Shown: positions 1 through 64,000 of the stretch, one piece after another | Position numbering within the stretch: position 1 is the stretch's first letter | How the letters are laid out: each line of letters begins with the position of its first letter | From: an uncultured Bacteroidota bacterium | GTDB lineage: Bacteria; Bacteroidota; Bacteroidia; Flavobacteriales; Flavobacteriaceae | DNA length: 64,000 bases | Direction: 5' to 3' | NCBI GenBank assembly: GCA_902619855.1 | Contig: CACNGE010000001.1 | Coordinates: 1 to 64,000 of the forward strand | The notes under the pieces: model-generated | What the model was told of the DNA's origin: nothing | Seen by the model: the letters and a program-made list of their open reading frames with translations, nothing else | The model's database searches: none | Translations under genes and position numbers: made by a program

Positions 1-1
1 C

Positions 2-1102
2 AACATGAGCGATCGCCTTGCCAATCTACAACAAGCTGTTGATCGGATTGATGATGAGATAGGCAGAGTTCTTCATTGCGCATCAGTTTATGAAGTACCT
101 GCTGTGGGCTTTTCGGGAGCTCATTTCCTAAATACTTGTTTGGTGGCATTGTCATCTAAAACACCTGATTTGATTTTGGAAAATCTTCAAGCGATCGAAA
201 GGGCATTGGGTCGCGAGCAGGCTTCAGATGGCCTGTACCACGATCGCCCCATTGATCTCGACTTGATCATGGTTGATGACCAAGTCATAAACACAAGCAC
301 ACTGACTGTACCACACCCACGATTACATGAGCGAAGATTTGTACTGCAGCCTCTTTTTGAGATCGCTCCTGAAAAAGGGGTGCCAAATCACGATCAAACT
401 ATTGCGCAGTTGTTCAAGAAATGTGATGATTTTACCAAACTGTCTCTTTTGGGAGGAGTGATAGAGCGACCAGCCATTCATTTTTTACGTCAATTTAATC
501 GGATTTGTGTGGAGGGAACCATTGGTTGTGGGAAAACAAGTTTGGCAAAGCGAATAGCCGAGGATATTCATGCAAAACTGTTCTTAGAGCGATTTGCCGA
601 AAACCCCTTTCTACCCAAATTTTATGACAATGCCGAGCGTTATGCATTTTCCTTAGAAATGTCGTTTTTAGCCGATCGATTTAAACAGCAACACGAACTT
701 TCAGAACAGCCCAATTTATTTGATCAAGGGGTTGTGTCGGATTATGAAGTACACAAGTCTCTGATTTTTGCTCAGTTTACGCTACAACCTGATGAGTTTT
801 CACTCTATCGAACGATATTTTACAATATGATGCGCGACATACAACAACCAGATTTGTATATCCTACTCAAGCAAACAACGCCTAGATTATTGTCAAACAT
901 CAAAAATAGAGGACGTAGCTATGAGCGTTCCATTGATGCTGATTATTTGAACAAAGTGCGTCAGGGTTACCAAGACTTTAAGCGTTCGCATCCAGATTGG
1001 AACATCGTAGAAATAGATTTGAGTGAACTCGATTTTGTATCAAATGATAGAGATTATCATTTGATTATCGATCGACTCAAGGCTGCTTTGACTGTGAACT
1101 AA
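2..1102 (+). CDS. folK: HPPK fused to deoxynucleoside kinase, 5' partial
   Basis: This is a bifunctional protein whose N-terminus is cut by the window edge. Residue numbers count from the first ATG at position 5, but the frame is open to the edge and reads N-M-S-D-R, as in the usual HPPK start G-S-N-x-x-D-R, so the true start lies upstream. The first part is 6-hydroxymethyl-7,8-dihydropterin pyrophosphokinase of folate synthesis, with DRPIDLDLI near residue 80 and PHPR near 104. The second part, from about residue 160, is a deoxynucleoside kinase with P-loop GTIGCGKT (171-178) and an ERS lid motif; it would phosphorylate salvaged deoxynucleosides. The 3' end overlaps the convergent SpoU methyltransferase gene by 26 bases. 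Both domain assignments are firm; the nucleoside preference is unknown. Confidence 0.92.
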   Translation, partial: NMSDRLANLQQAVDRIDDEIGRVLHCASVYEVPAVGFSGAHFLNTCLVALSSKTPDLILENLQAIERALGREQASDGLYHDRPIDLDLIMVDDQVINTSTLTVPHPRLHERRFVLQPLFEIAPEKGVPNHDQTIAQLFKKCDDFTKLSLLGGVIERPAIHFLRQFNRICVEGTIGCGKTSLAKRIAEDIHAKLFLERFAENPFLPKFYDNAERYAFSLEMSFLADRFKQQHELSEQPNLFDQGVVSDYEVHKSLIFAQFTLQPDEFSLYRTIFYNMMRDIQQPDLYILLKQTTPRLLSNIKNRGRSYERSIDADYLNKVRQGYQDFKRSHPDWNIVEIDLSELDFVSNDRDYHLIIDRLKAALTVN

Positions 1103-1613
1103 ACAACTCCCACACAACCAGTCCAACACTTACTGAAACATTGAGCGAATGCTTGGTTCCCTCTTGTGGGATTTCTAGCACTTCATTGGCAGCACTAACA
1201 ATTTCTTGTGAAACACCCTTTAACTCATGTCCAAATACCAAAGCATAGGTGGTGTTGGGTTTGGGTGTGAAGTCTGACAAACTTGTGGAGCCTTCTGCTT
1301 GCTCGATTGCCAAAACAACAACCCCTTTCGATTTGAGCTGATCAACAGCATCAGAGGTATTTTTGCAGTACTGCCATTGCACACTTTCAGTAGCACCCAA
1401 AGCAGTTTTACGAATGTCTTTGTGAGGGGGGGTAGCTGTGATTCCACAGAGTATGATTTCTTGTATGCGGAAAGCGTCAGAAGTTCGAAAAATTGAACCT
1501 ACATTATGGGAGCTCCTCACATTGTCCAACACCAAGATTATAGGGTTTTTTTTGGCGTTTTTAAATTCATCCACATCCAATCGATTGAGTTCTGCATTTT
1601 TGAGTTTGCGCAT
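1077..1613 (-). CDS. SpoU/TrmH-family RNA methyltransferase
   Basis: This is an SPOUT-fold, SAM-dependent RNA 2'-O-methyltransferase of 178 residues. The three family motifs are visible: N-x-G-S-I-F-R-T near the N-terminus, FGHELKGVS in the middle, and IPQEGTKHSLNVSVSVG near the C-terminus, which forms the knotted cofactor site. I start it at MRKLKNAELNRL, the usual flavobacterial N-terminus. The frame stays open for 20 more codons upstream (to 1673), but that stretch is not family-like. It is divergent from mutS and overlaps the folK fusion tail to tail. Whether the target is tRNA or rRNA cannot be read from the sequence. Confidence 0.88.
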   Translation of the reverse strand: MRKLKNAELNRLDVDEFKNAKKNPIILVLDNVRSSHNVGSIFRTSDAFRIQEIILCGITATPPHKDIRKTALGATESVQWQYCKNTSDAVDQLKSKGVVVLAIEQAEGSTSLSDFTPKPNTTYALVFGHELKGVSQEIVSAANEVLEIPQEGTKHSLNVSVSVGLVVWELFSSQSKQP

Positions 1614-1688
1614 GATCCAAAAATACAACTTGATTGGCAAACCATTTTCCAAAGCAAATAAGTATTTTAGCAAGACAACTCAGAATAT

Positions 1689-4289
1689 TTGACAGCAAAA
1701 CCATCATCTAAGGAAACGCCATTGATGAAGCAGTACAATGAGATTAAGGTGAAATACCCAGATGCTCTATTGTTGTTTCGGGTAGGTGATTTTTACGAAA
1801 CTTTTGGTGATGATGCTGTTCGCACTGCAGATATTTTGGGCATTGTGCTCACCAAACGAGGGGCTGGTAGTGCAAGCGAAACAGAATTGGCTGGGTTTCC
1901 ACATCATGCATTAGAAACCTATCTCCCAAAATTGGTTCGGGCAGGTGAGAGAGTAGCGATTTGCGATCAGTTGGAAGACCCAAAATCAACAAAAAAATTG
2001 GTCAAAAGGGGGGTAACTGAACTTATCACACCTGGAATTACTTTGTTTGATGGGGTTCTGGACGAAAAGTCAAACAACTTTGTAGCTGCTTTACACATCA
2101 ATAATCAAATACATGGATTGTCTTTTCTCGATATTTCGACAGGTGAGTTCCAACTCACGCAAGGAAGTCAAACGGAAATATCGATCCTGATTCAGCAGTT
2201 GGCTGTCAAAGAAGTATTGGTTGCCAAACCAATTAAGAAGCAGATTGTAGAGAGTTATGGTGCAGGATTTCCAGCATATTATCTTGAGGATTGGGTGTTT
2301 CAAGAAAATTATGCGATAGAGCGTTTGCAGGGTCAATTTGGCGTTGCATCACTCAAGGGTTTTGGAATTGCTGATCTTCATGCTGGTATCATTGCTGCAG
2401 GGGTGATTTTGTATTATCTCAACGAAACTGAGCATGCGCAGTTGGATCACATCACTCACATTCATCGCCTCGATTGCGAGGTGCAAATGTGGATGGACCC
2501 ATTCACCATTCGGAATTTGGAATTGATTTATCCTAATGCACCACAGGCAACCACTCTTTTGCAGGTGATGGATCATACAAAAACTCCCATGGGTGGGAGA
2601 ATGCTAAAGCGATGGTTGGTTGCTCCACTCACCGATTTGAAAGCCATTGAAAAGAGATTGAGTATTGTAACTGATTTTTACCAACACTCAAATCGAAAAC
2701 AGCGCATGAAAGAACTGCTTCAATCTTTCGGAGATTTGGAGCGTTTAATGGCAAAAGTAGCCACAGGTAGAATTAGCCCTAGAGCAATCAATCAACTCAA
2801 AAACACCTTGCTGCTCATTCCAAAAGTAACAGAAATCACCTCAAAAAGCGACCAAGAAGCTTTGCACTCTTTAGTAGAGGGATTGGATTCTTGTTCTGCT
2901 TGTTGTCAATGGATTACAGACCGATTGTCTGAAGACGCCCCTACCCAATTGGGTAAAGGTGACACCATCGCTTCAGGATATTCTGATGAGCTAGACGACT
3001 ATCGCTCGATTGCTCGTGATGGGAAAAAAATTCTGGATGAGATGCTGGAAAGAGAAACTGAAAAAACAGGGATCAGTTCTCTCAAAATATCATTCAACAA
3101 TGTTTTTGGCTATTATATCGAGGTGCGAAACACGCACAAAGACAAAGTGCCAGAAACATGGATTCGAAAGCAGACACTGGTCAATGCTGAGCGATATATA
3201 ACAGAAGAGCTCAAGGTCTATGAAACAAAAATCATAGGAGCAGAAGACCAGATTGCTCAACTCGAACAACATTTGTTTCAAGAGCTTGTGAAGGGATTGA
3301 TCCCCTATATTGAAACTATTCAAAACAACGCACGCATATTGGCAGAGCTTGACTGTTTGTGTGGGTTTGCAAGTTTGGCAAAGGCAAGAAATTATCATTG
3401 TCCAACCTTGAATGATGGTGACTCGTTGACAATTGTACAAGGTCGTCACCCAGTGATAGAATATCAAATGGCCCCAGAAGAATCGTATATCCCCAACGAC
3501 CTTGAGCTCAACAAAAATAATCAGCAGATTATTATGATTACAGGTCCCAATATGTCAGGGAAATCGGCAGTGTTAAGACAAACAGCGCTAATCGTACTCA
3601 TGGCTCAAGTAGGGAGCTACATTCCTGCAGATCGGGCTGAAATTGGAGTTGTTGACAAGCTGTTTACTCGTGTAGGTGCAAGTGATAATATCTCCCTGGG
3701 GGAGTCCACTTTTATGGTTGAGATGAACGAAACAGCTGCAATTGTCAATAATCTGTCTGCACGTAGTTTGGTTCTGCTCGATGAGATTGGGCGTGGCACG
3801 AGCACTTATGATGGTATATCAATTGCCTGGGCGATTGCCACCTATTTGCACGAACATCCTCATCATCCCAAGACCTTATTTGCAACGCACTATCATGAGC
3901 TCAATGAAATGACAGAGCAATATGAACGAATACAGAACTATACTGTTTCTGTAAAAGAGCTAAAGGATGATGTGTTGTTTTTACGCAAATTAGTTCCTGG
4001 TGGCAGTGCGCATAGCTTTGGTATTCATGTGGCTAAGATGGCCGGGATGCCTCAGTTTATCTTGCAACAATCCAAACAACTATTGGAAAAGTTAGAAGCA
4101 AGTCGTGGTACAAAAGAGAAGAAAAAAGATGACGAAATGCAATTGAATTTTTTTCAAATGGATGACCCACTTCTTGAAGAAATTCGAGATCAAATAATGG
4201 ATTTGGATATTGATCATTTGACCCCTATGGATGCTTTGATGCAGCTCAACAGTTTGCGTAAGAAGTTGGGAAAGAAAAAGGACTTGTAG
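1689..4289 (+). CDS. mutS: DNA mismatch repair protein MutS
   Basis: This is the 866-residue mismatch sensor and ATPase of methyl-independent mismatch repair, full length for the family. The mismatch-wedging Phe-x-Glu motif is F35-Y-E37 in RVGDFYETF. Connector, core and clamp domains follow, then the ABC-type ATPase with Walker A GPNMSGKS near residue 618, the signature region, Walker B LVLLDEIGRGTSTYDG and the H-loop FATHYHEL. The start is a TTG at 1689. An ATG at 1725 is possible, but the TTG keeps the conserved run leading into TPLMKQY. It is divergent from the SpoU methyltransferase and precedes two tRNA genes. Confidence 0.97.
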   Translation: MTAKPSSKETPLMKQYNEIKVKYPDALLLFRVGDFYETFGDDAVRTADILGIVLTKRGAGSASETELAGFPHHALETYLPKLVRAGERVAICDQLEDPKSTKKLVKRGVTELITPGITLFDGVLDEKSNNFVAALHINNQIHGLSFLDISTGEFQLTQGSQTEISILIQQLAVKEVLVAKPIKKQIVESYGAGFPAYYLEDWVFQENYAIERLQGQFGVASLKGFGIADLHAGIIAAGVILYYLNETEHAQLDHITHIHRLDCEVQMWMDPFTIRNLELIYPNAPQATTLLQVMDHTKTPMGGRMLKRWLVAPLTDLKAIEKRLSIVTDFYQHSNRKQRMKELLQSFGDLERLMAKVATGRISPRAINQLKNTLLLIPKVTEITSKSDQEALHSLVEGLDSCSACCQWITDRLSEDAPTQLGKGDTIASGYSDELDDYRSIARDGKKILDEMLERETEKTGISSLKISFNNVFGYYIEVRNTHKDKVPETWIRKQTLVNAERYITEELKVYETKIIGAEDQIAQLEQHLFQELVKGLIPYIETIQNNARILAELDCLCGFASLAKARNYHCPTLNDGDSLTIVQGRHPVIEYQMAPEESYIPNDLELNKNNQQIIMITGPNMSGKSAVLRQTALIVLMAQVGSYIPADRAEIGVVDKLFTRVGASDNISLGESTFMVEMNETAAIVNNLSARSLVLLDEIGRGTSTYDGISIAWAIATYLHEHPHHPKTLFATHYHELNEMTEQYERIQNYTVSVKELKDDVLFLRKLVPGGSAHSFGIHVAKMAGMPQFILQQSKQLLEKLEASRGTKEKKKDDEMQLNFFQMDDPLLEEIRDQIMDLDIDHLTPMDALMQLNSLRKKLGKKKDL

Positions 4290-4315
4290 TTTTTAGGAAA
4301 ATTGCCTTACATTTG
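4284..4315 (+). promoter_or_regulatory. Bacteroidota-type promoter for the tRNA-Gly/tRNA-Leu pair
   Basis: TTG at 4284-4286 and TACATTTG at 4308-4315 are separated by 21 bases. This matches the -33 TTG and -7 TAnnTTTG elements known for Bacteroidota housekeeping sigma factor. The predicted start lies a few bases before the tRNA-Gly 5' end at 4326. The TTG falls in the last codons of mutS. Confidence 0.6.
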
Positions 4316-4325
4316 CGTTCCAAAT

Positions 4326-4397
4326 GCGAAAGTAGCTCAGGGGTAGAGCATCACCTTGCCAAGGTGAGGGTCGCGGGTTCAAATCCCGTCTTTCGCT
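4326..4397 (+). tRNA. tRNA-Gly(GCC)
   Basis: This is a 72-nt cloverleaf. The acceptor stem GCGAAAG pairs with CTTTCGC, the D arm contains AGCTCAGGGGTAGAGC, the anticodon stem is CACCT/AGGTG with loop anticodon GCC, and the T arm GCGGGTTCAAATCCCGT is intact. No CCA is encoded. Only 13 bases separate it from tRNA-Leu. Confidence 0.97.
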
Positions 4398-4410
4398 CTT
4401 TTTAGTCCAA

Positions 4411-4496
4411 GCTGAAGTGGTGGAATTGGTAGACACGTTGGACTTAAAATCCAATGAACAGTAATGTTCGTGCGGGTTCAAGTCCCGCCTTCAGTA
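4411..4496 (+). tRNA. tRNA-Leu(TAA)
   Basis: This is an 86-nt class II tRNA with a long variable arm. The acceptor stem GCTGAAG pairs with CTTCAGT (first pair G-T), the anticodon arm is TTGGA-CTTAAAA-TCCAA giving anticodon TAA, and the T arm GCGGGTTCAAGTCCCGC is intact. No CCA is encoded. The sequence right after it (GTACGATTTTATTCCC...) recurs three times downstream in the accessory zone. Confidence 0.97.
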
Positions 4497-4502
4497 CGAT
4501 TT

Positions 4503-4543
4503 TATTCCCAAGAATAATTTTTTATACTTGGGAATATTTTTTT
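4503..4543 (+). terminator. Rho-independent terminator of the tRNA-Gly/Leu unit
   Basis: The stem TATTCCCAAG (4503-4512) pairs with CTTGGGAATA (4527-4536), followed by seven T. Degenerate copies of this hairpin recur at about 5650, 8560 and 12365. Confidence 0.85.
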
Positions 4544-4604
4544 AATATGCATTTGATTCTAAAGAATTAAATCTAAGTTAATCTCTATAAAAATTGTAAT
4601 GATA

Positions 4605-4629
4605 GTTTCGAAAATAGCTAAATTGGGTA
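4605..4629 (+). repeat. tRNA-like repeat, copy A (left part only)
   Basis: The sequence GTTTCGAAAATAGCT followed by AAATTGGGT resembles a tRNA 5' half (compare CGAAAGTAGCTCAG of tRNA-Gly at 4328). It is the left part of the repeat found complete at 5628, 8521 and 12337. This copy lacks the terminator-derived right part. Confidence 0.65.
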
Positions 4630-4655
4630 CTGAAACAAATTAAATAAATTTGGAT

Positions 4656-5045
4656 ATGTTGATGAACATAAAATATTTTTATTTTTTAGTTTTTGTAGTT
4701 ACATTTTTATCATTCGGTTTGGTTCAAGATTACATCAGACCAAACTATGATGGAGGAAATGACGTTATAATTTATTTTCTTGGAGTAATTCCCAACTTCC
4801 TTCCAGGTATTGGTCTTCCAAGTATGTTTTTTGTAACTATTCCAGATATTTTTAAACCTAATACATCTGTTTACAGAAATAGATTAAAGTTGTCAATAAT
4901 CGTTTCTATGATTGGTCTAATTGGAAATGAGTTTATAACTATTTACACTCCAGGAAGAGGAGTTTTTGATTGGAATGATGTATTATGGACAATTATTGGT
5001 GGAATAGTTTTTTATTTTCTACATAGAAGAATACAAAACTTATAA
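4656..5045 (+). CDS. Small membrane protein, VanZ-like
   Basis: This integral membrane protein of about 129 residues has roughly four hydrophobic segments (about residues 5-20, 38-62, 78-98 and 108-125). The C-terminal run FDWNDVLWTIIGG resembles the aspartate-containing last segment of VanZ-like proteins, which is the only family hint. The start could be the ATG at 4656 or the one at 4662; a TTG six bases upstream is less likely. The gene is AT-rich compared with mutS and sits between repeat copies A and B. The function is unknown and the VanZ assignment is tentative. Confidence 0.65.
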   Translation: MLMNIKYFYFLVFVVTFLSFGLVQDYIRPNYDGGNDVIIYFLGVIPNFLPGIGLPSMFFVTIPDIFKPNTSVYRNRLKLSIIVSMIGLIGNEFITIYTPGRGVFDWNDVLWTIIGGIVFYFLHRRIQNL

Positions 5046-5147
5046 TATTAAATATTCGTTCGTCCTAACTTTAAAATCTTTGAATTTGATTATAAATAAA
5101 ACTATAAATTTTCATGTGAAAATGTTGATAAGAAACTCTTATGAATA

Positions 5148-5555
5148 ATGGCAAAGAAAACTTGGATAGAAAAAAGAGATTGTAATAAGTCATATAAAAT
5201 TAAAACGATTGATAAAAAATTCGCGGACATTCCAGAAGGAAGTAAAATGTTTATTGCTACACCCAGAATAATTGACGATTACATTAAGCATATACCTTAT
5301 GGAAAATCAACCGAATTGTCAACAATGCGAAATGATTTGGCAATTGAGTATCAAGCGGATAATACTTGCCCTGTAACCATAGGAATTTTTTTACGAATTG
5401 TTTCAGAAGCGTCATATGAGGAATTAAAATCAGGTAAAGGAATTGAAGAAGTTACACCTTTTTGGAGAATCGTAAATCCTAAGTCCAAATTAGCGAACAA
5501 ATTAGAATGCGGTGCTGAGTTTATCAATAAGCAAAGAGAGAGTGAGGTTATATAA
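5148..5555 (+). CDS. MGMT/ATL-like DNA-binding-domain protein
   Basis: This 135-residue soluble protein has the winged-helix fold signature of the C-terminal domain of O6-alkylguanine-DNA alkyltransferases. It starts MAKKTWIEK and carries IPYGKSTELSTMRNDLA (the position of the DNA-recognition helix) and CPVTIGIFLRIV where active enzymes have Pro-Cys-His-Arg. The acceptor cysteine motif is therefore absent, as in alkyltransferase-like proteins that bind damaged DNA without repairing it. The segment ITPFWR-type (VTPFWRIV here) is also typical of this group. It is AT-rich and lies in the accessory zone just before repeat copy B. Confidence 0.72.
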   Translation: MAKKTWIEKRDCNKSYKIKTIDKKFADIPEGSKMFIATPRIIDDYIKHIPYGKSTELSTMRNDLAIEYQADNTCPVTIGIFLRIVSEASYEELKSGKGIEEVTPFWRIVNPKSKLANKLECGAEFINKQRESEVI

Positions 5556-5601
5556 TTAATCTTTAAACAATAAATTACAAATGAAGAAAAAATTAATTAT
5601 C

Positions 5602-5700
5602 AAACTTTCTCAAAAAAGTCAGGGATTGTTTCGAAAATAGCTCAATTGGGTGTACGATTATATTCCGAAGAATAATTTTTTATTGTTAGGAATATTTTTA
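5602..5700 (+). repeat. tRNA-like plus terminator repeat, copy B (extended)
   Basis: A 21-base block AAACTTTCTCAAAAAAGTCAG (5602-5622) is followed after five bases by GTTTCGAAAATAGCTCAATTGGGTG split across 5628-5652. Then comes TACGATTATATTCCGAAG and a hairpin matching the tRNA-Leu terminator. The 21-base block is identical to that of copy C at 8495. The repeat ends directly at the stop codon of the S74 gene. Confidence 0.8.
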
Positions 5701-5705
5701 ATGAA

Positions 5706-7727
5706 CTACAGCCTCTCAATAATCTTCTGCATCATAGACTTTAGCTTATCTATTTCAGATTGTTGCTCTGATAGAATACTCTGCTGTTCCTTGATCAAAA
5801 CATCTTGTTCTTTAAGCGCATTAATAAGAACAGGCACAAGCCCTTGATAGTTTACAGACTTAACTCCGTGACTTTCTGAAACAAGTTCAGGAAATACTTT
5901 CTCTATGTCTTGTGCAAGTAGACCTATCTTTTGTTTCTCACTCTCATCCTTTTTCATTGTATAGCTCTTACCGTCTATTTGTAGAAGTTTAGACAAAGTA
6001 GAACCAAGAGATACAATGTTTGCTTTAAGGCGTGCATCAGAATTTATGTTAAGATTCCCTGCAAGAGTTGCATCACCATTAAACTTAACTAAAAGTGCAT
6101 CACTTCTGTTATTGAAAGCTGTTCCATTCCCAATTACAAAAGCGGTATTGTCTAAACTAAATTCAGTGGCACTACTTGTTACAGTCGAGCCTGCTAAGTT
6201 ATATTGACCAACTGCTAAAGAACTACAATCACTTGCTGTTGTTCCCTCACCCATAGCTGTTGAATGATCTCCAATTGCGTCTGTGACAAAACCCATTGCA
6301 GTTGAATTGCTTCCGCTTGCTTCTGTATTAGCACCTATAGCTGTTGAATCATCCCCACTAGCTATTGTTCCTCTTCCCATAGCTGTAGAACTGCTTCCAC
6401 TTGCTAAATTATCATTACCAACAGCGAATGCATTTGAACCGCTTGCTGTAGTGTAATCAGCAACCTCAATACCCCCTGCTTCATTACTGTTATAACTAAA
6501 AGGCAGATTAGTAAGTCCGCTACCATCACCAACAAAAGATGAAGCAGTAACGCTTCCCGCTACAGTTGTTGTACCATCGAACAAAACTTTAAATGCATTT
6601 GACCTATTATTTGTATCAGTACCATTCCCAATCACCAAAGCAGTGTTAGTCGTTAAATATGTATCTGGATCAGCATTGTTGCTAACTGAATTATATTGTC
6701 CTAAAGCCACACTGTTAAAAGCATGTGAATTTGTTCCTTGTCCTATTGATAAGGAATGATTTCCAGAAGAAACAGTTTCTCTTCCGAGTGCAGCTGAAGA
6801 ATAACCAGTTGACTGAGTTGATAATCCCCCTGCAAAAGAATTTTCACCAATAGATTGAGTAGTGGTACCAATTGCTAAGGAAGCATTTCCAGTTGCCTGT
6901 GCGCCATTTCCAAGAGCAACACTTGTATCTCCTGAAGCAACAGATACATAACCTCCTGAAATCGAATGAGCGCCTGATGCTGTTGAATCAAGACCAACGG
7001 CAAAAGAGGATTGACCCGTAGCGCCTGTAGTTGTACTTGCAGAACTTTGATAACTTAAATCAACAGCAGTATTGCCAATATCTCCATGATTAGCAGCATT
7101 TGCAGAAGAAAGTCTTACTCCTACATTTCCAGCTTCTGTAACAAAGCTCAAAACACCTATCTCATTATTAGAATAGTTTTTATCATACTCAATTATTGAA
7201 ATTACACCCCATGATTTAATAGAGGTTCCTTCAGACAAAACCATTCCCTCAATCAAAGCTTTGTCTTCAGTTTCATTTGCTTTTCTAAATGTCGATTCGT
7301 CAGGGTTGCCATTTATTCCTGTAGAATAAACACTATAAATTTCAGCAACAGTATTTTCTGGAATAGTATAGGATTCGTCATACCACAAAACTTTAAAAGC
7401 TTTAACATTTGCTTTTAATGACCCAAGGTCATATAATAATGCTCCAGCAGAGAGGCTAGAACTAATTTTATGTCCTTCTGTTAGGATAATTTTTTCTAAA
7501 GACCACCATCCGCCAGAAACTCCATCATTAACCCCAACAGTTCCAGGTTGAGTTGTGCCATCAAAAGGATCCTCTTCAGTTCCTAATGGAAGAGTTTGAA
7601 GAATATACCCAGCCGGAACCGTATAAGTTGGGTTCTCTAAACTTATAACTTCAGAAATATTCATTGGTAACTTAGTATGCTGTGCAAACAGATTAATGCA
7701 AAATAAAATTAAAAATATTCTTTTCAT
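5706..7727 (-). CDS. YadA-head-repeat surface protein with peptidase S74 chaperone domain
   Basis: This 673-residue exported protein has signal peptide MKRIFLILFCINLFAQ. After an N-terminal region of about 220 residues come two blocks of YadA-like head repeats (S-x-A-x-G spacing, about residues 235-340 and 425-500). A GDGSGLTNLP linker of phage-tail-fibre type separates them. Each block ends in a similar unit (VIGNGT..NNRS.A...V.F.G), so there is an internal duplication. The C-terminus is a peptidase S74 intramolecular chaperone: S563-D-A-R-L-K, then IGLLAQDIEKVFPELV, then a trimeric coiled coil. Known S74 domains cleave themselves just before that serine after trimer folding. It overlaps the upstream T9SS gene by four bases, so the two form an operon. 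Confidence 0.85.
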   Translation of the reverse strand: MKRIFLILFCINLFAQHTKLPMNISEVISLENPTYTVPAGYILQTLPLGTEEDPFDGTTQPGTVGVNDGVSGGWWSLEKIILTEGHKISSSLSAGALLYDLGSLKANVKAFKVLWYDESYTIPENTVAEIYSVYSTGINGNPDESTFRKANETEDKALIEGMVLSEGTSIKSWGVISIIEYDKNYSNNEIGVLSFVTEAGNVGVRLSSANAANHGDIGNTAVDLSYQSSASTTTGATGQSSFAVGLDSTASGAHSISGGYVSVASGDTSVALGNGAQATGNASLAIGTTTQSIGENSFAGGLSTQSTGYSSAALGRETVSSGNHSLSIGQGTNSHAFNSVALGQYNSVSNNADPDTYLTTNTALVIGNGTDTNNRSNAFKVLFDGTTTVAGSVTASSFVGDGSGLTNLPFSYNSNEAGGIEVADYTTASGSNAFAVGNDNLASGSSSTAMGRGTIASGDDSTAIGANTEASGSNSTAMGFVTDAIGDHSTAMGEGTTASDCSSLAVGQYNLAGSTVTSSATEFSLDNTAFVIGNGTAFNNRSDALLVKFNGDATLAGNLNINSDARLKANIVSLGSTLSKLLQIDGKSYTMKKDESEKQKIGLLAQDIEKVFPELVSESHGVKSVNYQGLVPVLINALKEQDVLIKEQQSILSEQQSEIDKLKSMMQKIIERL

Positions 7728-8431
7728 CGTTTGATAATTTTAAATGATTTTGTGTTGTTTTTGTCTGTAGTGACTTTTAATATGAATGTTCCTACACCCA
7801 TTTCACTCATATCTATTTGTTTTTGATTTGTGGCTTTTACTTTTCTACCTCTTAGGTCAAAAAGCTCCGCTTGCAAAACGTTTTCTCCTTGTATGTAGAT
7901 TCTATTGGCTGTTGGGTTAGGATATACTGAGATACCGCTGTTGGCTTGTAATATATTTTCTACTGTAAGACTAGCTCCAGAAGCACTAGCTGTTACAGCT
8001 TTAAAGGATACGGATTCTGTAAATGTATAACTGACAGTATTATTAGCTTGATCAAGATTACCTACATATGTAGTCCAGCTGTCATCATCTGCTTGAAGCT
8101 CCATGACCAGATCCCCTTCATTAATTCCGTTAAGTTCCTCATCGAGATAAGAAAAAGTAAGGGTTCCTGTAAACCCAGAAAGTAAAGCAGATGTGTTGTA
8201 AACTCGTAAAACAGAATTATTACCTCCAGCTGTAGCAGCAGTGATGGAACGGGACACGTCGTTAGCTCCGCTTATAACATAAGTATCAGCAGGAGCAATT
8301 TCTAATCCATCAAGATTTATGGAACTACCAGATGCAACTGAAACCGATGCACCTGAATTTACAGTTAATATTTGACTAAACAGAAACGGACAAGCCAAAA
8401 GTCCAAACAAATAGATTACATGTGTTTTCAT
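7724..8431 (-). CDS. Exported protein with T9SS type A sorting domain
   Basis: This 235-residue protein has signal peptide MKTHVIYLFGLLACPFLFSQ and a middle region rich in Ser, Thr and Val that resembles a beta-sandwich, but no family I recognise. The C-terminal 70 residues begin ISVYPNPTANRIYIQG and continue with LFDLRGRKV and GTFILKV, a typical type A T9SS sorting domain that directs secretion across the outer membrane and attachment. It is the first gene of a two-gene operon, with ATGA overlap into the S74 head-repeat protein. It is probably a surface partner of that protein. Confidence 0.82.
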   Translation of the reverse strand: MKTHVIYLFGLLACPFLFSQILTVNSGASVSVASGSSINLDGLEIAPADTYVISGANDVSRSITAATAGGNNSVLRVYNTSALLSGFTGTLTFSYLDEELNGINEGDLVMELQADDDSWTTYVGNLDQANNTVSYTFTESVSFKAVTASASGASLTVENILQANSGISVYPNPTANRIYIQGENVLQAELFDLRGRKVKATNQKQIDMSEMGVGTFILKVTTDKNNTKSFKIIKR

Positions 8432-8494
8432 GAATTAAAAGTAAAAAAAAAAAACGAGCCCGAAAATCAATTATTAACCCCAATACTAATCAGA

Positions 8495-8590
8495 AAACTT
8501 TCTCAAAAAAGTCAGCTTTTGTTTCGAAAATAGCTCAATTGGGTGTACAACTTTATTCCCAGGAATATTTTTTTGGGAATATTTTTTTGC
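8495..8590 (+). repeat. tRNA-like plus terminator repeat, copy C (extended)
   Basis: The same 21-base block as copy B (8495-8515) is followed by GTTTCGAAAATAGCTCAATT (8521-8540), GGGTGTAC and a shortened terminator hairpin (ATTCCCAGGAATA / TTTGGGAATA) with T runs. Copies B and C are direct repeats flanking the two-gene minus-strand operon. Confidence 0.8.
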
Positions 8591-8648
8591 TCACACAAAA
8601 TATAAATCCCATTCATATTTAAACACAGGGTTTTCATAAATTGCGGGG

Positions 8649-10076
8649 ATGAAAACCAATGCAATGAAGAAAATTATATTATTCCTTTTGTTTCCACTAT
8701 TATCTTTTTCTCAAGAAAAAACAATTGAATCTTTTTTTCAACAATACAATTATAATTGTGAAAACTACAATGGAGAAGATCTTTACGAGTTTTTCGGATT
8801 TGACATTGAAGATGATGTAACACCGGCTTTAGAGGCAATTGATTCATTTTGTGAAAATGGTTCAGAGCCAAATAAAAACGAAGCATTCATTATAGCTACC
8901 AATGTGAATGTTAGGAATTTACCCTCTTTAGAAAAAGGTGTTGGAAAAAAATTATTTAAAATAAATAAAACGATCCCTGGATCTATGCAACCTGATGGAG
9001 GCCGCCAAGAGCAAGAATGGATTTGGTTTAAGCCAACCAAAGTTTCAATAATTGATTCTGTTATTAGGGATAATAATCTTTGGTATAAAGTTGTCGGAAA
9101 GAAGCTCTCAAATGAAGAATTGAACAATTTAAAATCTTGGAGTGATTGGAATATTGTAATGGATAGCCTTTATAATTTTAATCCTAATAATGATAAAATC
9201 AGAAAAAATCATTCTCAAGCTAAACAAAAGTTATTAGGTCGTTGGATACACCACAGTCTTGTTCATCGTTTTCCAGAAGACAGTTTTTCAAATAGAGTGA
9301 GATTTTACAATGGAAAATACACAGCACAAAAATCCAAAGAGGACTGGACAGGTGATGAAGTATCAGTTGAATTTGAGGTTATTAATGGTCGTGTGGAGGG
9401 AAAATACCGTTACCAACCGGGACAATATGATGGAGAATCTTGTAAGTTTAGCGGATTTATAGAATCTAACACAAAAATTGAGGGTCAATACTTATGTTTT
9501 GTTGAGGGAAAACTTAGTGATCGGGGTGAACTAAATATTCGAAATATGGATAATAATGCATTTGAAATTTTTGCAAATTCATATGAAAATTCATCAGTAT
9601 TGACTCGGATGGGAACTCAATATTTTAGATATAAATTTGAAAAACCCAAAATATATGAAGATGCAGATAAATATAAAGGAACAGTGTTCAGACCTGGTCA
9701 ATACAAAGTGTTTTTAAAAGAGATTGATGAATATAATGCTGTTTGTTGCCCAGATAATTTTAATACTTATGAAATTATACTAAACATATCAGACCAAATT
9801 AATGGTTTTATTTCAGCAAGATCATGGGGATATCATGGTTTGGAAGGTAAGTTTTTGGATGCTAAAATAAAGAATAAGAACACTATTGAATTTACTTTAT
9901 CATATTCTGATGAGGGTTTTCACTATAAAGCTCCTAACTATACTATTGAAATTCTTGATGATAAGACTTTAAAATATACAAGTGATGGGAGATATTTTTA
10001 CTTCAACTCAGATAAAGGCAGAAATGAATTGGTTTTTAATTATACATTTACACCAAAGCCTAGCTCAGAAAAATGA
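8649..10076 (+). CDS. Exported protein with bacterial SH3-like domain
   Basis: This protein of up to 475 residues may start at the ATG at 8649 or, more simply, at 8664 (MKKIILFLLFPLLSFSQ signal peptide). Residues about 80-150 look like a bacterial SH3 domain: NVNVRNLPSLEKGVG, then ending with NNLWYKVVGKK. The rest, some 320 residues, is rich in aromatic and charged residues with beta-strand character. It contains a lipocalin-like stretch of alternating strands (GRWIHHSL... EVSVEFEVINGRVEGKY), but I recognise no family. There is no sorting domain or lipobox, so it is probably periplasmic. It is AT-rich and begins shortly after repeat copy C. Confidence 0.7.
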   Translation: MKTNAMKKIILFLLFPLLSFSQEKTIESFFQQYNYNCENYNGEDLYEFFGFDIEDDVTPALEAIDSFCENGSEPNKNEAFIIATNVNVRNLPSLEKGVGKKLFKINKTIPGSMQPDGGRQEQEWIWFKPTKVSIIDSVIRDNNLWYKVVGKKLSNEELNNLKSWSDWNIVMDSLYNFNPNNDKIRKNHSQAKQKLLGRWIHHSLVHRFPEDSFSNRVRFYNGKYTAQKSKEDWTGDEVSVEFEVINGRVEGKYRYQPGQYDGESCKFSGFIESNTKIEGQYLCFVEGKLSDRGELNIRNMDNNAFEIFANSYENSSVLTRMGTQYFRYKFEKPKIYEDADKYKGTVFRPGQYKVFLKEIDEYNAVCCPDNFNTYEIILNISDQINGFISARSWGYHGLEGKFLDAKIKNKNTIEFTLSYSDEGFHYKAPNYTIEILDDKTLKYTSDGRYFYFNSDKGRNELVFNYTFTPKPSSEK

Positions 10077-10218
10077 GCCTATAATTTAGTTTCAAACTTT
10101 ATTTTTCTTCTTAATTAGCTTTAAATTTCAATTCTGGCATTGTTATTGGAATTAACCTTCATAACCGCTTCAGTTTTATATTCCATGACTATAAAATTGA
10201 ACTTTAAATTTTTTGATT

Positions 10219-10704
10219 ATGAAAACTTTTAATTTTTTTATTTCTGCGTTGACAATTATTTTCTTTTTTGGGTGTGGTTCAAAAATGAATTACACTTCTC
10301 TAAATGAGTCCAAAGAATTAAAAATGCCATTTAACAAAAAAGATTATGTGGATACAGAAAGTATTTTCTATTCTATACAATCTACTAGGGGGACTGGTGC
10401 AAAGTCCGGTATCGCTAAAATGAATACCCTTAAGGCTAAAAGTGATCTAACATTAAAAATTAACTCTCTCATTAATAGTAAGGTCACAAATCTAGGTCGA
10501 GGAAGTGACAATAGTTCATTTAACAATCAATTTACAAGTATTTCAGAAAGTGAAGTGAAAAGTTATATTGAACAACTTAAACTCGTTGATGAGAAGTGGT
10601 ATGTGGTTGGCAATAATTCATATGGTAAAGAAGAATTTGAACTCTGGCAAGTATATAGTGTAGCTGTAAACAATGTTTCTAATATAGCAATGCTTAACAA
10701 TTAA
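10219..10704 (+). CDS. Lipoprotein, LPP20/FlgO-like (tentative)
   Basis: This 161-residue lipoprotein starts at ATG 10219 and has a signal ending FFFGC, with the lipobox cysteine at about residue 20. The mature part has a long helix (MNTLKAKSDLTLKINSLINS) followed by strands ending ELWQVYSVAV. This order recalls LPP20/FlgO-type lipoproteins, but the similarity is weak. It lies 11 bases before the next lipoprotein gene, whose N-terminal domain has the same plan, so they are probably co-transcribed. It is AT-rich and inside the accessory zone. The function is unknown. Confidence 0.68.
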   Translation: MKTFNFFISALTIIFFFGCGSKMNYTSLNESKELKMPFNKKDYVDTESIFYSIQSTRGTGAKSGIAKMNTLKAKSDLTLKINSLINSKVTNLGRGSDNSSFNNQFTSISESEVKSYIEQLKLVDEKWYVVGNNSYGKEEFELWQVYSVAVNNVSNIAMLNN

Positions 10705-10715
10705 AATCCATTGCT

Positions 10716-12215
10716 ATGTTTAGGTTATGCTACATTATTGTATGTATTGCATTTCCTTTAAGTTTTTTGTCTTGCTCTTCAGCTAATCTTCAAATTTCTG
10801 ATTGTGAAATCAATCAAGAGACTAACTTCTTTGTTATAGAAGAAATTAATAAATCTGAAATTGATAATCTTTCTGGAAAGAGATTAGCTGAGTTGAAGAC
10901 AAAGCTTATTGTTCAAATCAATACGTCGTTGACTTCAAAATCTCAGCTTATTCAATCTGTTGAGGGTGAAATATCTCAAGAACAGTTTCTTGTTACTACA
11001 ACAAGTGAATCATTTGGAGATTTAACAAACCCCACGGTATCGTTTTGCCAAAAGGGTAAAACTCGATTTGTTACTTTGAGTGTAGATAAAGAGAAATTTT
11101 TAAATAAAATTAGATTAACTCTTTTGAATAAAATTGATGTCACAGAAAGCATGATGTCATCCTTTTTAGAATCATATAATGATGAGAAGTATTCATTTAA
11201 TAAGAAAAAACTTGAACAGTTTGAAAATGAAATTATTCAAATTGAGTCTTTAAATCGAATTTTAATTTCTAATCCTAGACTTTTTAAAGATGATTATAAA
11301 ACTCAAAAAGTAATAGAAATTAAATCTATGTTTAATGAGCTCTCAAAATTAGTTGACTCTTTTGATAGAGAGATGAGGGAAATTGATGAACTAATTGCCC
11401 AGAAAAACTATAAATCAGCTTATCAAAAGATTAGTTCATTGAATGATCTTTATGATTCAAATTCTAATATTGGAAAACAAATAAGTGCTAAGAAATCTAA
11501 AATTAAAGATTTTATTAAGAATTTTTGGTCTGCTAATTACAGGATGTTTCATAAATACGTTTTTGAGGGGAAATTTAATTACGCAAGAGAAAATGTTCTC
11601 GTGTTGTGGATGCTAACAATTAATGACTCTTTACACAGTGAGTATAAGAAAATTAAAGGCACATACATTAAAGAGTTAGTTAAGTTTGAAACAAATAGAT
11701 TGATGAATGGGAAAACCAAAAAAAGTGAAATTACATTTGGTATTGATATTTCTAGCCACGATGGGGCTACAAATTTTAGTTTAGATAGATCAATACCTAT
11801 TTTATCATTTGGATTGACACACAATTTTTTAGTCAATCCTAGGATTGGAGTTATTGCTAAATTTAAACATAATACAAATTCAAACCTTGGTTTTGAAGAG
11901 ATTAGCAGAGATTTTAACAACCCATTTAATGAGATATGTGGAGGAATTCTAGTTGGACCATTAGAAATTAATTTCGGGAAAGTTTTGGACTATGATTTCA
12001 CTTCTTTAGAAACAAAATACTCAATTTTTAGAGGAGATAAAAAAGGATTGAAAAACTATATTCAATTACATGTGGGGTTTAATTATCTACACTTTGTCAA
12101 CAATGTTAAATTAAATCAATTTAGTGTTTCAACAGGTTTGAATTACAATTTTAGATTTAATAGAAGACTAAATAAGAAGGAAAAAAAGTACATCGCTAGT
12201 TTACACAAGTTTTAA
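10716..12215 (+). CDS. Lipoprotein with helical stalk and C-terminal barrel-like region
   Basis: This 499-residue protein has a lipobox (SFLSC, cysteine near residue 20). Residues 25-130 have an LPP20-like arrangement similar to the preceding gene product. Residues 150-250 are strongly helical and charged (KKKLEQFENEIIQIE, REMREIDELIAQK), a probable coiled coil. Residues 335-490 alternate hydrophobic and polar residues with repeated G-x-N-Y patterns (HVGFNYLHF, STGLNYNF), as in outer-membrane beta-hairpins. Joining a lipid anchor, a stalk and a barrel-like end in one chain is unusual. No known family was recognised. It is second in the operon with the 161-residue lipoprotein. Confidence 0.68.
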   Translation: MFRLCYIIVCIAFPLSFLSCSSANLQISDCEINQETNFFVIEEINKSEIDNLSGKRLAELKTKLIVQINTSLTSKSQLIQSVEGEISQEQFLVTTTSESFGDLTNPTVSFCQKGKTRFVTLSVDKEKFLNKIRLTLLNKIDVTESMMSSFLESYNDEKYSFNKKKLEQFENEIIQIESLNRILISNPRLFKDDYKTQKVIEIKSMFNELSKLVDSFDREMREIDELIAQKNYKSAYQKISSLNDLYDSNSNIGKQISAKKSKIKDFIKNFWSANYRMFHKYVFEGKFNYARENVLVLWMLTINDSLHSEYKKIKGTYIKELVKFETNRLMNGKTKKSEITFGIDISSHDGATNFSLDRSIPILSFGLTHNFLVNPRIGVIAKFKHNTNSNLGFEEISRDFNNPFNEICGGILVGPLEINFGKVLDYDFTSLETKYSIFRGDKKGLKNYIQLHVGFNYLHFVNNVKLNQFSVSTGLNYNFRFNRRLNKKEKKYIASLHKF

Positions 12216-12336
12216 ATGTAGAATTGTCAATCTCATTTAATGCAGGGGCTTTTTATTTTTTGAAATTAAAAACTATATCAATTTTAACTTTGGTAATATT
12301 AGTTATTTAATAAAACTGTTTAAGAATCTGATGATT

Positions 12337-12408
12337 GGTTTAGAAAATAGCTCAATAGAGTATACGATTATCCTCAAAAATAATTTTTTGTTTTTGTGGT
12401 TTTTTTTG
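12337..12408 (+). repeat. tRNA-like plus terminator repeat, copy D (degenerate)
   Basis: GGTTTAGAAAATAGCTCAAT, then AGAGTATACGATTATCC and a decayed hairpin ending in a T run. It is clearly related to copies B and C but more diverged. It marks the right border of the AT-rich accessory zone. The rest of 12216-12456 shows nothing else recognisable. Confidence 0.7.
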
Positions 12409-12456
12409 ATTTAAAACGAAGTTGAATAAGCTGCCGAATTTTTTTAATTTAGTTGC

Positions 12457-13839
12457 ATGAAAAATTTATTCTTTGCCCCTTTCTTACTAATACTAGGTGT
12501 TGGCTTAAACGCTCAAATCAGTGTAAACGATAGTCAAATTAAAGATTTGCTAGACCCTATTGATTTGCAAGATGCCGTTTCGAAATCATACCTGTTAGAC
12601 CATATAAATCAGTTACAAGCACAAATCAAATATTTGCAGAAAAACATAAGTGTACCGCCTGCGAATGAATGTATTGATGGAAATGCCGGTGAGTATGAAT
12701 GTTTGGGTATTGACCTCATGTCTACAGTAAGCCTAGAGCAACTTGACGCCGCCGCAGCAAACGACTGTTGGGGCTGGAGTGACACACTAACTGGAAGAGA
12801 ATACGCTATAATAGGCCTTGATAATGGAACAGCGTTTATTGATATTACAATTCCTAATTCCCCAGTCATAATTGGAAAACTACCGACACAAACGCTTGCT
12901 AGTATTTGGCGTGACATAAAGGTTTTTGGAAATCATGCCTATATCGTCTCCGAGGCAGACAATCATGGCATGCAAGTTTTTGATCTCACTCATTTAAGAG
13001 ATACCACAACTTATACGGTTTTTTCTGCCGACAGTCATTATGATGGATTTGGGAATGCGCATAATATTGCGATCAACGAAGACTCTGGTTATGCCTATGC
13101 TGTGGGGACTCAAACATATAATGGGGGTGCTCATTTCATTGATATCACTAACCCTGATAATCCAACCAGTGCTGGGGGGTATGACGAAAAAGGCTATTCT
13201 CATGATGCAATGATTGTTACATACAATGGCCCTGATCTCGACTATAAGGGTAAGGAAATTTATATTGGATCCAATGAAGATGAAGTCGTCATAGTGGATG
13301 TTACTGATAAATCAAACCCGACCTTTATTTCAAGCATACAATACAGCTCAACCCAGTATACCCATCAGGGATGGTTGACAGAAGACCATAAATACTTCCT
13401 TGTTGGGGATGAGTTGGATGAGGTTCAATATGGTATCAACGCAAGAACGATTATTTTGGATTTTTCTGATTTAGATGAGCCAGTGAATCATGTTGAATAT
13501 ATATCTCCAAACGCAGTAGTCGATCACAATGGCTATGTTGTTGGTGACTTATTTTATTTGGCAAGCTACACAGGGGGCCTTCGTATTTTAGGCCTGGAAA
13601 ACATTGAATCAAAAGAAGTTACAGAGAAATATTATTTTGACACTCATATTGGACATGAGACTCAATCAGCTAGAAAACCAGTTATCATTGGATTTGACGA
13701 TGATCATGACAACCCCAGAAAGGGCAATGAAGATTTGTTCAATGGTGCTTGGAGCGTATATCCTTTTTTAAAAAGCGGCAACTTAATTGTTAGTGACATT
13801 AATAAAGGGCTTTTTGTGTTAAAAGTAGATACTTTGTGA
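12457..13839 (+). CDS. Choice-of-anchor B family beta-propeller protein
   Basis: This 460-residue exported protein has signal MKNLFFAPFLLILGVGLNAQ. Residues 28-65 form a short stalk (DPIDLQDAVSKSYLLDHINQ followed by LQAQIKYLQ) of the kind found before coiled coils in fibre-like proteins. The remainder is a beta-propeller of LVIVD-type repeats (AFIDITIPNSPVIIG, HFIDITNPDNPTSAGG, VVIVDVTDKSNPTFIS), the hallmark of the choice-of-anchor B family. It ends in the propeller (GLFVLKVDTL), so no T9SS sorting domain or other anchor is present, although family members often carry one. The ligand and function are unknown. It begins 48 bases after repeat copy D. Confidence 0.85.
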   Translation: MKNLFFAPFLLILGVGLNAQISVNDSQIKDLLDPIDLQDAVSKSYLLDHINQLQAQIKYLQKNISVPPANECIDGNAGEYECLGIDLMSTVSLEQLDAAAANDCWGWSDTLTGREYAIIGLDNGTAFIDITIPNSPVIIGKLPTQTLASIWRDIKVFGNHAYIVSEADNHGMQVFDLTHLRDTTTYTVFSADSHYDGFGNAHNIAINEDSGYAYAVGTQTYNGGAHFIDITNPDNPTSAGGYDEKGYSHDAMIVTYNGPDLDYKGKEIYIGSNEDEVVIVDVTDKSNPTFISSIQYSSTQYTHQGWLTEDHKYFLVGDELDEVQYGINARTIILDFSDLDEPVNHVEYISPNAVVDHNGYVVGDLFYLASYTGGLRILGLENIESKEVTEKYYFDTHIGHETQSARKPVIIGFDDDHDNPRKGNEDLFNGAWSVYPFLKSGNLIVSDINKGLFVLKVDTL

Positions 13840-13977
13840 GGTGACAAAATCGTTGGAGGTTCAAATGTTATGAGCACTTGTTTCTTTGGTAAATGTTAAT
13901 TAATAATTAAGTTATTAAAATTTAGCTCAACTAATCTTGATTTTAATTAGATTTAAAAAAATTTAAATAATTAAATT

Positions 13978-15687
13978 ATGAATAAACTCTACAATTTAAC
14001 ATTAGCTTTATTTCTAACTGGTTTTTGTTATGGACAAACAGTATTTATAAATGAAATTCACTATGATGACGCTAGCAGTGATTCAGGCGAGGGTGTCGAG
14101 ATTGCCGGTCCCTCAGGTACTGATTTAACTAACTACACAATTACTGCCTATAACGGAGGAAATAATGAATCATATAAAACTTTGTCATTGACTGGAGTAA
14201 TACCTGACTTAGGGAGTTCTGGGTATGGAACTATATTTTTTCCCATATCAGGACTTCAAAATGGTGCTCCTGATGGACTTGCGCTTGACAACGCAGGAAC
14301 TCTAATTCAGTTTTTGAGTTACGAAGGATCACCGTTTACAGCCTCTGGCGGACCTGCTGATGGGATAACTTCTACAGATATTGGTGTGGCTGAAACAGGC
14401 ACAACTCCTGACGGACATTCCTTACAACTTAAAGGGACGGGTACTACTTATGAAAATTTTACTTGGGATGGTCCAAAAGCTAATACTTATGATGCAATTA
14501 ATACTGATCAAATTTTTCAAGCTCTAGTGGATCCAACAATAACAATTTCAGTGACTTCCATTTCTGGTCTTGCATATGTTTCAGGGAATAGTTCAATTGT
14601 TTCTGAATCTTTTAGTGTTAGTGGATTAAACTTGAATGAAGGAATTACCATATCTGTACCTCAAGGATTTGAGGCTTCAGAAGATGATACAACATTTTCG
14701 AATGCTGATATTGTTCTTCCGGCTTCCAGCGGTTCTGTATCAACTACTCAAATTTATGTAAAATTATCTTCTGGTCAACAAGAAGGTGATTATTCAGGGT
14801 CCTTAAATATTAATTCAACGGGTTTAAGTGAAAGTGTAACAATTTCTGGACAAGTGTATCCAGATTCATTTGTTAGTAATTTATCTCAAGACTTGTTTAT
14901 AAGTGAATATGCTGAAGGTAGTAGCAGTAATAAATACATTGAAATATACAATCCTACTGCCCAAACTATTGATTTATCTTCATACGCAATTGCTTCTGTG
15001 TCAAACGACCCTACAATTATTGGATGGCATGAAAGTTTTAATACATTTACGGAAGACGCAACAATATCCTCTGGCGAAACATATGTATGGGCTAACTCAG
15101 GTTCAAACGCAACCATTTTAGCTGTAGCTACAGCCCCAACAGGTGAAACTGGAACAGCTTATTTCAATGGTGATGACGGTTATGCGCTTGTTAAAGGCAC
15201 CGAGACTTCATATGTGGTTTTGGATATTATTGGAGATTTCAATGGAGATCCGGGTAGTGGATGGGATGTTGCTGGAGTAAGTAGCGCTACAAAAGATAAA
15301 ACACTTGTTAGAAGGGATTTCGTTACAAAAGGAAATAACAATTGGTCCTCTAGTGCTGGAACGAATTCATCAGATTCTGAATGGGTAGTACTAGACAAAG
15401 ATGATTTCAGTTTTGTTGGGTCTCATCCTCATACAGATGCAACACTATCAATTTTTGGTTTTGAAAATCAACGTGTTAAGGTATATCCTAATCCAGTTGA
15501 AGTGTTACTTAACTTCTCAGGTTTAACGTCACCTGTTCAAGCAACTGTATTTGATATGCTTGGAAAACGTCAGCTTCAAAGTGAAGTGATAAACAGCCTA
15601 GATGTTAGCTCATTAAAATCTGGGTTATATATGGTTGAGATTAAAAATGAAAACAGCGCTAAAGTGTTTAATATCCTTAAGAAATAA
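13978..15687 (+). CDS. Lamin-tail-domain protein with T9SS sorting domain
   Basis: This 569-residue secreted protein has signal MNKLYNLTLALFLTGFCYGQ. It contains two lamin-tail (LTD) domains: VFINEIHYDDASSDSGEGVE near residue 21, and LFISEYAEGSSSNKYIEIYN near residue 305. Between them is a beta-sandwich region (residues 190-295). The last 75 residues, VKVYPNPVEVLLNFSG to AKVFNILKK, are a type A T9SS sorting domain. LTD domains often accompany secreted nucleases and phosphatases in this phylum. The neighbouring EEP hydrolase, TonB receptor and endonuclease I suggest a role in the same cluster, perhaps binding. No catalytic motif is visible. Confidence 0.88.
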   Translation: MNKLYNLTLALFLTGFCYGQTVFINEIHYDDASSDSGEGVEIAGPSGTDLTNYTITAYNGGNNESYKTLSLTGVIPDLGSSGYGTIFFPISGLQNGAPDGLALDNAGTLIQFLSYEGSPFTASGGPADGITSTDIGVAETGTTPDGHSLQLKGTGTTYENFTWDGPKANTYDAINTDQIFQALVDPTITISVTSISGLAYVSGNSSIVSESFSVSGLNLNEGITISVPQGFEASEDDTTFSNADIVLPASSGSVSTTQIYVKLSSGQQEGDYSGSLNINSTGLSESVTISGQVYPDSFVSNLSQDLFISEYAEGSSSNKYIEIYNPTAQTIDLSSYAIASVSNDPTIIGWHESFNTFTEDATISSGETYVWANSGSNATILAVATAPTGETGTAYFNGDDGYALVKGTETSYVVLDIIGDFNGDPGSGWDVAGVSSATKDKTLVRRDFVTKGNNNWSSSAGTNSSDSEWVVLDKDDFSFVGSHPHTDATLSIFGFENQRVKVYPNPVEVLLNFSGLTSPVQATVFDMLGKRQLQSEVINSLDVSSLKSGLYMVEIKNENSAKVFNILKK

Positions 15688-15710
15688 ATAACTTTTTCTA
15701 ATAATTTAAA

Positions 15711-15738
15711 AAGCGGAACTTGTGTTCCGCTTTTTTTT
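15711..15738. terminator. Bidirectional terminator between the LTD and EEP genes
   Basis: AAGCGGAAC (15711-15719) pairs with GTTCCGCTT (15724-15732) around a TTGT loop. A-rich and T-rich flanks serve both convergent genes. Confidence 0.88.
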
Positions 15739-16777
15739 ATTGCTTTTTAATAAGTAAAGCGTAAACAGGGAAGTGATCGCTATAACCTCCAGTAAATTTA
15801 CCACCTGCAAAACTCCTAAAAGGATAGCCTTTATAGCGCCCTTTTTTATTGTAGAGATAACTTGGGTTAAATATTCCTGCTTTCCAAAAATACCAGTTGG
15901 TATCACTTTCGCCTAGTAGGCTAGGGCTCACATGGACTTGGTCCAATACGTTCCACTTGTCGCGATAGCAGCTAGTACCAATTCCTTTTTTATAAAAGGA
16001 CATCATGGGGTTGTAAAAAATACTGTTTTCCGATACTTCGTCTCGTTCACCAACAGCACCCAAAACATCCTCAACACTTTTATTATTGGGGTCATCATTA
16101 AAATCACCCATATTGATGATTTTGGCATTTGGGTTTATGGCACGAATCGAATCAACTGTCTTTCTGTTTAGTTCACCAGCTGCAATGCGCTTTGGCTCGC
16201 TTGTCGCTTGACCACCACTGCGTGAAGGCCAGTGATGAACAATCAAATAAATGAGCTCGTTGTCAAGTAATCCCGACACAACCAACTGGTCTCTTGTGAA
16301 GTCTCGATCACCACCAGAATCAAAGAGAGAAAGAAAATGTGTTTTAGCTCTCAGAAGAGTAAACTTACTTTTCCTATACAACAAGCAAACATCGATACCA
16401 CGTTCGTCAGGCGATTCAAAATGAGCAATCCCATAATTATATTTTTTAAGCTGTGGCGTTTCTACGAGTCGCTCAACCACATAGCGATTTTCAACTTCAG
16501 AAAGGCCAATGACAGCAGGAGGTCCCCCTGTCAGTTCTCGTGCCACATCAGCGATAACAATTGCAGTGTTGGTTAGCTTCTTTTCAAAAATATCTTCTGT
16601 CCAGCGATCACGTCCTTCTGGCGTGCGATCATCGTCTCTAGTTTCTGGATCGTCATAATGATCAAAAAGGTTTTCAACGTTGTAAAACGCAATGGTTTCA
16701 ACGGCATATGTTTGAATTTGCGATCTAGTGTAGAAAAGCGCAAAAAAGAGTAGAATAATTGTTAATGTTTTTTTCAT
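15737..16777 (-). CDS. Secreted endonuclease/exonuclease/phosphatase family hydrolase
   Basis: This 346-residue exported enzyme has signal MKKTLTIILLFFALFYTRSQ and belongs to the EEP (DNase I-like) fold. The catalytic landmarks are in order: AFYNVENLFD (N33, E35-N36), GLSEVEN (metal-binding Glu), VHHWPSRSGG (catalytic His), NMGDFNDDP (Asp-x-Asn) and YSDHFPV (Asp-His). It cleaves phosphodiester or phosphomonoester bonds; the exact substrate is open. It is divergent from the TonB receptor gene with 61 bases between starts, and lies in a cluster with endonuclease I, which points to nucleic acid or nucleotide degradation outside the cytoplasm. Confidence 0.92.
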   Translation of the reverse strand: MKKTLTIILLFFALFYTRSQIQTYAVETIAFYNVENLFDHYDDPETRDDDRTPEGRDRWTEDIFEKKLTNTAIVIADVARELTGGPPAVIGLSEVENRYVVERLVETPQLKKYNYGIAHFESPDERGIDVCLLYRKSKFTLLRAKTHFLSLFDSGGDRDFTRDQLVVSGLLDNELIYLIVHHWPSRSGGQATSEPKRIAAGELNRKTVDSIRAINPNAKIINMGDFNDDPNNKSVEDVLGAVGERDEVSENSIFYNPMMSFYKKGIGTSCYRDKWNVLDQVHVSPSLLGESDTNWYFWKAGIFNPSYLYNKKGRYKGYPFRSFAGGKFTGGYSDHFPVYALLIKKQ

Positions 16778-16838
16778 AATTATTATTCAATTTTAACTAA
16801 AATAAATCTAAATTGCTAAAAAATAAAAAATCATTTTT

Positions 16839-19553
16839 GTGCGCATTTTTATTTTGTTTTTTCTCTCGTTGAGCGTTGGTTTTGCTCAAAATAATGTTTC
16901 TGGGTTGATTGTAAATCAAGATGGTAAGCCCGTTCAAAATGCACTTGTGCAAGCCCCAGAACTCGCTTTGCAAACCCAATCCGACGAAAACGGAAGTTTT
17001 GTATTGGATATTTCTTCTTCTGCTTTACTCACTGTTTCAGCAGATTCTTATCAAACTTATGTTGCTGAGGTATTCCCTGGAGACGTGATCACGATTAATC
17101 TACTTTATGAAGAGGTTGATGGTCTAGATCAATTTTCTGAATCGATGAGTATGATTACCCTAAGCGACGACGAACTGAGTGAAGATGACCAAGCAGCCGA
17201 CAATATTTCTGGCTTGCTGCAATCTTCTCGCGATGTGTTTTTGCGAACAGCTGCCTATGAATTGAGTTCATCTTTTTTTAGAGTCAGAGGTCTTGATTCC
17301 GATTTAGGTTCTGTTCGTATGAATGGTATCCCGATGAATAAGTTTTATAACGGTCGCCCACAATGGAGCAATTGGGGTGGACTCAACGACCTAATGCGCA
17401 ACCAAGAGTTTAATGCTGGACTCCAAACGTCTGATTATGGATTTGGGGGACTGATTGGCTCAACCAACATCAATACTAAAGCCTCTTCATATCGCAGTGG
17501 TGGACGTGTGACCTATTCTTCATCCAACCGATCCTATGCCAATCGTGTGTTGGTAAGTTATGCAAGTGGTCTCAACACCAAAGGATGGGCTTATGCTTTG
17601 GCAGTGTCCAATCGCTGGGGAGAGTCGGGCTTTAATGATGGGACTTTCTACGACGCCCAATCCTTTATGTTGTCGGTTGAAAAGGTGCTCGAAAAACAAA
17701 GTTTAAATCTTACGTTGATTGCAACTCCCAATCGTAGAGGAAAGTCCTCACCTAACACCCAAGAAGTATATGACCTGATGGGTACGAAGTACAATGAGTA
17801 TTGGGGCAATCAAAGTGGGGAGCAGCGAAACTCACGAGTCAAAAGACTTAATGAGCCAATAGTAATGCTAAACCATGAAATCCAGTTGTCTCCTACATCC
17901 ACATTACAATCGAGTGTTGCCTACCAATTTGGGGAGTTAGGAAACAGCCGATTTGATTATCCAGGGGGTGCAAATCCAAGCCCAACCTATTATCAAAAAT
18001 TACCGAGTTATTTTCTTGCTGACGCTGATGGACCTGATTATGCTGGTGCCTTCCTAGCACAAGAGCGATTGTTGACTGATGGTCAGATTGATTGGAATCG
18101 TATATATGATGCCAATCTCACTGCTGCCGCTAGCGATTTGCCAGCTGCATATGTATTGTATGAGGATCGATCAGATGATACGCAACTCACTCTCAACACT
18201 TCTCTCAAATCCTTTTTATCCGACAAAGTGAGTGTTGTATTTGCCTTGACTCATCAAGACTTGCAATCGGAAAATTTTGCTGAAATCCAAGATATGATGG
18301 GAGCCTCACGCTATCTAAACCGCGATTCTTTTGATGGGTATGCTTACAATCTTGAAGACCCAGACGGCATTGCTGGGGTAGGAGATCGATTTAAGTACAA
18401 TTATATTTTTGATGTTCAGCAGACAGAGGCTTTTTTAAAAACCCAATTTTCATTAAATCGATTTGACGGTTTTGCAGCAGGATCATTCAAAAGCACCTCT
18501 TACCAACGCGAAGGTCTTTATCGCCATGGGGCCTATACCGATAATTCATTTGGTAAAGGAAAAAAACTCATCTTTGACGCTCTAAGCGGAAAAGCTGGAT
18601 TGACATATAAGCTCAGTGGAATTCATTTGTTTGATGTCAATGCAGCATGGATGCAGCGCGCACCACACCTGCGAAACACCTATGCCAACTCCAGAGAAAA
18701 TCACTATGTCGTAGGCGAATTGGCGGGGCGTGAACTTGAGCTTGAAGAACTCACCGCTTTTGATGTGAGTTACATATTACGAGCACCAAAACTGACTGCG
18801 CGCCTCACAGCCTATCACACAGTAATTACCAATGCCAGCGAAATCTCTTTCTTTTTTGCTGAAGGAATTGGAGGAGACACCTCTTCTTTTGTACAAGAGA
18901 TTTCACAAAATATCGACAAGGAGTTTCAGGGTGTTGAGTTTGGATTTGAAGCCAATGTTCTCCCAGCACTTACGCTCAAAGGAGCTGCTTCGGTTGGGCG
19001 TCATCTCTATTCCAACGACCCTAGTGTTTACTTGACCTCCGATGACTTTGGGTATTTGGATTTTGGCACTGCAAAAATGAAAAACTTACGGATTGCCAAT
19101 GGACCCCAAGAAGCATATTCAGTCGGATTTGAATACAGAGAGAACTATTGGTGGTTTGGTTTCACGACCAACTTCTTCAATCACACTTATGTCGATGCCA
19201 GCCCAATTAATCGTACCCAAAACTTTTTATTGGACAGCGACGGATTGCCTTTTAATGACTATGATCCAGAGTTGGCAAGAAAATTATTACAGCAAGAGGA
19301 GTTTGGCGAATATATGGTATCCAACGTTGTGCTTGGGAAATCCTGGCGGATCAATCGAAACTTTTTGGGCTTTTTCTTGAGCGTCAACAACCTATTTAAC
19401 GAGGCATTTAAGACTGGTGGATTTGAGCAGTCTAGGAATGCAAATTTCAGAGAACTCCGGCAAGAGTTATCTTCGCCAAAACGGCAGTTTGGACCAAAGT
19501 ACTGGTACGGACGTGGAACGAATTATTTTTTGAATGTATATGTACGATTTTAA
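16839..19553 (+). CDS. TonB-dependent receptor with carboxypeptidase-like N-terminal domain
   Basis: This 904-residue outer-membrane receptor starts at GTG 16839 and has signal MRIFILFFLSLSVGFAQ. Residues 18-90 are a carboxypeptidase-regulatory-like domain (NVSGLIVNQDGKPVQNALVQ). The plug starts near residue 115 (DNISGLLQSSRDVFLRTAAY, then FFRVRGLD), and the beta-barrel follows to the terminal aromatic residue (VRF). It starts an operon with the DUF5689 lipoprotein (19561) and endonuclease I (20909). A SusD gene is absent, so this is not a standard glycan locus. The neighbours suggest the substrate is DNA breakdown products, but that is inference. Confidence 0.9.
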   Translation: MRIFILFFLSLSVGFAQNNVSGLIVNQDGKPVQNALVQAPELALQTQSDENGSFVLDISSSALLTVSADSYQTYVAEVFPGDVITINLLYEEVDGLDQFSESMSMITLSDDELSEDDQAADNISGLLQSSRDVFLRTAAYELSSSFFRVRGLDSDLGSVRMNGIPMNKFYNGRPQWSNWGGLNDLMRNQEFNAGLQTSDYGFGGLIGSTNINTKASSYRSGGRVTYSSSNRSYANRVLVSYASGLNTKGWAYALAVSNRWGESGFNDGTFYDAQSFMLSVEKVLEKQSLNLTLIATPNRRGKSSPNTQEVYDLMGTKYNEYWGNQSGEQRNSRVKRLNEPIVMLNHEIQLSPTSTLQSSVAYQFGELGNSRFDYPGGANPSPTYYQKLPSYFLADADGPDYAGAFLAQERLLTDGQIDWNRIYDANLTAAASDLPAAYVLYEDRSDDTQLTLNTSLKSFLSDKVSVVFALTHQDLQSENFAEIQDMMGASRYLNRDSFDGYAYNLEDPDGIAGVGDRFKYNYIFDVQQTEAFLKTQFSLNRFDGFAAGSFKSTSYQREGLYRHGAYTDNSFGKGKKLIFDALSGKAGLTYKLSGIHLFDVNAAWMQRAPHLRNTYANSRENHYVVGELAGRELELEELTAFDVSYILRAPKLTARLTAYHTVITNASEISFFFAEGIGGDTSSFVQEISQNIDKEFQGVEFGFEANVLPALTLKGAASVGRHLYSNDPSVYLTSDDFGYLDFGTAKMKNLRIANGPQEAYSVGFEYRENYWWFGFTTNFFNHTYVDASPINRTQNFLLDSDGLPFNDYDPELARKLLQQEEFGEYMVSNVVLGKSWRINRNFLGFFLSVNNLFNEAFKTGGFEQSRNANFRELRQELSSPKRQFGPKYWYGRGTNYFLNVYVRF

Positions 19554-19560
19554 AGAAAGT

Positions 19561-20931
19561 ATGATGAAGTTTTTTAGCAGATTTACCAATTTGATAATAG
19601 CAGCTGTGCTCGTTGTTTCCTGTCAACAGGAAGATGTTTTTGACATACCTTATAGTCTTGGCGCAGAGGAAAACCAAATGCTAACCACGCTTTTGTCTGA
19701 TGTTGAAAGCGGGACAATGTCGATGATTTCGATAACTCAATTGAAAGACCTTCGTGTTTCTGGGGAGGCTGTCGAGATTACGTCTGACTTGGTTATGAAG
19801 GGCTATGTGACATCCTCCGATTCCACAGGCAATTTTTATAAGGAAATCTACGTGCAAGATGATCCCAAATCACCCACAGACGCTATACGTCTGTTGATCA
19901 ATCTTACTGATTCCTATAATATGTTCAACCTTGGACGTGAAATATATATTAACCTCAAGGGCCTATACATTGGGGAGTATCGTACAGGAGATGGAGTTGT
20001 TTCTATTGGCTCGCTTGACGTGGGTGAAGATCGTTTATCTCAGATATCGGAAGCATTGACCAAAAAGCACGTCCTTCGTTCAAACGAAACATCCGATCTT
20101 ACGCCACTTTCAGTACAGTTTTCGCAAATCTCCGATGACCATGTGGGTATGATGGTTGAGGTTTCTCAAGTGAGTGTTGTTGCTGCTCAGGTAGGACTAC
20201 CTTATGTTGATCCGGACGACTCTTTTGATACTCAGCGTACATTGGAAGCTTGTGAGGGCTTTGGTAAATCATCTTTTATTTTAGAAACGAGTGCTTATGC
20301 AAATTTTAAGCAAAATTTACTACCATCTGGCACAGGTACTATTCGAGGGATTGTAAGCAAAACCTATGATGGAGACAGCCTTGTTTTAATGTTAAACTCG
20401 ATAGATGATGTAGACATGACAGGGGAAGAGTGTAGTTTGTATGCGTCTGTTTTTGAAGATGACTTTTCGAGTGGGGATTTTACAAATTGGACGACCTATA
20501 ATGTAACGGGCTCACAACAATGGGAGGTTGTAAGTTTTGGCAATCCTGCTCCCAGTGCAAAGATGTCTGGATACAGTGGTGGTGCTAGAGTGAATGAAGA
20601 TTGGCTTATTTCAAAGGCGATTGACTTAAGTGCGAGCTCTGGAAATGTATTTTTTATATTTGATTCTGTTAAAAGATATAGTGGTGACGACATAAAAGTA
20701 TTCTATGCAACAGACTACGCTGGAGGCAACCCAAACTCAGACGGCACATGGTCACAGTTATCACCAACACTTGATACAAATACTGGTTCGTGGAGTTCAT
20801 GGACAAGCTCAGGAGCTCAAACTTTGGATAATGCTACTGGTGGTAATTTATTCATTGCTTTTAAATACACATCAACCTCATCTACTGCAGCCACTTTTGA
20901 GATAGACAATGTCAAAATTGTTGTTGAATAA
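19561..20931 (+). CDS. DUF5689-type surface lipoprotein
   Basis: This 456-residue lipoprotein starts at ATG-ATG 19561 (the frame is open to an upstream ATG at 19534 inside the receptor gene). The signal ends VLVVSCQQED, with the lipid-modified cysteine near residue 24. Residues 50-300 match the DUF5689 pattern of OB-like strands (KGYVTSSDSTGNFYKEIYVQD, GREIYINLKGLYIGEY, GTIRGIVSKTYDGDSLVLML). The C-terminal 150 residues are a jelly-roll binding module (FEDDFSSGDFTNWT to FEIDNVKIVVE). It lies between a TonB receptor and endonuclease I, the position of a SusD-like substrate-capture lipoprotein. Such a role is inferred. Confidence 0.85.
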   Translation: MMKFFSRFTNLIIAAVLVVSCQQEDVFDIPYSLGAEENQMLTTLLSDVESGTMSMISITQLKDLRVSGEAVEITSDLVMKGYVTSSDSTGNFYKEIYVQDDPKSPTDAIRLLINLTDSYNMFNLGREIYINLKGLYIGEYRTGDGVVSIGSLDVGEDRLSQISEALTKKHVLRSNETSDLTPLSVQFSQISDDHVGMMVEVSQVSVVAAQVGLPYVDPDDSFDTQRTLEACEGFGKSSFILETSAYANFKQNLLPSGTGTIRGIVSKTYDGDSLVLMLNSIDDVDMTGEECSLYASVFEDDFSSGDFTNWTTYNVTGSQQWEVVSFGNPAPSAKMSGYSGGARVNEDWLISKAIDLSASSGNVFFIFDSVKRYSGDDIKVFYATDYAGGNPNSDGTWSQLSPTLDTNTGSWSSWTSSGAQTLDNATGGNLFIAFKYTSTSSTAATFEIDNVKIVVE

Positions 20932-21982
20932 TTTGAGAAAGGTATCATATTTTATTTTTTGGGGTTGGCTTTTAGCTCCATCTCTTTCAATTGGCCAGAT
21001 TCCCAGTGGCTATTACAACACGGCTGAAAACAAATCTGATCAGGCACTCCGATTGGCCTTGCACAATATTATTGACGATCACATAGATTATCCTTACACA
21101 AGTAGTTTCACTGACACATGGGATATATTAAAAGTTTCAGATGCTGACCCCAACAATGCAAATAATGTCATTTTGATCTACACTGGAGAGTCTGTAAATG
21201 GACCAGAGGAATATGATGGTTGGAATCGAGAACATGTTTGGGCAAAGTCAAGAGGGGATTTCGGCACCTCACGTCCGATGGGTACAGATGTGCACAACCT
21301 ACGTGCCAGTAACAGCAATGTTAACTCTACACGCTCGAATTATAGTTTTGATAATTGCACTTATAACAGCTGTAATCAGATTTATGGAAATTTGTACAGT
21401 AGCTCTGCACTTGTTTTCGAACCTCGTGATGAGGACAAGGGTGATGTTGCGCGTATTATTTTTTATATGGTTGTACGATATGAAGGAGAAAATGAGGAAG
21501 AAGATTTAGAAATGACTGAAAGTATTCTTTCTACATCAAGTAAATCACCTCGTCACGGCGTTCGCTCAACTCTTTTGGAGTGGCACGAATTAGACCCAGT
21601 TGATGATTTTGAGCTTAACCGAAACGATGTGATTTACAGTTACCAAGGCAATCGAAATCCCTTTATTGATCACCCAGAGTTAGTTGATTTTTTGTGGGGA
21701 GATGAGCAACAAACGCCTTGGAACAGTTCGCTCTCAAACCCTACAGAACTAGTAGATCGTGAATTGTTTGTTCCCAACCCAATCCAAACGAGCTATATCG
21801 ATATCAGTCCAAACCTTAATCCAAACTTCATACAGATTTATAATGCTCAAGGTAAACGAATAAATCAATCGCCAGGTACATTTAAACGACTCAAAATGCC
21901 CATAGCCTCAGGTATTTACTTTTTACGCTTTGTTTTTGATCAAACAATAGTGAACAAGCGAATTGTGGTCAAAGCGCCTTAA
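20909..21982 (+). CDS. Secreted endonuclease I with T9SS sorting domain
   Basis: This 357-residue protein has a signal ending LAPSLSIGQ. The central region is endonuclease I (NucM/EndA family, beta-beta-alpha metal fold), with GWNREHVWAKSRGDFG at residues 105-119 holding the catalytic His109. DVHNLRASNSNVNSTRSN and NPFIDHPELVDFLW follow, as is standard for the family. It degrades extracellular DNA or RNA without base specificity. The C-terminal 70 residues (IDISPNLNPNFIQIYNAQGK to KRIVVKAP) look like a T9SS sorting domain. It overlaps the DUF5689 gene by 23 bases, so it is translationally coupled. Its tail meets umuD, with a 14-base overlap. Confidence 0.93.
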   Translation: MSKLLLNNLRKVSYFIFWGWLLAPSLSIGQIPSGYYNTAENKSDQALRLALHNIIDDHIDYPYTSSFTDTWDILKVSDADPNNANNVILIYTGESVNGPEEYDGWNREHVWAKSRGDFGTSRPMGTDVHNLRASNSNVNSTRSNYSFDNCTYNSCNQIYGNLYSSSALVFEPRDEDKGDVARIIFYMVVRYEGENEEEDLEMTESILSTSSKSPRHGVRSTLLEWHELDPVDDFELNRNDVIYSYQGNRNPFIDHPELVDFLWGDEQQTPWNSSLSNPTELVDRELFVPNPIQTSYIDISPNLNPNFIQIYNAQGKRINQSPGTFKRLKMPIASGIYFLRFVFDQTIVNKRIVVKAP

Positions 21983-22400
21983 GCACATGGGTAACAATCC
22001 CCCAAATCATAAGCTCGTTTTCTTCTGTGACTAGTATGGGTTTATAGCGTTTGTTTTCGGCCATGAGCCATATACAGTCCTTTTCGACTTTGAGTCGCTT
22101 GACTGTAAAATCACCATCGATTAGGCAGACTGCAATTTTTCCATCCTGGGGCTCCAAACTGCGATCAATGACCAGCAAGTCTCCGTCGTCCAAGCCTGCT
22201 CCGATCATTGACTGCCCAGCAACACGTGCGTAAAATGTGGCAGCTTCGTTTTTGACAGCTACCTTGTCTAAGCTAATGCGTGTTTCTTTAAAATCATCGG
22301 CTGGCGACGGAAACCCCGCCGATACGCCTTCTCCTGCTAGCCACACCCCTTGTCCCGAAGTATCGGGAGTGAAGAACTGTAGTCCTCCTTCTTTCTTCAA
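21969..22400 (-). CDS. umuD: UmuD-like DNA polymerase V autoproteolytic subunit
   Basis: This 143-residue LexA/UmuD-type protein of peptidase family S24 has a self-cleavage site A28-G29 (VSAGFPSPADD), nucleophile S64 (AGQSMIGAG) and general base K101 (FTVKRLK). The start is TTG at 22400, preceded by AGAGGAATAGG; no ATG fits. It lies 18 bases downstream of umuC on the same strand, so the order is umuC-umuD, the reverse of the usual umuDC. Processed UmuD would join UmuC in error-prone lesion bypass. No LexA-type operator was recognised. Confidence 0.93.
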   Translation of the reverse strand: MKKEGGLQFFTPDTSGQGVWLAGEGVSAGFPSPADDFKETRISLDKVAVKNEAATFYARVAGQSMIGAGLDDGDLLVIDRSLEPQDGKIAVCLIDGDFTVKRLKVEKDCIWLMAENKRYKPILVTEENELMIWGIVTHVLKAL

Positions 22401-22418
22401 ACCTATTCCTCTTTATGT

Positions 22419-23711
22419 TCAGCGCACACGAATCACGTCACGTACATCGGTTGTGTAGCGTGGTGACAAATGTGCTTGCCTCATCTTATAGGTTCTGTTC
22501 AAGTCTTGATTTGCAATTTTTATTTTATGTGGGCCAAAACGTTTGTGTAGGTAATCGATGCGTTGCATCAAGGCTTGGTGCTTTGGATTTTCATAAGTAA
22601 ACAAGGTCATTTGATAGGCATCCTCTGGTACAATACCTGTAACCATTACCCCAGCTTTTTTATATGATATACCAGATTTATAGATCAAATCTAGGCCTTG
22701 GAGCGCTGTTTTGCTCAGGGTCAAACTCGAGTTGGTGGCAAAGGGCAAATGAATCATTGTGCTGTTGCGATACTGTGGCATGTTGGGCATAAAGGGATTA
22801 CTGCGCACAAACACAACCAGCGCATGGCATCTACTGTTTTGCTTGCGCAGCTTTTCGGCACACAGACTCGCAAAGGTCGAAACACGCTCGCGCAGTTCTT
22901 GAAAGTCATCGATGAGCGATTCAAAGCTACGTGTAGTGGCAATGGCTTTTTTGGGTGCCGCAACCATTTCTAGTGGAATGGAAGATTTCCCGAGCAGGTC
23001 GTGTTTGAGACGAAGCCCAACGACACTCATTTCTTTTCGCACCCAAATATCGGAGAGTTGAGTGAAGTCATAAGCAGTATGTACGTTACGCAACACCAAT
23101 CGTTTGTTGTGGCGATACCCAATGCCCCATACGTCGCCAATGGCAAGCCATTTCAATGCTTTGATGCGCTTTTCTTCAGAATCGATCACATAGACTCCGT
23201 TGGTTCGATCTGCAAATTTTTTAGCCACTCGATTCGCAACCTTTGCCAAAGCTTTACTCGGACCAAGTCCAATACTGACAGGCATTCCCGTCCACTTGCG
23301 AACTCGCTTTTGTATTTGCTGTGCGTAGGCTTCTAAATCGTAATGTTCAAACCCTTCAAACTGTAAAAAGGCCTCATCAATACTATACACTTCCACCAGA
23401 GGGGTAAACTGTTTGAGCACGTCCATCACACGCCGACTCATATCTCCGTACAATGGATAATTTGACGAAAACACCTTGACGTTGTGCTGGTTGAAAAACG
23501 AATGGTAATGATGTGCAGGCGCACCCATGGGCAAGCCCAAAGCCTTGACTTCATTGCTGCGTGCAATCACACAACCATCATTGTTGGAGAGGATAGCAAT
23601 TGGCTTGCCCTCCAACGATGGTTGAAAAACTCGCTCACAAGAAGCGTAAAAGTTGTTACAATCGACAAGTGCAAACACATTCAAAAATACACTTTTTAAA
23701 CATGATTTCAT
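22419..23711 (-). CDS. umuC: UmuC-like DNA polymerase V catalytic subunit
   Basis: This Y-family translesion polymerase has up to 430 residues. The N-terminal motif FALVDCNNFYASCERVFQP gives the metal-binding Asp, and YSIDEAFLQF holds the catalytic Asp-Glu. The palm and helix-hairpin-helix (GIGYRHNKRL) come next, then the little-finger domain and a UmuC-type C-terminus ending VRDVIRVR. The ATG at 23711 adds 11 residues before the usual start; a GTG at 23678 (V-F-A-L-V-D-C) is the alternative. It is divergent from sucA and first in an operon with umuD. It is probably induced by DNA damage, but the 81-base intergenic region shows no clear operator. Confidence 0.95.
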   Translation of the reverse strand: MKSCLKSVFLNVFALVDCNNFYASCERVFQPSLEGKPIAILSNNDGCVIARSNEVKALGLPMGAPAHHYHSFFNQHNVKVFSSNYPLYGDMSRRVMDVLKQFTPLVEVYSIDEAFLQFEGFEHYDLEAYAQQIQKRVRKWTGMPVSIGLGPSKALAKVANRVAKKFADRTNGVYVIDSEEKRIKALKWLAIGDVWGIGYRHNKRLVLRNVHTAYDFTQLSDIWVRKEMSVVGLRLKHDLLGKSSIPLEMVAAPKKAIATTRSFESLIDDFQELRERVSTFASLCAEKLRKQNSRCHALVVFVRSNPFMPNMPQYRNSTMIHLPFATNSSLTLSKTALQGLDLIYKSGISYKKAGVMVTGIVPEDAYQMTLFTYENPKHQALMQRIDYLHKRFGPHKIKIANQDLNRTYKMRQAHLSPRYTTDVRDVIRVR

Positions 23712-23792
23712 CTATTTTTTCTTAACAACTATATGTGCTATCTACTTGAAATAGTGTAGATTTGTATAGCAGACAAACAAACTCTTGCCAAG

Positions 23793-26525
23793 ATGGACAA
23801 GTATTCGTTTTTGAATGCTGCGCATACAGCTCATTTTGCAGAAATGTATGACCAGTATTTGATTAACCCAGATAGCGTAGAACCCAGCTGGCGTGCCTTT
23901 TTTCAAGGATTTGATTTTGGCATGGAACAACAAGCGGATCTGGAAATCCCTGATGATGTCCTCAAGGAGTTTCGTGTGGTCAAGCTCATCGACGCTTATC
24001 GGGGAAGTGGTCACTTATTCACCAAAACAAACCCTGTTCGCAAACGTCGCCAGTACAAACCAACGCTAGATATCAAAAACTTTGGACTCGATCAAGAAGA
24101 CTTGACAACTGTTTTTAGCGCAGGAAATATCATCGGGATCGGAGCAGCTACTTTGGCCGATATTATCATTCACCTCGAACGTATCTATTGCGAGTCGATT
24201 GGTATGGAGTATATGTATATTCGCCATCCCGAACGCGTCAATTGGATTCAGAAGTGGATCAATAAAAATGGAAATCACCCAAATTTTAACAAAGAACAAA
24301 AAACACATATTCTCAAAAAACTAAACGAAGCAGTGACGTTCGAGCAGTTCTTACACACAAAATATGTTGGTCAAAAACGCTTCTCTTTGGAGGGTGGAGA
24401 GTCACTGATTCCCGCCATAGATGCACTGATCGAAACTGCTGCCCTGGATGGCGTAGAACAATTTGTGTTTGGGATGGCGCATCGTGGTCGACTAAATACC
24501 CTGACTAATATTTTTGGAAAATCAGCTACTGATATTTTTAGTGAGTTTGATGGAAAAGATTATGAAGAGGAGGTCTTTGATGGGGATGTGAAATATCACC
24601 TTGGTTGGACGTCCAATCGAATGACAGATTCAGGTTTATGGGTCAATCTCAATATCGCACCAAACCCATCTCACTTAGAGGCAGTCAATGCTGTTGTTGA
24701 AGGCATCACCAGAGCCAAACAAGATCGGACTTATGCCGACCAACCTAAAAAGGTAATGCCCATTCTCATTCATGGGGATGCAGCGATTGCCGCTCAAGGG
24801 GTGGTGTACGAAGTTGTGCAAATGGCACAACTTGAAGGCTATAAAACGGGAGGTACAATACATATTGTGGTTAACAACCAAATTGGTTTTACCACCAATT
24901 ATCTCGATGGGCGATCGAGTACTTATTGCACAGATGTTGGCAAAGCAACTCTGTCGCCAGTTTTGCACGTCAATGCAGATGATGTGGAAGCTGTTGTTCA
25001 TGCCATTCACTTTTCGGTGGCCTATAGAAACAGATTTAAAAGAGATGTTTTTATTGATTTATTGGGGTATCGAAAGTATGGGCATAACGAAGGTGACGAG
25101 CCAAGATTTACCCAGCCAAAACTTTACAAGGCCATAGCCAATCATAAAAATCCCAGAGATATTTATGCTGAAAAATTGATTTCGGAACGTGTGATTACTC
25201 ATCATGAACTCGATCAAATGGAAAAGGAGTACAAAGCCAGAATGGAAGAAAAACTGGAGGTGTCTCGTAAAGAAGAAAACACGATCATCACCCCCTTTAT
25301 GCAAGATGAGTGGGAGGGATTTCAGCGAGTTAAAGTTGATGAAATGCTTGAGCCTGTTGACACATCGTGTGATATAAAAACATTGAAAAAAGTGGGAAGT
25401 GCCATCACAAAACTTCCTGAGGATAAATCTTTTATTCGCAAAATTCAACGCTTGACAAGCGAACGACACAAGATGTTTTTTGAAAACAAAGCACTGGACT
25501 GGGCCATGGGGGAGATGCTCGCCTATGGGTCATTGCTTGCCGAGGGTCATGACGTTCGGGTGTCTGGTCAGGACGTGGAGCGAGGAACTTTTTCTCATCG
25601 TCATGCTGTGATCAAAGTAGAGGATTCAGAAGAGGAGTTGATCCTACTCAATTCAATTTCTAAAGACCAAGGTCAGTTTTCGATTTACAACTCACTGTTA
25701 TCCGAATATGGTGTCATGGGCTTTGATTATGGCTATGCTTTGGCAAGACCCAAGTCATTGACGATTTGGGAGGCTCAGTTTGGGGACTTTAGCAATGGTG
25801 CTCAAATAATGATAGACCAATATTTGTCTTCTGCCGAGGACAAATGGAAATTGCAAAATGGCCTGGTGCTTCTACTCCCTCATGGGTATGAAGGGCAAGG
25901 GGCAGAGCATTCTTCTGCTCGTATGGAGCGCTATCTACAGCTTTGTGCAAAAGACAATATGTATGTTGTTGATGTCACAACACCAGCCAATTTATTTCAC
26001 GTGTTGCGAAGACAAGTCAAACCCCGTTTCAGAAAGCCATTAGTGGTGTTTACACCCAAAAGTTTGTTGCGTCATCAAAAAGTGGTTTCTTCAATTGATG
26101 AATTTACATTAGGAGCTTTTCAGCCAGTGATTCGAGAAGATGTCATTCCAATTAAAAACACTAAAACGCTCGTATTTTGTACAGGCAAATTTTATTATGA
26201 CCTTATCGATGAGCGTGAAAAACAAGGTCGTGATGATGTCGCTATCATACGATTGGAACAATTGTTTCCCTTGCCCAAAAAAGAAATTGACAACATATTA
26301 GCAGATTATGGCCATGTTTCCGATGTGGTTTGGGCGCAAGAAGAACCTCGAAATATGGGTGCTTGGAGTCATTTGCTATTACACCTACCAGCAGCCCAGC
26401 AGTTTCGTGTGGCTTCCAGACGATTCTATGGCACACCAGCTGCGGGAAGTGCGACAAGATTCAAGAGACGACACCAACAAGTACTGGACTATGTTTTTGA
26501 TCGTTCTAAAAATAATATGCGTTAA
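23793..26525 (+). CDS. sucA: 2-oxoglutarate dehydrogenase E1 component
   Basis: This 910-residue thiamine-diphosphate enzyme decarboxylates 2-oxoglutarate in the TCA cycle and transfers the succinyl group to the lipoyl E2. The N-terminal subunit-binding segment (FLNAAHTAHFAEMYDQYL) is present. So are FGMAHRGRLNTL, IHGDAAIAAQGVVYE with VVNNQIGFTTN (the TPP and Mg region), GYRKYGHNEGDEP, and the C-terminal transketolase-like half (ERGTFSHRHAVI, AQFGDFSNGAQIMIDQY). The length is normal. It is followed 24 bases later by sucB, forming an operon. Confidence 0.97.
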   Translation: MDKYSFLNAAHTAHFAEMYDQYLINPDSVEPSWRAFFQGFDFGMEQQADLEIPDDVLKEFRVVKLIDAYRGSGHLFTKTNPVRKRRQYKPTLDIKNFGLDQEDLTTVFSAGNIIGIGAATLADIIIHLERIYCESIGMEYMYIRHPERVNWIQKWINKNGNHPNFNKEQKTHILKKLNEAVTFEQFLHTKYVGQKRFSLEGGESLIPAIDALIETAALDGVEQFVFGMAHRGRLNTLTNIFGKSATDIFSEFDGKDYEEEVFDGDVKYHLGWTSNRMTDSGLWVNLNIAPNPSHLEAVNAVVEGITRAKQDRTYADQPKKVMPILIHGDAAIAAQGVVYEVVQMAQLEGYKTGGTIHIVVNNQIGFTTNYLDGRSSTYCTDVGKATLSPVLHVNADDVEAVVHAIHFSVAYRNRFKRDVFIDLLGYRKYGHNEGDEPRFTQPKLYKAIANHKNPRDIYAEKLISERVITHHELDQMEKEYKARMEEKLEVSRKEENTIITPFMQDEWEGFQRVKVDEMLEPVDTSCDIKTLKKVGSAITKLPEDKSFIRKIQRLTSERHKMFFENKALDWAMGEMLAYGSLLAEGHDVRVSGQDVERGTFSHRHAVIKVEDSEEELILLNSISKDQGQFSIYNSLLSEYGVMGFDYGYALARPKSLTIWEAQFGDFSNGAQIMIDQYLSSAEDKWKLQNGLVLLLPHGYEGQGAEHSSARMERYLQLCAKDNMYVVDVTTPANLFHVLRRQVKPRFRKPLVVFTPKSLLRHQKVVSSIDEFTLGAFQPVIREDVIPIKNTKTLVFCTGKFYYDLIDEREKQGRDDVAIIRLEQLFPLPKKEIDNILADYGHVSDVVWAQEEPRNMGAWSHLLLHLPAAQQFRVASRRFYGTPAAGSATRFKRRHQQVLDYVFDRSKNNMR

Positions 26526-26549
26526 CTTTACAAAGACAACAACAGAAAA

Positions 26550-27743
26550 ATGATTCTTGAAATGAAAGTCCCCTCACCAGGGGAATCAATCACCGAAGTT
26601 GAAATTGCGGATTGGCTCGTGCAAGACGGCGACTATGTCGAGAAAGATCAAGCCATTGCTGAGGTCGATTCTGACAAAGCTACATTAGAACTCCCTGCTG
26701 AAGCCAGTGGAACCATAACCTTTCAGGCAGAAGTGGGCGACGCAATAGCTGTTGGAGCAGTGGTTTGTTTGATCGATACTGAAGCAGAAAAACCTGCAGG
26801 TTCTGCGACCACCCACACTGTTGAGAAAAAAGAAACCCCTACAGCCCCAAAAGAGGAGATTGAAAATTATGCTGCTGGAGCGCCTTCGCCAGCTGCCAAA
26901 AAGATCCTTGACGAAAAAGGGATTGACGCTGTTTCAGTACAAGGCACTGGACGCAATGGTAGGATTACCAAAGAAGACGCAATCCAAGCAGTTCCTTCGA
27001 TGGGAACTCCTACAGGAGATCGACCCCTTCAACGTAAAAAAATGTCTTTACTGCGGCGTAAGGTTGCAGAGAGATTGGTTGCTGCCAAAAACGAAACAGC
27101 AATGCTCACGACCTTTAACGAGGCCGATATGTCAGCTATTTTTGATTTGAGAATGAAATATAAAGAAAACTTTAAAGACAAGCATGGGGTAGGCTTGGGC
27201 TTTATGAGCTTTTTCACCAAAGCCGTTGTCCGCGCCTTACAGCAATTTCCAGATGTAAATTCGATGATTGATGGAAACGAACAGATTCTCTTTGACTATT
27301 GCGATATCAGTGTGGCAGTGTCTGGTCCAAAGGGTTTGATGGTTCCAGTGGTGCGCAATGCTGAAAACATTAGCTTTAGCGAGATTGAAAACGAAATCAA
27401 AACATTGGCGATTCGCGCACGCGACGGAAAAATTACTGTTGATGAAATGACAGGTGGAACTTTCACCATATCCAATGGGGGCGTATTTGGGTCTATGTTA
27501 TCCACTCCAATAATCAATCCACCACAGTCAGGTATTTTAGGAATGCACAATATCATACAGCGGCCTGTGGCTGTTGATGGCAAAGTAGAGATTCGTCCGA
27601 TGATGTACCTCGCCTTGTCTTATGACCATCGCATCATTGATGGTAAAGAGTCGGTTGGTTTTTTGGTGGCTGTCAAGGAAGCCCTTGAAGACCCGGTCAA
27701 TCTGCTGATGGATGGAAACGCTAAAAAGGCGTTGGGGATGTAG
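26550..27743 (+). CDS. sucB: 2-oxoglutarate dehydrogenase E2 (dihydrolipoyl succinyltransferase)
   Basis: This 397-residue E2 core starts with a lipoyl domain (residues 1-77) with lipoylated K43 in [12 protein letters not shown]. An Ala/Pro/Glu linker and a peripheral E1/E3-binding domain ([14 protein letters not shown] to [16 protein letters not shown]) follow. The catalytic acyltransferase domain runs from about residue 165 to the end, with H360 and D364 in [10 protein letters not shown]. It is co-transcribed with sucA. The E3 subunit is not in the window. Confidence 0.97.
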
Positions 27744-27745
27744 TC

Positions 27746-28183
27746 TTATCTCAAATACAGCCAGTCATTTTTATAATCAATGATCGCATTGACAGATTGT
27801 AGGATATCTGCGCCGATAATTCCATCAACTGCCTCGATATTGTGTTTTTGAAGAGCGTGATTCACTGCTTGCATATCAAACAACACAACTGATCTTCGCT
27901 TGGAAGACCACGAACCAATCACCAATTCATTGTGATGCGCCACTTTAGTATCCAACTCATTGGCACTTGCACTTGAAGCCTTCTCCTCACTTGGCTTAGG
28001 ATTGAGATGGAAATGCGTCGCCAGCTCAGTCGACACACAAGTCGTTGAAGCGCCAGTGTCAAGAACAAACCTTCCTGCAGTGCCATTCAATGTTGCAATC
28101 ACAACATAATGATTGGTCGGGAGGGTCAACAAACGAGCTCTGGTGTAGCCCCTCGATCGTAAGAATTGATAAAGTGTGTTCAT
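27746..28183 (-). CDS. Retropepsin-like aspartic protease
   Basis: This 145-residue protein of the clan AA single-domain type has the catalytic motif D42-T-G-A-S in GRFVLDTGASTTCVS and the second conserved hydrophobic-Gly segment VDGIIGADILQS near residue 118. Retroviral-type proteases of this size work as homodimers. There is no signal peptide, so it is probably cytoplasmic. It is convergent with sucB, leaving two bases between the stops, and divergent from tatD. The substrate is unknown. Confidence 0.88.
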   Translation of the reverse strand: MNTLYQFLRSRGYTRARLLTLPTNHYVVIATLNGTAGRFVLDTGASTTCVSTELATHFHLNPKPSEEKASSASANELDTKVAHHNELVIGSWSSKRRSVVLFDMQAVNHALQKHNIEAVDGIIGADILQSVNAIIDYKNDWLYLR

Positions 28184-28224
28184 AAGTATGATAAATTGCC
28201 CTCAAATCTATTACTTTTGCGCAG

Positions 28225-28992
28225 ATGTTGATTGACACACATACTCATATCTATGCAGATGCTTTCGATGATGATCGTGACGAGGCGATCAGTCGTGCTA
28301 AGTCGGTAGGGGTTTCACAGCTGATCCTTCCTGCGATTGACTCAAAAACAACTGCTATAATGCATAAAGTAAAACAGGCTTATCCTGAAACCATTCATCT
28401 GATGATGGGTCTGCACCCAACTCATGTGGGTCTTAATTTTGAGGAGGAGCTTGCACATGTTAAAGAACAGCTTGAAACTCACTCTTTCGTGGCAGTGGGT
28501 GAAATTGGGATGGACTTGTATTGGGACAAAACCTATCAAAGTCAGCAGCAAGAGGCCTTTGCTCGTCAAATCGATTGGGCACTTGATGCAAAATTGCCCA
28601 TTGTGATTCACTGTCGTGACGCTTTTGCACCAATCTTTGAAGTACTTAAGGGGATCAATGACAGTCGTTTGCGAGGCGTATTTCATTGCTTTACAGGCAC
28701 CAAAAATGATGCGCAACGTGCGCTCGATTTAGGTTTTTATTTAGGAATTGGGGGCGTTGTGACATTCAAAAATGGAAAAATCGATAGGTTTTTAGCTGAT
28801 TTGCCTTTAGAAAAAATAGTATTGGAATCCGATTCACCCTATTTGGCGCCAACACCACATCGTGGAAAAAGAAATGAAAGTGCCTATTTGCCAATTGTTG
28901 TCAACAAAATGGCGGATGTATTCAAGACAACAGCTGCCGAAATGGCGAGAATTACATCTAATAATGCAAAAGAATTATTTGATTTAGCATAA
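28225..28992 (+). CDS. tatD: TatD-family metal-dependent hydrolase
   Basis: This is a 255-residue TIM-barrel deoxyribonuclease of the TatD family. The metal and catalytic residues are H6 and H8 (DTHTHIYAD), E93 (GEIGMDLYWD), H129 (IVIHCRDAF), H154 (GVFHCFTGT) and D203 (LESDSPYLAPTPHRGKRNE). The family acts as a 3'-5' exonuclease or AP endonuclease. A TACTTTTG box lies at 28212-28219, directly before the ATG, so the transcript may have almost no leader. The gene precedes tRNA-Ser. Confidence 0.94.
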   Translation: MLIDTHTHIYADAFDDDRDEAISRAKSVGVSQLILPAIDSKTTAIMHKVKQAYPETIHLMMGLHPTHVGLNFEEELAHVKEQLETHSFVAVGEIGMDLYWDKTYQSQQQEAFARQIDWALDAKLPIVIHCRDAFAPIFEVLKGINDSRLRGVFHCFTGTKNDAQRALDLGFYLGIGGVVTFKNGKIDRFLADLPLEKIVLESDSPYLAPTPHRGKRNESAYLPIVVNKMADVFKTTAAEMARITSNNAKELFDLA

Positions 28993-29038
28993 ATTTTTAT
29001 GAATAAGTGGCATATTTGGGCTTCAAACAAAAGAATTT

Positions 29039-29126
29039 AGAGAGGTGGCCGAGTGGTCGAAGGCGCACGCCTGGAAAGCGTGTATACGCCAAAAGCGTAT
29101 CGAGGGTTCGAATCCCTTCCTCTCTG
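29039..29126 (+). tRNA. tRNA-Ser(GGA)
   Basis: This is an 88-nt class II tRNA. The acceptor AGAGAGG pairs with CCTCTCT, followed by discriminator G. The D arm is GGCCGAGTGGTCGAAGGC, and the anticodon arm CACGC-CTGGAAA-GCGTG gives GGA. A long variable arm (TATACGCCAAAAGCGTAT) and an intact T arm follow. No CCA is encoded. Confidence 0.97.
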
Positions 29127-29194
29127 CTAGTTTGTTTCACATATTTTTATATCTTTAGCGTCCAAACAAAAACTATAATTCAATTATTTCTATC

Positions 29195-30025
29195 ATGAAA
29201 CGATTATCACTCTTATTATTTTTCGGTGCTCTAATGTCACATCCAGTGTTGTGGGCAAGCACAAACATTTCACAAGACCCCAATGAAGAAGTCGCTGTTG
29301 AAGAAGTTGATTCTGTAGATGTTGACTCCCTAGCTGTTGCTGACGAGGTTGCAATGGAACCTATGTCGGAGGCAGAAACGGAAGAAGCTGCACCAGCAGG
29401 GTTTACACAAGAACTCAAGAAGCGATTCATTGAGGGTGGACCAGGATTTATGGGTATTGTATTGCTCTGTTTAATCCTAGGACTAGCAATTGCAATTGAG
29501 AGAATTATTTTCCTCAATCTATCAACGACCAATACTGTCAAACTCATTGCATCTGTTGAGGATGCACTCAAAAGTGGTGGGGTAGAAGCTGCTAAAGAAG
29601 TTTGCCGAAACACTAGTGGTCCCGTTTCATCAATCTTTTATCAAGGTTTAGATCGTTCTTCAGAGGGAATTGAAAACGCTGAAAAAGCAGTTGTTGCCTA
29701 TGGAGGTGTTCAGATGGGTCAGCTAGAGAAAAATGTATCTTGGATCTCATTGTTTATTGCCTTAGCGCCCATGCTTGGATTTATGGGTACTGTAATTGGT
29801 ATGATTCAAGCATTTGACAAAATTGAAGCTGCTGGCGACATGCAACCTTCACTCGTTGCAGGTGGTATTAAAGTAGCACTTTTGACAACTGTATTTGGAT
29901 TAATTGTTGCAATTATTCTACAAATATTCTACAACTATATTGTTGCAAAAATTGATGGTATTGTTAATGATATGGAAGACGCTTCCATTACATTAATGGA
30001 CATGTTGGTTGCAAATACAAAGTAA
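29195..30025 (+). CDS. exbB: MotA/TolQ/ExbB proton channel protein
   Basis: This 276-residue inner-membrane protein works with ExbD to energise TonB. A cleavable-signal-like N-terminus (MKRLSLLLFFGALMSHPVLWA) is followed by an acidic periplasmic linker of about 45 residues. The three transmembrane helices lie near residues 88-110, 180-205 and 225-250. The conserved ExbB core is ISLFIALAPMLGFMGTVIGMI and GGIKVALLTTVFGLIVAI. It begins an operon with a 148-residue membrane protein and two ExbD genes. TATCTTTA at 29150-29157 could be its -7 element. Confidence 0.93.
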   Translation: MKRLSLLLFFGALMSHPVLWASTNISQDPNEEVAVEEVDSVDVDSLAVADEVAMEPMSEAETEEAAPAGFTQELKKRFIEGGPGFMGIVLLCLILGLAIAIERIIFLNLSTTNTVKLIASVEDALKSGGVEAAKEVCRNTSGPVSSIFYQGLDRSSEGIENAEKAVVAYGGVQMGQLEKNVSWISLFIALAPMLGFMGTVIGMIQAFDKIEAAGDMQPSLVAGGIKVALLTTVFGLIVAIILQIFYNYIVAKIDGIVNDMEDASITLMDMLVANTK

Positions 30026-30048
30026 TATTTGACCAATAAAGCATCCTT

Positions 30049-30495
30049 ATGAATACGCAAAAGATTTTAAAATATACTGCCCTTGTGTTTGGTGTTATCG
30101 GCTTGATCCTTCAAGTCGTTATCCTCAACCAAGGCGATGACACGATTAAATTAAATGCTCTATCCGGAAACTATGGTGTTGTTTCTACCATGGTGACTTT
30201 GGCACTAGTCGTGTTGGCAATAACAGTATCACTCACACTAATTTTCTCCATTACCAATTTAGCCTCTGATCCTAAGAAGCTCAAAAAAGCATTGCTTTCT
30301 ATTGGTGCATTTGGAGTTGTTGTACTCGTTGCATTTTTGTTTTCTTCAGGAACAGAAACACCATTAAAAGATGGTGATATTCTATCTGCAGCTGGTTCAA
30401 GGTGGATTGAGACTGGTCTACGTACATTCTATTTCCTTGTATTTATTGCTGTTGGTTCAATGTTATACACTGGCATTATTCGTTTAAAAAAATAA
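30049..30495 (+). CDS. Conserved membrane protein of the ExbB/ExbD operon
   Basis: This 148-residue protein has four predicted transmembrane helices (about residues 8-27, 44-67, 83-100 and 121-142). I recognise no named domain. It lies 23 bases after exbB and six bases before exbD, so its product probably assembles with, or helps, the proton-channel complex. That link rests only on position. Confidence 0.75.
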   Translation: MNTQKILKYTALVFGVIGLILQVVILNQGDDTIKLNALSGNYGVVSTMVTLALVVLAITVSLTLIFSITNLASDPKKLKKALLSIGAFGVVVLVAFLFSSGTETPLKDGDILSAAGSRWIETGLRTFYFLVFIAVGSMLYTGIIRLKK

Positions 30496-30501
30496 AGTGT
30501 C

Positions 30502-31125
30502 ATGGCAAGAAGAAAAGCACCCGAAGTCAATGCAGGATCAATGGCAGATATTGCCTTTTTACTGCTGATTTTCTTTTTGGTAACAACAACCATTGAAACC
30601 GATTCTGGTCTGAATAGGAAATTACCTCCCATGGAAGATGTGGTGGATCCACCTATTATCAAGGAGCGTAACATCTTTACTGTAGTTGTCAATAAGTACA
30701 ACCAATTGCTTGTAGAAGAAAAGCCACTTGAGCTTGTAAATTTACGAGAAGAAGCAGTTAAATTTCTCGATAATGGCGGAGGTAAAGGTGAAGAATCATG
30801 CGATTATTGTTTAGGAGATCGAGACCAAGATTCGTCTGATAACCCTGACAAAGCAGTGATATCGTTGAAAAATGACCGTGAAACGGACTATAAGGTTTAT
30901 ATCGCAGTCCAAAACGAATTGGTTGCAGCATATAATGTATTACGTAACAGAGAGTTCAAACGCTTAAACCCTAACTTGGGCCTTGATTTTGTTCAGGCAA
31001 ATAAAATCTATAGCGATCCAAGAACGAGCATTACTGAAAAAGAACGACTCAAACCCCTGTTGGGCGAAGTAAAGTTGTTGTTTCCACAAAAGCTTTCAGA
31101 AGCTGAACCGAGTAAAACAAATTAG
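30502..31125 (+). CDS. exbD: ExbD-type biopolymer transport protein (first copy)
   Basis: This 207-residue ExbD/TolR protein has a short cytoplasmic start and one transmembrane helix (residues 15-31, MADIAFLLLIFFLVTTT) with the proton-conducting D16. The rest is periplasmic. Compared with the second copy it has an extra loop around residues 91-117, rich in Gly, Glu and Asp and holding the pair C100-D-Y-C103. It would form a heterodimer or mixed complex with the second ExbD, together with ExbB. Confidence 0.92.
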   Translation: MARRKAPEVNAGSMADIAFLLLIFFLVTTTIETDSGLNRKLPPMEDVVDPPIIKERNIFTVVVNKYNQLLVEEKPLELVNLREEAVKFLDNGGGKGEESCDYCLGDRDQDSSDNPDKAVISLKNDRETDYKVYIAVQNELVAAYNVLRNREFKRLNPNLGLDFVQANKIYSDPRTSITEKERLKPLLGEVKLLFPQKLSEAEPSKTN

Positions 31126-31127
31126 CA

Positions 31128-31610
31128 ATGTCAAAGTTTAAGAAGAAAAAAGGAGGAGACCTTCCAGCAATATCAACCGCTTCGCTGCCAGATATTGTAT
31201 TTATGTTATTGTTCTTTTTTATGGTAGCAACTGTTATGCGTGACAACACTTTATTGGTGTCAAACACATTACCAGCTGCCGATCAGGTGCAAAAGCTAGA
31301 TAAAAAAGATCGAGTGATGTACATCTACGCAGGAAAGCCAAGTGCACGTTATCAAGATAAATTTGGTACCCAGGCTCGTATCCAGCTCAATGATAAATTT
31401 GCAACAGTTCAAGACGTTGCAGCTTTTGTATTGGCCGAAAAGGCGTCAAAACGACAAGAGTTGCAAAACGTGTTGACAACTGCACTCAAAGTTGATGGGG
31501 ACACCAAAATGGGACTCATTTCTGATATCAAACAAGAACTGCGTAAAGTCAACGCACTAAAAATTAATTATACGACTCGCGTTGGGGATTATTCTCAAAA
31601 CCTGAACTAG
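31128..31610 (+). CDS. exbD: ExbD-type biopolymer transport protein (second copy)
   Basis: This 160-residue ExbD/TolR protein has a basic N-terminus (KFKKKKGG) and a transmembrane helix with the conserved Asp (LPDIVFMLLFFFMVATVM, D22). A periplasmic domain of about 115 residues follows. It starts two bases after the first exbD stop. A strong hairpin terminator ends the operon. Confidence 0.92.
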   Translation: MSKFKKKKGGDLPAISTASLPDIVFMLLFFFMVATVMRDNTLLVSNTLPAADQVQKLDKKDRVMYIYAGKPSARYQDKFGTQARIQLNDKFATVQDVAAFVLAEKASKRQELQNVLTTALKVDGDTKMGLISDIKQELRKVNALKINYTTRVGDYSQNLN

Positions 31611-31634
31611 GTCGGACAGATACAGCAATCATAT

Positions 31635-31664
31635 AAGCGCCAGCATCATTGGCGCTTTTTTTAT
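31635..31664 (+). terminator. Terminator of the exbB-exbD operon
   Basis: AAGCGCCA (31635-31642) pairs with TGGCGCTT (31650-31657), followed by a T run. Confidence 0.88.
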
Positions 31665-31673
31665 TTTTGAGAT

Positions 31674-32324
31674 ATGCAAAAACAGCTATTTGTATTTCTT
31701 TTTATGACGAGTTTTACTCTCGCACAATCTCAAGCTGATTCAGCATACAGAGAGGATCAGATATATGCCGATATTGGCTACCCACTGCTTCTCAATGCCC
31801 CTGATGGGATCACCCAAAATAAACTATCTCATACCTTCTCTCTTGGATATATTCGCGATATGCCAATCAATGACAATCGAAACATAGCCATTGGACTGGG
31901 TTTGGGAATCAATTATAATGTGTTATATACCAACCTGCAATTCAATGACGATATGACCACCAATGTGGTATCAAGTGATATCATTAATCAATGGAACTCC
32001 ACTGAAGTAGAAATTCCATTAGAATTTAGATGGAGAAACTCAACCCCGACCAATTATCGATTTTGGCGTGTTTATGCAGGGTTAGTTGGCCATTATGCAC
32101 TTTCGGCAAAACAATACACAAATTCAGGTTCGTTGAAGTCTACAGTACCTCTTACGACTCGAAACTTCAGATTGGCATTTCGATTAAATGTTGGAAACAA
32201 CACATGGAATTTGACTTATTCTTATCCGATTGATTCATTATTCGATTTTGGGAAAAGTACTGAGGATAAAACACTTAACGAAATAAAAACTGCAAAATTG
32301 GGCTTGATTTTTTATATTTTCTAG
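31674..32324 (+). CDS. porT: PorT-like outer-membrane beta-barrel protein
   Basis: This 216-residue protein has signal MQKQLFVFLFMTSFTLAQ and an eight-stranded barrel pattern. Typical segments are FSLGYIRDMPINDNRNIAIG, VEIPLEFRWRNSTPTNYRFW and the aromatic end LGLIFYIF. These segments match the flavobacterial PorT-like proteins of type IX secretion, as I recall them. PorT is needed for T9SS export in related bacteria. Three T9SS substrates in this window fit with a working system. The exact orthology to PorT is likely but not proven. Confidence 0.8.
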   Translation: MQKQLFVFLFMTSFTLAQSQADSAYREDQIYADIGYPLLLNAPDGITQNKLSHTFSLGYIRDMPINDNRNIAIGLGLGINYNVLYTNLQFNDDMTTNVVSSDIINQWNSTEVEIPLEFRWRNSTPTNYRFWRVYAGLVGHYALSAKQYTNSGSLKSTVPLTTRNFRLAFRLNVGNNTWNLTYSYPIDSLFDFGKSTEDKTLNEIKTAKLGLIFYIF

Positions 32325-32415
32325 AAAAAATCAGTTAAAATTTCATCAAATTCACAAGAAAAAAAATTAAATAGTATCTTTACGAGATAAAGTCTTTTTA
32401 AAACCTAATTAAAAA

Positions 32416-35409
32416 ATGAAAAAATTATTAACACTTATAGCCGTGTTTGCATCGTTTACGATGTGGGCACAAACCCAGGTTTCGGGTACAGTTACTGACG
32501 CAGACGGACAACCGCTTCCGGGGGCAAATATTGTATTGGATGGCACCACAGGTGCTGTTTCTGACTTTGACGGAAATTTTTCTCTGTCAACTGATCAACA
32601 ACCACCATTTACGCTCACTGTTTCTAGTGTGGGCTTCGTATCGAAGACAGTAGATGTAACTTCGGCTAGTGGGGCATTAACAATCCAACTTTCAGAAGGC
32701 AGCACACAGCTTGACGAGATTGTGGTATCGGCTTCAAGAATGGCAGAGCGAATTTTTGAATCTCCTGTAACGGTTGAAAAGTTTAGTTTGCAGAAAATTG
32801 AAAATACACCATCTGCTGACTATTTCAATGGACTTGCAAACCTTAAAGGTGTAAGTTTGGTTGAAGCTGGACTTGTGTTTAACCAAGTTCAAATCCGAGG
32901 GTTTTCTGACATCTATAACGAGGGTCTTGTTACACTGGTAGATGGAATGAATAACCAAATGCCTGTATTTGGCTTTGCGGTTGGTAACCTCATTGGTTTA
33001 AATGAGTTAGATGTACAAAGTATTGAGCTTGTACCTGGTGCTGCTTCTGCATTATATGGTGCTGATGCTTATAAGGGGATTTTATTTCTAAACAGTAAAA
33101 ATCCGTTTGATCATCAAGGAATTAGTGTTAAAATTAAGCAAGGAATTACAGAACAAGACACTGCTGGGCAAAATGATTTTACAGAAATCTCTGTTCGAAT
33201 GGCAACACAATTGTCAGATAAATTGGCAATAAAAGCATCACTTTCGCACAAAGAAGGAACAGATTGGTCTGCACAAGATTATAGACATAGTGTAGACGGA
33301 GTTATTATTGACAATTATGCTGCAAATTCTCCTGACTATAACGCTGTAAATGAAGAAGGTGAGATTACTTTCTCAACTCCTTTGATATGGGATCAGCTGG
33401 CTGGTGTAGCTGGTAATTCCGCTATTTCAGGGTTTACAAATTATTCGCCTAACTATTTCGGAACAATTCTATCTTCTGGATTTAATGATGTTGATATGTT
33501 TGGATCAGAAACTAGCAATACAAAAGCAAACTTGGCTATACATTACAGGCCAAATGAAAATTCAGAAATCAGTCTTCAATCGTTGATTGGTACTGGAACA
33601 GCTCCTTTATCAACTGGTGGGACTCGCTACCATTTAGATGATGTTCAAATTGAACAACACAAACTTGAATATAAATCCGGAGGCTTAACTTCAAGAATTT
33701 ATTTCACAAAAGAAGATGCGGGCGAAACTTTGGTTGCTCAATTAATGTCTATTGCTTTGCAACAACGGTCCTCATACCCTCAAGCAGATGGCTCAGTTGC
33801 CACAGGAATTCAATCTGGTTGGGGTCTAACTTATTTGCAAACATATTTAGGTGCACTTGCTGGAACAAAAGGATATATTACAGATCCTACCAACCCATTA
33901 TCTGTGTTAAATGGTGTAGGACTTTTAATTGGGGATTTTCAAAATCATATTTTTGGTAATGCAACCCCTAATCCTGATCCCACAACAGCACCCATAGTTC
34001 CATTTCTTCCTAACGAAGCAACTGCAGCACTTACCATTGATGACCTGTTTGGAGGTCCTGGTTCTACGCAAGCTGCCCATGATGCAGCAAGAGCTGCTGC
34101 GGATGCCGGAATGTTAAAGCCAGGGACATCCGAATACCAAGCAGCATTCAACGAAATATCAAATATTTCAGCAAATAATTTGGGAGCCGGAGCAAAAATT
34201 GTAGATGTTTCAAAAATATATAATTACGAAATTGACTATGATTTTGAAGATAAGCTTTCGGTTGGACAATTGATCGTTGGAGCAAATCTCAGACAATATA
34301 ACCTCAACACTCAAGGAACATTGTACACTGATTATGATAAGCCAATTGAGTACCAAGAATATGGAGCTTACGCACAGCTTAAGCGTAATATTTTTGATGA
34401 TAAAGTGACGCTCACGGGATCACTTAGATATGACAAGCAAACTGTACTTGAAGAAGGGAATATAACACCTAGGTTGGGATTGCTTTTTAATTTGAGCGAA
34501 AACCAAAATATCCGTTTTTCTGCTCAGCAAGGCTTTAGAAATCCAACAAATCAGGATAAGTTTATTGGCTACAATCAAGGAACTTACACCATCCTTGGCT
34601 CTTCTAGAGACAATATAGAGAGATTTAGTCAAACACTTCCTTTGAGAAATAGTGTTAGAGATGCTAATGGTAACCATCAGAACTTACACACATTTACAGG
34701 TGAAGAGGTTTTAGGCAACGGCTATGATATATTTTCTGGTGTTGCTGTTGATCTTGACTATGTTAAACCTGAGGTTGTCACGATGTTTGAGCTGGGTTAT
34801 CGTTATAATATTTCAGATCTTACATTAGATATCAGTGCGTACTTCAGTAACTATCAAGACAAAATAGCAGGAAAATATGTAAACGTTCCAGTTCTAACCA
34901 ACAATAATGGGACAACTTATTCAGATGCTGCTGCTGCTATTGCTGCGGATAATTATTATGGATTCCAAGTTGACTCAAACCTGGATGAGGAGTTTAACGC
35001 CTATGGAGTAAGTTTAGAGGCAACAAAATCCTTTTCAAATAATCTGTCAGCGAATCTTGTATACGAGTACAATCAAAAAGACTACGAGGAAAACTCTAGT
35101 GTTACATCTTTTGTTTCATGGAATACACCAGATCACCGAGTCAAAGGAGGTTTAAACTATACGAATGGACTCTTTTCTTTAAACACTAATGTTCGTTACA
35201 ATTCTGCGTATTATTATGAGTCTTCTTTTTTTAGTGCTGATATTGACTCTAATACTGTTATTGATGCAAAAGCTTCATTTGCATTGCCTGCATTAAATGC
35301 AACCTTAGAAATCGGTGGTAATAATATTGGTGGAGACAATTATGTTTCTCTTCCAGGTTCTGGTCTGATTGGATCAGTTTATTACACTGGGCTTAGAATT
35401 GACATCTAA
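32416..35409 (+). CDS. TonB-dependent receptor with CarboxypepD_reg-like domain
   Basis: This 997-residue outer-membrane receptor has signal MKKLLTLIAVFASFTMWAQ. Residues 20-95 are a carboxypeptidase-regulatory-like domain (VSGTVTDADGQPLPGANIVL). A TonB-box-like segment QLDEIVVSASRMAE comes next, then the plug (VQIRGFSDIYNEGLVTLVDG, then SALYGADAYKGILFL) and a 22-strand-type barrel. A long extracellular insertion near residues 540-590 is rich in Ala. It stands alone between porT and atpD with its own terminator. The substrate cannot be read from the sequence. TATCTTTA at 32375-32382 may be the -7 box. Confidence 0.92.
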   Translation: MKKLLTLIAVFASFTMWAQTQVSGTVTDADGQPLPGANIVLDGTTGAVSDFDGNFSLSTDQQPPFTLTVSSVGFVSKTVDVTSASGALTIQLSEGSTQLDEIVVSASRMAERIFESPVTVEKFSLQKIENTPSADYFNGLANLKGVSLVEAGLVFNQVQIRGFSDIYNEGLVTLVDGMNNQMPVFGFAVGNLIGLNELDVQSIELVPGAASALYGADAYKGILFLNSKNPFDHQGISVKIKQGITEQDTAGQNDFTEISVRMATQLSDKLAIKASLSHKEGTDWSAQDYRHSVDGVIIDNYAANSPDYNAVNEEGEITFSTPLIWDQLAGVAGNSAISGFTNYSPNYFGTILSSGFNDVDMFGSETSNTKANLAIHYRPNENSEISLQSLIGTGTAPLSTGGTRYHLDDVQIEQHKLEYKSGGLTSRIYFTKEDAGETLVAQLMSIALQQRSSYPQADGSVATGIQSGWGLTYLQTYLGALAGTKGYITDPTNPLSVLNGVGLLIGDFQNHIFGNATPNPDPTTAPIVPFLPNEATAALTIDDLFGGPGSTQAAHDAARAAADAGMLKPGTSEYQAAFNEISNISANNLGAGAKIVDVSKIYNYEIDYDFEDKLSVGQLIVGANLRQYNLNTQGTLYTDYDKPIEYQEYGAYAQLKRNIFDDKVTLTGSLRYDKQTVLEEGNITPRLGLLFNLSENQNIRFSAQQGFRNPTNQDKFIGYNQGTYTILGSSRDNIERFSQTLPLRNSVRDANGNHQNLHTFTGEEVLGNGYDIFSGVAVDLDYVKPEVVTMFELGYRYNISDLTLDISAYFSNYQDKIAGKYVNVPVLTNNNGTTYSDAAAAIAADNYYGFQVDSNLDEEFNAYGVSLEATKSFSNNLSANLVYEYNQKDYEENSSVTSFVSWNTPDHRVKGGLNYTNGLFSLNTNVRYNSAYYYESSFFSADIDSNTVIDAKASFALPALNATLEIGGNNIGGDNYVSLPGSGLIGSVYYTGLRIDI

Positions 35410-35430
35410 TTAAGGAAATTTGTTTTAAAA

Positions 35431-35457
35431 AAAGCACCCATTTGGGTGCTTTTTTTG
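35431..35457 (+). terminator. Terminator of the TonB receptor gene
   Basis: AAAGCACCCA (35431-35440) pairs with TGGGTGCTTT (35443-35452), followed by a T run. Confidence 0.88.
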
Positions 35458-35493
35458 TTTATAAATCAATCAATAAAATCACAGTTTTTGCCT

Positions 35494-35501
35494 TATATTT
35501 G
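35494..35501 (+). promoter_or_regulatory. -7 element before atpD
   Basis: TATATTTG matches the Bacteroidota -7 consensus TAnnTTTG, 43 bases before the atpD start. No TTG is present at the expected upstream spacing, so only this half is supported. Confidence 0.45.
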
Positions 35502-35523
35502 CAGCCAATAAAACAAGTTTTAG

Positions 35524-37065
<1,542 letters not shown>

Positions 37066-37070
37066 TCATT

Positions 37071-37349
37071 ATGATTTTAGAAGTTATTAGTCCTGAGGCT
37101 ACACTATTCAGCGGAGAAGTGAACTCTGTTGCTGTTCCTGGAGCAAATGGTGCGTTTCAAGTCCTTGATAATCATGCACCGATTGTTTCAATTCTAAAGC
37201 CGGGAACTGTAAAAATAGGAGGTAAAATTTCTCTTCCTGAAGAGACAGCCCACAATTTCAAACAGCAGGGCGAGGAAACATTTTTGGAGTTACCAAACGG
37301 CGGAACTCTCGAAATGCAACAAAACAAAATTGTGCTATTGGCAGATTAA
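37071..37349 (+). CDS. atpC: ATP synthase F1 subunit epsilon
   Basis: This 92-residue epsilon subunit consists of the N-terminal beta-sandwich only (MILEVISPEATLFSGEVNSV, GANGAFQVLDNHAPIVSIL, with the usual LEMQQNKIVLL ending). The C-terminal helical hairpin that inhibits ATP hydrolysis in other bacteria is missing, as is common in Bacteroidota. It is co-transcribed with atpD. Confidence 0.93.
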   Translation: MILEVISPEATLFSGEVNSVAVPGANGAFQVLDNHAPIVSILKPGTVKIGGKISLPEETAHNFKQQGEETFLELPNGGTLEMQQNKIVLLAD

Positions 37350-37387
37350 TCCCTTTTCTTCATAATCGAATACCTTTTCTTTAAAAG

Positions 37388-39235
37388 ATGAAATTAAATG
37401 ACATGAAAGAGGCTAACGATCAGTTTATGCAAAAAAGTCATATTCATATTTTCGTTTATGTCTTTTTCCTTTTTTTGGCATCACAATTCCATTTGACTGC
37501 ACAAGAGACAGTTCTTGATGAAGTTATTGTCTCATCACCTCGAATTGAACTCTCATTAAATCAGCAATCCCGATCGGTCGTAACCATCACTGCCGAAGAG
37601 ATTGTAGAGAGTGGAGCAACAACTTTGATTGATATATTAGACAATGTTCCTGGGATCGAGCTTCGAAGTCGAGGAGCGCAAGATGTGCAATCAGACATCT
37701 ATATTCGTGGAGGTGGATTTGATCAAGTTCTTCTGTTGATCGATGGGATAAAGGTGGATAACCCACAAACAGGACATCACACACTCAATGCGATTGTCCC
37801 AATTGAGATGATCGATCGAATAGAAATTCTAAAGGGAGCAGCAGGTCGTATATATGGGCAAAATGCTTTTTCGGGCGCTATAAATATTGTGACGAAAAAA
37901 TCGCCAGCCGAAGGCCTAAAAGTTTTTCTTGGGGGTGGCTCTTTTGACTATCAAAAGGCAGCTGTATTTGCAGCAGACCAACGTGAGTCGTCGAGTCACA
38001 CACTACTGATCGAATCAACATCATCGGATGGCTATCGTTACAACACCGATTATTACAACCAAAACTATTTTTGGAAATCGAGCTGGGAGACGAGTCAAGA
38101 ACCACTAGACTTTATTGCTAGCTTTAATAATCGACATTTTGGAGCAAATGGATTTTATGCAAGACCTGAAAATACAGACCAATATGAAGCGACACAAAGC
38201 AGCTTGTTGGGGGTTTCAACTTCATTTCAACCCAATGATAAGTTGAGGGTTCAGCCGAAATTATATTGGAAACGTGGGCAAGACGAATATATATTTATAA
38301 GAAATAACCCAAGCATTTATAGAAACCTACACATCACCAATAAGGTAGGAGGTGAAGTAAACACGGCTTGGACGCACAAAGCAGGCACCACTGGAGTTGG
38401 TTTTGAGCTTGCAAGGGTCAGTATACAAAGCAATAACCTAGGCAATCACTTTCGTACGCTTATTCATGGGTATCTAGAACATCGGTATGCTAAGAATCGT
38501 TGGGATATTACCCCAGGACTTTCTATAAGCCACTACACTGATCAGGACACATTCTACTATCCTGGAATCGATATTGGCTATCAAATCGCAGATCATGCAA
38601 GATTGTATTTCAATTCTGGATACACCTATCGAATTCCAACATATACCGATTTGTATTACAACGACCCAAGTACAGAGGGAAACCAATCATTACTTCCTGA
38701 AAAATCACTCTCGACAGAGATCGGTTATCGCTTGCGCAAAAACAATTGGAAATTGTCCTTGTCTATTTTTCAACGTGATGCGAAGAACTATATCGATTAT
38801 GTTGCACAGCAAGAGAATGAGAAATGGAAGGCAACGAATATCGATGCGATAAAGACAAAAGGTGGGGAGTTTGACTTTATGACAATGATTGGCAGCCACA
38901 AGCTGTCATTCGGTTATGCCTTTTTGGATGATGATGTGAATGGGGTGAGTGCGATCTTTTCTCGTTACACTATCAATTCAAGAAAACACCATATTTCTTC
39001 TCGTTGGGGTGTGCAATGGAGTCAATCAATCAACACATCTGTTTCCTATGGTTATGCCGAGCAAGCTTCAGGTTATAACTATGATATTGTGGATGCTCAT
39101 ATTTGCTATAAAAATAATCGAATGATGCTTTCTTTGCAGGCAAATAACATCTTGAACACTGCTTATACAGAGCAAAACAATGTACCCATGCCCAAAGGAC
39201 ACATTTTACTTTCACTACATTATCAGCTGTATTAG
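37388..39235 (+). CDS. BtuB-like TonB-dependent receptor
   Basis: This 615-residue outer-membrane receptor lacks the N-terminal regulatory domain. The signal peptide ends FLASQFHLTAQ. The TonB box is VLDEVIVSSPRIE. The plug includes LLDILDNVPGIEL-like (IDILDNVPGIELRSRGAQ) and QVLLLIDGIKVDNPQTGHH, then IEILKGAAGRIYGQNAFSGAINI. The barrel follows and ends in LHYQLY. This compact layout is that of BtuB-type cobalamin receptors, but no cobalamin riboswitch precedes it, so the ligand is uncertain. The start may also be ATG 37403 or 37427. It overlaps recX by four bases tail to tail. Confidence 0.85.
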   Translation: MKLNDMKEANDQFMQKSHIHIFVYVFFLFLASQFHLTAQETVLDEVIVSSPRIELSLNQQSRSVVTITAEEIVESGATTLIDILDNVPGIELRSRGAQDVQSDIYIRGGGFDQVLLLIDGIKVDNPQTGHHTLNAIVPIEMIDRIEILKGAAGRIYGQNAFSGAINIVTKKSPAEGLKVFLGGGSFDYQKAAVFAADQRESSSHTLLIESTSSDGYRYNTDYYNQNYFWKSSWETSQEPLDFIASFNNRHFGANGFYARPENTDQYEATQSSLLGVSTSFQPNDKLRVQPKLYWKRGQDEYIFIRNNPSIYRNLHITNKVGGEVNTAWTHKAGTTGVGFELARVSIQSNNLGNHFRTLIHGYLEHRYAKNRWDITPGLSISHYTDQDTFYYPGIDIGYQIADHARLYFNSGYTYRIPTYTDLYYNDPSTEGNQSLLPEKSLSTEIGYRLRKNNWKLSLSIFQRDAKNYIDYVAQQENEKWKATNIDAIKTKGGEFDFMTMIGSHKLSFGYAFLDDDVNGVSAIFSRYTINSRKHHISSRWGVQWSQSINTSVSYGYAEQASGYNYDIVDAHICYKNNRMMLSLQANNILNTAYTEQNNVPMPKGHILLSLHYQLY

Positions 39236-39708
39236 TTGAACGTAAGTTTTCGTAAAGCACTAAAAATCAAATCATTTTCCCAACCACGATATTGAAGATA
39301 CTGAACCCATTTCTTTTTTCTTTTTTCAATTGATTCTTTCTTTTTTTTAAGATCCTCCCAGCGTTTTTGGGCGAGCGTATTAAAGGTCTGTTGATAGTCC
39401 TTTTCAGAAATTTGCTTGAGTCCCTTATCAATATTGTAAGTTGTAATCTTTCGGAGTTTCAGTTCGTTTACAATTCTTTTTTTCCCCCATTTTTTGATTG
39501 AAAATTTGCCTCGCACATAAAGCATAGCAAAACGCGTTTCGTTGAGATAATCGTGTTGAATCAAGTGAGAGATCACAGCATCAGAGGTATCACGATAAGC
39601 ACCGAGTTGTAGTAACTTATTTTTGACTTCCTGATGACATCTTTCTTGGTAAGCGCAGTATCGTTCTAGTCGAGTTTTTAGCTCTTCCAAAGAATAGGTC
39701 TTTCGCAT
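39232..39708 (-). CDS. recX: Regulatory protein RecX
   Basis: This 158-residue all-helical protein is built of three-helix repeats. Typical RecX landmarks are AYQERCHQEVKNKLLQLGAY, the turn HDYLNETRFAMLYVRGKFSIKKWGKKRI and the final LQYRGWENDLIFSAL. RecX caps and limits RecA filaments. A terminator separates it from the upstream gene rng, so it is probably expressed on its own. Confidence 0.9.
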   Translation of the reverse strand: MRKTYSLEELKTRLERYCAYQERCHQEVKNKLLQLGAYRDTSDAVISHLIQHDYLNETRFAMLYVRGKFSIKKWGKKRIVNELKLRKITTYNIDKGLKQISEKDYQQTFNTLAQKRWEDLKKKKESIEKRKKKWVQYLQYRGWENDLIFSALRKLTFN

Positions 39709-39720
39709 GGTCTAAAATAA

Positions 39721-39752
39721 AAAAAGCGACCCAAAACATTGAGTCGCTTTTA
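39721..39752 (-). terminator. Terminator after rng
   Basis: AAAAGCGAC (39722-39730) pairs with GTCGCTTTT (39743-39751). The A run at 39717-39725 gives the T tract on the minus strand. Confidence 0.8.
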
Positions 39753-39754
39753 TA

Positions 39755-41305
39755 TTAAATATGAATTACTTTACCATTATTATCAAAAAAACGGTAGTGT
39801 AGATAGGTGTAAGCATCGCGTGGAATAACTTTTATCCACTTTTTATGCTTGAGATACCAATGAAAACGAACAGATTTCATCCCTTGCATCAAATAAGCAG
39901 CAACAAAAGGATGCGCATGCAAGCGTATTTTCTTGCTACTGTGCTTTGGATGATTAACAATTTTCTCCAAGTCTGCCTCGATTCGATCGAGCAGAACAAT
40001 TGGAGCTTCCACTTCACCATCCTTATTAGGGTTGGGTTCCATGGTTTTGATATCCATTTCTGGTCTCACACGCTGACGAGTCATTTGAATAAGACCAATT
40101 TTACTGGGTGGAAGAATTTTGTGTTTAGCTCTGTCTGAGTTCATTTCCTCTCGGAAGTGATCAAAGAGTTTTCTCCTATTTTCAGATCGAATCATATCGA
40201 TAAAATCAATAACAATAATACCACCCATATCACGTAAACGCAATTGCCTTGCAATTTCAGTTGCAGCAATAAGGTTCACTTCGAGTGCAGTATCTTCTTG
40301 ATTTTTAGCCTTATTTGAGCGATTTCCACTATTGACATCAATGACGTGGAGTGCTTCAGTATGCTCGATAATCAGATAAGCACCACGACTCATTGAAACT
40401 GTGTGACCAAATGAAGATTTGATTTGTCGCTCAACTCCAAAACGCTCAAAAATGGGTGTTTCGGATTTGAACAGTTTTACAATCGACTTTTTTTCAGGAG
40501 CGATTTGATCCAAATAATCTTTCACTTCTCCAACCATCTTTTTGTCATCGACGTGGATTCCTGTGAAGCTGTCATCAAAAATATCTCGCAATATGCTCGA
40601 AGCACGATTGAGTTCACTCAATACTCTTGAAGGGTAGTCGGCTTTCTTTATTGATTTGCAAAGGTCTAACCAACGTTTGTGAAGTTGTTGCATATCCCGA
40701 TCGAGCTCTGCCACTTTTTTTTCATGAGCGACTGTGCGAACGATCACACCAAACCCTTTAGGTTTGATACTAAGCACCAATTTTTTAAGGCGTGTTTTTT
40801 CTTCTCTCGTTGGTATTTTTTGAGATATAGAAACACGATCTGAAAATGGAATCAACACCAAATATCGACCAGCCAAGGACAATTCAGAACTGATTCTTGG
40901 TCCTTTGGTTGAAATCGGTTCCTTGATGATTTGAACCAATACAGATTGGTTAGATTGAACTGCGTCTGCAATTGCCCCGTCTTTGTGAATTTCGGGTTCT
41001 AAAGCAAACTTTTTAAGAGAAAAATCTTTCACTTTACCTGTGCTTACACCTTTGATGAATTTAAGAAAACTGCGTACTCTGGGTCCTAGATCATGATAAT
41101 GCAAAAAGGCATCTTTTTCATAACCTACATTGACAAATGCAGCATTCAATCCAGGAAGTATTTTTTTAATCTTTGCAAGAAAAATATCACCAACGTGAAA
41201 TTTATTCGTGCCAACTTCCTTTTGATATTCGATCAATTTTCCGTCCTTAAGCAAGGCAAAATCTACAGATGAGGATTTTGAACGAATGATTAGTTCTTTA
41301 CTCAT
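39755..41305 (-). CDS. rng: Ribonuclease E/G family endoribonuclease
   Basis: This 516-residue endoribonuclease acts in rRNA maturation and mRNA decay. It has an N-terminal S1 domain (KFHVGDIFLAKIKKILPGLNAAFVNVG), then the 5'-sensor/RNase H-like region. The catalytic DNase I-like part includes HVIDVNSGNRS and GGIIVIDFIDM, which hold the two metal-binding Asp residues. The length fits RNase G; the C-terminal degradosome scaffold of RNase E is missing. It is preceded on the same strand by a 30-residue basic protein gene and HU. A hairpin in the leader (41390-41421) could be a regulatory or processing site. Confidence 0.93.
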   Translation of the reverse strand: MSKELIIRSKSSSVDFALLKDGKLIEYQKEVGTNKFHVGDIFLAKIKKILPGLNAAFVNVGYEKDAFLHYHDLGPRVRSFLKFIKGVSTGKVKDFSLKKFALEPEIHKDGAIADAVQSNQSVLVQIIKEPISTKGPRISSELSLAGRYLVLIPFSDRVSISQKIPTREEKTRLKKLVLSIKPKGFGVIVRTVAHEKKVAELDRDMQQLHKRWLDLCKSIKKADYPSRVLSELNRASSILRDIFDDSFTGIHVDDKKMVGEVKDYLDQIAPEKKSIVKLFKSETPIFERFGVERQIKSSFGHTVSMSRGAYLIIEHTEALHVIDVNSGNRSNKAKNQEDTALEVNLIAATEIARQLRLRDMGGIIVIDFIDMIRSENRRKLFDHFREEMNSDRAKHKILPPSKIGLIQMTRQRVRPEMDIKTMEPNPNKDGEVEAPIVLLDRIEADLEKIVNHPKHSSKKIRLHAHPFVAAYLMQGMKSVRFHWYLKHKKWIKVIPRDAYTYLHYRFFDNNGKVIHI

Positions 41306-41389
41306 AATGATGATTTAGTTCCTTCGAATTATATAATCCGAGGGAGGGATTAAACAAGATTTTGCACAGGATTTATGTGCGTCGGGGAA

Positions 41390-41421
41390 ATGATTTTTGG
41401 CAGTCAAAGGCCGAAAATCAT
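41390..41421 (-). other. Inverted repeat in the rng leader
   Basis: ATGATTTTTGGC (41390-41401) and GCCGAAAATCAT (41410-41421) form a 12-bp stem with one G-T pair and an 8-base loop. No T run follows on either strand, so it is not an ordinary terminator. It lies between the 30-residue basic gene and rng. Confidence 0.6.
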
Positions 41422-41461
41422 CTCATGTCAAAGATCGTGTTGGGCAATGCGGCACTGTAAC

Positions 41462-41554
41462 TTACGCTTTCTTTTTATGTCTGTTTGCGCGACTTCTTTT
41501 TTTGCGCTTGTGCGTGGCTACCTTGTGCCTTTTTCTTTTTTTACCACTTGGCAT
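41462..41554 (-). CDS. 30-residue very basic conserved-looking protein
   Basis: This small frame encodes MPSGKKRKRHKVATHKRKKR followed by SRANRHKKKA. About 60% of its residues are Lys, Arg or His. Such composition is that of a ribosomal or nucleoid-associated peptide. From memory, near-identical short proteins occur next to RNase G and HU in related bacteria, which supports a real gene. It lies between HU and rng on the same strand, 24 bases after the HU stop, so it is probably co-transcribed. The exact family is not certain. Confidence 0.75.
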   Translation of the reverse strand: MPSGKKRKRHKVATHKRKKRSRANRHKKKA

Positions 41555-41578
41555 AGTGAGTATTTAAATATTAATGAA

Positions 41579-41869
41579 CTATGATACTTTTACCTTTTCT
41601 TTAATTCGATCGACAAAAACTTTGGCAGGCTTAAAAGCCGGGATATTTTGTGCCGGAATCGAAATGGTAACATTTTTTGAAATGTTTCTACCTTTTTTTT
41701 CAGCACGTGTCTTTATTATGAAACTCCCAAAACCTCGTAGATAAACATTTTCTCCAGTTTCTAAAGAATTTTTAACTTCTTTCATAAATTGCTCTATAAT
41801 TGCCTGAGTTTCAATTTTTTCAACGCCAAGACGATCCGAAATTTTGGTGACAATATCTGCTTTTGTCAT
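41579..41869 (-). CDS. HU/IHF family DNA-binding protein
   Basis: This 96-residue histone-like protein starts at MTKADIVTKISDRLG; the frame is open 35 codons further upstream but without family similarity. It has the dimerising helices (AIIEQFMKEVKNSLETGENV), the DNA-bending arm start LRGFGSFIIKTRAEKKGRN and the arm end IPAQNIPAFKPAKVF with the conserved Pro. It bends and compacts DNA. It is divergent from mutY and upstream of the basic peptide and rng. Confidence 0.95.
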   Translation of the reverse strand: MTKADIVTKISDRLGVEKIETQAIIEQFMKEVKNSLETGENVYLRGFGSFIIKTRAEKKGRNISKNVTISIPAQNIPAFKPAKVFVDRIKEKVKVS

Positions 41870-41975
41870 ACTTGTTAGTTTTGGTTTATTATAATTTTTT
41901 TGGTGAGCAAATATATAAATTATAATTGAGTAAATCTCTTGCTTATCAGGGTATAAATTAAATATCTTGCACATA

Positions 41976-43022
41976 ATGTCAGCAAACGATTATTTTTCGA
42001 ACAAAATTCAGCAATGGTATTCTGAAAATAAAAGGGATTTGCCTTGGCGTCATGATAATGACCCTTACAGAGTTTGGCTTTCCGAAATTATCCTTCAGCA
42101 GACTCGTGTCGCCTATGGCGAATCTTATTTTAATACATTCGCCACAACTTTTCCTAACGTTCATTTATTGGCTGCCGCCAGTGAAGAAAAAGTATTAAAA
42201 CTCTGGCAAGGATTGGGGTATTACAGCAGGGCTCTTAACCTGCACAAGACGGCTATTTTAGTTGCCAATAACATGGATGGAATTTTCCCTAAAACCTATA
42301 AGGACTTGCTTGCGCTCCCCGGTGTTGGGCCCTACACTGCTGCTGCTATTTCGTCAATTTGTTATCACGAACCACATGCTGTTGTTGATGGAAATGTATA
42401 TCGTGTGTTGTCTCGTTTTTTTGGAATCAAGACTCCCATCGATCAACATCAATCAAAAAAACAATTTGAAACCCTTGCCAATGATTTGCTCGACACAAAT
42501 CAACCAGGTAACTACAATCAGGCAATTATGGAATTTGGTGCCATGCAGTGCACGCCCAAATCCCCAAACTGTCATCAATGCATTTTGAATCAAGCTTGTG
42601 TTGCACGACAAACCAACAAGGTGAGTGAATATCCTTACAAGAAAAAAAATAAAACGATTAAAAAACGATATTTTAATTATTTTGTTCCTTTGCTTCCCAA
42701 CAACAAAACTGCACTCATTCAAAGAAAAGAAAAAGATATTTGGCAACATCTTTACCAATTCCCTCTGATAGAATCCAAGAGCCCTTTGACTGCAAAAAGC
42801 ATGAGTCAGCAGGAACAATTTCCAGCATGGGCTTTGTCTGAAAAACTCTATCTTTTCAACCCCAAACCCTGGGTACATCAATTAACACATCAACATATTT
42901 ATGCCAGTTTTTGGATTGCACCAACAGTTGCTGTTCCCCATAAAATCGTCTCAACAGCAAAGCTGACCGATTACCCAGTGTCGAGACTGATTGAACGATT
43001 CTTGCACAAGTTTTTCGATTAG
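41976..43022 (+). CDS. mutY: A/G-specific adenine glycosylase MutY
   Basis: This 348-residue glycosylase removes adenine opposite 8-oxoguanine. The HhH-GPD fold carries SEIILQQTRV, the hairpin LPGVGPYTAAAI and VVDGNVYRVLSR with the catalytic Asp. The 4Fe-4S ligands are in CTPKSPNCHQCILNQAC. A C-terminal NUDIX-like domain recognising 8-oxoG starts near residue 220. The start is ATG 41976 (MSANDYF), although a TTG nine bases upstream is in frame. It leads the mutY-ssb-gldE-gldD gene series. Confidence 0.95.
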   Translation: MSANDYFSNKIQQWYSENKRDLPWRHDNDPYRVWLSEIILQQTRVAYGESYFNTFATTFPNVHLLAAASEEKVLKLWQGLGYYSRALNLHKTAILVANNMDGIFPKTYKDLLALPGVGPYTAAAISSICYHEPHAVVDGNVYRVLSRFFGIKTPIDQHQSKKQFETLANDLLDTNQPGNYNQAIMEFGAMQCTPKSPNCHQCILNQACVARQTNKVSEYPYKKKNKTIKKRYFNYFVPLLPNNKTALIQRKEKDIWQHLYQFPLIESKSPLTAKSMSQQEQFPAWALSEKLYLFNPKPWVHQLTHQHIYASFWIAPTVAVPHKIVSTAKLTDYPVSRLIERFLHKFFD

Positions 43023-43046
43023 CTTATTTTTGGTAGAAACATAGTT

Positions 43047-43448
43047 ATGAGTGGTACTTTAAATAAGGTAATGCTAATTGGTCATCTTGGTGATGAAGTC
43101 AAATTGCGATATTTTGACAACGGAGGCTGTATTGGTCGTTTTCCGTTGGCGACAAATGAAAGCTATACAAACAAGCAAACAGGAGAGCAAGTGACCAATA
43201 CCGAGTGGCACAACATTGTTTTGAGAAATAAAGCAGCTGAAACCTGCGAAAAGTTCCTCAACAAAGGGGACAAGCTTTTTGTTGAAGGACGTATCAAAAC
43301 ACGCAAGTGGCAAGGGGATGACGGCAACCCACGATACAGTACCGAAATCCATGTGGATGAATTTACGTTTTTAACTAACCGCCCGAAAGACTCAACCCCA
43401 CAAGAACAAAATTTACCTGTAGATGGTGACGATGATCTACCTTTCTAA
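43047..43448 (+). CDS. ssb: Single-stranded DNA-binding protein
   Basis: This 133-residue OB-fold protein protects single-stranded DNA (NKVMLIGHLGDEVKLRYFDN, TEWHNIVLRNKAAE, LFVEGRIKTRKWQ). The short linker ends in the acidic tip DGDDDLPF, the conserved docking site for replication and repair proteins. It lies 24 bases after mutY and 11 bases before gldE. Confidence 0.97.
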   Translation: MSGTLNKVMLIGHLGDEVKLRYFDNGGCIGRFPLATNESYTNKQTGEQVTNTEWHNIVLRNKAAETCEKFLNKGDKLFVEGRIKTRKWQGDDGNPRYSTEIHVDEFTFLTNRPKDSTPQEQNLPVDGDDDLPF

Positions 43449-43459
43449 TTTGAACCCCC

Positions 43460-44761
43460 TTGTTGACAACACTTGTCTTTATTGCTGATGGAATCGACAT
43501 CGATATATTGCTTCGATTCACACTTCTTTTCCTACTTCTAATCAGTTCTGGATTAACGTCGGGATCAGAAGTTGCTTTTTTTGCACTTTCTCCAGCCACA
43601 CTCAAAGCTGCTGCCAATCACTCTCAAAGGACAAATAGATTAATGGCTAAACTTCGCCAGAATCCACAGCGATTACTTGCAACGATTTTGATCCTCAATA
43701 ATCTCATAAACATCTCTATCGTCATGCTTTTTGCAAGCATGAACCACGCACTATTTTCGGGAATTCCGTACCCATGGCTCACTTTGCTTGTTGAGGTTGG
43801 GTTTGTAGCTGCATTTATCTTGATTTTTGGTGATATTATACCCAAGGTATATGCCAATCGAAATGCCGAATCCTTTGCGCTATTGATGGCACTTCCTTTG
43901 TTTGTCATCGATCGGTATTTATTGTTTTTTCTTGCTGTTCCCCTGAGTAAATTTACATATTTTTTTCAAAAAAGATTACAGAAACGCACTTCAGACTTCT
44001 CTGTGGATCAGCTGTCAAAAGCACTTGAAATGACCGAAGATTCTGCCACTTCGAATGAAGAACAAAAACTTTTGGAAGGAATCGTCAACTTTGGAAATTT
44101 TGATGTCAAACAAGTTATGAGACCCCGAATTGATGTATTTGCACTCAACCAAGAGGAGTCCTTTAAAGATGTTTTGGAGAAAGTTGTAGAAAAAGGGTAT
44201 TCGAGAGTTCCTGTATACAATGAACAGATCGATACGATTTCTGGGGTATTGTATATCAAAGATTTACTGCCCCATATTCACCTTAAAAATTTTGATTGGG
44301 TATCCATTCTTCGAGAGCCGTATTTTGTTCCTGAAAATAAAAAACTAGATGATTTGCTTGTAGAGTTTCAATCAAAACGAATTCATTTGGCGGTGGTTGT
44401 TGATGAATATGGTGGAACTTCAGGTGTTGTTTCTCTTGAAGACGTCATTGAAGAAATTGTTGGCGAGATCAGCGATGAGTTTGACGATGATGACTTTATG
44501 TTCTCGAAGATAGATGAGAACACTTTTGTCTTGGAGGGGAAAACTTACCTTAAGGATTTTTACCGAATACTTTCGATAAGGGATTTAAAGCCCTTTGAAG
44601 ACATGAAAGGTGAGTCTGAAACCTTAGCTGGATTTGTTCTTGAATATCTTGGGTATTTCCCAAAAGCAAAAACTTCTTTTTCTTTTGCCAATTGTACTTT
44701 TGTAGTCGAAGCAACTGATCGAAAACGAATCAAACAACTCAAGGTGACAAATCATAAGTAA
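43460..44761 (+). CDS. gldE: Gliding motility-associated protein GldE (CorC/HlyC type)
   Basis: This 433-residue membrane protein starts at TTG 43460 (TTG-TTG-ACA). The N-terminal DUF21 domain has four hydrophobic segments (about residues 13-35, 65-90, 95-120 and 130-160). A CBS-domain pair follows (KQVMRPRIDVFALNQEES and LLVEFQSKRIHLAVVVDEYG), then a CorC_HlyC domain (EGETYLKDF-like, here EGKTYLKDFYRIL). The order ssb-gldE-gldD is that of gliding Flavobacterium relatives, which supports the name over a generic magnesium/cobalt efflux protein. Confidence 0.88.
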   Translation: MLTTLVFIADGIDIDILLRFTLLFLLLISSGLTSGSEVAFFALSPATLKAAANHSQRTNRLMAKLRQNPQRLLATILILNNLINISIVMLFASMNHALFSGIPYPWLTLLVEVGFVAAFILIFGDIIPKVYANRNAESFALLMALPLFVIDRYLLFFLAVPLSKFTYFFQKRLQKRTSDFSVDQLSKALEMTEDSATSNEEQKLLEGIVNFGNFDVKQVMRPRIDVFALNQEESFKDVLEKVVEKGYSRVPVYNEQIDTISGVLYIKDLLPHIHLKNFDWVSILREPYFVPENKKLDDLLVEFQSKRIHLAVVVDEYGGTSGVVSLEDVIEEIVGEISDEFDDDDFMFSKIDENTFVLEGKTYLKDFYRILSIRDLKPFEDMKGESETLAGFVLEYLGYFPKAKTSFSFANCTFVVEATDRKRIKQLKVTNHK

Positions 44762-44771
44762 AAGCATTTCT

Positions 44772-45311
44772 GTGAAAAAAATCATTGTTTTACTTTTCAT
44801 TGTTGGTTGTCATACACCCATGCCCAAAGCAAGTGGGATGTTAGCGCTGGATTATCCCACACCAAACTACCAAGCCATTGTTTCAGATTGTCCATTCGAT
44901 TTTGATATCAATTCTCTATCATCAATTGATTTGCAGTCCAATTGCTTTTTTTCCTTGTCCTATCCAACGATGAAAGCAAAAGTATATATGAGTTATTTTG
45001 ATCTTCGTCAGCACAATATTGATGATTTGATCAAGGATTTTAATGATCGTCTCACCGATCATACAAGACATCAAGCGCGGATTCAAGAAAGTACCTACAA
45101 AAGTATAGAGCACCAGAAATATGGGCGATTTTTTGAAATCACTGCAAATGCACCATCCAACCTACATTATATGGTTACAGATCAAAAAAATCATTTTATT
45201 TCTGGCTTATTGTTTTTTTCTGCAACGCCCAATTATGACTCTTTATACCCTGCAGTACAGTATATCAAAAATGATTTGCGACAATTGACAGAGAGCTTGA
45301 CTTGGCGCTAA
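44772..45311 (+). CDS. gldD: Gliding motility lipoprotein GldD
   Basis: This 179-residue lipoprotein starts at GTG 44772. The short signal ends VLLFIVGC, with the lipid-modified cysteine at residue 13. Family-like segments are GMLALDYPTPNYQ, KVYMSYFDLRQHNIDDLIKD and ISGLLFFSATPNYDSLYPAV. GldD is needed for gliding and T9SS function in related species. It starts ten bases after gldE. The 3' end overlaps the convergent metal-binding lipoprotein by four bases. Confidence 0.9.
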   Translation: MKKIIVLLFIVGCHTPMPKASGMLALDYPTPNYQAIVSDCPFDFDINSLSSIDLQSNCFFSLSYPTMKAKVYMSYFDLRQHNIDDLIKDFNDRLTDHTRHQARIQESTYKSIEHQKYGRFFEITANAPSNLHYMVTDQKNHFISGLLFFSATPNYDSLYPAVQYIKNDLRQLTESLTWR

Positions 45312-45736
45312 GTATTCTTTTTTGCGCAAGTTTCTTTTTTGCAGGCATCTTTTTTAGTGCAGCAGCCTGATTTTTTATTTGAAGCAGATGACATGTTTGA
45401 CACTGTGTATGTATCGCCAGTATTGATCACTGTCAGTGCCAAGTCGTCGGTTTTCAAAAGGGATGAATTATAGAGTACAGTAGCAATTGAGGTTTCGAAA
45501 TCCACTGATGCCATTTGTACACCTTCCATCTTTTTCAAATTGTTTTCGATTGCTTTGGCACAACCCATTTTACACATCATGCCAGAAATAGAAAATGAGG
45601 CCTCAGACAGATTGGTGTCATCTACATTCTCTGCAATGTTAGTCGTTGCAGCTACAACTTTGATTTCTGGTTTTGGTTGTTGGGTACATCCAATAAGAAA
45701 AAGCAAACTCGTTAGTGAAAATAGTAATGATTTCAT
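45308..45736 (-). CDS. Heavy-metal-associated (HMA) domain lipoprotein
   Basis: This 142-residue lipoprotein has a lipobox (LFLIGC, cysteine 17). Residues 45-112 form an HMA domain with metal-binding motif GMMCKMGCAKAIE. That is C-x-x-x-C rather than the common C-x-x-C spacing. The last 25 residues hold five more cysteines among lysines (KSGCCTKKDACKKETCAKK). It probably binds copper or another soft metal in the periplasm. It stands alone, divergent from the EamA permease gene. Confidence 0.83.
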   Translation of the reverse strand: MKSLLFSLTSLLFLIGCTQQPKPEIKVVAATTNIAENVDDTNLSEASFSISGMMCKMGCAKAIENNLKKMEGVQMASVDFETSIATVLYNSSLLKTDDLALTVINTGDTYTVSNMSSASNKKSGCCTKKDACKKETCAKKNT

Positions 45737-45804
45737 GCGAATGATTTATTGTGTAAATGTACCAATTAATCTTAAAACATTTCCCACCTTTGTTCAGTAA
45801 AGCT

Positions 45805-46686
45805 ATGAAAATTCAGTCCCTTAAATGGATATACCTCGCCACACTTTCGGTGGTATGGGGCAGCTCGTATATTCTCATCAAGTGGGGGTTGGTTGCACTA
45901 AGTCCACTTCAGTTGGGAAGCCTTCGCCTTTTGATTACCACAGTTGCTTTGTTTTTGGTAGGGTATTCGTCGTTGCAATCACTATCGAAATATCATTGGA
46001 AATGGCTTGCCATTACTGGCTATGTCGGCACTTTTTTCCCAGCCTTTCTATTTGCCTTTGCCCAACAATATATCGATTCTGCCATTGCTGCGATTCTAAA
46101 TGCCCTAACTCCTTTGCTGACGCTTATTTTTGGGTTGTTGTTTTTTCATGTTAAAATCCAGAGAAAGCAATTTTTTGGCGTTGGAATTGGACTCATAGGA
46201 TCGGTTGGCCTCATTTTGGGAGGGATTCACACAGCATCAAATATCAATCCGTTGTATACCATTTTGATTTTTGCTGCCTCATGCTGTTATGCGATCAATA
46301 TTCATTTTATCAAGACTCACTTGGCGCAAGTCGGAGTCATGGCAATCACATTGGGAAACTTTGTATTTATGGCACCTGCAGCATTGGTTGTACTAATATT
46401 TTCTGACTTTTTTACTGCACAAACCTTTTCGCATCCTGAGATTTATCCTGCCATTGGCTACATCACAATCCTCGCATTGGCGGGCAGTGCCTTTGCCAAA
46501 TACCTTTTTAATAAATTTGTAAAAATCACCTCAGCAGTGTTTGCCTCCTCTGTCACCTATACTCTTCCTGTCGTTGCTTTATTTTGGGGAGTTTATGATG
46601 GTGAGGTAATCACACAATTTCAATTGCTGTCAGCTGCTGTAATTCTTCTAGGGGTTTATTTATCACACACAAAAAAAGCGGCCTAA
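45805..46686 (+). CDS. EamA-family (DMT) transporter
   Basis: This 293-residue permease has ten predicted membrane helices in two EamA repeats (SVVWGSSYILIKWGLVALSP for the first; ILIFAASCCYAINIHFIKTH for the second). The family exports small metabolites; this member's substrate is unknown. The start MKIQSLKWIYL is the normal one; the frame extends 16 codons upstream. The stop codon lies in the loop of a terminator hairpin. Confidence 0.88.
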   Translation: MKIQSLKWIYLATLSVVWGSSYILIKWGLVALSPLQLGSLRLLITTVALFLVGYSSLQSLSKYHWKWLAITGYVGTFFPAFLFAFAQQYIDSAIAAILNALTPLLTLIFGLLFFHVKIQRKQFFGVGIGLIGSVGLILGGIHTASNINPLYTILIFAASCCYAINIHFIKTHLAQVGVMAITLGNFVFMAPAALVVLIFSDFFTAQTFSHPEIYPAIGYITILALAGSAFAKYLFNKFVKITSAVFASSVTYTLPVVALFWGVYDGEVITQFQLLSAAVILLGVYLSHTKKAA

Positions 46687-46703
46687 GCCGCTTTTCTTTT
46701 TTT
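46671..46703. terminator. Bidirectional terminator between the EamA and M16 genes
   Basis: AAAAGCGGC (46674-46682) pairs with GCCGCTTTT (46687-46695) around CTAA. The EamA stop codon lies within the loop. The A and T flanks serve both strands. Confidence 0.87.
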
Positions 46704-46713
46704 GAAAAAAATT

Positions 46714-48780
46714 TTATTCAGCACTAACTGTTTCTCCATTGATTTTAACATCTCCGATAGTGGCATCTACCGTTTGTGGACCCAGAGGAACAGTTGTAGT
46801 TGTAGGAATCAGCAAGCTTCCAAAGCTTTTATAATTCCCATAGGTTGTTTCTTGTGTTTGGGTTTGCCCCATCATTTCAGTAACAGTTGTCTGTTTGAGT
46901 TTTAGACCTGATTCTACTGCATAGTAGGTTGTAGTCGTCGTGCTTTGCCCTTTCATCTCAAGGGCATATGCATTTTGACCATCAACTTCTTCAGTTCCTG
47001 TAACAGTTACATTTTCATTTTCCATCATTTTAAGTTCAGGAACAATTCCAATAGCAGCTTGCATATCTGCTGCCATTTCTGGCGGAAGATCCATGCTATT
47101 GCCCATTTGTTCAACCTTTGCGCCACTGGCATTCACAATTACTGTCGCCAATACATTTCCACCCATTTTGATGATTTGCTTTTGCTCATCAGCGGTGTTA
47201 ATTGAGGTGGCTTCTAGCGCATTGCCCATAAAGTTTGCATTATAACTTACTTCAAGAGTTTGAATAGCGTTGAGCGCGTCAAGCCCTCCGATTGCGTCGA
47301 TATAGTTTGCCAGAATGGTTTGTGCGCTTACCCCATCAGGCAACTCAAAAGATGCTGGGCGGTCAATAACATTTCCATACTTGTCATAATAGTTTACTGG
47401 AACAACATTCCCATTAAATTGTACTTTTTCCAAATTATCTAGAACCTCAGATGCTTTACCAGTCACAACCACACGGGCTTGATCCACTAGAAAATACTTC
47501 TGAGCTACTCGTTGAATATCTTCTTTTGTAACACTATTCACACTTTCCAAATAGGTTGTGTAAAAGTCGTCTGGAAGATCTTCGGTTTCAATTTCCAAGG
47601 CATAAGACGCAACGGTACTTGGTCGTTCAACAGCACGTACAAAGCTACCCACATATTTTGCTTTTGCTCGACTCAACTCTTCATCACTAACCATTTCATT
47701 TTTCATGCGATTGATTTCATATAAGAGCTCAACGACTGCACTGTCAACAACTGCATTTCTCACGCTCGCACTTGCGCGAAAACGGCTATTAGTGTATTTG
47801 TTGTTCCCCATGCGTGAATAGGAGCCATAGGTGTACCCTTTGTCTTCTCTGAGATTCAGAAACAAACGAGCTTCACCACCACCTCCTAAAATGCCATTGG
47901 CAATTAACAGCGGAAAATAATCTGCATCCTTTTTTCGCAAGCTAACTGTATTTTGAACAGACACTTCTGTCTGAACTGCGTTTGGCATATTCACAAAATC
48001 AATTTGAGTGCTGCTTACATTGTTCACTTCTGGAAAATTATCATTAGGAAAGTCTTTCTTTTTCCATTTTCCAAAAAGTTTCTTCACTTGTTCTTTTAAG
48101 CCCTGGGCATCAACATCCCCAACAATGATCAAATACGCATTGTTTGGTAGAAAGTAACGCTTGTAAAACGCTTTTACATCTGCCAAGCTGATTTTCTCAA
48201 CACTTTCTTTGGAAACGTACTCGCCATACGGGTGATTTTTACCATAGGCCAGAAGGTTTTCGACACGTCTGGCAGCGGATGTTACACTTTTTTCGGATGA
48301 TTTTATACCATCGAGGATGATATCTCTTTCTTTGTCAAATTCCTCTTGAGTGAAATTAGGATTGAGTGCAGCTTCAGACATGAGCTCCAACACACGATTA
48401 AAGTAACGAGATAGTGAACTTGCACTTGCGCTTTGTGACCCAAAGTTGATGCTTGCCCCCATGAAGTCAACTTCTTCGTTAAAGCTGTCTTTGTCAATTT
48501 TCTTAGAACCTTTACCAAGCAGAGCAGCTGTCATGGCAGATACGCCAGCCATTTCACCCTCAGCGATTGGGGGGTTATCCAGTGTTAAGCTCACTGAAGC
48601 ACGTGGCAACTTGTTGTTTTCTACAATGAGAACTGATAATCCATTTTTAAGGGTAAATCGTTCGGGTTCTCCAAGCTGTATTACAGGAGCAGGTCCTGGT
48701 TGTGGCTGTTGACTGCGATCTACTTGCGCAAATGCAGGAAATGTCAGCAATAATGTAAGTATAAATAAGATTTTTTTCAT
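46714..48780 (-). CDS. M16-family peptidase-like protein without zinc motif
   Basis: This 688-residue exported protein has signal MKKILFILTLLLTFPAFAQ. It holds two M16-type domains (about residues 40-450) and a C-terminal extension of about 200 residues that looks like an outer-membrane lipoprotein-sorting (LolA-like) fold. Where active M16 enzymes have His-x-x-Glu-His it reads GVSAMTAALLGKGSK, so it is not a zinc protease by itself. It keeps the R/Y substrate-binding region (EDKGYTYGSYSRMG). It lies two bases after the active M16 gene, and the two should form a heterodimer as in known pairs. Confidence 0.88.
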   Translation of the reverse strand: MKKILFILTLLLTFPAFAQVDRSQQPQPGPAPVIQLGEPERFTLKNGLSVLIVENNKLPRASVSLTLDNPPIAEGEMAGVSAMTAALLGKGSKKIDKDSFNEEVDFMGASINFGSQSASASSLSRYFNRVLELMSEAALNPNFTQEEFDKERDIILDGIKSSEKSVTSAARRVENLLAYGKNHPYGEYVSKESVEKISLADVKAFYKRYFLPNNAYLIIVGDVDAQGLKEQVKKLFGKWKKKDFPNDNFPEVNNVSSTQIDFVNMPNAVQTEVSVQNTVSLRKKDADYFPLLIANGILGGGGEARLFLNLREDKGYTYGSYSRMGNNKYTNSRFRASASVRNAVVDSAVVELLYEINRMKNEMVSDEELSRAKAKYVGSFVRAVERPSTVASYALEIETEDLPDDFYTTYLESVNSVTKEDIQRVAQKYFLVDQARVVVTGKASEVLDNLEKVQFNGNVVPVNYYDKYGNVIDRPASFELPDGVSAQTILANYIDAIGGLDALNAIQTLEVSYNANFMGNALEATSINTADEQKQIIKMGGNVLATVIVNASGAKVEQMGNSMDLPPEMAADMQAAIGIVPELKMMENENVTVTGTEEVDGQNAYALEMKGQSTTTTTYYAVESGLKLKQTTVTEMMGQTQTQETTYGNYKSFGSLLIPTTTTVPLGPQTVDATIGDVKINGETVSAE

Positions 48781-48782
48781 AA

Positions 48783-50105
48783 TTAGTTTTCTTTGGTTTC
48801 TGGTAAATATTCAAGTACCAAACGCTGGTTAGGGTTTAAGTACTTATTGGCAACATCTTTGATTTCCTCTCTAGTAATCGAACGATAGATATCAATTTCG
48901 GTGTTGATTAAATTCGTGTCATCGTAGAGCATGTGATATCGGGCTAGCGAATTGGCAATTCCCTCAACAGATGCGTTGGAACTGACAAATGCATTTTCAA
49001 TTTTGTTTTGCAATTTTTGATAATCGCGTTCCGATATCAATTGATTTTGAATTTTGACAATCTCTTCATCCATTTCGCTTACCAAGTCACTTAGTGTATT
49101 TTCACCAAGGGGCAATCCGAAAATGACATACATGCTGTAATCTTCTTGTGAAATATTGAATGCTCCTGTTTGCAAAGCCATTTTTTTCTCATCAACAAGT
49201 TTTTTATACAATTTAGAACTTGGACCATCACTGAGATAAGTTGAAATCATATCTAAAACTCTAGAATCTCTTTCGGTAAAACCAGGCGTTCGGTATGCGT
49301 TGACCACAGCAGGAATTTGAATATTTGAATCATATGCCGTCGCATTAATGCTTTCTGTTATTGGATCATCTTTCTCATAGTTACGGTCAATATCGGCTCC
49401 TCTTGGGATATCGCCAAAATAGTCTTGGATCATCTTTTTTGTGGTTGAAATATCAATATCACCAGCGACTACCAAAACAGCATTGTTTGGCACATAAAAT
49501 TTCTTATTGAAGGCCAAAAATTCGTCAAGGGTTGCTGCATCAAGATGTTCCATTTCACCAATGGTAGTCCAACGGTAGGGGTGTTTACTAAACAGATTTT
49601 TCTTAACGTTCTCAAGAAATTTTCCATAGGGTTGGTTATCCACTCGCAGTCTTTTTTCTTCCTTGACCACTTCGTTTTGGGTATCAACCCCAATTTGATT
49701 GATGATAGGATGTAACATCCGCTCGGATTCCATCCAAAGACCAAGCTCGAGGTTGTTTGAAGGAAAAACTTCGTAATAGTAGGTACGGTCATCCGTTGTA
49801 TTCGCATTATTTGTACCTCCATTTTCGGTAACAATAGAAAACCATTGTCCACGTTCAATATTTTCAGTGCCTTCGAAAAGTAGATGCTCAAAAAAATGAG
49901 CAAAACCAGTTCTGTCTGGTTGTTCGTCTTTGGCTCCAACGTGATACATGACAGATGTTGTTACCACAGGCGCATTATTATCTTGGTGTAAAATGACGTG
50001 TAAACCATTGTCTAAATCGTATTCTTCAAAAGAAACCGACTGTGCAAGACAGAAAGACAATGGAAAAAGTAGGAATAAAACTAATTTTTTAATCATGATA
50101 TTCAT
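48783..50105 (-). CDS. M16-family zinc metallopeptidase (active subunit)
   Basis: This 440-residue exported peptidase has signal peptide MIKKLVLFLLFPLSFCLAQ (start at ATG 50105 or 50096). The inverted zinc motif is H70-F-F-E73-H74 in GFAHFFEHLLFEG. The third ligand lies in the later Glu of NEVVKEEKR. It is single-length, so it needs a partner. The next gene encodes the inactive subunit. It would act in the periplasm on small peptides. Confidence 0.92.
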   Translation of the reverse strand: MNIMIKKLVLFLLFPLSFCLAQSVSFEEYDLDNGLHVILHQDNNAPVVTTSVMYHVGAKDEQPDRTGFAHFFEHLLFEGTENIERGQWFSIVTENGGTNNANTTDDRTYYYEVFPSNNLELGLWMESERMLHPIINQIGVDTQNEVVKEEKRLRVDNQPYGKFLENVKKNLFSKHPYRWTTIGEMEHLDAATLDEFLAFNKKFYVPNNAVLVVAGDIDISTTKKMIQDYFGDIPRGADIDRNYEKDDPITESINATAYDSNIQIPAVVNAYRTPGFTERDSRVLDMISTYLSDGPSSKLYKKLVDEKKMALQTGAFNISQEDYSMYVIFGLPLGENTLSDLVSEMDEEIVKIQNQLISERDYQKLQNKIENAFVSSNASVEGIANSLARYHMLYDDTNLINTEIDIYRSITREEIKDVANKYLNPNQRLVLEYLPETKEN

Positions 50106-50175
50106 TATTTAAGTTGATGTATAAATATACATAATGAACGTTAAATGTTAATAAATTATTTTGATGAAATAAAAA

Positions 50176-50207
50176 TTGTAATATAACTAAACAAGATTGT
50201 ATATTTG
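50176..50207 (+). promoter_or_regulatory. Bacteroidota-type promoter for rplU-rpmA
   Basis: TTG (50176-50178) and TATATTTG (50200-50207) are spaced by 21 bases, the same arrangement as before tRNA-Gly. The predicted start is about 25 bases upstream of the rplU ATG. Confidence 0.65.
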
Positions 50208-50237
50208 CACCCGCTAAAAAGCAAAAATAAAATAGAA

Positions 50238-50783
50238 ATGTACGCAATCGTAGATATAGCTGGGCAGCAATTTAAAGTTGCAAAAGACAAAAAAGTATAC
50301 GTACATCGTTTGGACGCTAAAACTGGTACAAAAGTTTCTTTTGATCAGGTTTTGTTGTTGGACGACGGTGGAAAAGTTACTGTAGGCGCCCCTGCTATCG
50401 CCAATGCTTCTGTAGAGGCAAAAGTGGTCAAACACCTAAAAGATGACAAGGTCATCGTGTTTAAGAAAAAGCGACGTAAGGGTTATCGTGTCAAAAACGG
50501 ACATCGACAGTCACTTACTGAAATCGTTATCGAATCCATCGGCACTTCTGCCAAGAAGAAACCAGCACCTGCTGCCAAAGCTGAAAAAGAAGCTGTAAAG
50601 GCCAAGCCTGCTGCAAAAAAAGAAACTGCTAAAGCAGCTCCTAAAAAAGCTGCTGCAAAACCAAAAGCTGACTTGAGTACTAAGACAGTTGCTGAGCTCA
50701 AAGCAATGGCAAAAGAAGCTGGGATTTCTGGATATACGAGTTTGAAAAAAGCAGAACTAATTGCGGCATTATCCGCTAAATAA
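50238..50783 (+). CDS. rplU: 50S ribosomal protein L21 with C-terminal Rho_N/SAP-like extension
   Basis: This 181-residue form of bL21 has about 104 standard residues ([40 protein letters not shown]) that bind 23S rRNA. A Lys/Ala/Pro-rich linker of about 40 residues follows. The last 35 residues ([35 protein letters not shown]) fit a Rho N-terminal or SAP-like helix-extended-helix nucleic-acid-binding module. The start is ATG 50238. It is followed nine bases later by rpmA, the classical pair. Confidence 0.95.
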
Positions 50784-50791
50784 AATATACC

Positions 50792-51049
50792 ATGGCACAC
50801 AAAAAAGGAGTAGGTAGCTCGAAAAACGGAAGAGAATCAGAATCGAAACGCTTGGGCGTAAAGATTTTTGGTGGTCAGCCTGCCATCGCAGGTAATATTA
50901 TTGTACGTCAACGTGGTACAAAACACCATCCTGGCGAAAACGTTTACTTAGGTAAAGATCATACACTACACGCCAAAGTGGATGGTGTAGTGAAGTTTAC
51001 CAAAAAGAAAGATAATCGATCTTATGTGTCTGTTGAGCCTAACGCTTAA
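50792..51049 (+). CDS. rpmA: 50S ribosomal protein L27
   Basis: This 85-residue bL27 starts [20 protein letters not shown] and lacks the cleavable N-terminal extension of Firmicutes. Conserved segments [20 protein letters not shown] and VKFTKKK are present. The N-terminus reaches the peptidyl-transferase centre. A terminator follows at 51072. Confidence 0.97.
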
Positions 51050-51071
51050 GACCTAAATTAAAACTTATTTG

Positions 51072-51102
51072 AAAACCCTTTGCGATTGCAAAGGGTTTTT
51101 TG
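51072..51102 (+). terminator. Terminator of rplU-rpmA
   Basis: AAAACCCTTTGC (51072-51083) pairs with GCAAAGGGTTTT (51088-51099), followed by T residues. Confidence 0.9.
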
Positions 51103-51121
51103 TTTGAAATTGTTTGAGAAT

Positions 51122-51156
51122 AAAAAAACCGAGACATTGTCTCGGTTTTGTTTTTT
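51122..51156 (-). terminator. Terminator of ahcY
   Basis: AAAACCGAGAC pairs with GTCTCGGTTTT (51125-51149) around a three-base loop. The A run on its left gives the T tract on the minus strand. Confidence 0.85.
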
Positions 51157-51173
51157 CCTATCAGAACAGCTGA

Positions 51174-52481
51174 TTAGTATCGATAATACTCTGGCTTGTA
51201 TGGCCCTTCAACTTTAACGCCAATATAGCTGGCTTGTTCTTTTTCAAGTTCTTCAAGTTCAACACCCAATTTTTCTAGGTGCAAACGAGCGACCTGCTCA
51301 TCTAAGTGCTTGGGTAACATATAGACTTTGTTTTCGTAGCGATCGCTGTGTTTCCACAACTCAATCTGCGCTAGTACTTGGTTGGTGAATGAATTACTCA
51401 TCACAAAACTTGGGTGACCAGTAGCACAACCCAAGTTGACAAGGCGACCCTCAGCCAATACAACAATGTCATTTCCATCAACATTGTACAAATCAACTTG
51501 TGGTTTGATTTCGTCTTTGGTATGACCATAATTTTCATTTAGCCAAGCCATGTCGATTTCGTTGTCAAAGTGTCCAATGTTACAAACAATTGCTTTGTCT
51601 TTCATGGCACGGAAGTGGCGTTCAGTAACGATGTTTTTATTTCCAGTAGCAGTTACTATGATATCTGCATTTGCGATTACTGTTTCAAGTTTTTTCACTT
51701 CATATCCATCCATGGAAGCCTGAAGTGCACAAATTGGGTCAATTTCAGTAACAGTTACTATGGCTCCTGCACCTTGAAAAGAGGCAACAGTACCTTTACC
51801 TACATCACCATAGCCAGCGACAACAACACGTTTTCCTGCAAGCATAATGTCAGTTGAACGGCGTACAGCATCAACAGCGCTCTCTTTACAGCCATATTTA
51901 TTGTCAAATTTAGACTTGGTAACAGAGTCATTCACATTGATTGCTGGAAGCGTTAGCGTTCCGTTTTTCATGCGTTCATACAAGCGATGAACTCCTGTTG
52001 TTGTTTCTTCCGAAAGCCCTTTGATCCCTGAAACGAGCTCAGGAAATCTGTCCAATACCATATTGGTCAAATCACCACCATCATCGAGAATCATGTTTAA
52101 TGGCTTTTGATCTTCCCCAAAAAATAGGGTTTGCTCAATACACCAATCAAACTCTTCTTCGTTCATTCCTTTCCACGCATAAACAGGGATGCCAGCAGCA
52201 GCAATGGCAGCAGCAGCATGATCTTGAGTGGAGAAAATGTTACATGAACTCCATGTCACGTCTGCTCGCAAGTCCACAAGCGTTTCGATAAGAACAGCTG
52301 TTTGAATGGTCATGTGAAGGCAACCAGCAATTCGGGCACCTTTCAAGGGTTTTTCTTCTTTGTATTGCTCGCGCAGCGCCATCAGTCCTGGCATCTCTGC
52401 TTCTGCAAGCTGAATTTCTTTACGCCCCCAGTCTGCAAGGGTGATGTCTTTGACTTTAAACGGTAGTGTCTTTGTTGCCAT
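51174..52481 (-). CDS. ahcY: Adenosylhomocysteinase
   Basis: This 435-residue NAD-dependent enzyme splits S-adenosylhomocysteine into adenosine and homocysteine, relieving product inhibition of methyltransferases. Landmarks are [45 protein letters not shown], the NAD-binding [10 protein letters not shown] and [20 protein letters not shown], with the KPEYYRY C-terminus. The start is [10 protein letters not shown] at 52481; an in-frame ATG 87 bases upstream is not needed. It is divergent from the Sfp-type gene (48 bases between starts). Confidence 0.97.
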
Positions 52482-52528
52482 AGTTGTATATTTGCTTTCT
52501 ACAATTTTTGCCAAAATTACAAATACCA

Positions 52529-53134
52529 ATGCCCATATACAAACACTGTCAACTAAATTCTTTTTCAAAATTATGGGTGTGGCATATTACTGAGGGTGAG
52601 GAGGAGTTAATCGAACATATATCACTGGGTTTAAATTGTACCAATCGCCTTGAAGCGATAACACATACAAATCATCGTAAGGGGTTTTTGGCAGTGCGAT
52701 CTTTACTCAACTTTGCAAACATTTCACCCGACAACCTTCACTATACCAACAATGGCAAGCCATATCTTCTAAACGGGCCATATATATCTTTTAGCCATAC
52801 AAATGATTATGCTGCAATTGCCGTTGGAAAATCACCCATAGGAGTGGATGTTGAGCGTCATCGAACGAAAGTGAAGCGTGTCGCACAAAAATTTGTCAAC
52901 CCCAAGGATAAAGCACCACTAGACACCATTGCTGGCTTAACAGATCTGTGGTGTGTCAAAGAGTCGATGTACAAAGCCATTTCAATTCCTGGCATTCGGA
53001 TGAGCAAGGATATATCTGTCGATTTGAGAATACCAGATCAGGGTGTTGCGACATATAAAAATGATACCTACGACATTTTTCGTTACGTTTGGAATGACCA
53101 TAGTTGTGCAGTAACTGTAAAAAATCAAGTATGA
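52529..53134 (+). CDS. 4'-phosphopantetheinyl transferase (Sfp type)
   Basis: This 201-residue enzyme moves the phosphopantetheine arm of CoA to carrier proteins. It has [21 protein letters not shown]107 and E109 in GVDVE (Mg ligands), and W141-C-V-K144-E145-S-M-Y-K149 as the second motif. The start is MPIYKHCQ. Its stop overlaps the ATG of the thiamine-binding protein gene by four bases, so it is first in that operon. A functional link to thiamine is not obvious. Confidence 0.9.
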
Positions 53135-53391
53135 ATATCTCTGTAGAAATCACATTTACACCCCTTCATGATCAGTATCGTGAGCGCATCAAAAATTTTA
53201 TTATTGACTTACGAACTGGTGGGTTTACGATCTCAGAAACTCCTCTGAGCACCCAATTGTATGGTTCATATGATGCCCTAATGCCCTTTTTGACAGAAAC
53301 AATAAAAACTGCCCTTGAGGAAGAAGAAAAGGGGATCATGCACCTAAAAATATTCAATTCAGATCGCAGTGATTATGTCTCAGATTTTTGA
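53131..53391 (+). CDS. Thiamine-binding protein (MTH1187/YkoF-like)
   Basis: This 86-residue protein has a ferredoxin-like fold pattern: first strand [12 protein letters not shown], helix RERIKNFIIDLRTG, strand FTISETPLSTQLYGSYDALM, then helix and strand. It matches the small thiamine- or HMP-binding MTH1187/YkoF family. It overlaps the Sfp-type gene by four bases and the PnuT-like transporter gene by 17. Cytoplasmic thiamine capture or sensing is suggested by the family and the TPP riboswitch nearby. Confidence 0.8.
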   Translation: MNISVEITFTPLHDQYRERIKNFIIDLRTGGFTISETPLSTQLYGSYDALMPFLTETIKTALEEEEKGIMHLKIFNSDRSDYVSDF

Positions 53392-54013
53392 TTTTCTTTT
53401 TGCGCAATACGCCTCTTATGAAACCTTAGATATTGTTTTGGAAGCAACAGCTGTTGTGTTTGGCCTGCTCAGTGTTTGGCTTGCCAAAAAAAATCATATT
53501 GGGGTTTTTCCGACTGGGATGATTTCAACCTCAATCTATGTTTATCTATTACTCAAATGGGGTTTGGTTGGAGACATGCTCATCAACACCTACTATTTTA
53601 TCATGTCGGTCTATGGTTGGTTTATTTGGACAAGAGTCAATGACCTAAAAGAGGTGACCCCTATTGCAAGGATTCTTCGGAGTGAAAGAAACTACCTCGT
53701 AATGCTTTTCTTGGGAAGCTTGATCTTTGTGTATGGTGTTTATCAATGGTTTGGACTTTGGAATTCATCTACAGCTGTGATTGATACAGTTACCACTGCT
53801 ATCTTTTTTTCAGGGATGTGGTTGATGGCGCGACGTAAAATAGAAAATTGGATTTTTTGGATTGTTGGCGATATCATTTCAATACCTTTGTATCTGATCA
53901 AAGGCTTTAGTTTAACAAGTATACAATACCTAATTTTCACTTTTATTGCCATCTATGGCTATTTGGAATGGAAAAAAATTTTAGACAAATACCCAGCAAT
54001 TGTAAAAAGGTAG
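53375..54013 (+). CDS. PnuC-family transporter, probably PnuT (thiamine)
   Basis: This 212-residue permease has about seven membrane helices. The PnuC core is LAKKNHIGVFPTGMISTSIY and the helix MSVYGWFIWTR. PnuC homologues import vitamins by facilitated diffusion followed by trapping phosphorylation. Here the neighbours are a thiamine-binding protein, a NadR-like kinase and a TPP-controlled receptor, so thiamine (PnuT) is the likely cargo rather than nicotinamide riboside. The start is ATG 53375. Confidence 0.85.
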   Translation: MSQIFDFLFAQYASYETLDIVLEATAVVFGLLSVWLAKKNHIGVFPTGMISTSIYVYLLLKWGLVGDMLINTYYFIMSVYGWFIWTRVNDLKEVTPIARILRSERNYLVMLFLGSLIFVYGVYQWFGLWNSSTAVIDTVTTAIFFSGMWLMARRKIENWIFWIVGDIISIPLYLIKGFSLTSIQYLIFTFIAIYGYLEWKKILDKYPAIVKR

Positions 54014-54534
54014 TTTTGTTTGGTCCAGAATCGACTGGAAAGACAACACTTGCTAAACAGTTGGCAGCGCATTTCAAATCAGATTGGGTTCCTGAATATG
54101 CACGCGAATATCTTCAACAAAAGTGGGATGAGACGAAAGAAATTTGCACCAAAGAAGACTTGCCGATCATTGCTGCTGGACAAATGGCAATTGAAAATCA
54201 AAAGGTCAGTACAACAGACACGATTTTGTTTTGTGACACCGATTTGCTGGTCACCAAAATATATTCCGAAGTTTACTTCGATGGTTATTGCGACCCTGAC
54301 TTGCATCATTTTGCAGTCAATAACACTTACGATTTGTATCTTTTGTTGGATATTGACACGCCCTGGGTTGCCGATGATTTGCGCGATAAACCAAATGAAA
54401 GAGACATAATGTTAGCAGCATTTAAACAAGCACTTCATTCCTTCAAGCGAACATTTGAACTGATTCAAGGGCTGGGAGAACATCGTTTACAGGCTGCCAT
54501 ACAAGCCATCCAATCACACTTTGCCTATGTTTGA
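53968..54534 (+). CDS. NadR-like P-loop kinase
   Basis: This 188-residue ATPase resembles the ribosylnicotinamide kinase domain of NadR. The P-loop is G19-P-E-S-T-G-K25-T-T, followed by WVPEYAREYL, DTDLLVTKIYSEVYF and a lid region DDLRDKPNER. The usual nicotinamide-mononucleotide adenylyltransferase domain is absent. It overlaps the PnuT-like gene by 46 bases. In a thiamine uptake operon it may be the trapping kinase that phosphorylates thiamine; if the transporter carries nicotinamide riboside, it would phosphorylate that instead. Confidence 0.82.
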   Translation: MEKNFRQIPSNCKKVVLFGPESTGKTTLAKQLAAHFKSDWVPEYAREYLQQKWDETKEICTKEDLPIIAAGQMAIENQKVSTTDTILFCDTDLLVTKIYSEVYFDGYCDPDLHHFAVNNTYDLYLLLDIDTPWVADDLRDKPNERDIMLAAFKQALHSFKRTFELIQGLGEHRLQAAIQAIQSHFAYV

Positions 54535-56029
54535 GTTTTCAAAAAGTCAAATCAACCAACTTAAAAAGCGTGGAATTTCTGTTGCCAATGCTGAGGCAAT
54601 GATTGCGAATATAAATCAGCAAAATACCTACTGCAATATTCATCGGCCAGCAACATTGGGCGATGGAATTATCGAGTTTAGCACAACCGATTTACAACGC
54701 TATGCAAAACTCTATAGCGATACTGCAAACAATTTTCAAGTCGCCCGATTTATCCCAGCTTCAGGAATGGCCACTCGAATGTTTAGTTTTTTATCCCCAC
54801 TTTTTGTGGAGGACAGACAAGCATTTGCCAAAGCCCTTGAAACTCATCAAGACAGCCCAAAAGTCAAAAAATTTTTGGAAGGATATCGCTATTTTCCTTT
54901 TTATAAAGCGATGAAAGAGCAAATGGAAAGAGAGCACAAAACCAGCAGCGACAGCATCGATTTTTTACACACATTCATACAAGCTTTATTTAAACAATAT
55001 GCCAATCAGCCGAAGGCATTTGTGCATTTCCATAAGTATGCAGAACAATTGAGAACTGCTATCGAAGAGCAGTTGATGTATGCTGTTCAATTTGCCCTTG
55101 TCAATAATCGTATTTCCAATCATTTTACGATCTCTCCTGGTTTGGAGGAAGCTTTTGATCAGCATGTCAAAAAAGCTTGTTTAGCGATCGAACGTACCCA
55201 TGCTTGTACAATCGATATTGACTACTCGGTGCAAGAGGCTTCTACAGATTCCCTGGTTATTGATGCTGATGGACAATTGGTTACAGATTACCAAGGACAA
55301 TTGGTTTTTCGTACTGGGGGCCATGGTGCTTTGCTTCAAAACCTCAACAACATAGATGCAGATCTTGTGTTTATTAACAACATTGACAATGTTTCTCCAC
55401 AAGCACAGCACGAGGAATCTGGCATGTATAAGCGTGTTTTAGGGGGCTATCTATTGCACATACAACAAGAGGTTTTTCGATTGCTCCGAACGATTGTTGA
55501 AGAAGGTGTTTTGGACGAGGCGATTCATTTTTTGGATCAACATTTTCACGTGCATATACAAGAAGATGACATAGCACTGAGAAGGCAAAAGGTTATTGAC
55601 CGACTCAATCGTCCCCTTCGTGTTTGTGGAATGGTGCCAAACAGTGGCGATCCCGGAGGAGGCCCTTTTTGGGTGGAAGATGAAATGGGTGTACACTTAC
55701 AGATCGTTGAGCGAGCACAAGTAGACTTGCGTCAACCTTCACAAGCTGTACATTTTCAACAAGGAACACACTTCAACCCTGTCGAGTTGGTCTGTAGCTT
55801 GGTCGATTTTGAAGGGAATCCATTTGACTTGCGCGCTTTTGTCGATCCATCTACCTATTTTATTGTTGAGAAGACCCTGAATGGAAAACCGATAAAATCA
55901 ATGGAGCACCCAGGGCTGTGGAATGGGTCTATGGCTTTTTGGAACACCTTATTTGTTTCAATACCATCAAGCATGTTTACCCCTGTCAAAGAAGTCATTG
56001 ATTTGTTGCGAAGTACACATCAAAATTAA
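54527..56029 (+). CDS. DUF4301 family protein
   Basis: This 500-residue cytoplasmic protein starts at ATG 54527. It begins FSKSQINQLKKRGISVANAE and has FIPASGMATRMFSFL near residue 80 and VFRTGGHGALLQNLNN near residue 265. It also has CGMVPNSGDPGGGPFWVED near residue 370. The Gly-rich first motif and RTGGHG.LL are reminiscent of sugar-nucleotidyl transferases, so a nucleotidyltransferase-like fold is possible. Function is unknown. It overlaps the NadR-like kinase gene by eight bases and ends just before the TPP riboswitch. Confidence 0.85.
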   Translation: MFEFSKSQINQLKKRGISVANAEAMIANINQQNTYCNIHRPATLGDGIIEFSTTDLQRYAKLYSDTANNFQVARFIPASGMATRMFSFLSPLFVEDRQAFAKALETHQDSPKVKKFLEGYRYFPFYKAMKEQMEREHKTSSDSIDFLHTFIQALFKQYANQPKAFVHFHKYAEQLRTAIEEQLMYAVQFALVNNRISNHFTISPGLEEAFDQHVKKACLAIERTHACTIDIDYSVQEASTDSLVIDADGQLVTDYQGQLVFRTGGHGALLQNLNNIDADLVFINNIDNVSPQAQHEESGMYKRVLGGYLLHIQQEVFRLLRTIVEEGVLDEAIHFLDQHFHVHIQEDDIALRRQKVIDRLNRPLRVCGMVPNSGDPGGGPFWVEDEMGVHLQIVERAQVDLRQPSQAVHFQQGTHFNPVELVCSLVDFEGNPFDLRAFVDPSTYFIVEKTLNGKPIKSMEHPGLWNGSMAFWNTLFVSIPSSMFTPVKEVIDLLRSTHQN

Positions 56030-56035
56030 TTCTAT

Positions 56036-56043
56036 TATCTTTG
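56036..56043 (+). promoter_or_regulatory. -7 promoter element before the TPP riboswitch
   Basis: TATCTTTG fits TAnnTTTG. It sits directly before the aptamer, so the transcript would begin within a few bases of it. No well-spaced TTG was found upstream. Confidence 0.5.
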
Positions 56044-56119
56044 CCCCATCTCAAAGGGGTGCCTAAAAGGGCTGAGATCATACCCATTGAACCTGGGCAG
56101 ATAATGCTGCCAAGGGAAA
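56044..56119 (+). promoter_or_regulatory. TPP riboswitch (THI element)
   Basis: The conserved THI-box blocks appear in order: GGGGTGCC (56056-56063), GGCTGAGATCATACCC (56070-56085), GAACCTG (56089-56095), GCAGATAATGCTGCC (56097-56111) and AAGGGAA (56112-56118). They form the two-armed TPP aptamer. The TonB receptor ATG lies 51 bases downstream. ACCCCTTTTG (56140-56149) can pair with CAAAGGGGT (56052-56060) of the aptamer and may form the alternative structure. Confidence 0.95.
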
Positions 56120-56169
56120 TTTTAACCATCAGAATAATTACCCCTTTTGTTCGTATAAAACGATTACTA

Positions 56170-58359
56170 ATGAAATATGCACTATTGATACTATTCTCTT
56201 GTATGTTTTTTGGACATGCTCAACAACAACTAGATAGTTTACAATCAACAATTGATTTAAAAGAAGTCATAGTCTCTTCTTTGCAAGCAACCAGTGAAAC
56301 GCCAATGGCTTTTAGCAATCTTACAAAAGAAGAATTGAGTGAGCGAAATTTAGGTGTTGATATGCCAATTCTTCTTCAATTCCTCCCTGGCACAGTCTCC
56401 ACCAGTGATGCTGGTGCAGGCATTGGCTACACAGGCATTCGGGTACGTGGTAGTGATGCCACTCGCATCAATGTCAGCATTAATGGAATCCCTTATAATG
56501 ACGCCGAATCGCAAGGCACATTTTGGGTAAATCTACCTGATTTTGGTTCGTCGGTTGGGTCTCTTCAGTTGCAAAGAGGTGTTGGAACTTCGATGAATGG
56601 GGCAGGGGCTTTTGGTGCTAGTATCAACTTGACAACAGATCGTATATCAGACTCGTCTTATGTGCAGTTGGCCAATGGTTTTGGGAGTTTTAACACACGT
56701 AAGCATTCTGTCATGTTTTCCACTGGTCTTTTATCGGACCAGTTTGAATTGTCAGGGCGTTTATCCAAAATTGATTCCGATGGTTATATTGATCGTGCAA
56801 GCGCAGACTTAAAATCTTATTTTTTACAGGGGATTTTTAGGCATCAAAACACCCAAATCAAAGCACTTGCTTTTGGAGGGTTTGAGCGCACCTATCAATC
56901 TTGGTTTGGTATTGATGAAGAGACTTTGCAAACCGATCGAACCTATAACCCCGCTGGAGAAAACTATAACAGCGATGGAAAGCTGATTGGGTTTTATGAT
57001 GATCAAGTCGATAATTATAATCAAGATCATTATCAGCTACATTGGGAGCAGGGGGTCAATGCCTATTGGTCTTTTGCGCTAGGGCTAAACTACACCTACG
57101 GAAGAGGGTATTATCAAGAACTCAATGATCTTTGGTACGATCAAAATATCAGTTTTTCTGGCAATAGTTCGAGTGCTTATTTGCAATTGCCCAACAGTGA
57201 TGCAGTGGATACAGAAAACATCACCCAAAAATGGTTAGACAATGATTTTTACGTTGCCAATTTGATGGCAGCATTTGAAAAGGGCAAGCAGAAGCTCAAC
57301 CTCGGATTTTCATACAGTAATTATATTGGTGATCACTTTGGCACTTTAATTTGGGCGCAAAACGCTGGTGGTGCATCACCAAACCATCGGTTTTATGAAA
57401 ATAAAGGAGAAAAAAAGGATACAAATATGTTTGCCAAACTCACACATGCCATTGGTAATCAATGGACAGTTTATACTGATGTGCAATATCGCTGGGTTGA
57501 TTATTTTGCCAATGGTATGCAAGCAGGTCAGGTACCAATTGATGTGGATATAAACTATGGCTTTTTTAATCCAAAAGCAGGGGTTACTTATCGAATGAAT
57601 CCCAACCAACAGCTCTACTTTTCTGTGGCTCGTGCACATAAAGAACCCAATCGAACAGATTTCGAAAATGGAAACCCTTTGCCAGAGGAGTTAACAGATT
57701 TTGAATTAGGATGGCGTTATAACCAGTCATCGATACAGTTTGTTGCCAATGCCTACTTTATGGACTACACAAATCAGCTTGTTCTGACAGGGGCAATCGA
57801 CGAGGTGGGCGCACCAATCCGAACCAACAGTGGAAGCAGTTATCGTTTGGGAGTAGAGTTGGATCTCAACTGGGTAATCTCTGATAAGTGGCAATGGCAA
57901 TCCAATTTATCGCTGAGTGAAAATAAGAATCGTGATTTCTTTTTTGAGCGCGATGCAAAGTTGCAGCCTCTGGGAAATACCAACCTCTCTTTTTCGCCAA
58001 ATGTGGTTGGTGCCAGTCAGTTGCACTACAAACCAACAGATAAATTATCTATGGGCTTATTCAGTAAATATGTTGGGGAGCAGTTTCTTGGCAACATCGA
58101 CTCTCTATTATCGAAGCTAGAGGCATACATTACACAAGACATCAATATTCAATACAAGATGACTCCCAATTGGTGTGAGACTTTGCAGTTACAACTGTTG
58201 CTAAATAATATTTTGGATAAAAAATATGTATCCAATGGTTATTTCTATACCTATGATGATGATTGGAGCAACCCTGGTTCGATTACGACCACAGAGGGGG
58301 TAGGGTATTATCCTCAGGCAGGATTTCATTTTTTGACTGGAATGACAATAAGCTTTTAA
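56170..58359 (+). CDS. TonB-dependent receptor controlled by a TPP riboswitch (thiamine uptake)
   Basis: This 729-residue outer-membrane receptor has signal MKYALLILFSCMFFGHAQ. Its TonB box is TIDLKEVIVSSLQATSETPM. The plug carries LLQFLPGTVSTSDAGAGIGY, TGIRVRGSDATRINVSINGI and QRGVGTSMNGAGAFGASINL. The barrel ends GFHFLTGMTISF. There is no N-terminal regulatory domain. The frame is open further upstream through the riboswitch (to 56041), but that is non-coding leader. Riboswitch control and the upstream PnuT and thiamine-binding genes indicate thiamine or its phosphates as cargo. Confidence 0.92.
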   Translation: MKYALLILFSCMFFGHAQQQLDSLQSTIDLKEVIVSSLQATSETPMAFSNLTKEELSERNLGVDMPILLQFLPGTVSTSDAGAGIGYTGIRVRGSDATRINVSINGIPYNDAESQGTFWVNLPDFGSSVGSLQLQRGVGTSMNGAGAFGASINLTTDRISDSSYVQLANGFGSFNTRKHSVMFSTGLLSDQFELSGRLSKIDSDGYIDRASADLKSYFLQGIFRHQNTQIKALAFGGFERTYQSWFGIDEETLQTDRTYNPAGENYNSDGKLIGFYDDQVDNYNQDHYQLHWEQGVNAYWSFALGLNYTYGRGYYQELNDLWYDQNISFSGNSSSAYLQLPNSDAVDTENITQKWLDNDFYVANLMAAFEKGKQKLNLGFSYSNYIGDHFGTLIWAQNAGGASPNHRFYENKGEKKDTNMFAKLTHAIGNQWTVYTDVQYRWVDYFANGMQAGQVPIDVDINYGFFNPKAGVTYRMNPNQQLYFSVARAHKEPNRTDFENGNPLPEELTDFELGWRYNQSSIQFVANAYFMDYTNQLVLTGAIDEVGAPIRTNSGSSYRLGVELDLNWVISDKWQWQSNLSLSENKNRDFFFERDAKLQPLGNTNLSFSPNVVGASQLHYKPTDKLSMGLFSKYVGEQFLGNIDSLLSKLEAYITQDINIQYKMTPNWCETLQLQLLLNNILDKKYVSNGYFYTYDDDWSNPGSITTTEGVGYYPQAGFHFLTGMTISF

Positions 58360-58775
58360 TTATAGATAAGCACTAGGTTGCCAGAACGACGAATGCCATA
58401 GTTGAACAAACCATATTCTACGCCATCAGTTAGTGGTTGGCCTGTGACAAGGCTGTAGGTTGAATCGTCGCAACTGCATTCAACAATGATATCGTTGATC
58501 GTGGTTTTCGAACAATCGCTGGGTATTTGGTTGGGACAACTTGCTTCCCAAGCCAAGATTTGAGAACCATCGAGGTTGTAGAGGTGCACTCCTTTCACTC
58601 CCAACTGTTCTATAGTGATAGATCCACCAGTAAATCGAAGACCGTCATAGAGTGGTAGATCGAGACTGAGCTCAAATTCAAAAGGTGGTAAATTATTTAG
58701 GTAAGGGTTTTGCTGTATCGGATCACTTTTACAACCCAATACACACAATAAAACAACACATGTTAACCACTTCAT
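58356..58775 (-). CDS. Rieske-like lipoprotein
   Basis: This 139-residue lipoprotein has a lipobox (LCVLGC, cysteine 15). The pattern AWEASCPNQIPSDC followed by VECSCDDSTYSLVTGQPL follows the plan of a Rieske domain (two ligand loops, then a short strand pair). The usual Cys-x-His pairs are not complete: no His is seen at the expected positions. An iron-sulphur cluster is therefore doubtful. Its tail overlaps the receptor gene by four bases, and it is divergent from greA. Confidence 0.72.
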   Translation of the reverse strand: MKWLTCVVLLCVLGCKSDPIQQNPYLNNLPPFEFELSLDLPLYDGLRFTGGSITIEQLGVKGVHLYNLDGSQILAWEASCPNQIPSDCSKTTINDIIVECSCDDSTYSLVTGQPLTDGVEYGLFNYGIRRSGNLVLIYN

Positions 58776-58811
58776 TTTCGCTACAAATTACGCCAAAAAA
58801 ATAGATTTTTG

Positions 58812-58819
58812 TATATTTG
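58812..58819 (+). promoter_or_regulatory. -7 element before greA
   Basis: TATATTTG matches the TAnnTTTG consensus, 47 bases before the greA start. No clear -33 TTG was seen. Confidence 0.45.
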
Positions 58820-58865
58820 CCTAATATCCCAGCCTCTGGGATTTTTTCATTCTAAAATCAAAATT

Positions 58866-59339
58866 ATGAGTGCGGTTTCTTACTATACGCCCGAGGGGCT
58901 AAAAAAACTTCGTGATGAACTCAACCATTTGAGAGATGTTGAACGACCAAAAGCATCACAGGCAATTGCAGAGGCTCGTGACAAAGGCGACTTGAGCGAG
59001 AATGCTGAGTATGATGCAGCCAAAGAAGCGCAGGGTCTTCTTGAATTAAAAATTTCAAAGCTAGAAGCAACACTAGCTAACGCAAGAGTGATTGACGAAT
59101 CTCAACTCGATGACTCCAAGGTTCATGTACTCTCAACAGTAAACATCCGGAATGTAGCCAACAATATGGAAATGACCTATACTTTGGTTGCTGAGAGTGA
59201 AGCAGATATTAAGACTGGGAAAATTTCAGTTAGCTCTCCCATTGGGAAGGGTCTATTAGGTACCAGTGTTGGTGATATTGCTGAAGTCATTGTGCCAAAT
59301 GGGGTGTTGAAGTTCAAAATTCTATCAATCAACAGATAA
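58866..59339 (+). CDS. greA: Transcription elongation factor GreA
   Basis: This 157-residue factor rescues backtracked RNA polymerase. The N-terminal coiled coil ends in the acidic tip (ARDKGDLSENAEYDAAKEAQ), with the catalytic Asp and Glu. The C-terminal FKBP-like domain carries ISVSSPIGKGLLGTSVGDIA. The start is ATG 58866 (MSAVSYYTPEG), not the in-frame ATG 57 bases upstream. It is followed two bases later by the HIT gene. Confidence 0.96.
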   Translation: MSAVSYYTPEGLKKLRDELNHLRDVERPKASQAIAEARDKGDLSENAEYDAAKEAQGLLELKISKLEATLANARVIDESQLDDSKVHVLSTVNIRNVANNMEMTYTLVAESEADIKTGKISVSSPIGKGLLGTSVGDIAEVIVPNGVLKFKILSINR

Positions 59340-59341
59340 AA

Positions 59342-59731
59342 ATGCCTTCTATTTTTACTAGAATTATCAATGGTGAAATTCCTTCATATAAAATTGATGA
59401 GGATGAGCATTGTTATGCCTTTTTGGATATTAACCCCAATGCTGTAGGTCATACATTATGTGTTCCAAAGCAAGAAGTTGACAAGCTTTTTGACTTAGAT
59501 CAAGAAATCTATATGCACCTGATGCAGTTTTCAAAACGAATTGCAGTTGCGCTTGAGCAAGCAGTACCCTGCAAAAGAGTAGGCATGGCTGTAGTCGGAC
59601 TGGAAGTACCACACGCTCATGTTCATCTGATTCCCATTCATCAGATGACTGATATGAGCTTTCAAACCAAAGTAAATATGCAGGAAGAAGATTTTATTTC
59701 ACTTGCGAAAAAAATCAGATCGAAAATTTAG
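59342..59731 (+). CDS. HIT-family nucleotide-binding protein
   Basis: This 129-residue protein has the histidine triad HAHVHLIPI near residue 96, and N-terminal IFTRIINGEIPSYKIDED as in HINT-type members. It hydrolyses nucleoside phosphoramidates or dinucleotides; the cellular substrate is not known. It is probably co-transcribed with greA. It is convergent with the histidine kinase gene. Confidence 0.93.
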   Translation: MPSIFTRIINGEIPSYKIDEDEHCYAFLDINPNAVGHTLCVPKQEVDKLFDLDQEIYMHLMQFSKRIAVALEQAVPCKRVGMAVVGLEVPHAHVHLIPIHQMTDMSFQTKVNMQEEDFISLAKKIRSKI

Positions 59732-59732
59732 C

Positions 59733-60896
59733 TTACCTCTTTAAAGCGATTTCAAAATGTGTCCCTTTATTTTCTGCTGTTGAGCGCACTTGAATACTCC
59801 CCTGGTGATAGTCTTCAATAATTCTTCGACATAATGATAACCCCAACCCCCAGCCTCTCTTTTTTGTTGTCACACCAGGCTGGAAAATACGATTGATCAA
59901 CTGCTTTGGAATGCCCTTCCCATTGTCAATTACGTGTATGCGTACTTTATCTTTTTCATCAGCGATTGAGAGTTCAATGGTTCCTTTTCCCACAACTGCA
60001 TCAATGGAATTATTAAGTAGGTTTTCAATCACCCAACAATAGAGTTCCTTGTTAATAGTTAGATTGATTTTAGTAGCACTGGCGTTAAATTCAAATTCTA
60101 TTCCTTGACTGGCTTTTCCTGAAAGATAATCATAAACTTCGCGAGAGCTACTGACAATATCGGTTTCTGTTTTGACAGGAAGAGAACCAATTTTAGAAAA
60201 TCGATTGGTGATGGTTTCCAAACGCTTTAGGTCAGCTTCCATGGGCGTCGTTATTTTTTCTTTTATTCCTTTAGATTTCAAAATCGAAACCCATCCCATG
60301 AGTGATGATAAGGGTGTTCCCAATTGATGGGCAGTTTCCTTGGCCATGCCTGTCCAAAGTTTATTTTGAATAGCAATTTGAGACGTACGTAAATAAAAAT
60401 ACACCAAAGCACCAATGGTCAATAAAAGCAATATCAAAGCACTTGGGTACAATTTTAGTTTTTCGAGCGTAGCCGATTGCCCATAGTACATGCGTTGATT
60501 CACAGCATTTTCAAAAACAATTTCGATGGGGTCATTTTGTTTTTTTAAATTTTCTAAAGTGTTTTTTAGGAGAAAAGAGTCTTTGATAAGAGCACGTTGG
60601 GGGTTAATATTATTGAATGAAATGATCTTATCATTTTCATCAACGACAATCATGGGGATACTATTTTCACTTGTTAGCACTTTAAAAATCAAAGGATCAA
60701 CATCGTCGTTTAGGTCAATGTCTTTTACAAACTGTTTTTGGGCAAGCGCCCAAACTTCCATTCTTTGACGTTCATCGATTTCGGTTTGTTTGACCAGTCG
60801 AAAAAGGCTCCAAAGAATCAACGCAACTGTGGCAGACAGTAAGATAAGTATTACCAGGCGGGACTGTGAATTCAAATAGAAAGCAGGAGTTTTCAT
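59733..60896 (-). CDS. Sensor histidine kinase (no adjacent response regulator)
   Basis: This 387-residue membrane kinase starts at MKTPAFYLNS (60896); the upstream open frame overlaps the DUF3127 gene and is not coding. It has two transmembrane helices (about residues 13-35 and 172-192) around a periplasmic sensor of about 130 residues. The H-box is MAKETAHQLGTPLSSLMGW, the N-box ENLLNNSIDA, then DNGKGIP and GWGLGLSLCRRI. The H-box HQLGTPLS is the form of the NtrY-like group. No response regulator lies nearby, so its partner is unknown. Confidence 0.92.
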   Translation of the reverse strand: MKTPAFYLNSQSRLVILILLSATVALILWSLFRLVKQTEIDERQRMEVWALAQKQFVKDIDLNDDVDPLIFKVLTSENSIPMIVVDENDKIISFNNINPQRALIKDSFLLKNTLENLKKQNDPIEIVFENAVNQRMYYGQSATLEKLKLYPSALILLLLTIGALVYFYLRTSQIAIQNKLWTGMAKETAHQLGTPLSSLMGWVSILKSKGIKEKITTPMEADLKRLETITNRFSKIGSLPVKTETDIVSSSREVYDYLSGKASQGIEFEFNASATKINLTINKELYCWVIENLLNNSIDAVVGKGTIELSIADEKDKVRIHVIDNGKGIPKQLINRIFQPGVTTKKRGWGLGLSLCRRIIEDYHQGSIQVRSTAENKGTHFEIALKR

Positions 60897-60947
60897 CTGC
60901 CAACTAAGATAATTGATTTTAAATAATGTTTTCAAACACAAAATATG

Positions 60948-60955
60948 TAGTTTTG
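60948..60955 (+). promoter_or_regulatory. -7 element before the DUF3127 gene
   Basis: TAGTTTTG matches TAnnTTTG and lies 20 bases before the ATG at 60976. The -33 element is not clear. Confidence 0.4.
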
Positions 60956-60975
60956 TTTGTATCGAGACAAATCTT

Positions 60976-61338
60976 ATGGAAGTTTTAGGACGTATCAAAC
61001 ACATATACGAAACCAAAGAATATGGAAGCAATGGCTTTCGAAAGCGTGAGCTTGTTGTAACCACTGAAGAGCAATATCCACAACACCTATTATTGGAGTT
61101 TGTGCAAGACAAATGTGACTTGCTCAATTCTTTTTCTGAAAATGATCGAGTGAAGGTTGGCATTAATTTGCGTGGGCGAGAATGGCAAAGTCCACAAGGA
61201 GAGACAAAGTTCTTTAATTCTATTCAAGGCTGGCGAATCGAATCTTTAGAGCAGTCGGGAACACCAGAATCCCCACCACCACCATTCGACCCTGCTGAAA
61301 ACACCAACACGGAGGCACCAGACGACTTGCCTTTTTAA
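60976..61338 (+). CDS. DUF3127 protein with SSB-like C-terminal tip
   Basis: This 120-residue protein starts MEVLGRIKHIYETKEYGSNG. It has an OB-fold-like core (KRELVVTTEEQYPQHLLLEF, NDRVKVGINLRGREW) as in DUF3127. A Pro-rich linker (ESPPPPFDPAENTN) ends in EAPDDLPF, which copies the docking tip of the window's SSB (DDDLPF). It probably binds nucleic acid and shares SSB partner proteins. It lies 12 bases before aat. Confidence 0.88.
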   Translation: MEVLGRIKHIYETKEYGSNGFRKRELVVTTEEQYPQHLLLEFVQDKCDLLNSFSENDRVKVGINLRGREWQSPQGETKFFNSIQGWRIESLEQSGTPESPPPPFDPAENTNTEAPDDLPF

Positions 61339-61350
61339 ACAGGCTTAATT

Positions 61351-61983
61351 ATGTATCGCTTGACCGATGCTTTATTGTTTCCTTCGCCAGAACAAGCCTC
61401 TGCTGAGGGAATTGTTGCTGTTGGGGGAGACTTGAAACCTGAGCGAGTTATGCTCGCCTATCGCAAAGGAATTTTTCCCTGGTTTGAATCTGATGACTTT
61501 CTACTCTGGTGGAGCCCAGACCCCAGGATGGTCCTGTTTCCAGATCAAGTCAAAATCTCGAAAAGCATGCGCGCAGTCTTGCGAAAAAAACAGTTTGAAG
61601 TGACCTTCAATAAGGCTTTCGATGATGTTGTAGAAGCCTGTGCAAAAGTCAAACGCTTTGGACAAAATGGAACTTGGATCACCCCTGGACTTATGGAAGC
61701 ATACTCAACACTTCACACCCAAGGTCATGCCCACTCTGTTGAGGTATGGGAGGAAGGCGTTCTTGTGGGGGGTCTGTATGGTGTTGACTTGGGCACTGTG
61801 TTCTGTGGAGAGAGTATGTTTTCAAAAGCCAATAATGCCAGTAAGGTTGCCCTTATTTCACTTGCCAAAGAACTCAAAAAAAACAAGTACGAACTCATCG
61901 ACTGTCAAGTGCCGACACAACACCTTGCCAGCATGGGTGCAGAATCAATTCCCAGATCGGAATTCTTGACTTATTTGTCCTAA
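61351..61983 (+). CDS. aat: Leucyl/phenylalanyl-tRNA-protein transferase
   Basis: This 210-residue enzyme adds Leu or Phe to proteins with N-terminal Lys or Arg, marking them for ClpAP degradation (N-degron pathway). Landmarks are GIVAVGGDLKPERVMLAYRK, GIFPWFESDDFLLWWSPDPR, AHSVEVWEEGVLVGGLYGVD and GTVFCGESMFSKANNASKVA, and IDCQVPTQHLASMGAESIPR. Its 3' end overlaps the convergent tag gene by 39 bases. Confidence 0.96.
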   Translation: MYRLTDALLFPSPEQASAEGIVAVGGDLKPERVMLAYRKGIFPWFESDDFLLWWSPDPRMVLFPDQVKISKSMRAVLRKKQFEVTFNKAFDDVVEACAKVKRFGQNGTWITPGLMEAYSTLHTQGHAHSVEVWEEGVLVGGLYGVDLGTVFCGESMFSKANNASKVALISLAKELKKNKYELIDCQVPTQHLASMGAESIPRSEFLTYLS

Positions 61984-62550
61984 CTTCTTTACCTCTTTAT
62001 ATCGAGAACAGCTGACCAAGTGGTCGTTTACCATCCCTGTTGCCTGCATATGTGCATAGACAATCGTACTTCCAACAAAATTAAATCCATGTTTTTTGAG
62101 AGATAAACTCATCTGATCGGACAGTGCTGTTGTTGAGGGTACCTGATCGATTGTCTGGTATGTGTTTTGAATGGGTTGATAATCGACAAACGACCATAAA
62201 AATTTACCAAAAGAAAGCTTTGACTGCTGGATGTTTAAAAATATTTGTGCATTATTTATTGCAGCTTTGATTTTAAGTCGATTGCGAATAATTCCACGAT
62301 CGCTACACAATACATCTATTTTCTTCTTGTCATAGCGTGCGATCTTTTGCGCATCAAAGTTGTCGAAAGCCTTGCGAAAGTTCTCCCTTTTACGAAGTAT
62401 TGTCAACCAGTTGAGACCTGCTTGAAAAGTCTCAAGAAGGAGAGTTTCAAAAAGCTTCTCATCGTCATAAATGGGCACTCCCCATTCGGTATCGTGATAG
62501 ATTTTATAATCAGGCTGGGCTTCACACCAAGGGCAACGATTTTTTTTCAT
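61945..62550 (-). CDS. tag: DNA-3-methyladenine glycosylase I
   Basis: This 201-residue HhH-fold glycosylase excises 3-methyladenine. It shows the Zn-binding start RCPWCEAQPDYKIYHDTEWG, then VPIYDDEKLFETLLLETFQA, GLNWLTILRKRENFRKAF and SLKKHGFNFVGSTIVYAHMQ, with late His and Cys (NDHLVSCSRY). It overlaps truB by four bases, so it follows truB in an operon. Confidence 0.95.
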   Translation of the reverse strand: MKKNRCPWCEAQPDYKIYHDTEWGVPIYDDEKLFETLLLETFQAGLNWLTILRKRENFRKAFDNFDAQKIARYDKKKIDVLCSDRGIIRNRLKIKAAINNAQIFLNIQQSKLSFGKFLWSFVDYQPIQNTYQTIDQVPSTTALSDQMSLSLKKHGFNFVGSTIVYAHMQATGMVNDHLVSCSRYKEVKKLGQISQEFRSGN

Positions 62551-63248
62551 GATGAGGCATAGAGGTTTTTTTCAAATGTTTCTATTGTAATCGAATCGGA
62601 AAGATTGTGGTTTCCTATGGCTGTACGGCATAAGCTTTTAAGATAGCCACCAACACCAAGAGCTTGCCCAAAGTCGTGTGCGATCGATCGTATATATGTG
62701 CCTTTGCCACAACAGATTCGAAAGGCCACATTCGGAAGAGTAATGTTGGTGATTTCAAAGTCATAAACAATCACCTCCCGGCTTTTGATTTCAACTTGTT
62801 CACCAGCTCTTGCGTGTTCGTAGAGGCGTTTACCCTTGCGCTTAATCGCAGAAAACAGGGGTGGTTTTTGTTGGATATTTCCAACAAATCGTCTTGTGGC
62901 ATGCTTTATATCATTTTCAGTCAACTTTGTGGGGTCAGACTGAGGAATGACTTCTGTCTCGAGGTCGTAGGAAGGAGTGGTTGCACCAAGACAAATCGTG
63001 CCAGTATAGGTCTTATCAGTCGCTATTAGATCTTGAATTTGCTTGGTTTTTTTTCCTGTACAAACAAGCATTAGTCCAGTCGCCAAAGGATCTAAAGTGC
63101 CTGCATGACCCACTTTTATTTTTTTAATTTCAAATCGTTTTCGCAGAAGCCAATGGATTTTATTGACCACCTGAAAGGATGTCCATTCCAAGGGTTTGTT
63201 GACAAGTAGTACTTGTCCATTTTGAAAATCATCTAGTTGACACATCAC
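62547..63248 (-). CDS. truB: tRNA pseudouridine-55 synthase
   Basis: This 233-residue synthase makes pseudouridine 55 in the T arm of tRNAs. The catalytic Asp lies in KVGHAGTLDPLATGLMLVCT. Other landmarks are RFVGNIQQKPPLFSAIKRKG and RICCGKGTYIRSIAHDFGQA. It is shorter than the E. coli enzyme because the C-terminal domain is reduced. It overlaps uppP by four bases upstream and tag by four bases downstream, forming a tight uppP-truB-tag operon. Confidence 0.96.
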   Translation of the reverse strand: MMCQLDDFQNGQVLLVNKPLEWTSFQVVNKIHWLLRKRFEIKKIKVGHAGTLDPLATGLMLVCTGKKTKQIQDLIATDKTYTGTICLGATTPSYDLETEVIPQSDPTKLTENDIKHATRRFVGNIQQKPPLFSAIKRKGKRLYEHARAGEQVEIKSREVIVYDFEITNITLPNVAFRICCGKGTYIRSIAHDFGQALGVGGYLKSLCRTAIGNHNLSDSITIETFEKNLYASS

Positions 63249-64000
63249 AGTTGAGAAGTCACAATTGCAATGGTTCCAACACCTGCGCAGTAGTAAGCAA
63301 AATAGCGCAACTTAGATCGCTTGACTAGCGAAATCATCCACTGACAAGCAAGATACCCACTGACAAAGGCAGCAATAAACCCAGCGATCACTGGTCCTAT
63401 AGAGAGGCTTTCATGCGAAAGTCCACCATCTAAAACTTTTTTCACCATACTTCCCAAAATAAGCGGAACAACCATCAGGAATGAAAATCGAGCAGCTTTG
63501 TCTCTGGTAACACCCAAGAGCAAGCTCGTGGCAATGGTCGCACCACTTCTCGAAACACCAGGAAGAATTGCAAAGGCCTGTGCAACGCCAATCCACAAAG
63601 CCTTGGGAAGGGATATTTTTTTCAGATTTTCTGAGGGCTTATCAGCGATATAAAGAAGTGCTGCAGTCACCCATAACATCAGTCCTACAAGTAGAATGTT
63701 ACCAAAAAAATAACTTCCAATTGCCTCTTCAAAAAAAAACCCAACCAAGGCAGCTGGCATCATTGATAGAATGATTTGAAGACTGAATTGAGTCGATTTG
63801 TTGTTGGAAAATCGAAACAAATCACGAATGATTTCCCAAACGTCGTCACGAAAAACAACTAGTGTTGCAAGCGCTGTTGCGCCATGGACAACAATAGTGA
63901 AAATCAAATTTTCATCTGTCTTATTTTGATTTTCAAACAGGGCTTGTGTCAGCTCTAAATGACCACTTGACGAGACAGGTAAAAATTCGGTAATCCCTTG
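63245..64000 (-). CDS. uppP: Undecaprenyl-diphosphatase, 5' partial
   Basis: This integral membrane phosphatase of the BacA/UppP type recycles the undecaprenyl carrier for cell-wall synthesis. The frame is open to the window edge. It reads QGITEFLPVSSSGHLEL at the start, the first active-site motif, so only a short N-terminal piece is missing. The second motif is LPGVSRSGATIATSLLLG. About seven hydrophobic helices are visible. An internal ATG at 63907 is not the start. Confidence 0.95.
   Translation of the reverse strand, partial: QGITEFLPVSSSGHLELTQALFENQNKTDENLIFTIVVHGATALATLVVFRDDVWEIIRDLFRFSNNKSTQFSLQIILSMMPAALVGFFFEEAIGSYFFGNILLVGLMLWVTAALLYIADKPSENLKKISLPKALWIGVAQAFAILPGVSRSGATIATSLLLGVTRDKAARFSFLMVVPLILGSMVKKVLDGGLSHESLSIGPVIAGFIAAFVSGYLACQWMISLVKRSKLRYFAYYCAGVGTIAIVTSQL

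Follow-up and report, generated by a model that had tools for sequence, protein, structure and literature searches.

The window, a 64,000-nucleotide stretch of contig CACNGE010000001.1 from an uncultured member of the Flavobacteriaceae, holds a group of five open reading frames, all of which were confirmed from the ORF list and from Pfam/NCBIfam profiles at the coordinates and with the domains that a first-pass annotation had given them. The first gene (13978..15687, + strand) encodes an LTD-domain protein with a T9SS sorting tail (Pfam LTD, 57.7 bits; Por_Secre_tail), an accessory member that fills a variable slot adjoining the EEP gene. It converges with the gene of an EEP-family hydrolase (PF19580, 380 bits; 15737..16777, - strand) onto a terminator-like hairpin with a 12-pair stem and a T run (15708..15735, + strand). 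On its other side, the EEP gene is divergent from that of a TonB-dependent receptor with a CarboxypepD_reg N-terminal extension and a GTG start (16839..19553, + strand; recognized by profiles and fold), and the short intergenic region of 61 nt between them (16778..16838, no strand assigned) is a candidate shared control region; this gap measures 61-62 nt in the window and in congeners L168, L169, and L170. The receptor is followed by a surface lipoprotein with DUF5689 and choice-of-anchor J domains (19561..20931, + strand; DUF5689 210 bits, choice_anch_J 58 bits) and by an endonuclease I with a T9SS tail (20909..21982, + strand; Endonuclease_1, 152.8 bits), which is the third operon gene in this clade. 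For the lipoprotein, a start at 19561 (M-K-FF..., lipobox VVSC) is more likely than the upstream in-frame start at 19534, and it lies 7 nt past the receptor stop; since the endonuclease I gene in turn overlaps the DUF5689 gene by 23 nt, the three-gene operon proposed in the first-pass annotation is well supported, and the spacing points to co-transcription of the receptor and DUF5689 genes.

Several neighbors of the locus were also recorded. A UmuD-like peptidase and a UmuC polymerase are encoded at 21969-23711 (- strand), the UmuD-like gene overlapping the 3' end of the endonuclease I gene by 14 nt, and a choice-of-anchor B protein at 12457-13839 (TIGR04312, 497 bits) recurs with 89-92% identity close to the module of congeners L169 and L172. 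Farther away, positions 5-1102 encode the folate enzyme HPPK fused to a deoxynucleoside kinase domain, which might act in DNA salvage, and positions 5706-7727 (- strand) a protein with YadA-head repeats and an S74 endosialidase-chaperone domain that adjoins a T9SS-tail protein.

The receptor falls just below threshold for two general models (Plug, 23.4 bits against a cut-off of 23.9; CarboxypepD_reg PF13620, 30.3 bits against 32.3) and scores 1246 bits against a 31-row profile of its own family; the PDB matches listed for its structural model (pLDDT 79) are TonB receptors only, including PqqU, Fiu, and FecA. Neither the receptor nor the DUF5689 protein matched any SusC or SusD model in Pfam or NCBIfam, for which reason a SusCD utilization locus was rejected, and the earlier proposal that the lipoprotein stands in the place of SusD is reduced to a positional analogy. 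The NCBIfam lipoprotein model M949_1556 spans the DUF5689 protein from end to end (228 bits, below its cut-off of 475). Across the aligned DUF5689 proteins, the lipobox cysteine is invariant and is usually followed by acidic residues; the C-terminal domain varies among loci, being choice-of-anchor J/DUF5017, LTD, or DUF6359. In the structural model of the window protein (pLDDT 88), two stretches with an OB-like strand order, the first being b-b-b-a-b-b, precede a jelly roll, and the hypothesis that the protein may bind DNA through an OB fold derives from this model. No sequence relative of the protein was found in the PDB, and its PDB structure matches are dominated by the C-terminal jelly roll, so that they probe the OB part little.

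The jelly roll itself resembles carbohydrate-binding and adhesin domains in the structure search, and M949_1556, the namesake of the lipoprotein model, is cited for roles in the LPS, antigenicity, and virulence of Riemerella anatipestifer; both observations would suit a receptor and lipoprotein that serve another substrate or surface process, such as LPS or surface protein assembly, beside nuclease genes that are neighbors by coincidence. Such a role is very improbable in view of the EEP linkage in nearly all sampled genera, the operons, a DUF5689-endonuclease I fusion, and the specific transformation phenotype considered below.

Within the EEP protein, residues E94/E96/N97, H182, D225/N227/D228, and D334/H335 are invariant in 20 relatives; a PDB sequence search with it gave no match. 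It carries a signal peptide by inspection and lacks a T9SS tail, and it is therefore probably periplasmic, which is likelier than full secretion. An additional EEP paralogue that shows no clear signal peptide, and is thus probably cytoplasmic, lies convergently downstream of DUF5689 in 11/43 family loci (L048:5876-6850, L053:5610-6578, L062:10122-11090, L073:8693-9631, and others). The endonuclease I resembles Vvn (1oup) and keeps the REHVW and VHNLRASN...N (D-x-HNL...N) motifs with the catalytic Glu-His and Asn, and it is predicted to be a nuclease of the Dns/Vvn type. The LTD protein partially matches the ExeM nuclease model, as the sole ExeM match among the LTD, EEP, and DUF5689 genes of the window; it shares 45% identity over 259 aa with an LTD-bearing endonuclease I of congener L168 and 60% over 176 aa with a triple-DUF5689/LTD protein of L152, and the slot beside the EEP gene is filled by LTD-like proteins in several congeners.

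In terms of distribution, DUF5689 was found in 186 of the 201 sampled Flavobacteriaceae-like genomes, nearly all of which represent separate genera, and usually in one copy. A divergent EEP gene upstream of an adjacent, same-strand receptor-DUF5689 pair occurs in 57/59 Flavobacteriales loci (44 from the family and 15 from neighboring families), a fraction that may be somewhat inflated because the loci were picked from high-scoring matches; receptor and DUF5689 are adjacent in all 57 loci that have a receptor. Among the 46 loci from named genomes, the pair is adjacent in 45 and the EEP gene lies upstream in 35; no adjacent EEP gene accompanies the pair in the sampled Flavobacterium species, the EEP gene comes after DUF5689 in Bacteroides finegoldii, and in Rikenellaceae it is co-directional, about 50 nt upstream, and operonic. 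Outside Flavobacteriales, DUF5689 is patchy, and the module appears in variant order, sometimes as one operon, in Bacteroidales and Cytophagia; in other classes, the genes for EEP, endonuclease I, LTD, and DUF5689 turn up in rearranged order, as fusions, or within operons. The core of EEP, receptor, and DUF5689 thus appears to be older and more general than the window locus alone reveals. Two uncultured Lutibacter loci (L059 and L130), in or near a genus that assimilates DNA carbon (PMC8289736), have the receptor-DUF5689 pair surrounded by two or three EEP genes. Two further congeneric loci (L166:8309-19693 and L167:1706-13089) have a short DUF5689 protein (286 aa), a very divergent receptor, and a T9SS protein between EEP and receptor.

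In the window's clade (L150, L151, and L168-L172), endonuclease I takes the third place in the operon, after receptor and DUF5689; elsewhere it lies upstream of the receptor (L152), beyond the EEP gene (nine other loci), or in an operon (Aureibacter). When its presence is mapped as a label on the receptor tree, nine changes are obtained, of which at least seven are forced on well-supported branches; endonuclease I has entered the locus several times, and it does not belong to the core. A five-gene unit was ruled out, with endonuclease I and the LTD protein accessory across the sampled loci. In Flammeovirga, an operon reads EEP, EEP, receptor, DUF5689/DUF6359/LTD, and endonuclease, the last protein being a DUF5689-endonuclease I fusion (L162:12086-14281, Flammeovirga kamogawensis plasmid p1, WP_205125548.1).

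Comparison of the window locus with its congeners gave pN/pS values of 0.06-0.38, depending on gene and pair, which indicates purifying selection; as an arrangement kept across genera and under such selection, the gene order is not due to chance. Constraint between congeners is strongest on the receptor and the EEP gene; DUF5689 and endonuclease I evolve more quickly, which is what surface-exposed parts would be expected to do. The DUF5689 protein of the window (19561-20931) is 56-61% identical to those of L170 and L171, against 86-92% identity for the receptors of these congeners, a difference that suggests diversifying pressure on the exposed lipoprotein.

A function for the core is offered by R. 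anatipestifer, a duck pathogen in which RA0C_RS04915 (receptor-like, with CarboxypepD_reg) and RA0C_RS04920 (DUF5689 and DUF5017) are both indispensable to natural transformation: unmarked deletion of either gene yielded no transformants, the two genes are adjacent in one operon that is widespread in Flavobacteriaceae, and DNA binding and import were proposed for their products (Huang et al. 2021, PMC8459023). In the same species, deletion of tonBA lowers transformation without an iron-uptake defect (PMC8383284); F. johnsoniae is not transformable under the same conditions despite having homologues (PMC7965970). In the literature searched, no TonB-dependent DNA importer was found outside R. 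anatipestifer, and the transformation role of the pair is shown in that species only (PMC8459023). In domains and in adjacency, the window pair matches the RA0C pair, and orthology may be drawn from the domains, the adjacency, and published identity ranges; a profile scan of named genome contigs returned Chryseobacterium, Flavobacterium, and others, with Riemerella not among them, and the receptors of Chryseobacterium and other Weeksellaceae-like loci are 34-35% identical to that of the window.

The association with competence was further followed in size-matched small genomes, 21 with DUF5689 and 15 without, to which the co-loss comparison was restricted. The receptor (profile score >500 bits) is absent from 15/15 genomes without DUF5689 and present in all strong-DUF5689 genomes of the set; receptor and DUF5689 are lost together. 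ComEC occurs in 19/21 genomes with DUF5689 and 6/15 without (Fisher p=0.002), and DprA in 17/21 and 7/15 (p=0.07); under a stricter definition of the module (receptor >500 bits), the values become p=0.01 for ComEC and p=0.16 for DprA, all four being uncorrected for relatedness. Endonuclease I could not serve as a neutral gauge of genome reduction, since it also tracks DUF5689 (12/21 vs 2/15). One complete genome (G030) keeps ComEC and DprA with the module absent. The gene dprA immediately follows DUF5689 in L159 and is near the EEP gene in L166, L167, and L088; in L166 and L167, dprA, trpS, and recA all fall within 10 kb of the module. In the small Weeksellaceae-like genome G356 (L148:4952-6739), comEC precedes the receptor by about 12 kb, which recalls R. 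anatipestifer, where recA, comEC, and the pair have closely spaced gene numbers. Given the transformation phenotype in R. anatipestifer, the near-universal, mostly single-copy spread, and the co-absence with ComEC, a competence importer that brings DNA across the outer membrane is the best reading of the core.

The first-pass annotation had instead described a nucleic-acid utilization locus. Its nucleic-acid part is borne out by the co-occurrence of DUF5689 with nucleases, which was encountered throughout the genomes compared, the opposite of one outcome that the annotation had named as refuting it, by fusions and operons in other classes, and by the joint loss of receptor and DUF5689; its grouping of the genes is thus well founded, if loosely bounded. 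Utilization in the form proposed is not borne out, because nearly all genomes of the family carry the core, mostly in one copy, unlike patchy utilization loci, and because the published role of the pair in R. anatipestifer is transformation and not feeding (PMC8459023). A purely nutritional locus, with an indirect transformation defect in Riemerella, could draw on the flavobacterium Lutibacter, which assimilates DNA carbon in sediments as seen by isotope probing (PMC8289736) and of which an uncultured member (L130) has the module together with two EEP genes; on the repeated joining of endonuclease I to the locus, as counted on the receptor tree; and on Vibrio cholerae, in which use of DNA phosphate needs the nucleases Dns and Xds (LTD-OB-EEP) (PMC3212620, PMC6746945). 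It is nevertheless unlikely, since two unmarked deletions each fully abolished transformation (PMC8459023), absence of the near-universal, mostly single-copy core goes with absence of ComEC, and removal of phosphate lowered rather than raised transformation of R. anatipestifer (PMC8383284).

The window's own lineage departs from this picture. An operon of receptor, DUF5689, and endonuclease I occurs in eight genomes (six members of the genus, G063, and G153), and a full DprA match was found in 0/8 of them at 58-89% completeness; the chance of this result from incompleteness is about 6e-6, or about 6e-5 without G153, the contig of which ends at a thioesterase, a gene near dprA in relatives. ComEC is kept in three of these eight DprA-less genomes (G581, G587, and G153). 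The absence of DprA together with the endonuclease I operon is one correlated change in one lineage and not a statistical law. Competence might persist in the window organism as well, with endonuclease I only trimming long DNA, clearing biofilm DNA, or regulating uptake, and with dprA and comEC missing through incomplete assembly: the pair is essential for transformation of R. anatipestifer (PMC8459023), congeners G583 and G584, which have no endonuclease I operon, still have dprA and recA no more than 10 kb from the module, ComEC is present in four genus members, and the window genome (G000), in which neither ComEC nor a full DprA match was found, is only 73% complete. This explanation has a minor share of the probability, for it is opposed by the missing DprA match in all eight genomes and by the finding that a secreted Dns-type nuclease hinders transformation of Vibrio cholerae (PMC3212620), which also fits a shift to scavenging. 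A change in the window clade from gene uptake to DNA scavenging is consistent with these data and plausible.

Taken together, the locus is rather likely to be a surface DNA-acquisition system built on a competence-type outer-membrane importer of Bacteroidota, with the window lineage having probably shifted to cutting DNA outside the cell, importing the fragments, and using their phosphate and nucleosides. From its anchor on the cell exterior, the DUF5689 lipoprotein would bind DNA through its OB-like domains and pass it to the partner TonB-dependent receptor, which would use TonB energy to draw it into the periplasm, a step in keeping with the gene deletions that abolish transformation of R. 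anatipestifer (PMC8459023); DNA transport by the pair is our inference. The divergently transcribed EEP hydrolase would then trim or degrade the incoming DNA in the periplasm, and in most relatives, one strand would proceed through ComEC to DprA and RecA. In the window lineage, the operon of the importer also encodes the T9SS-secreted endonuclease I, and no DprA was found; the system has therefore probably shifted to scavenging, in which fragments would be imported for phosphate and nucleosides; scavenging is plausibly a modification of the competence importer and not a SusCD-type locus. A wider proposition, held tentatively and at somewhat less than even probability, is that receptor, DUF5689 lipoprotein, and periplasmic EEP nuclease make up a phylum-wide, pilus-independent, TonB-powered DNA importer of Bacteroidota that serves either gene exchange or feeding, the window clade representing a switch in which DprA was lost while the importer remained and became linked to a secreted endonuclease I.

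To our knowledge, a pilus-secretin route for DNA across the outer membrane has not been shown in Bacteroidota. For this crossing, the locus provides a concrete candidate complex of receptor, lipoprotein, and nuclease carried by most Flavobacteriaceae; the published transformation phenotype is thereby tied to nuclease partners, and lineages with and without the recombination step become available for comparison. If the reading is true, TonB receptors import DNA, and one importer stands behind both horizontal gene transfer and the recycling of marine extracellular DNA.

Among known systems, the RA0C_RS04915/04920 pair resembles the window most directly in having an adjacent TonB-receptor-like protein with CarboxypepD_reg and a lipoprotein with DUF5689 plus DUF5017/choice-of-anchor domains; the available part of the report gives no EEP or endonuclease I link for that pair (PMC8459023), whereas the window has endonuclease I as the third gene of the operon and, in an incomplete genome, no dprA was found. 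The "DNA-degradation loci" of Izemoplasmatales likewise bring together genes for secreted nucleases, among them LTD proteins that carry nucleic-acid-binding domains, but these organisms have no outer membrane and use nucleoside/base transporters in place of a TonB receptor (PMC8289736). A SusCD locus shares with the window the order of an outer-membrane TonB receptor and then a surface lipoprotein, together with secreted hydrolases; however, the window has neither a SusC/SusD match nor a glycan-active enzyme, and its modelled lipoprotein consists of all-beta domains, whereas SusD is mainly helical. For the Vibrio cholerae nucleases Dns and Xds, we know of no importer partner. These enzymes belong to the same nuclease families as those of the window, namely endonuclease I (Dns) and LTD-OB-EEP (Xds), and they jointly permit the use of DNA phosphate (PMC3212620, PMC6746945); LTD, OB, and EEP form one polypeptide in Xds/ExeM, whereas in the window LTD, the OB-like domain, and EEP each reside in a protein of their own, in company with a TonB receptor.
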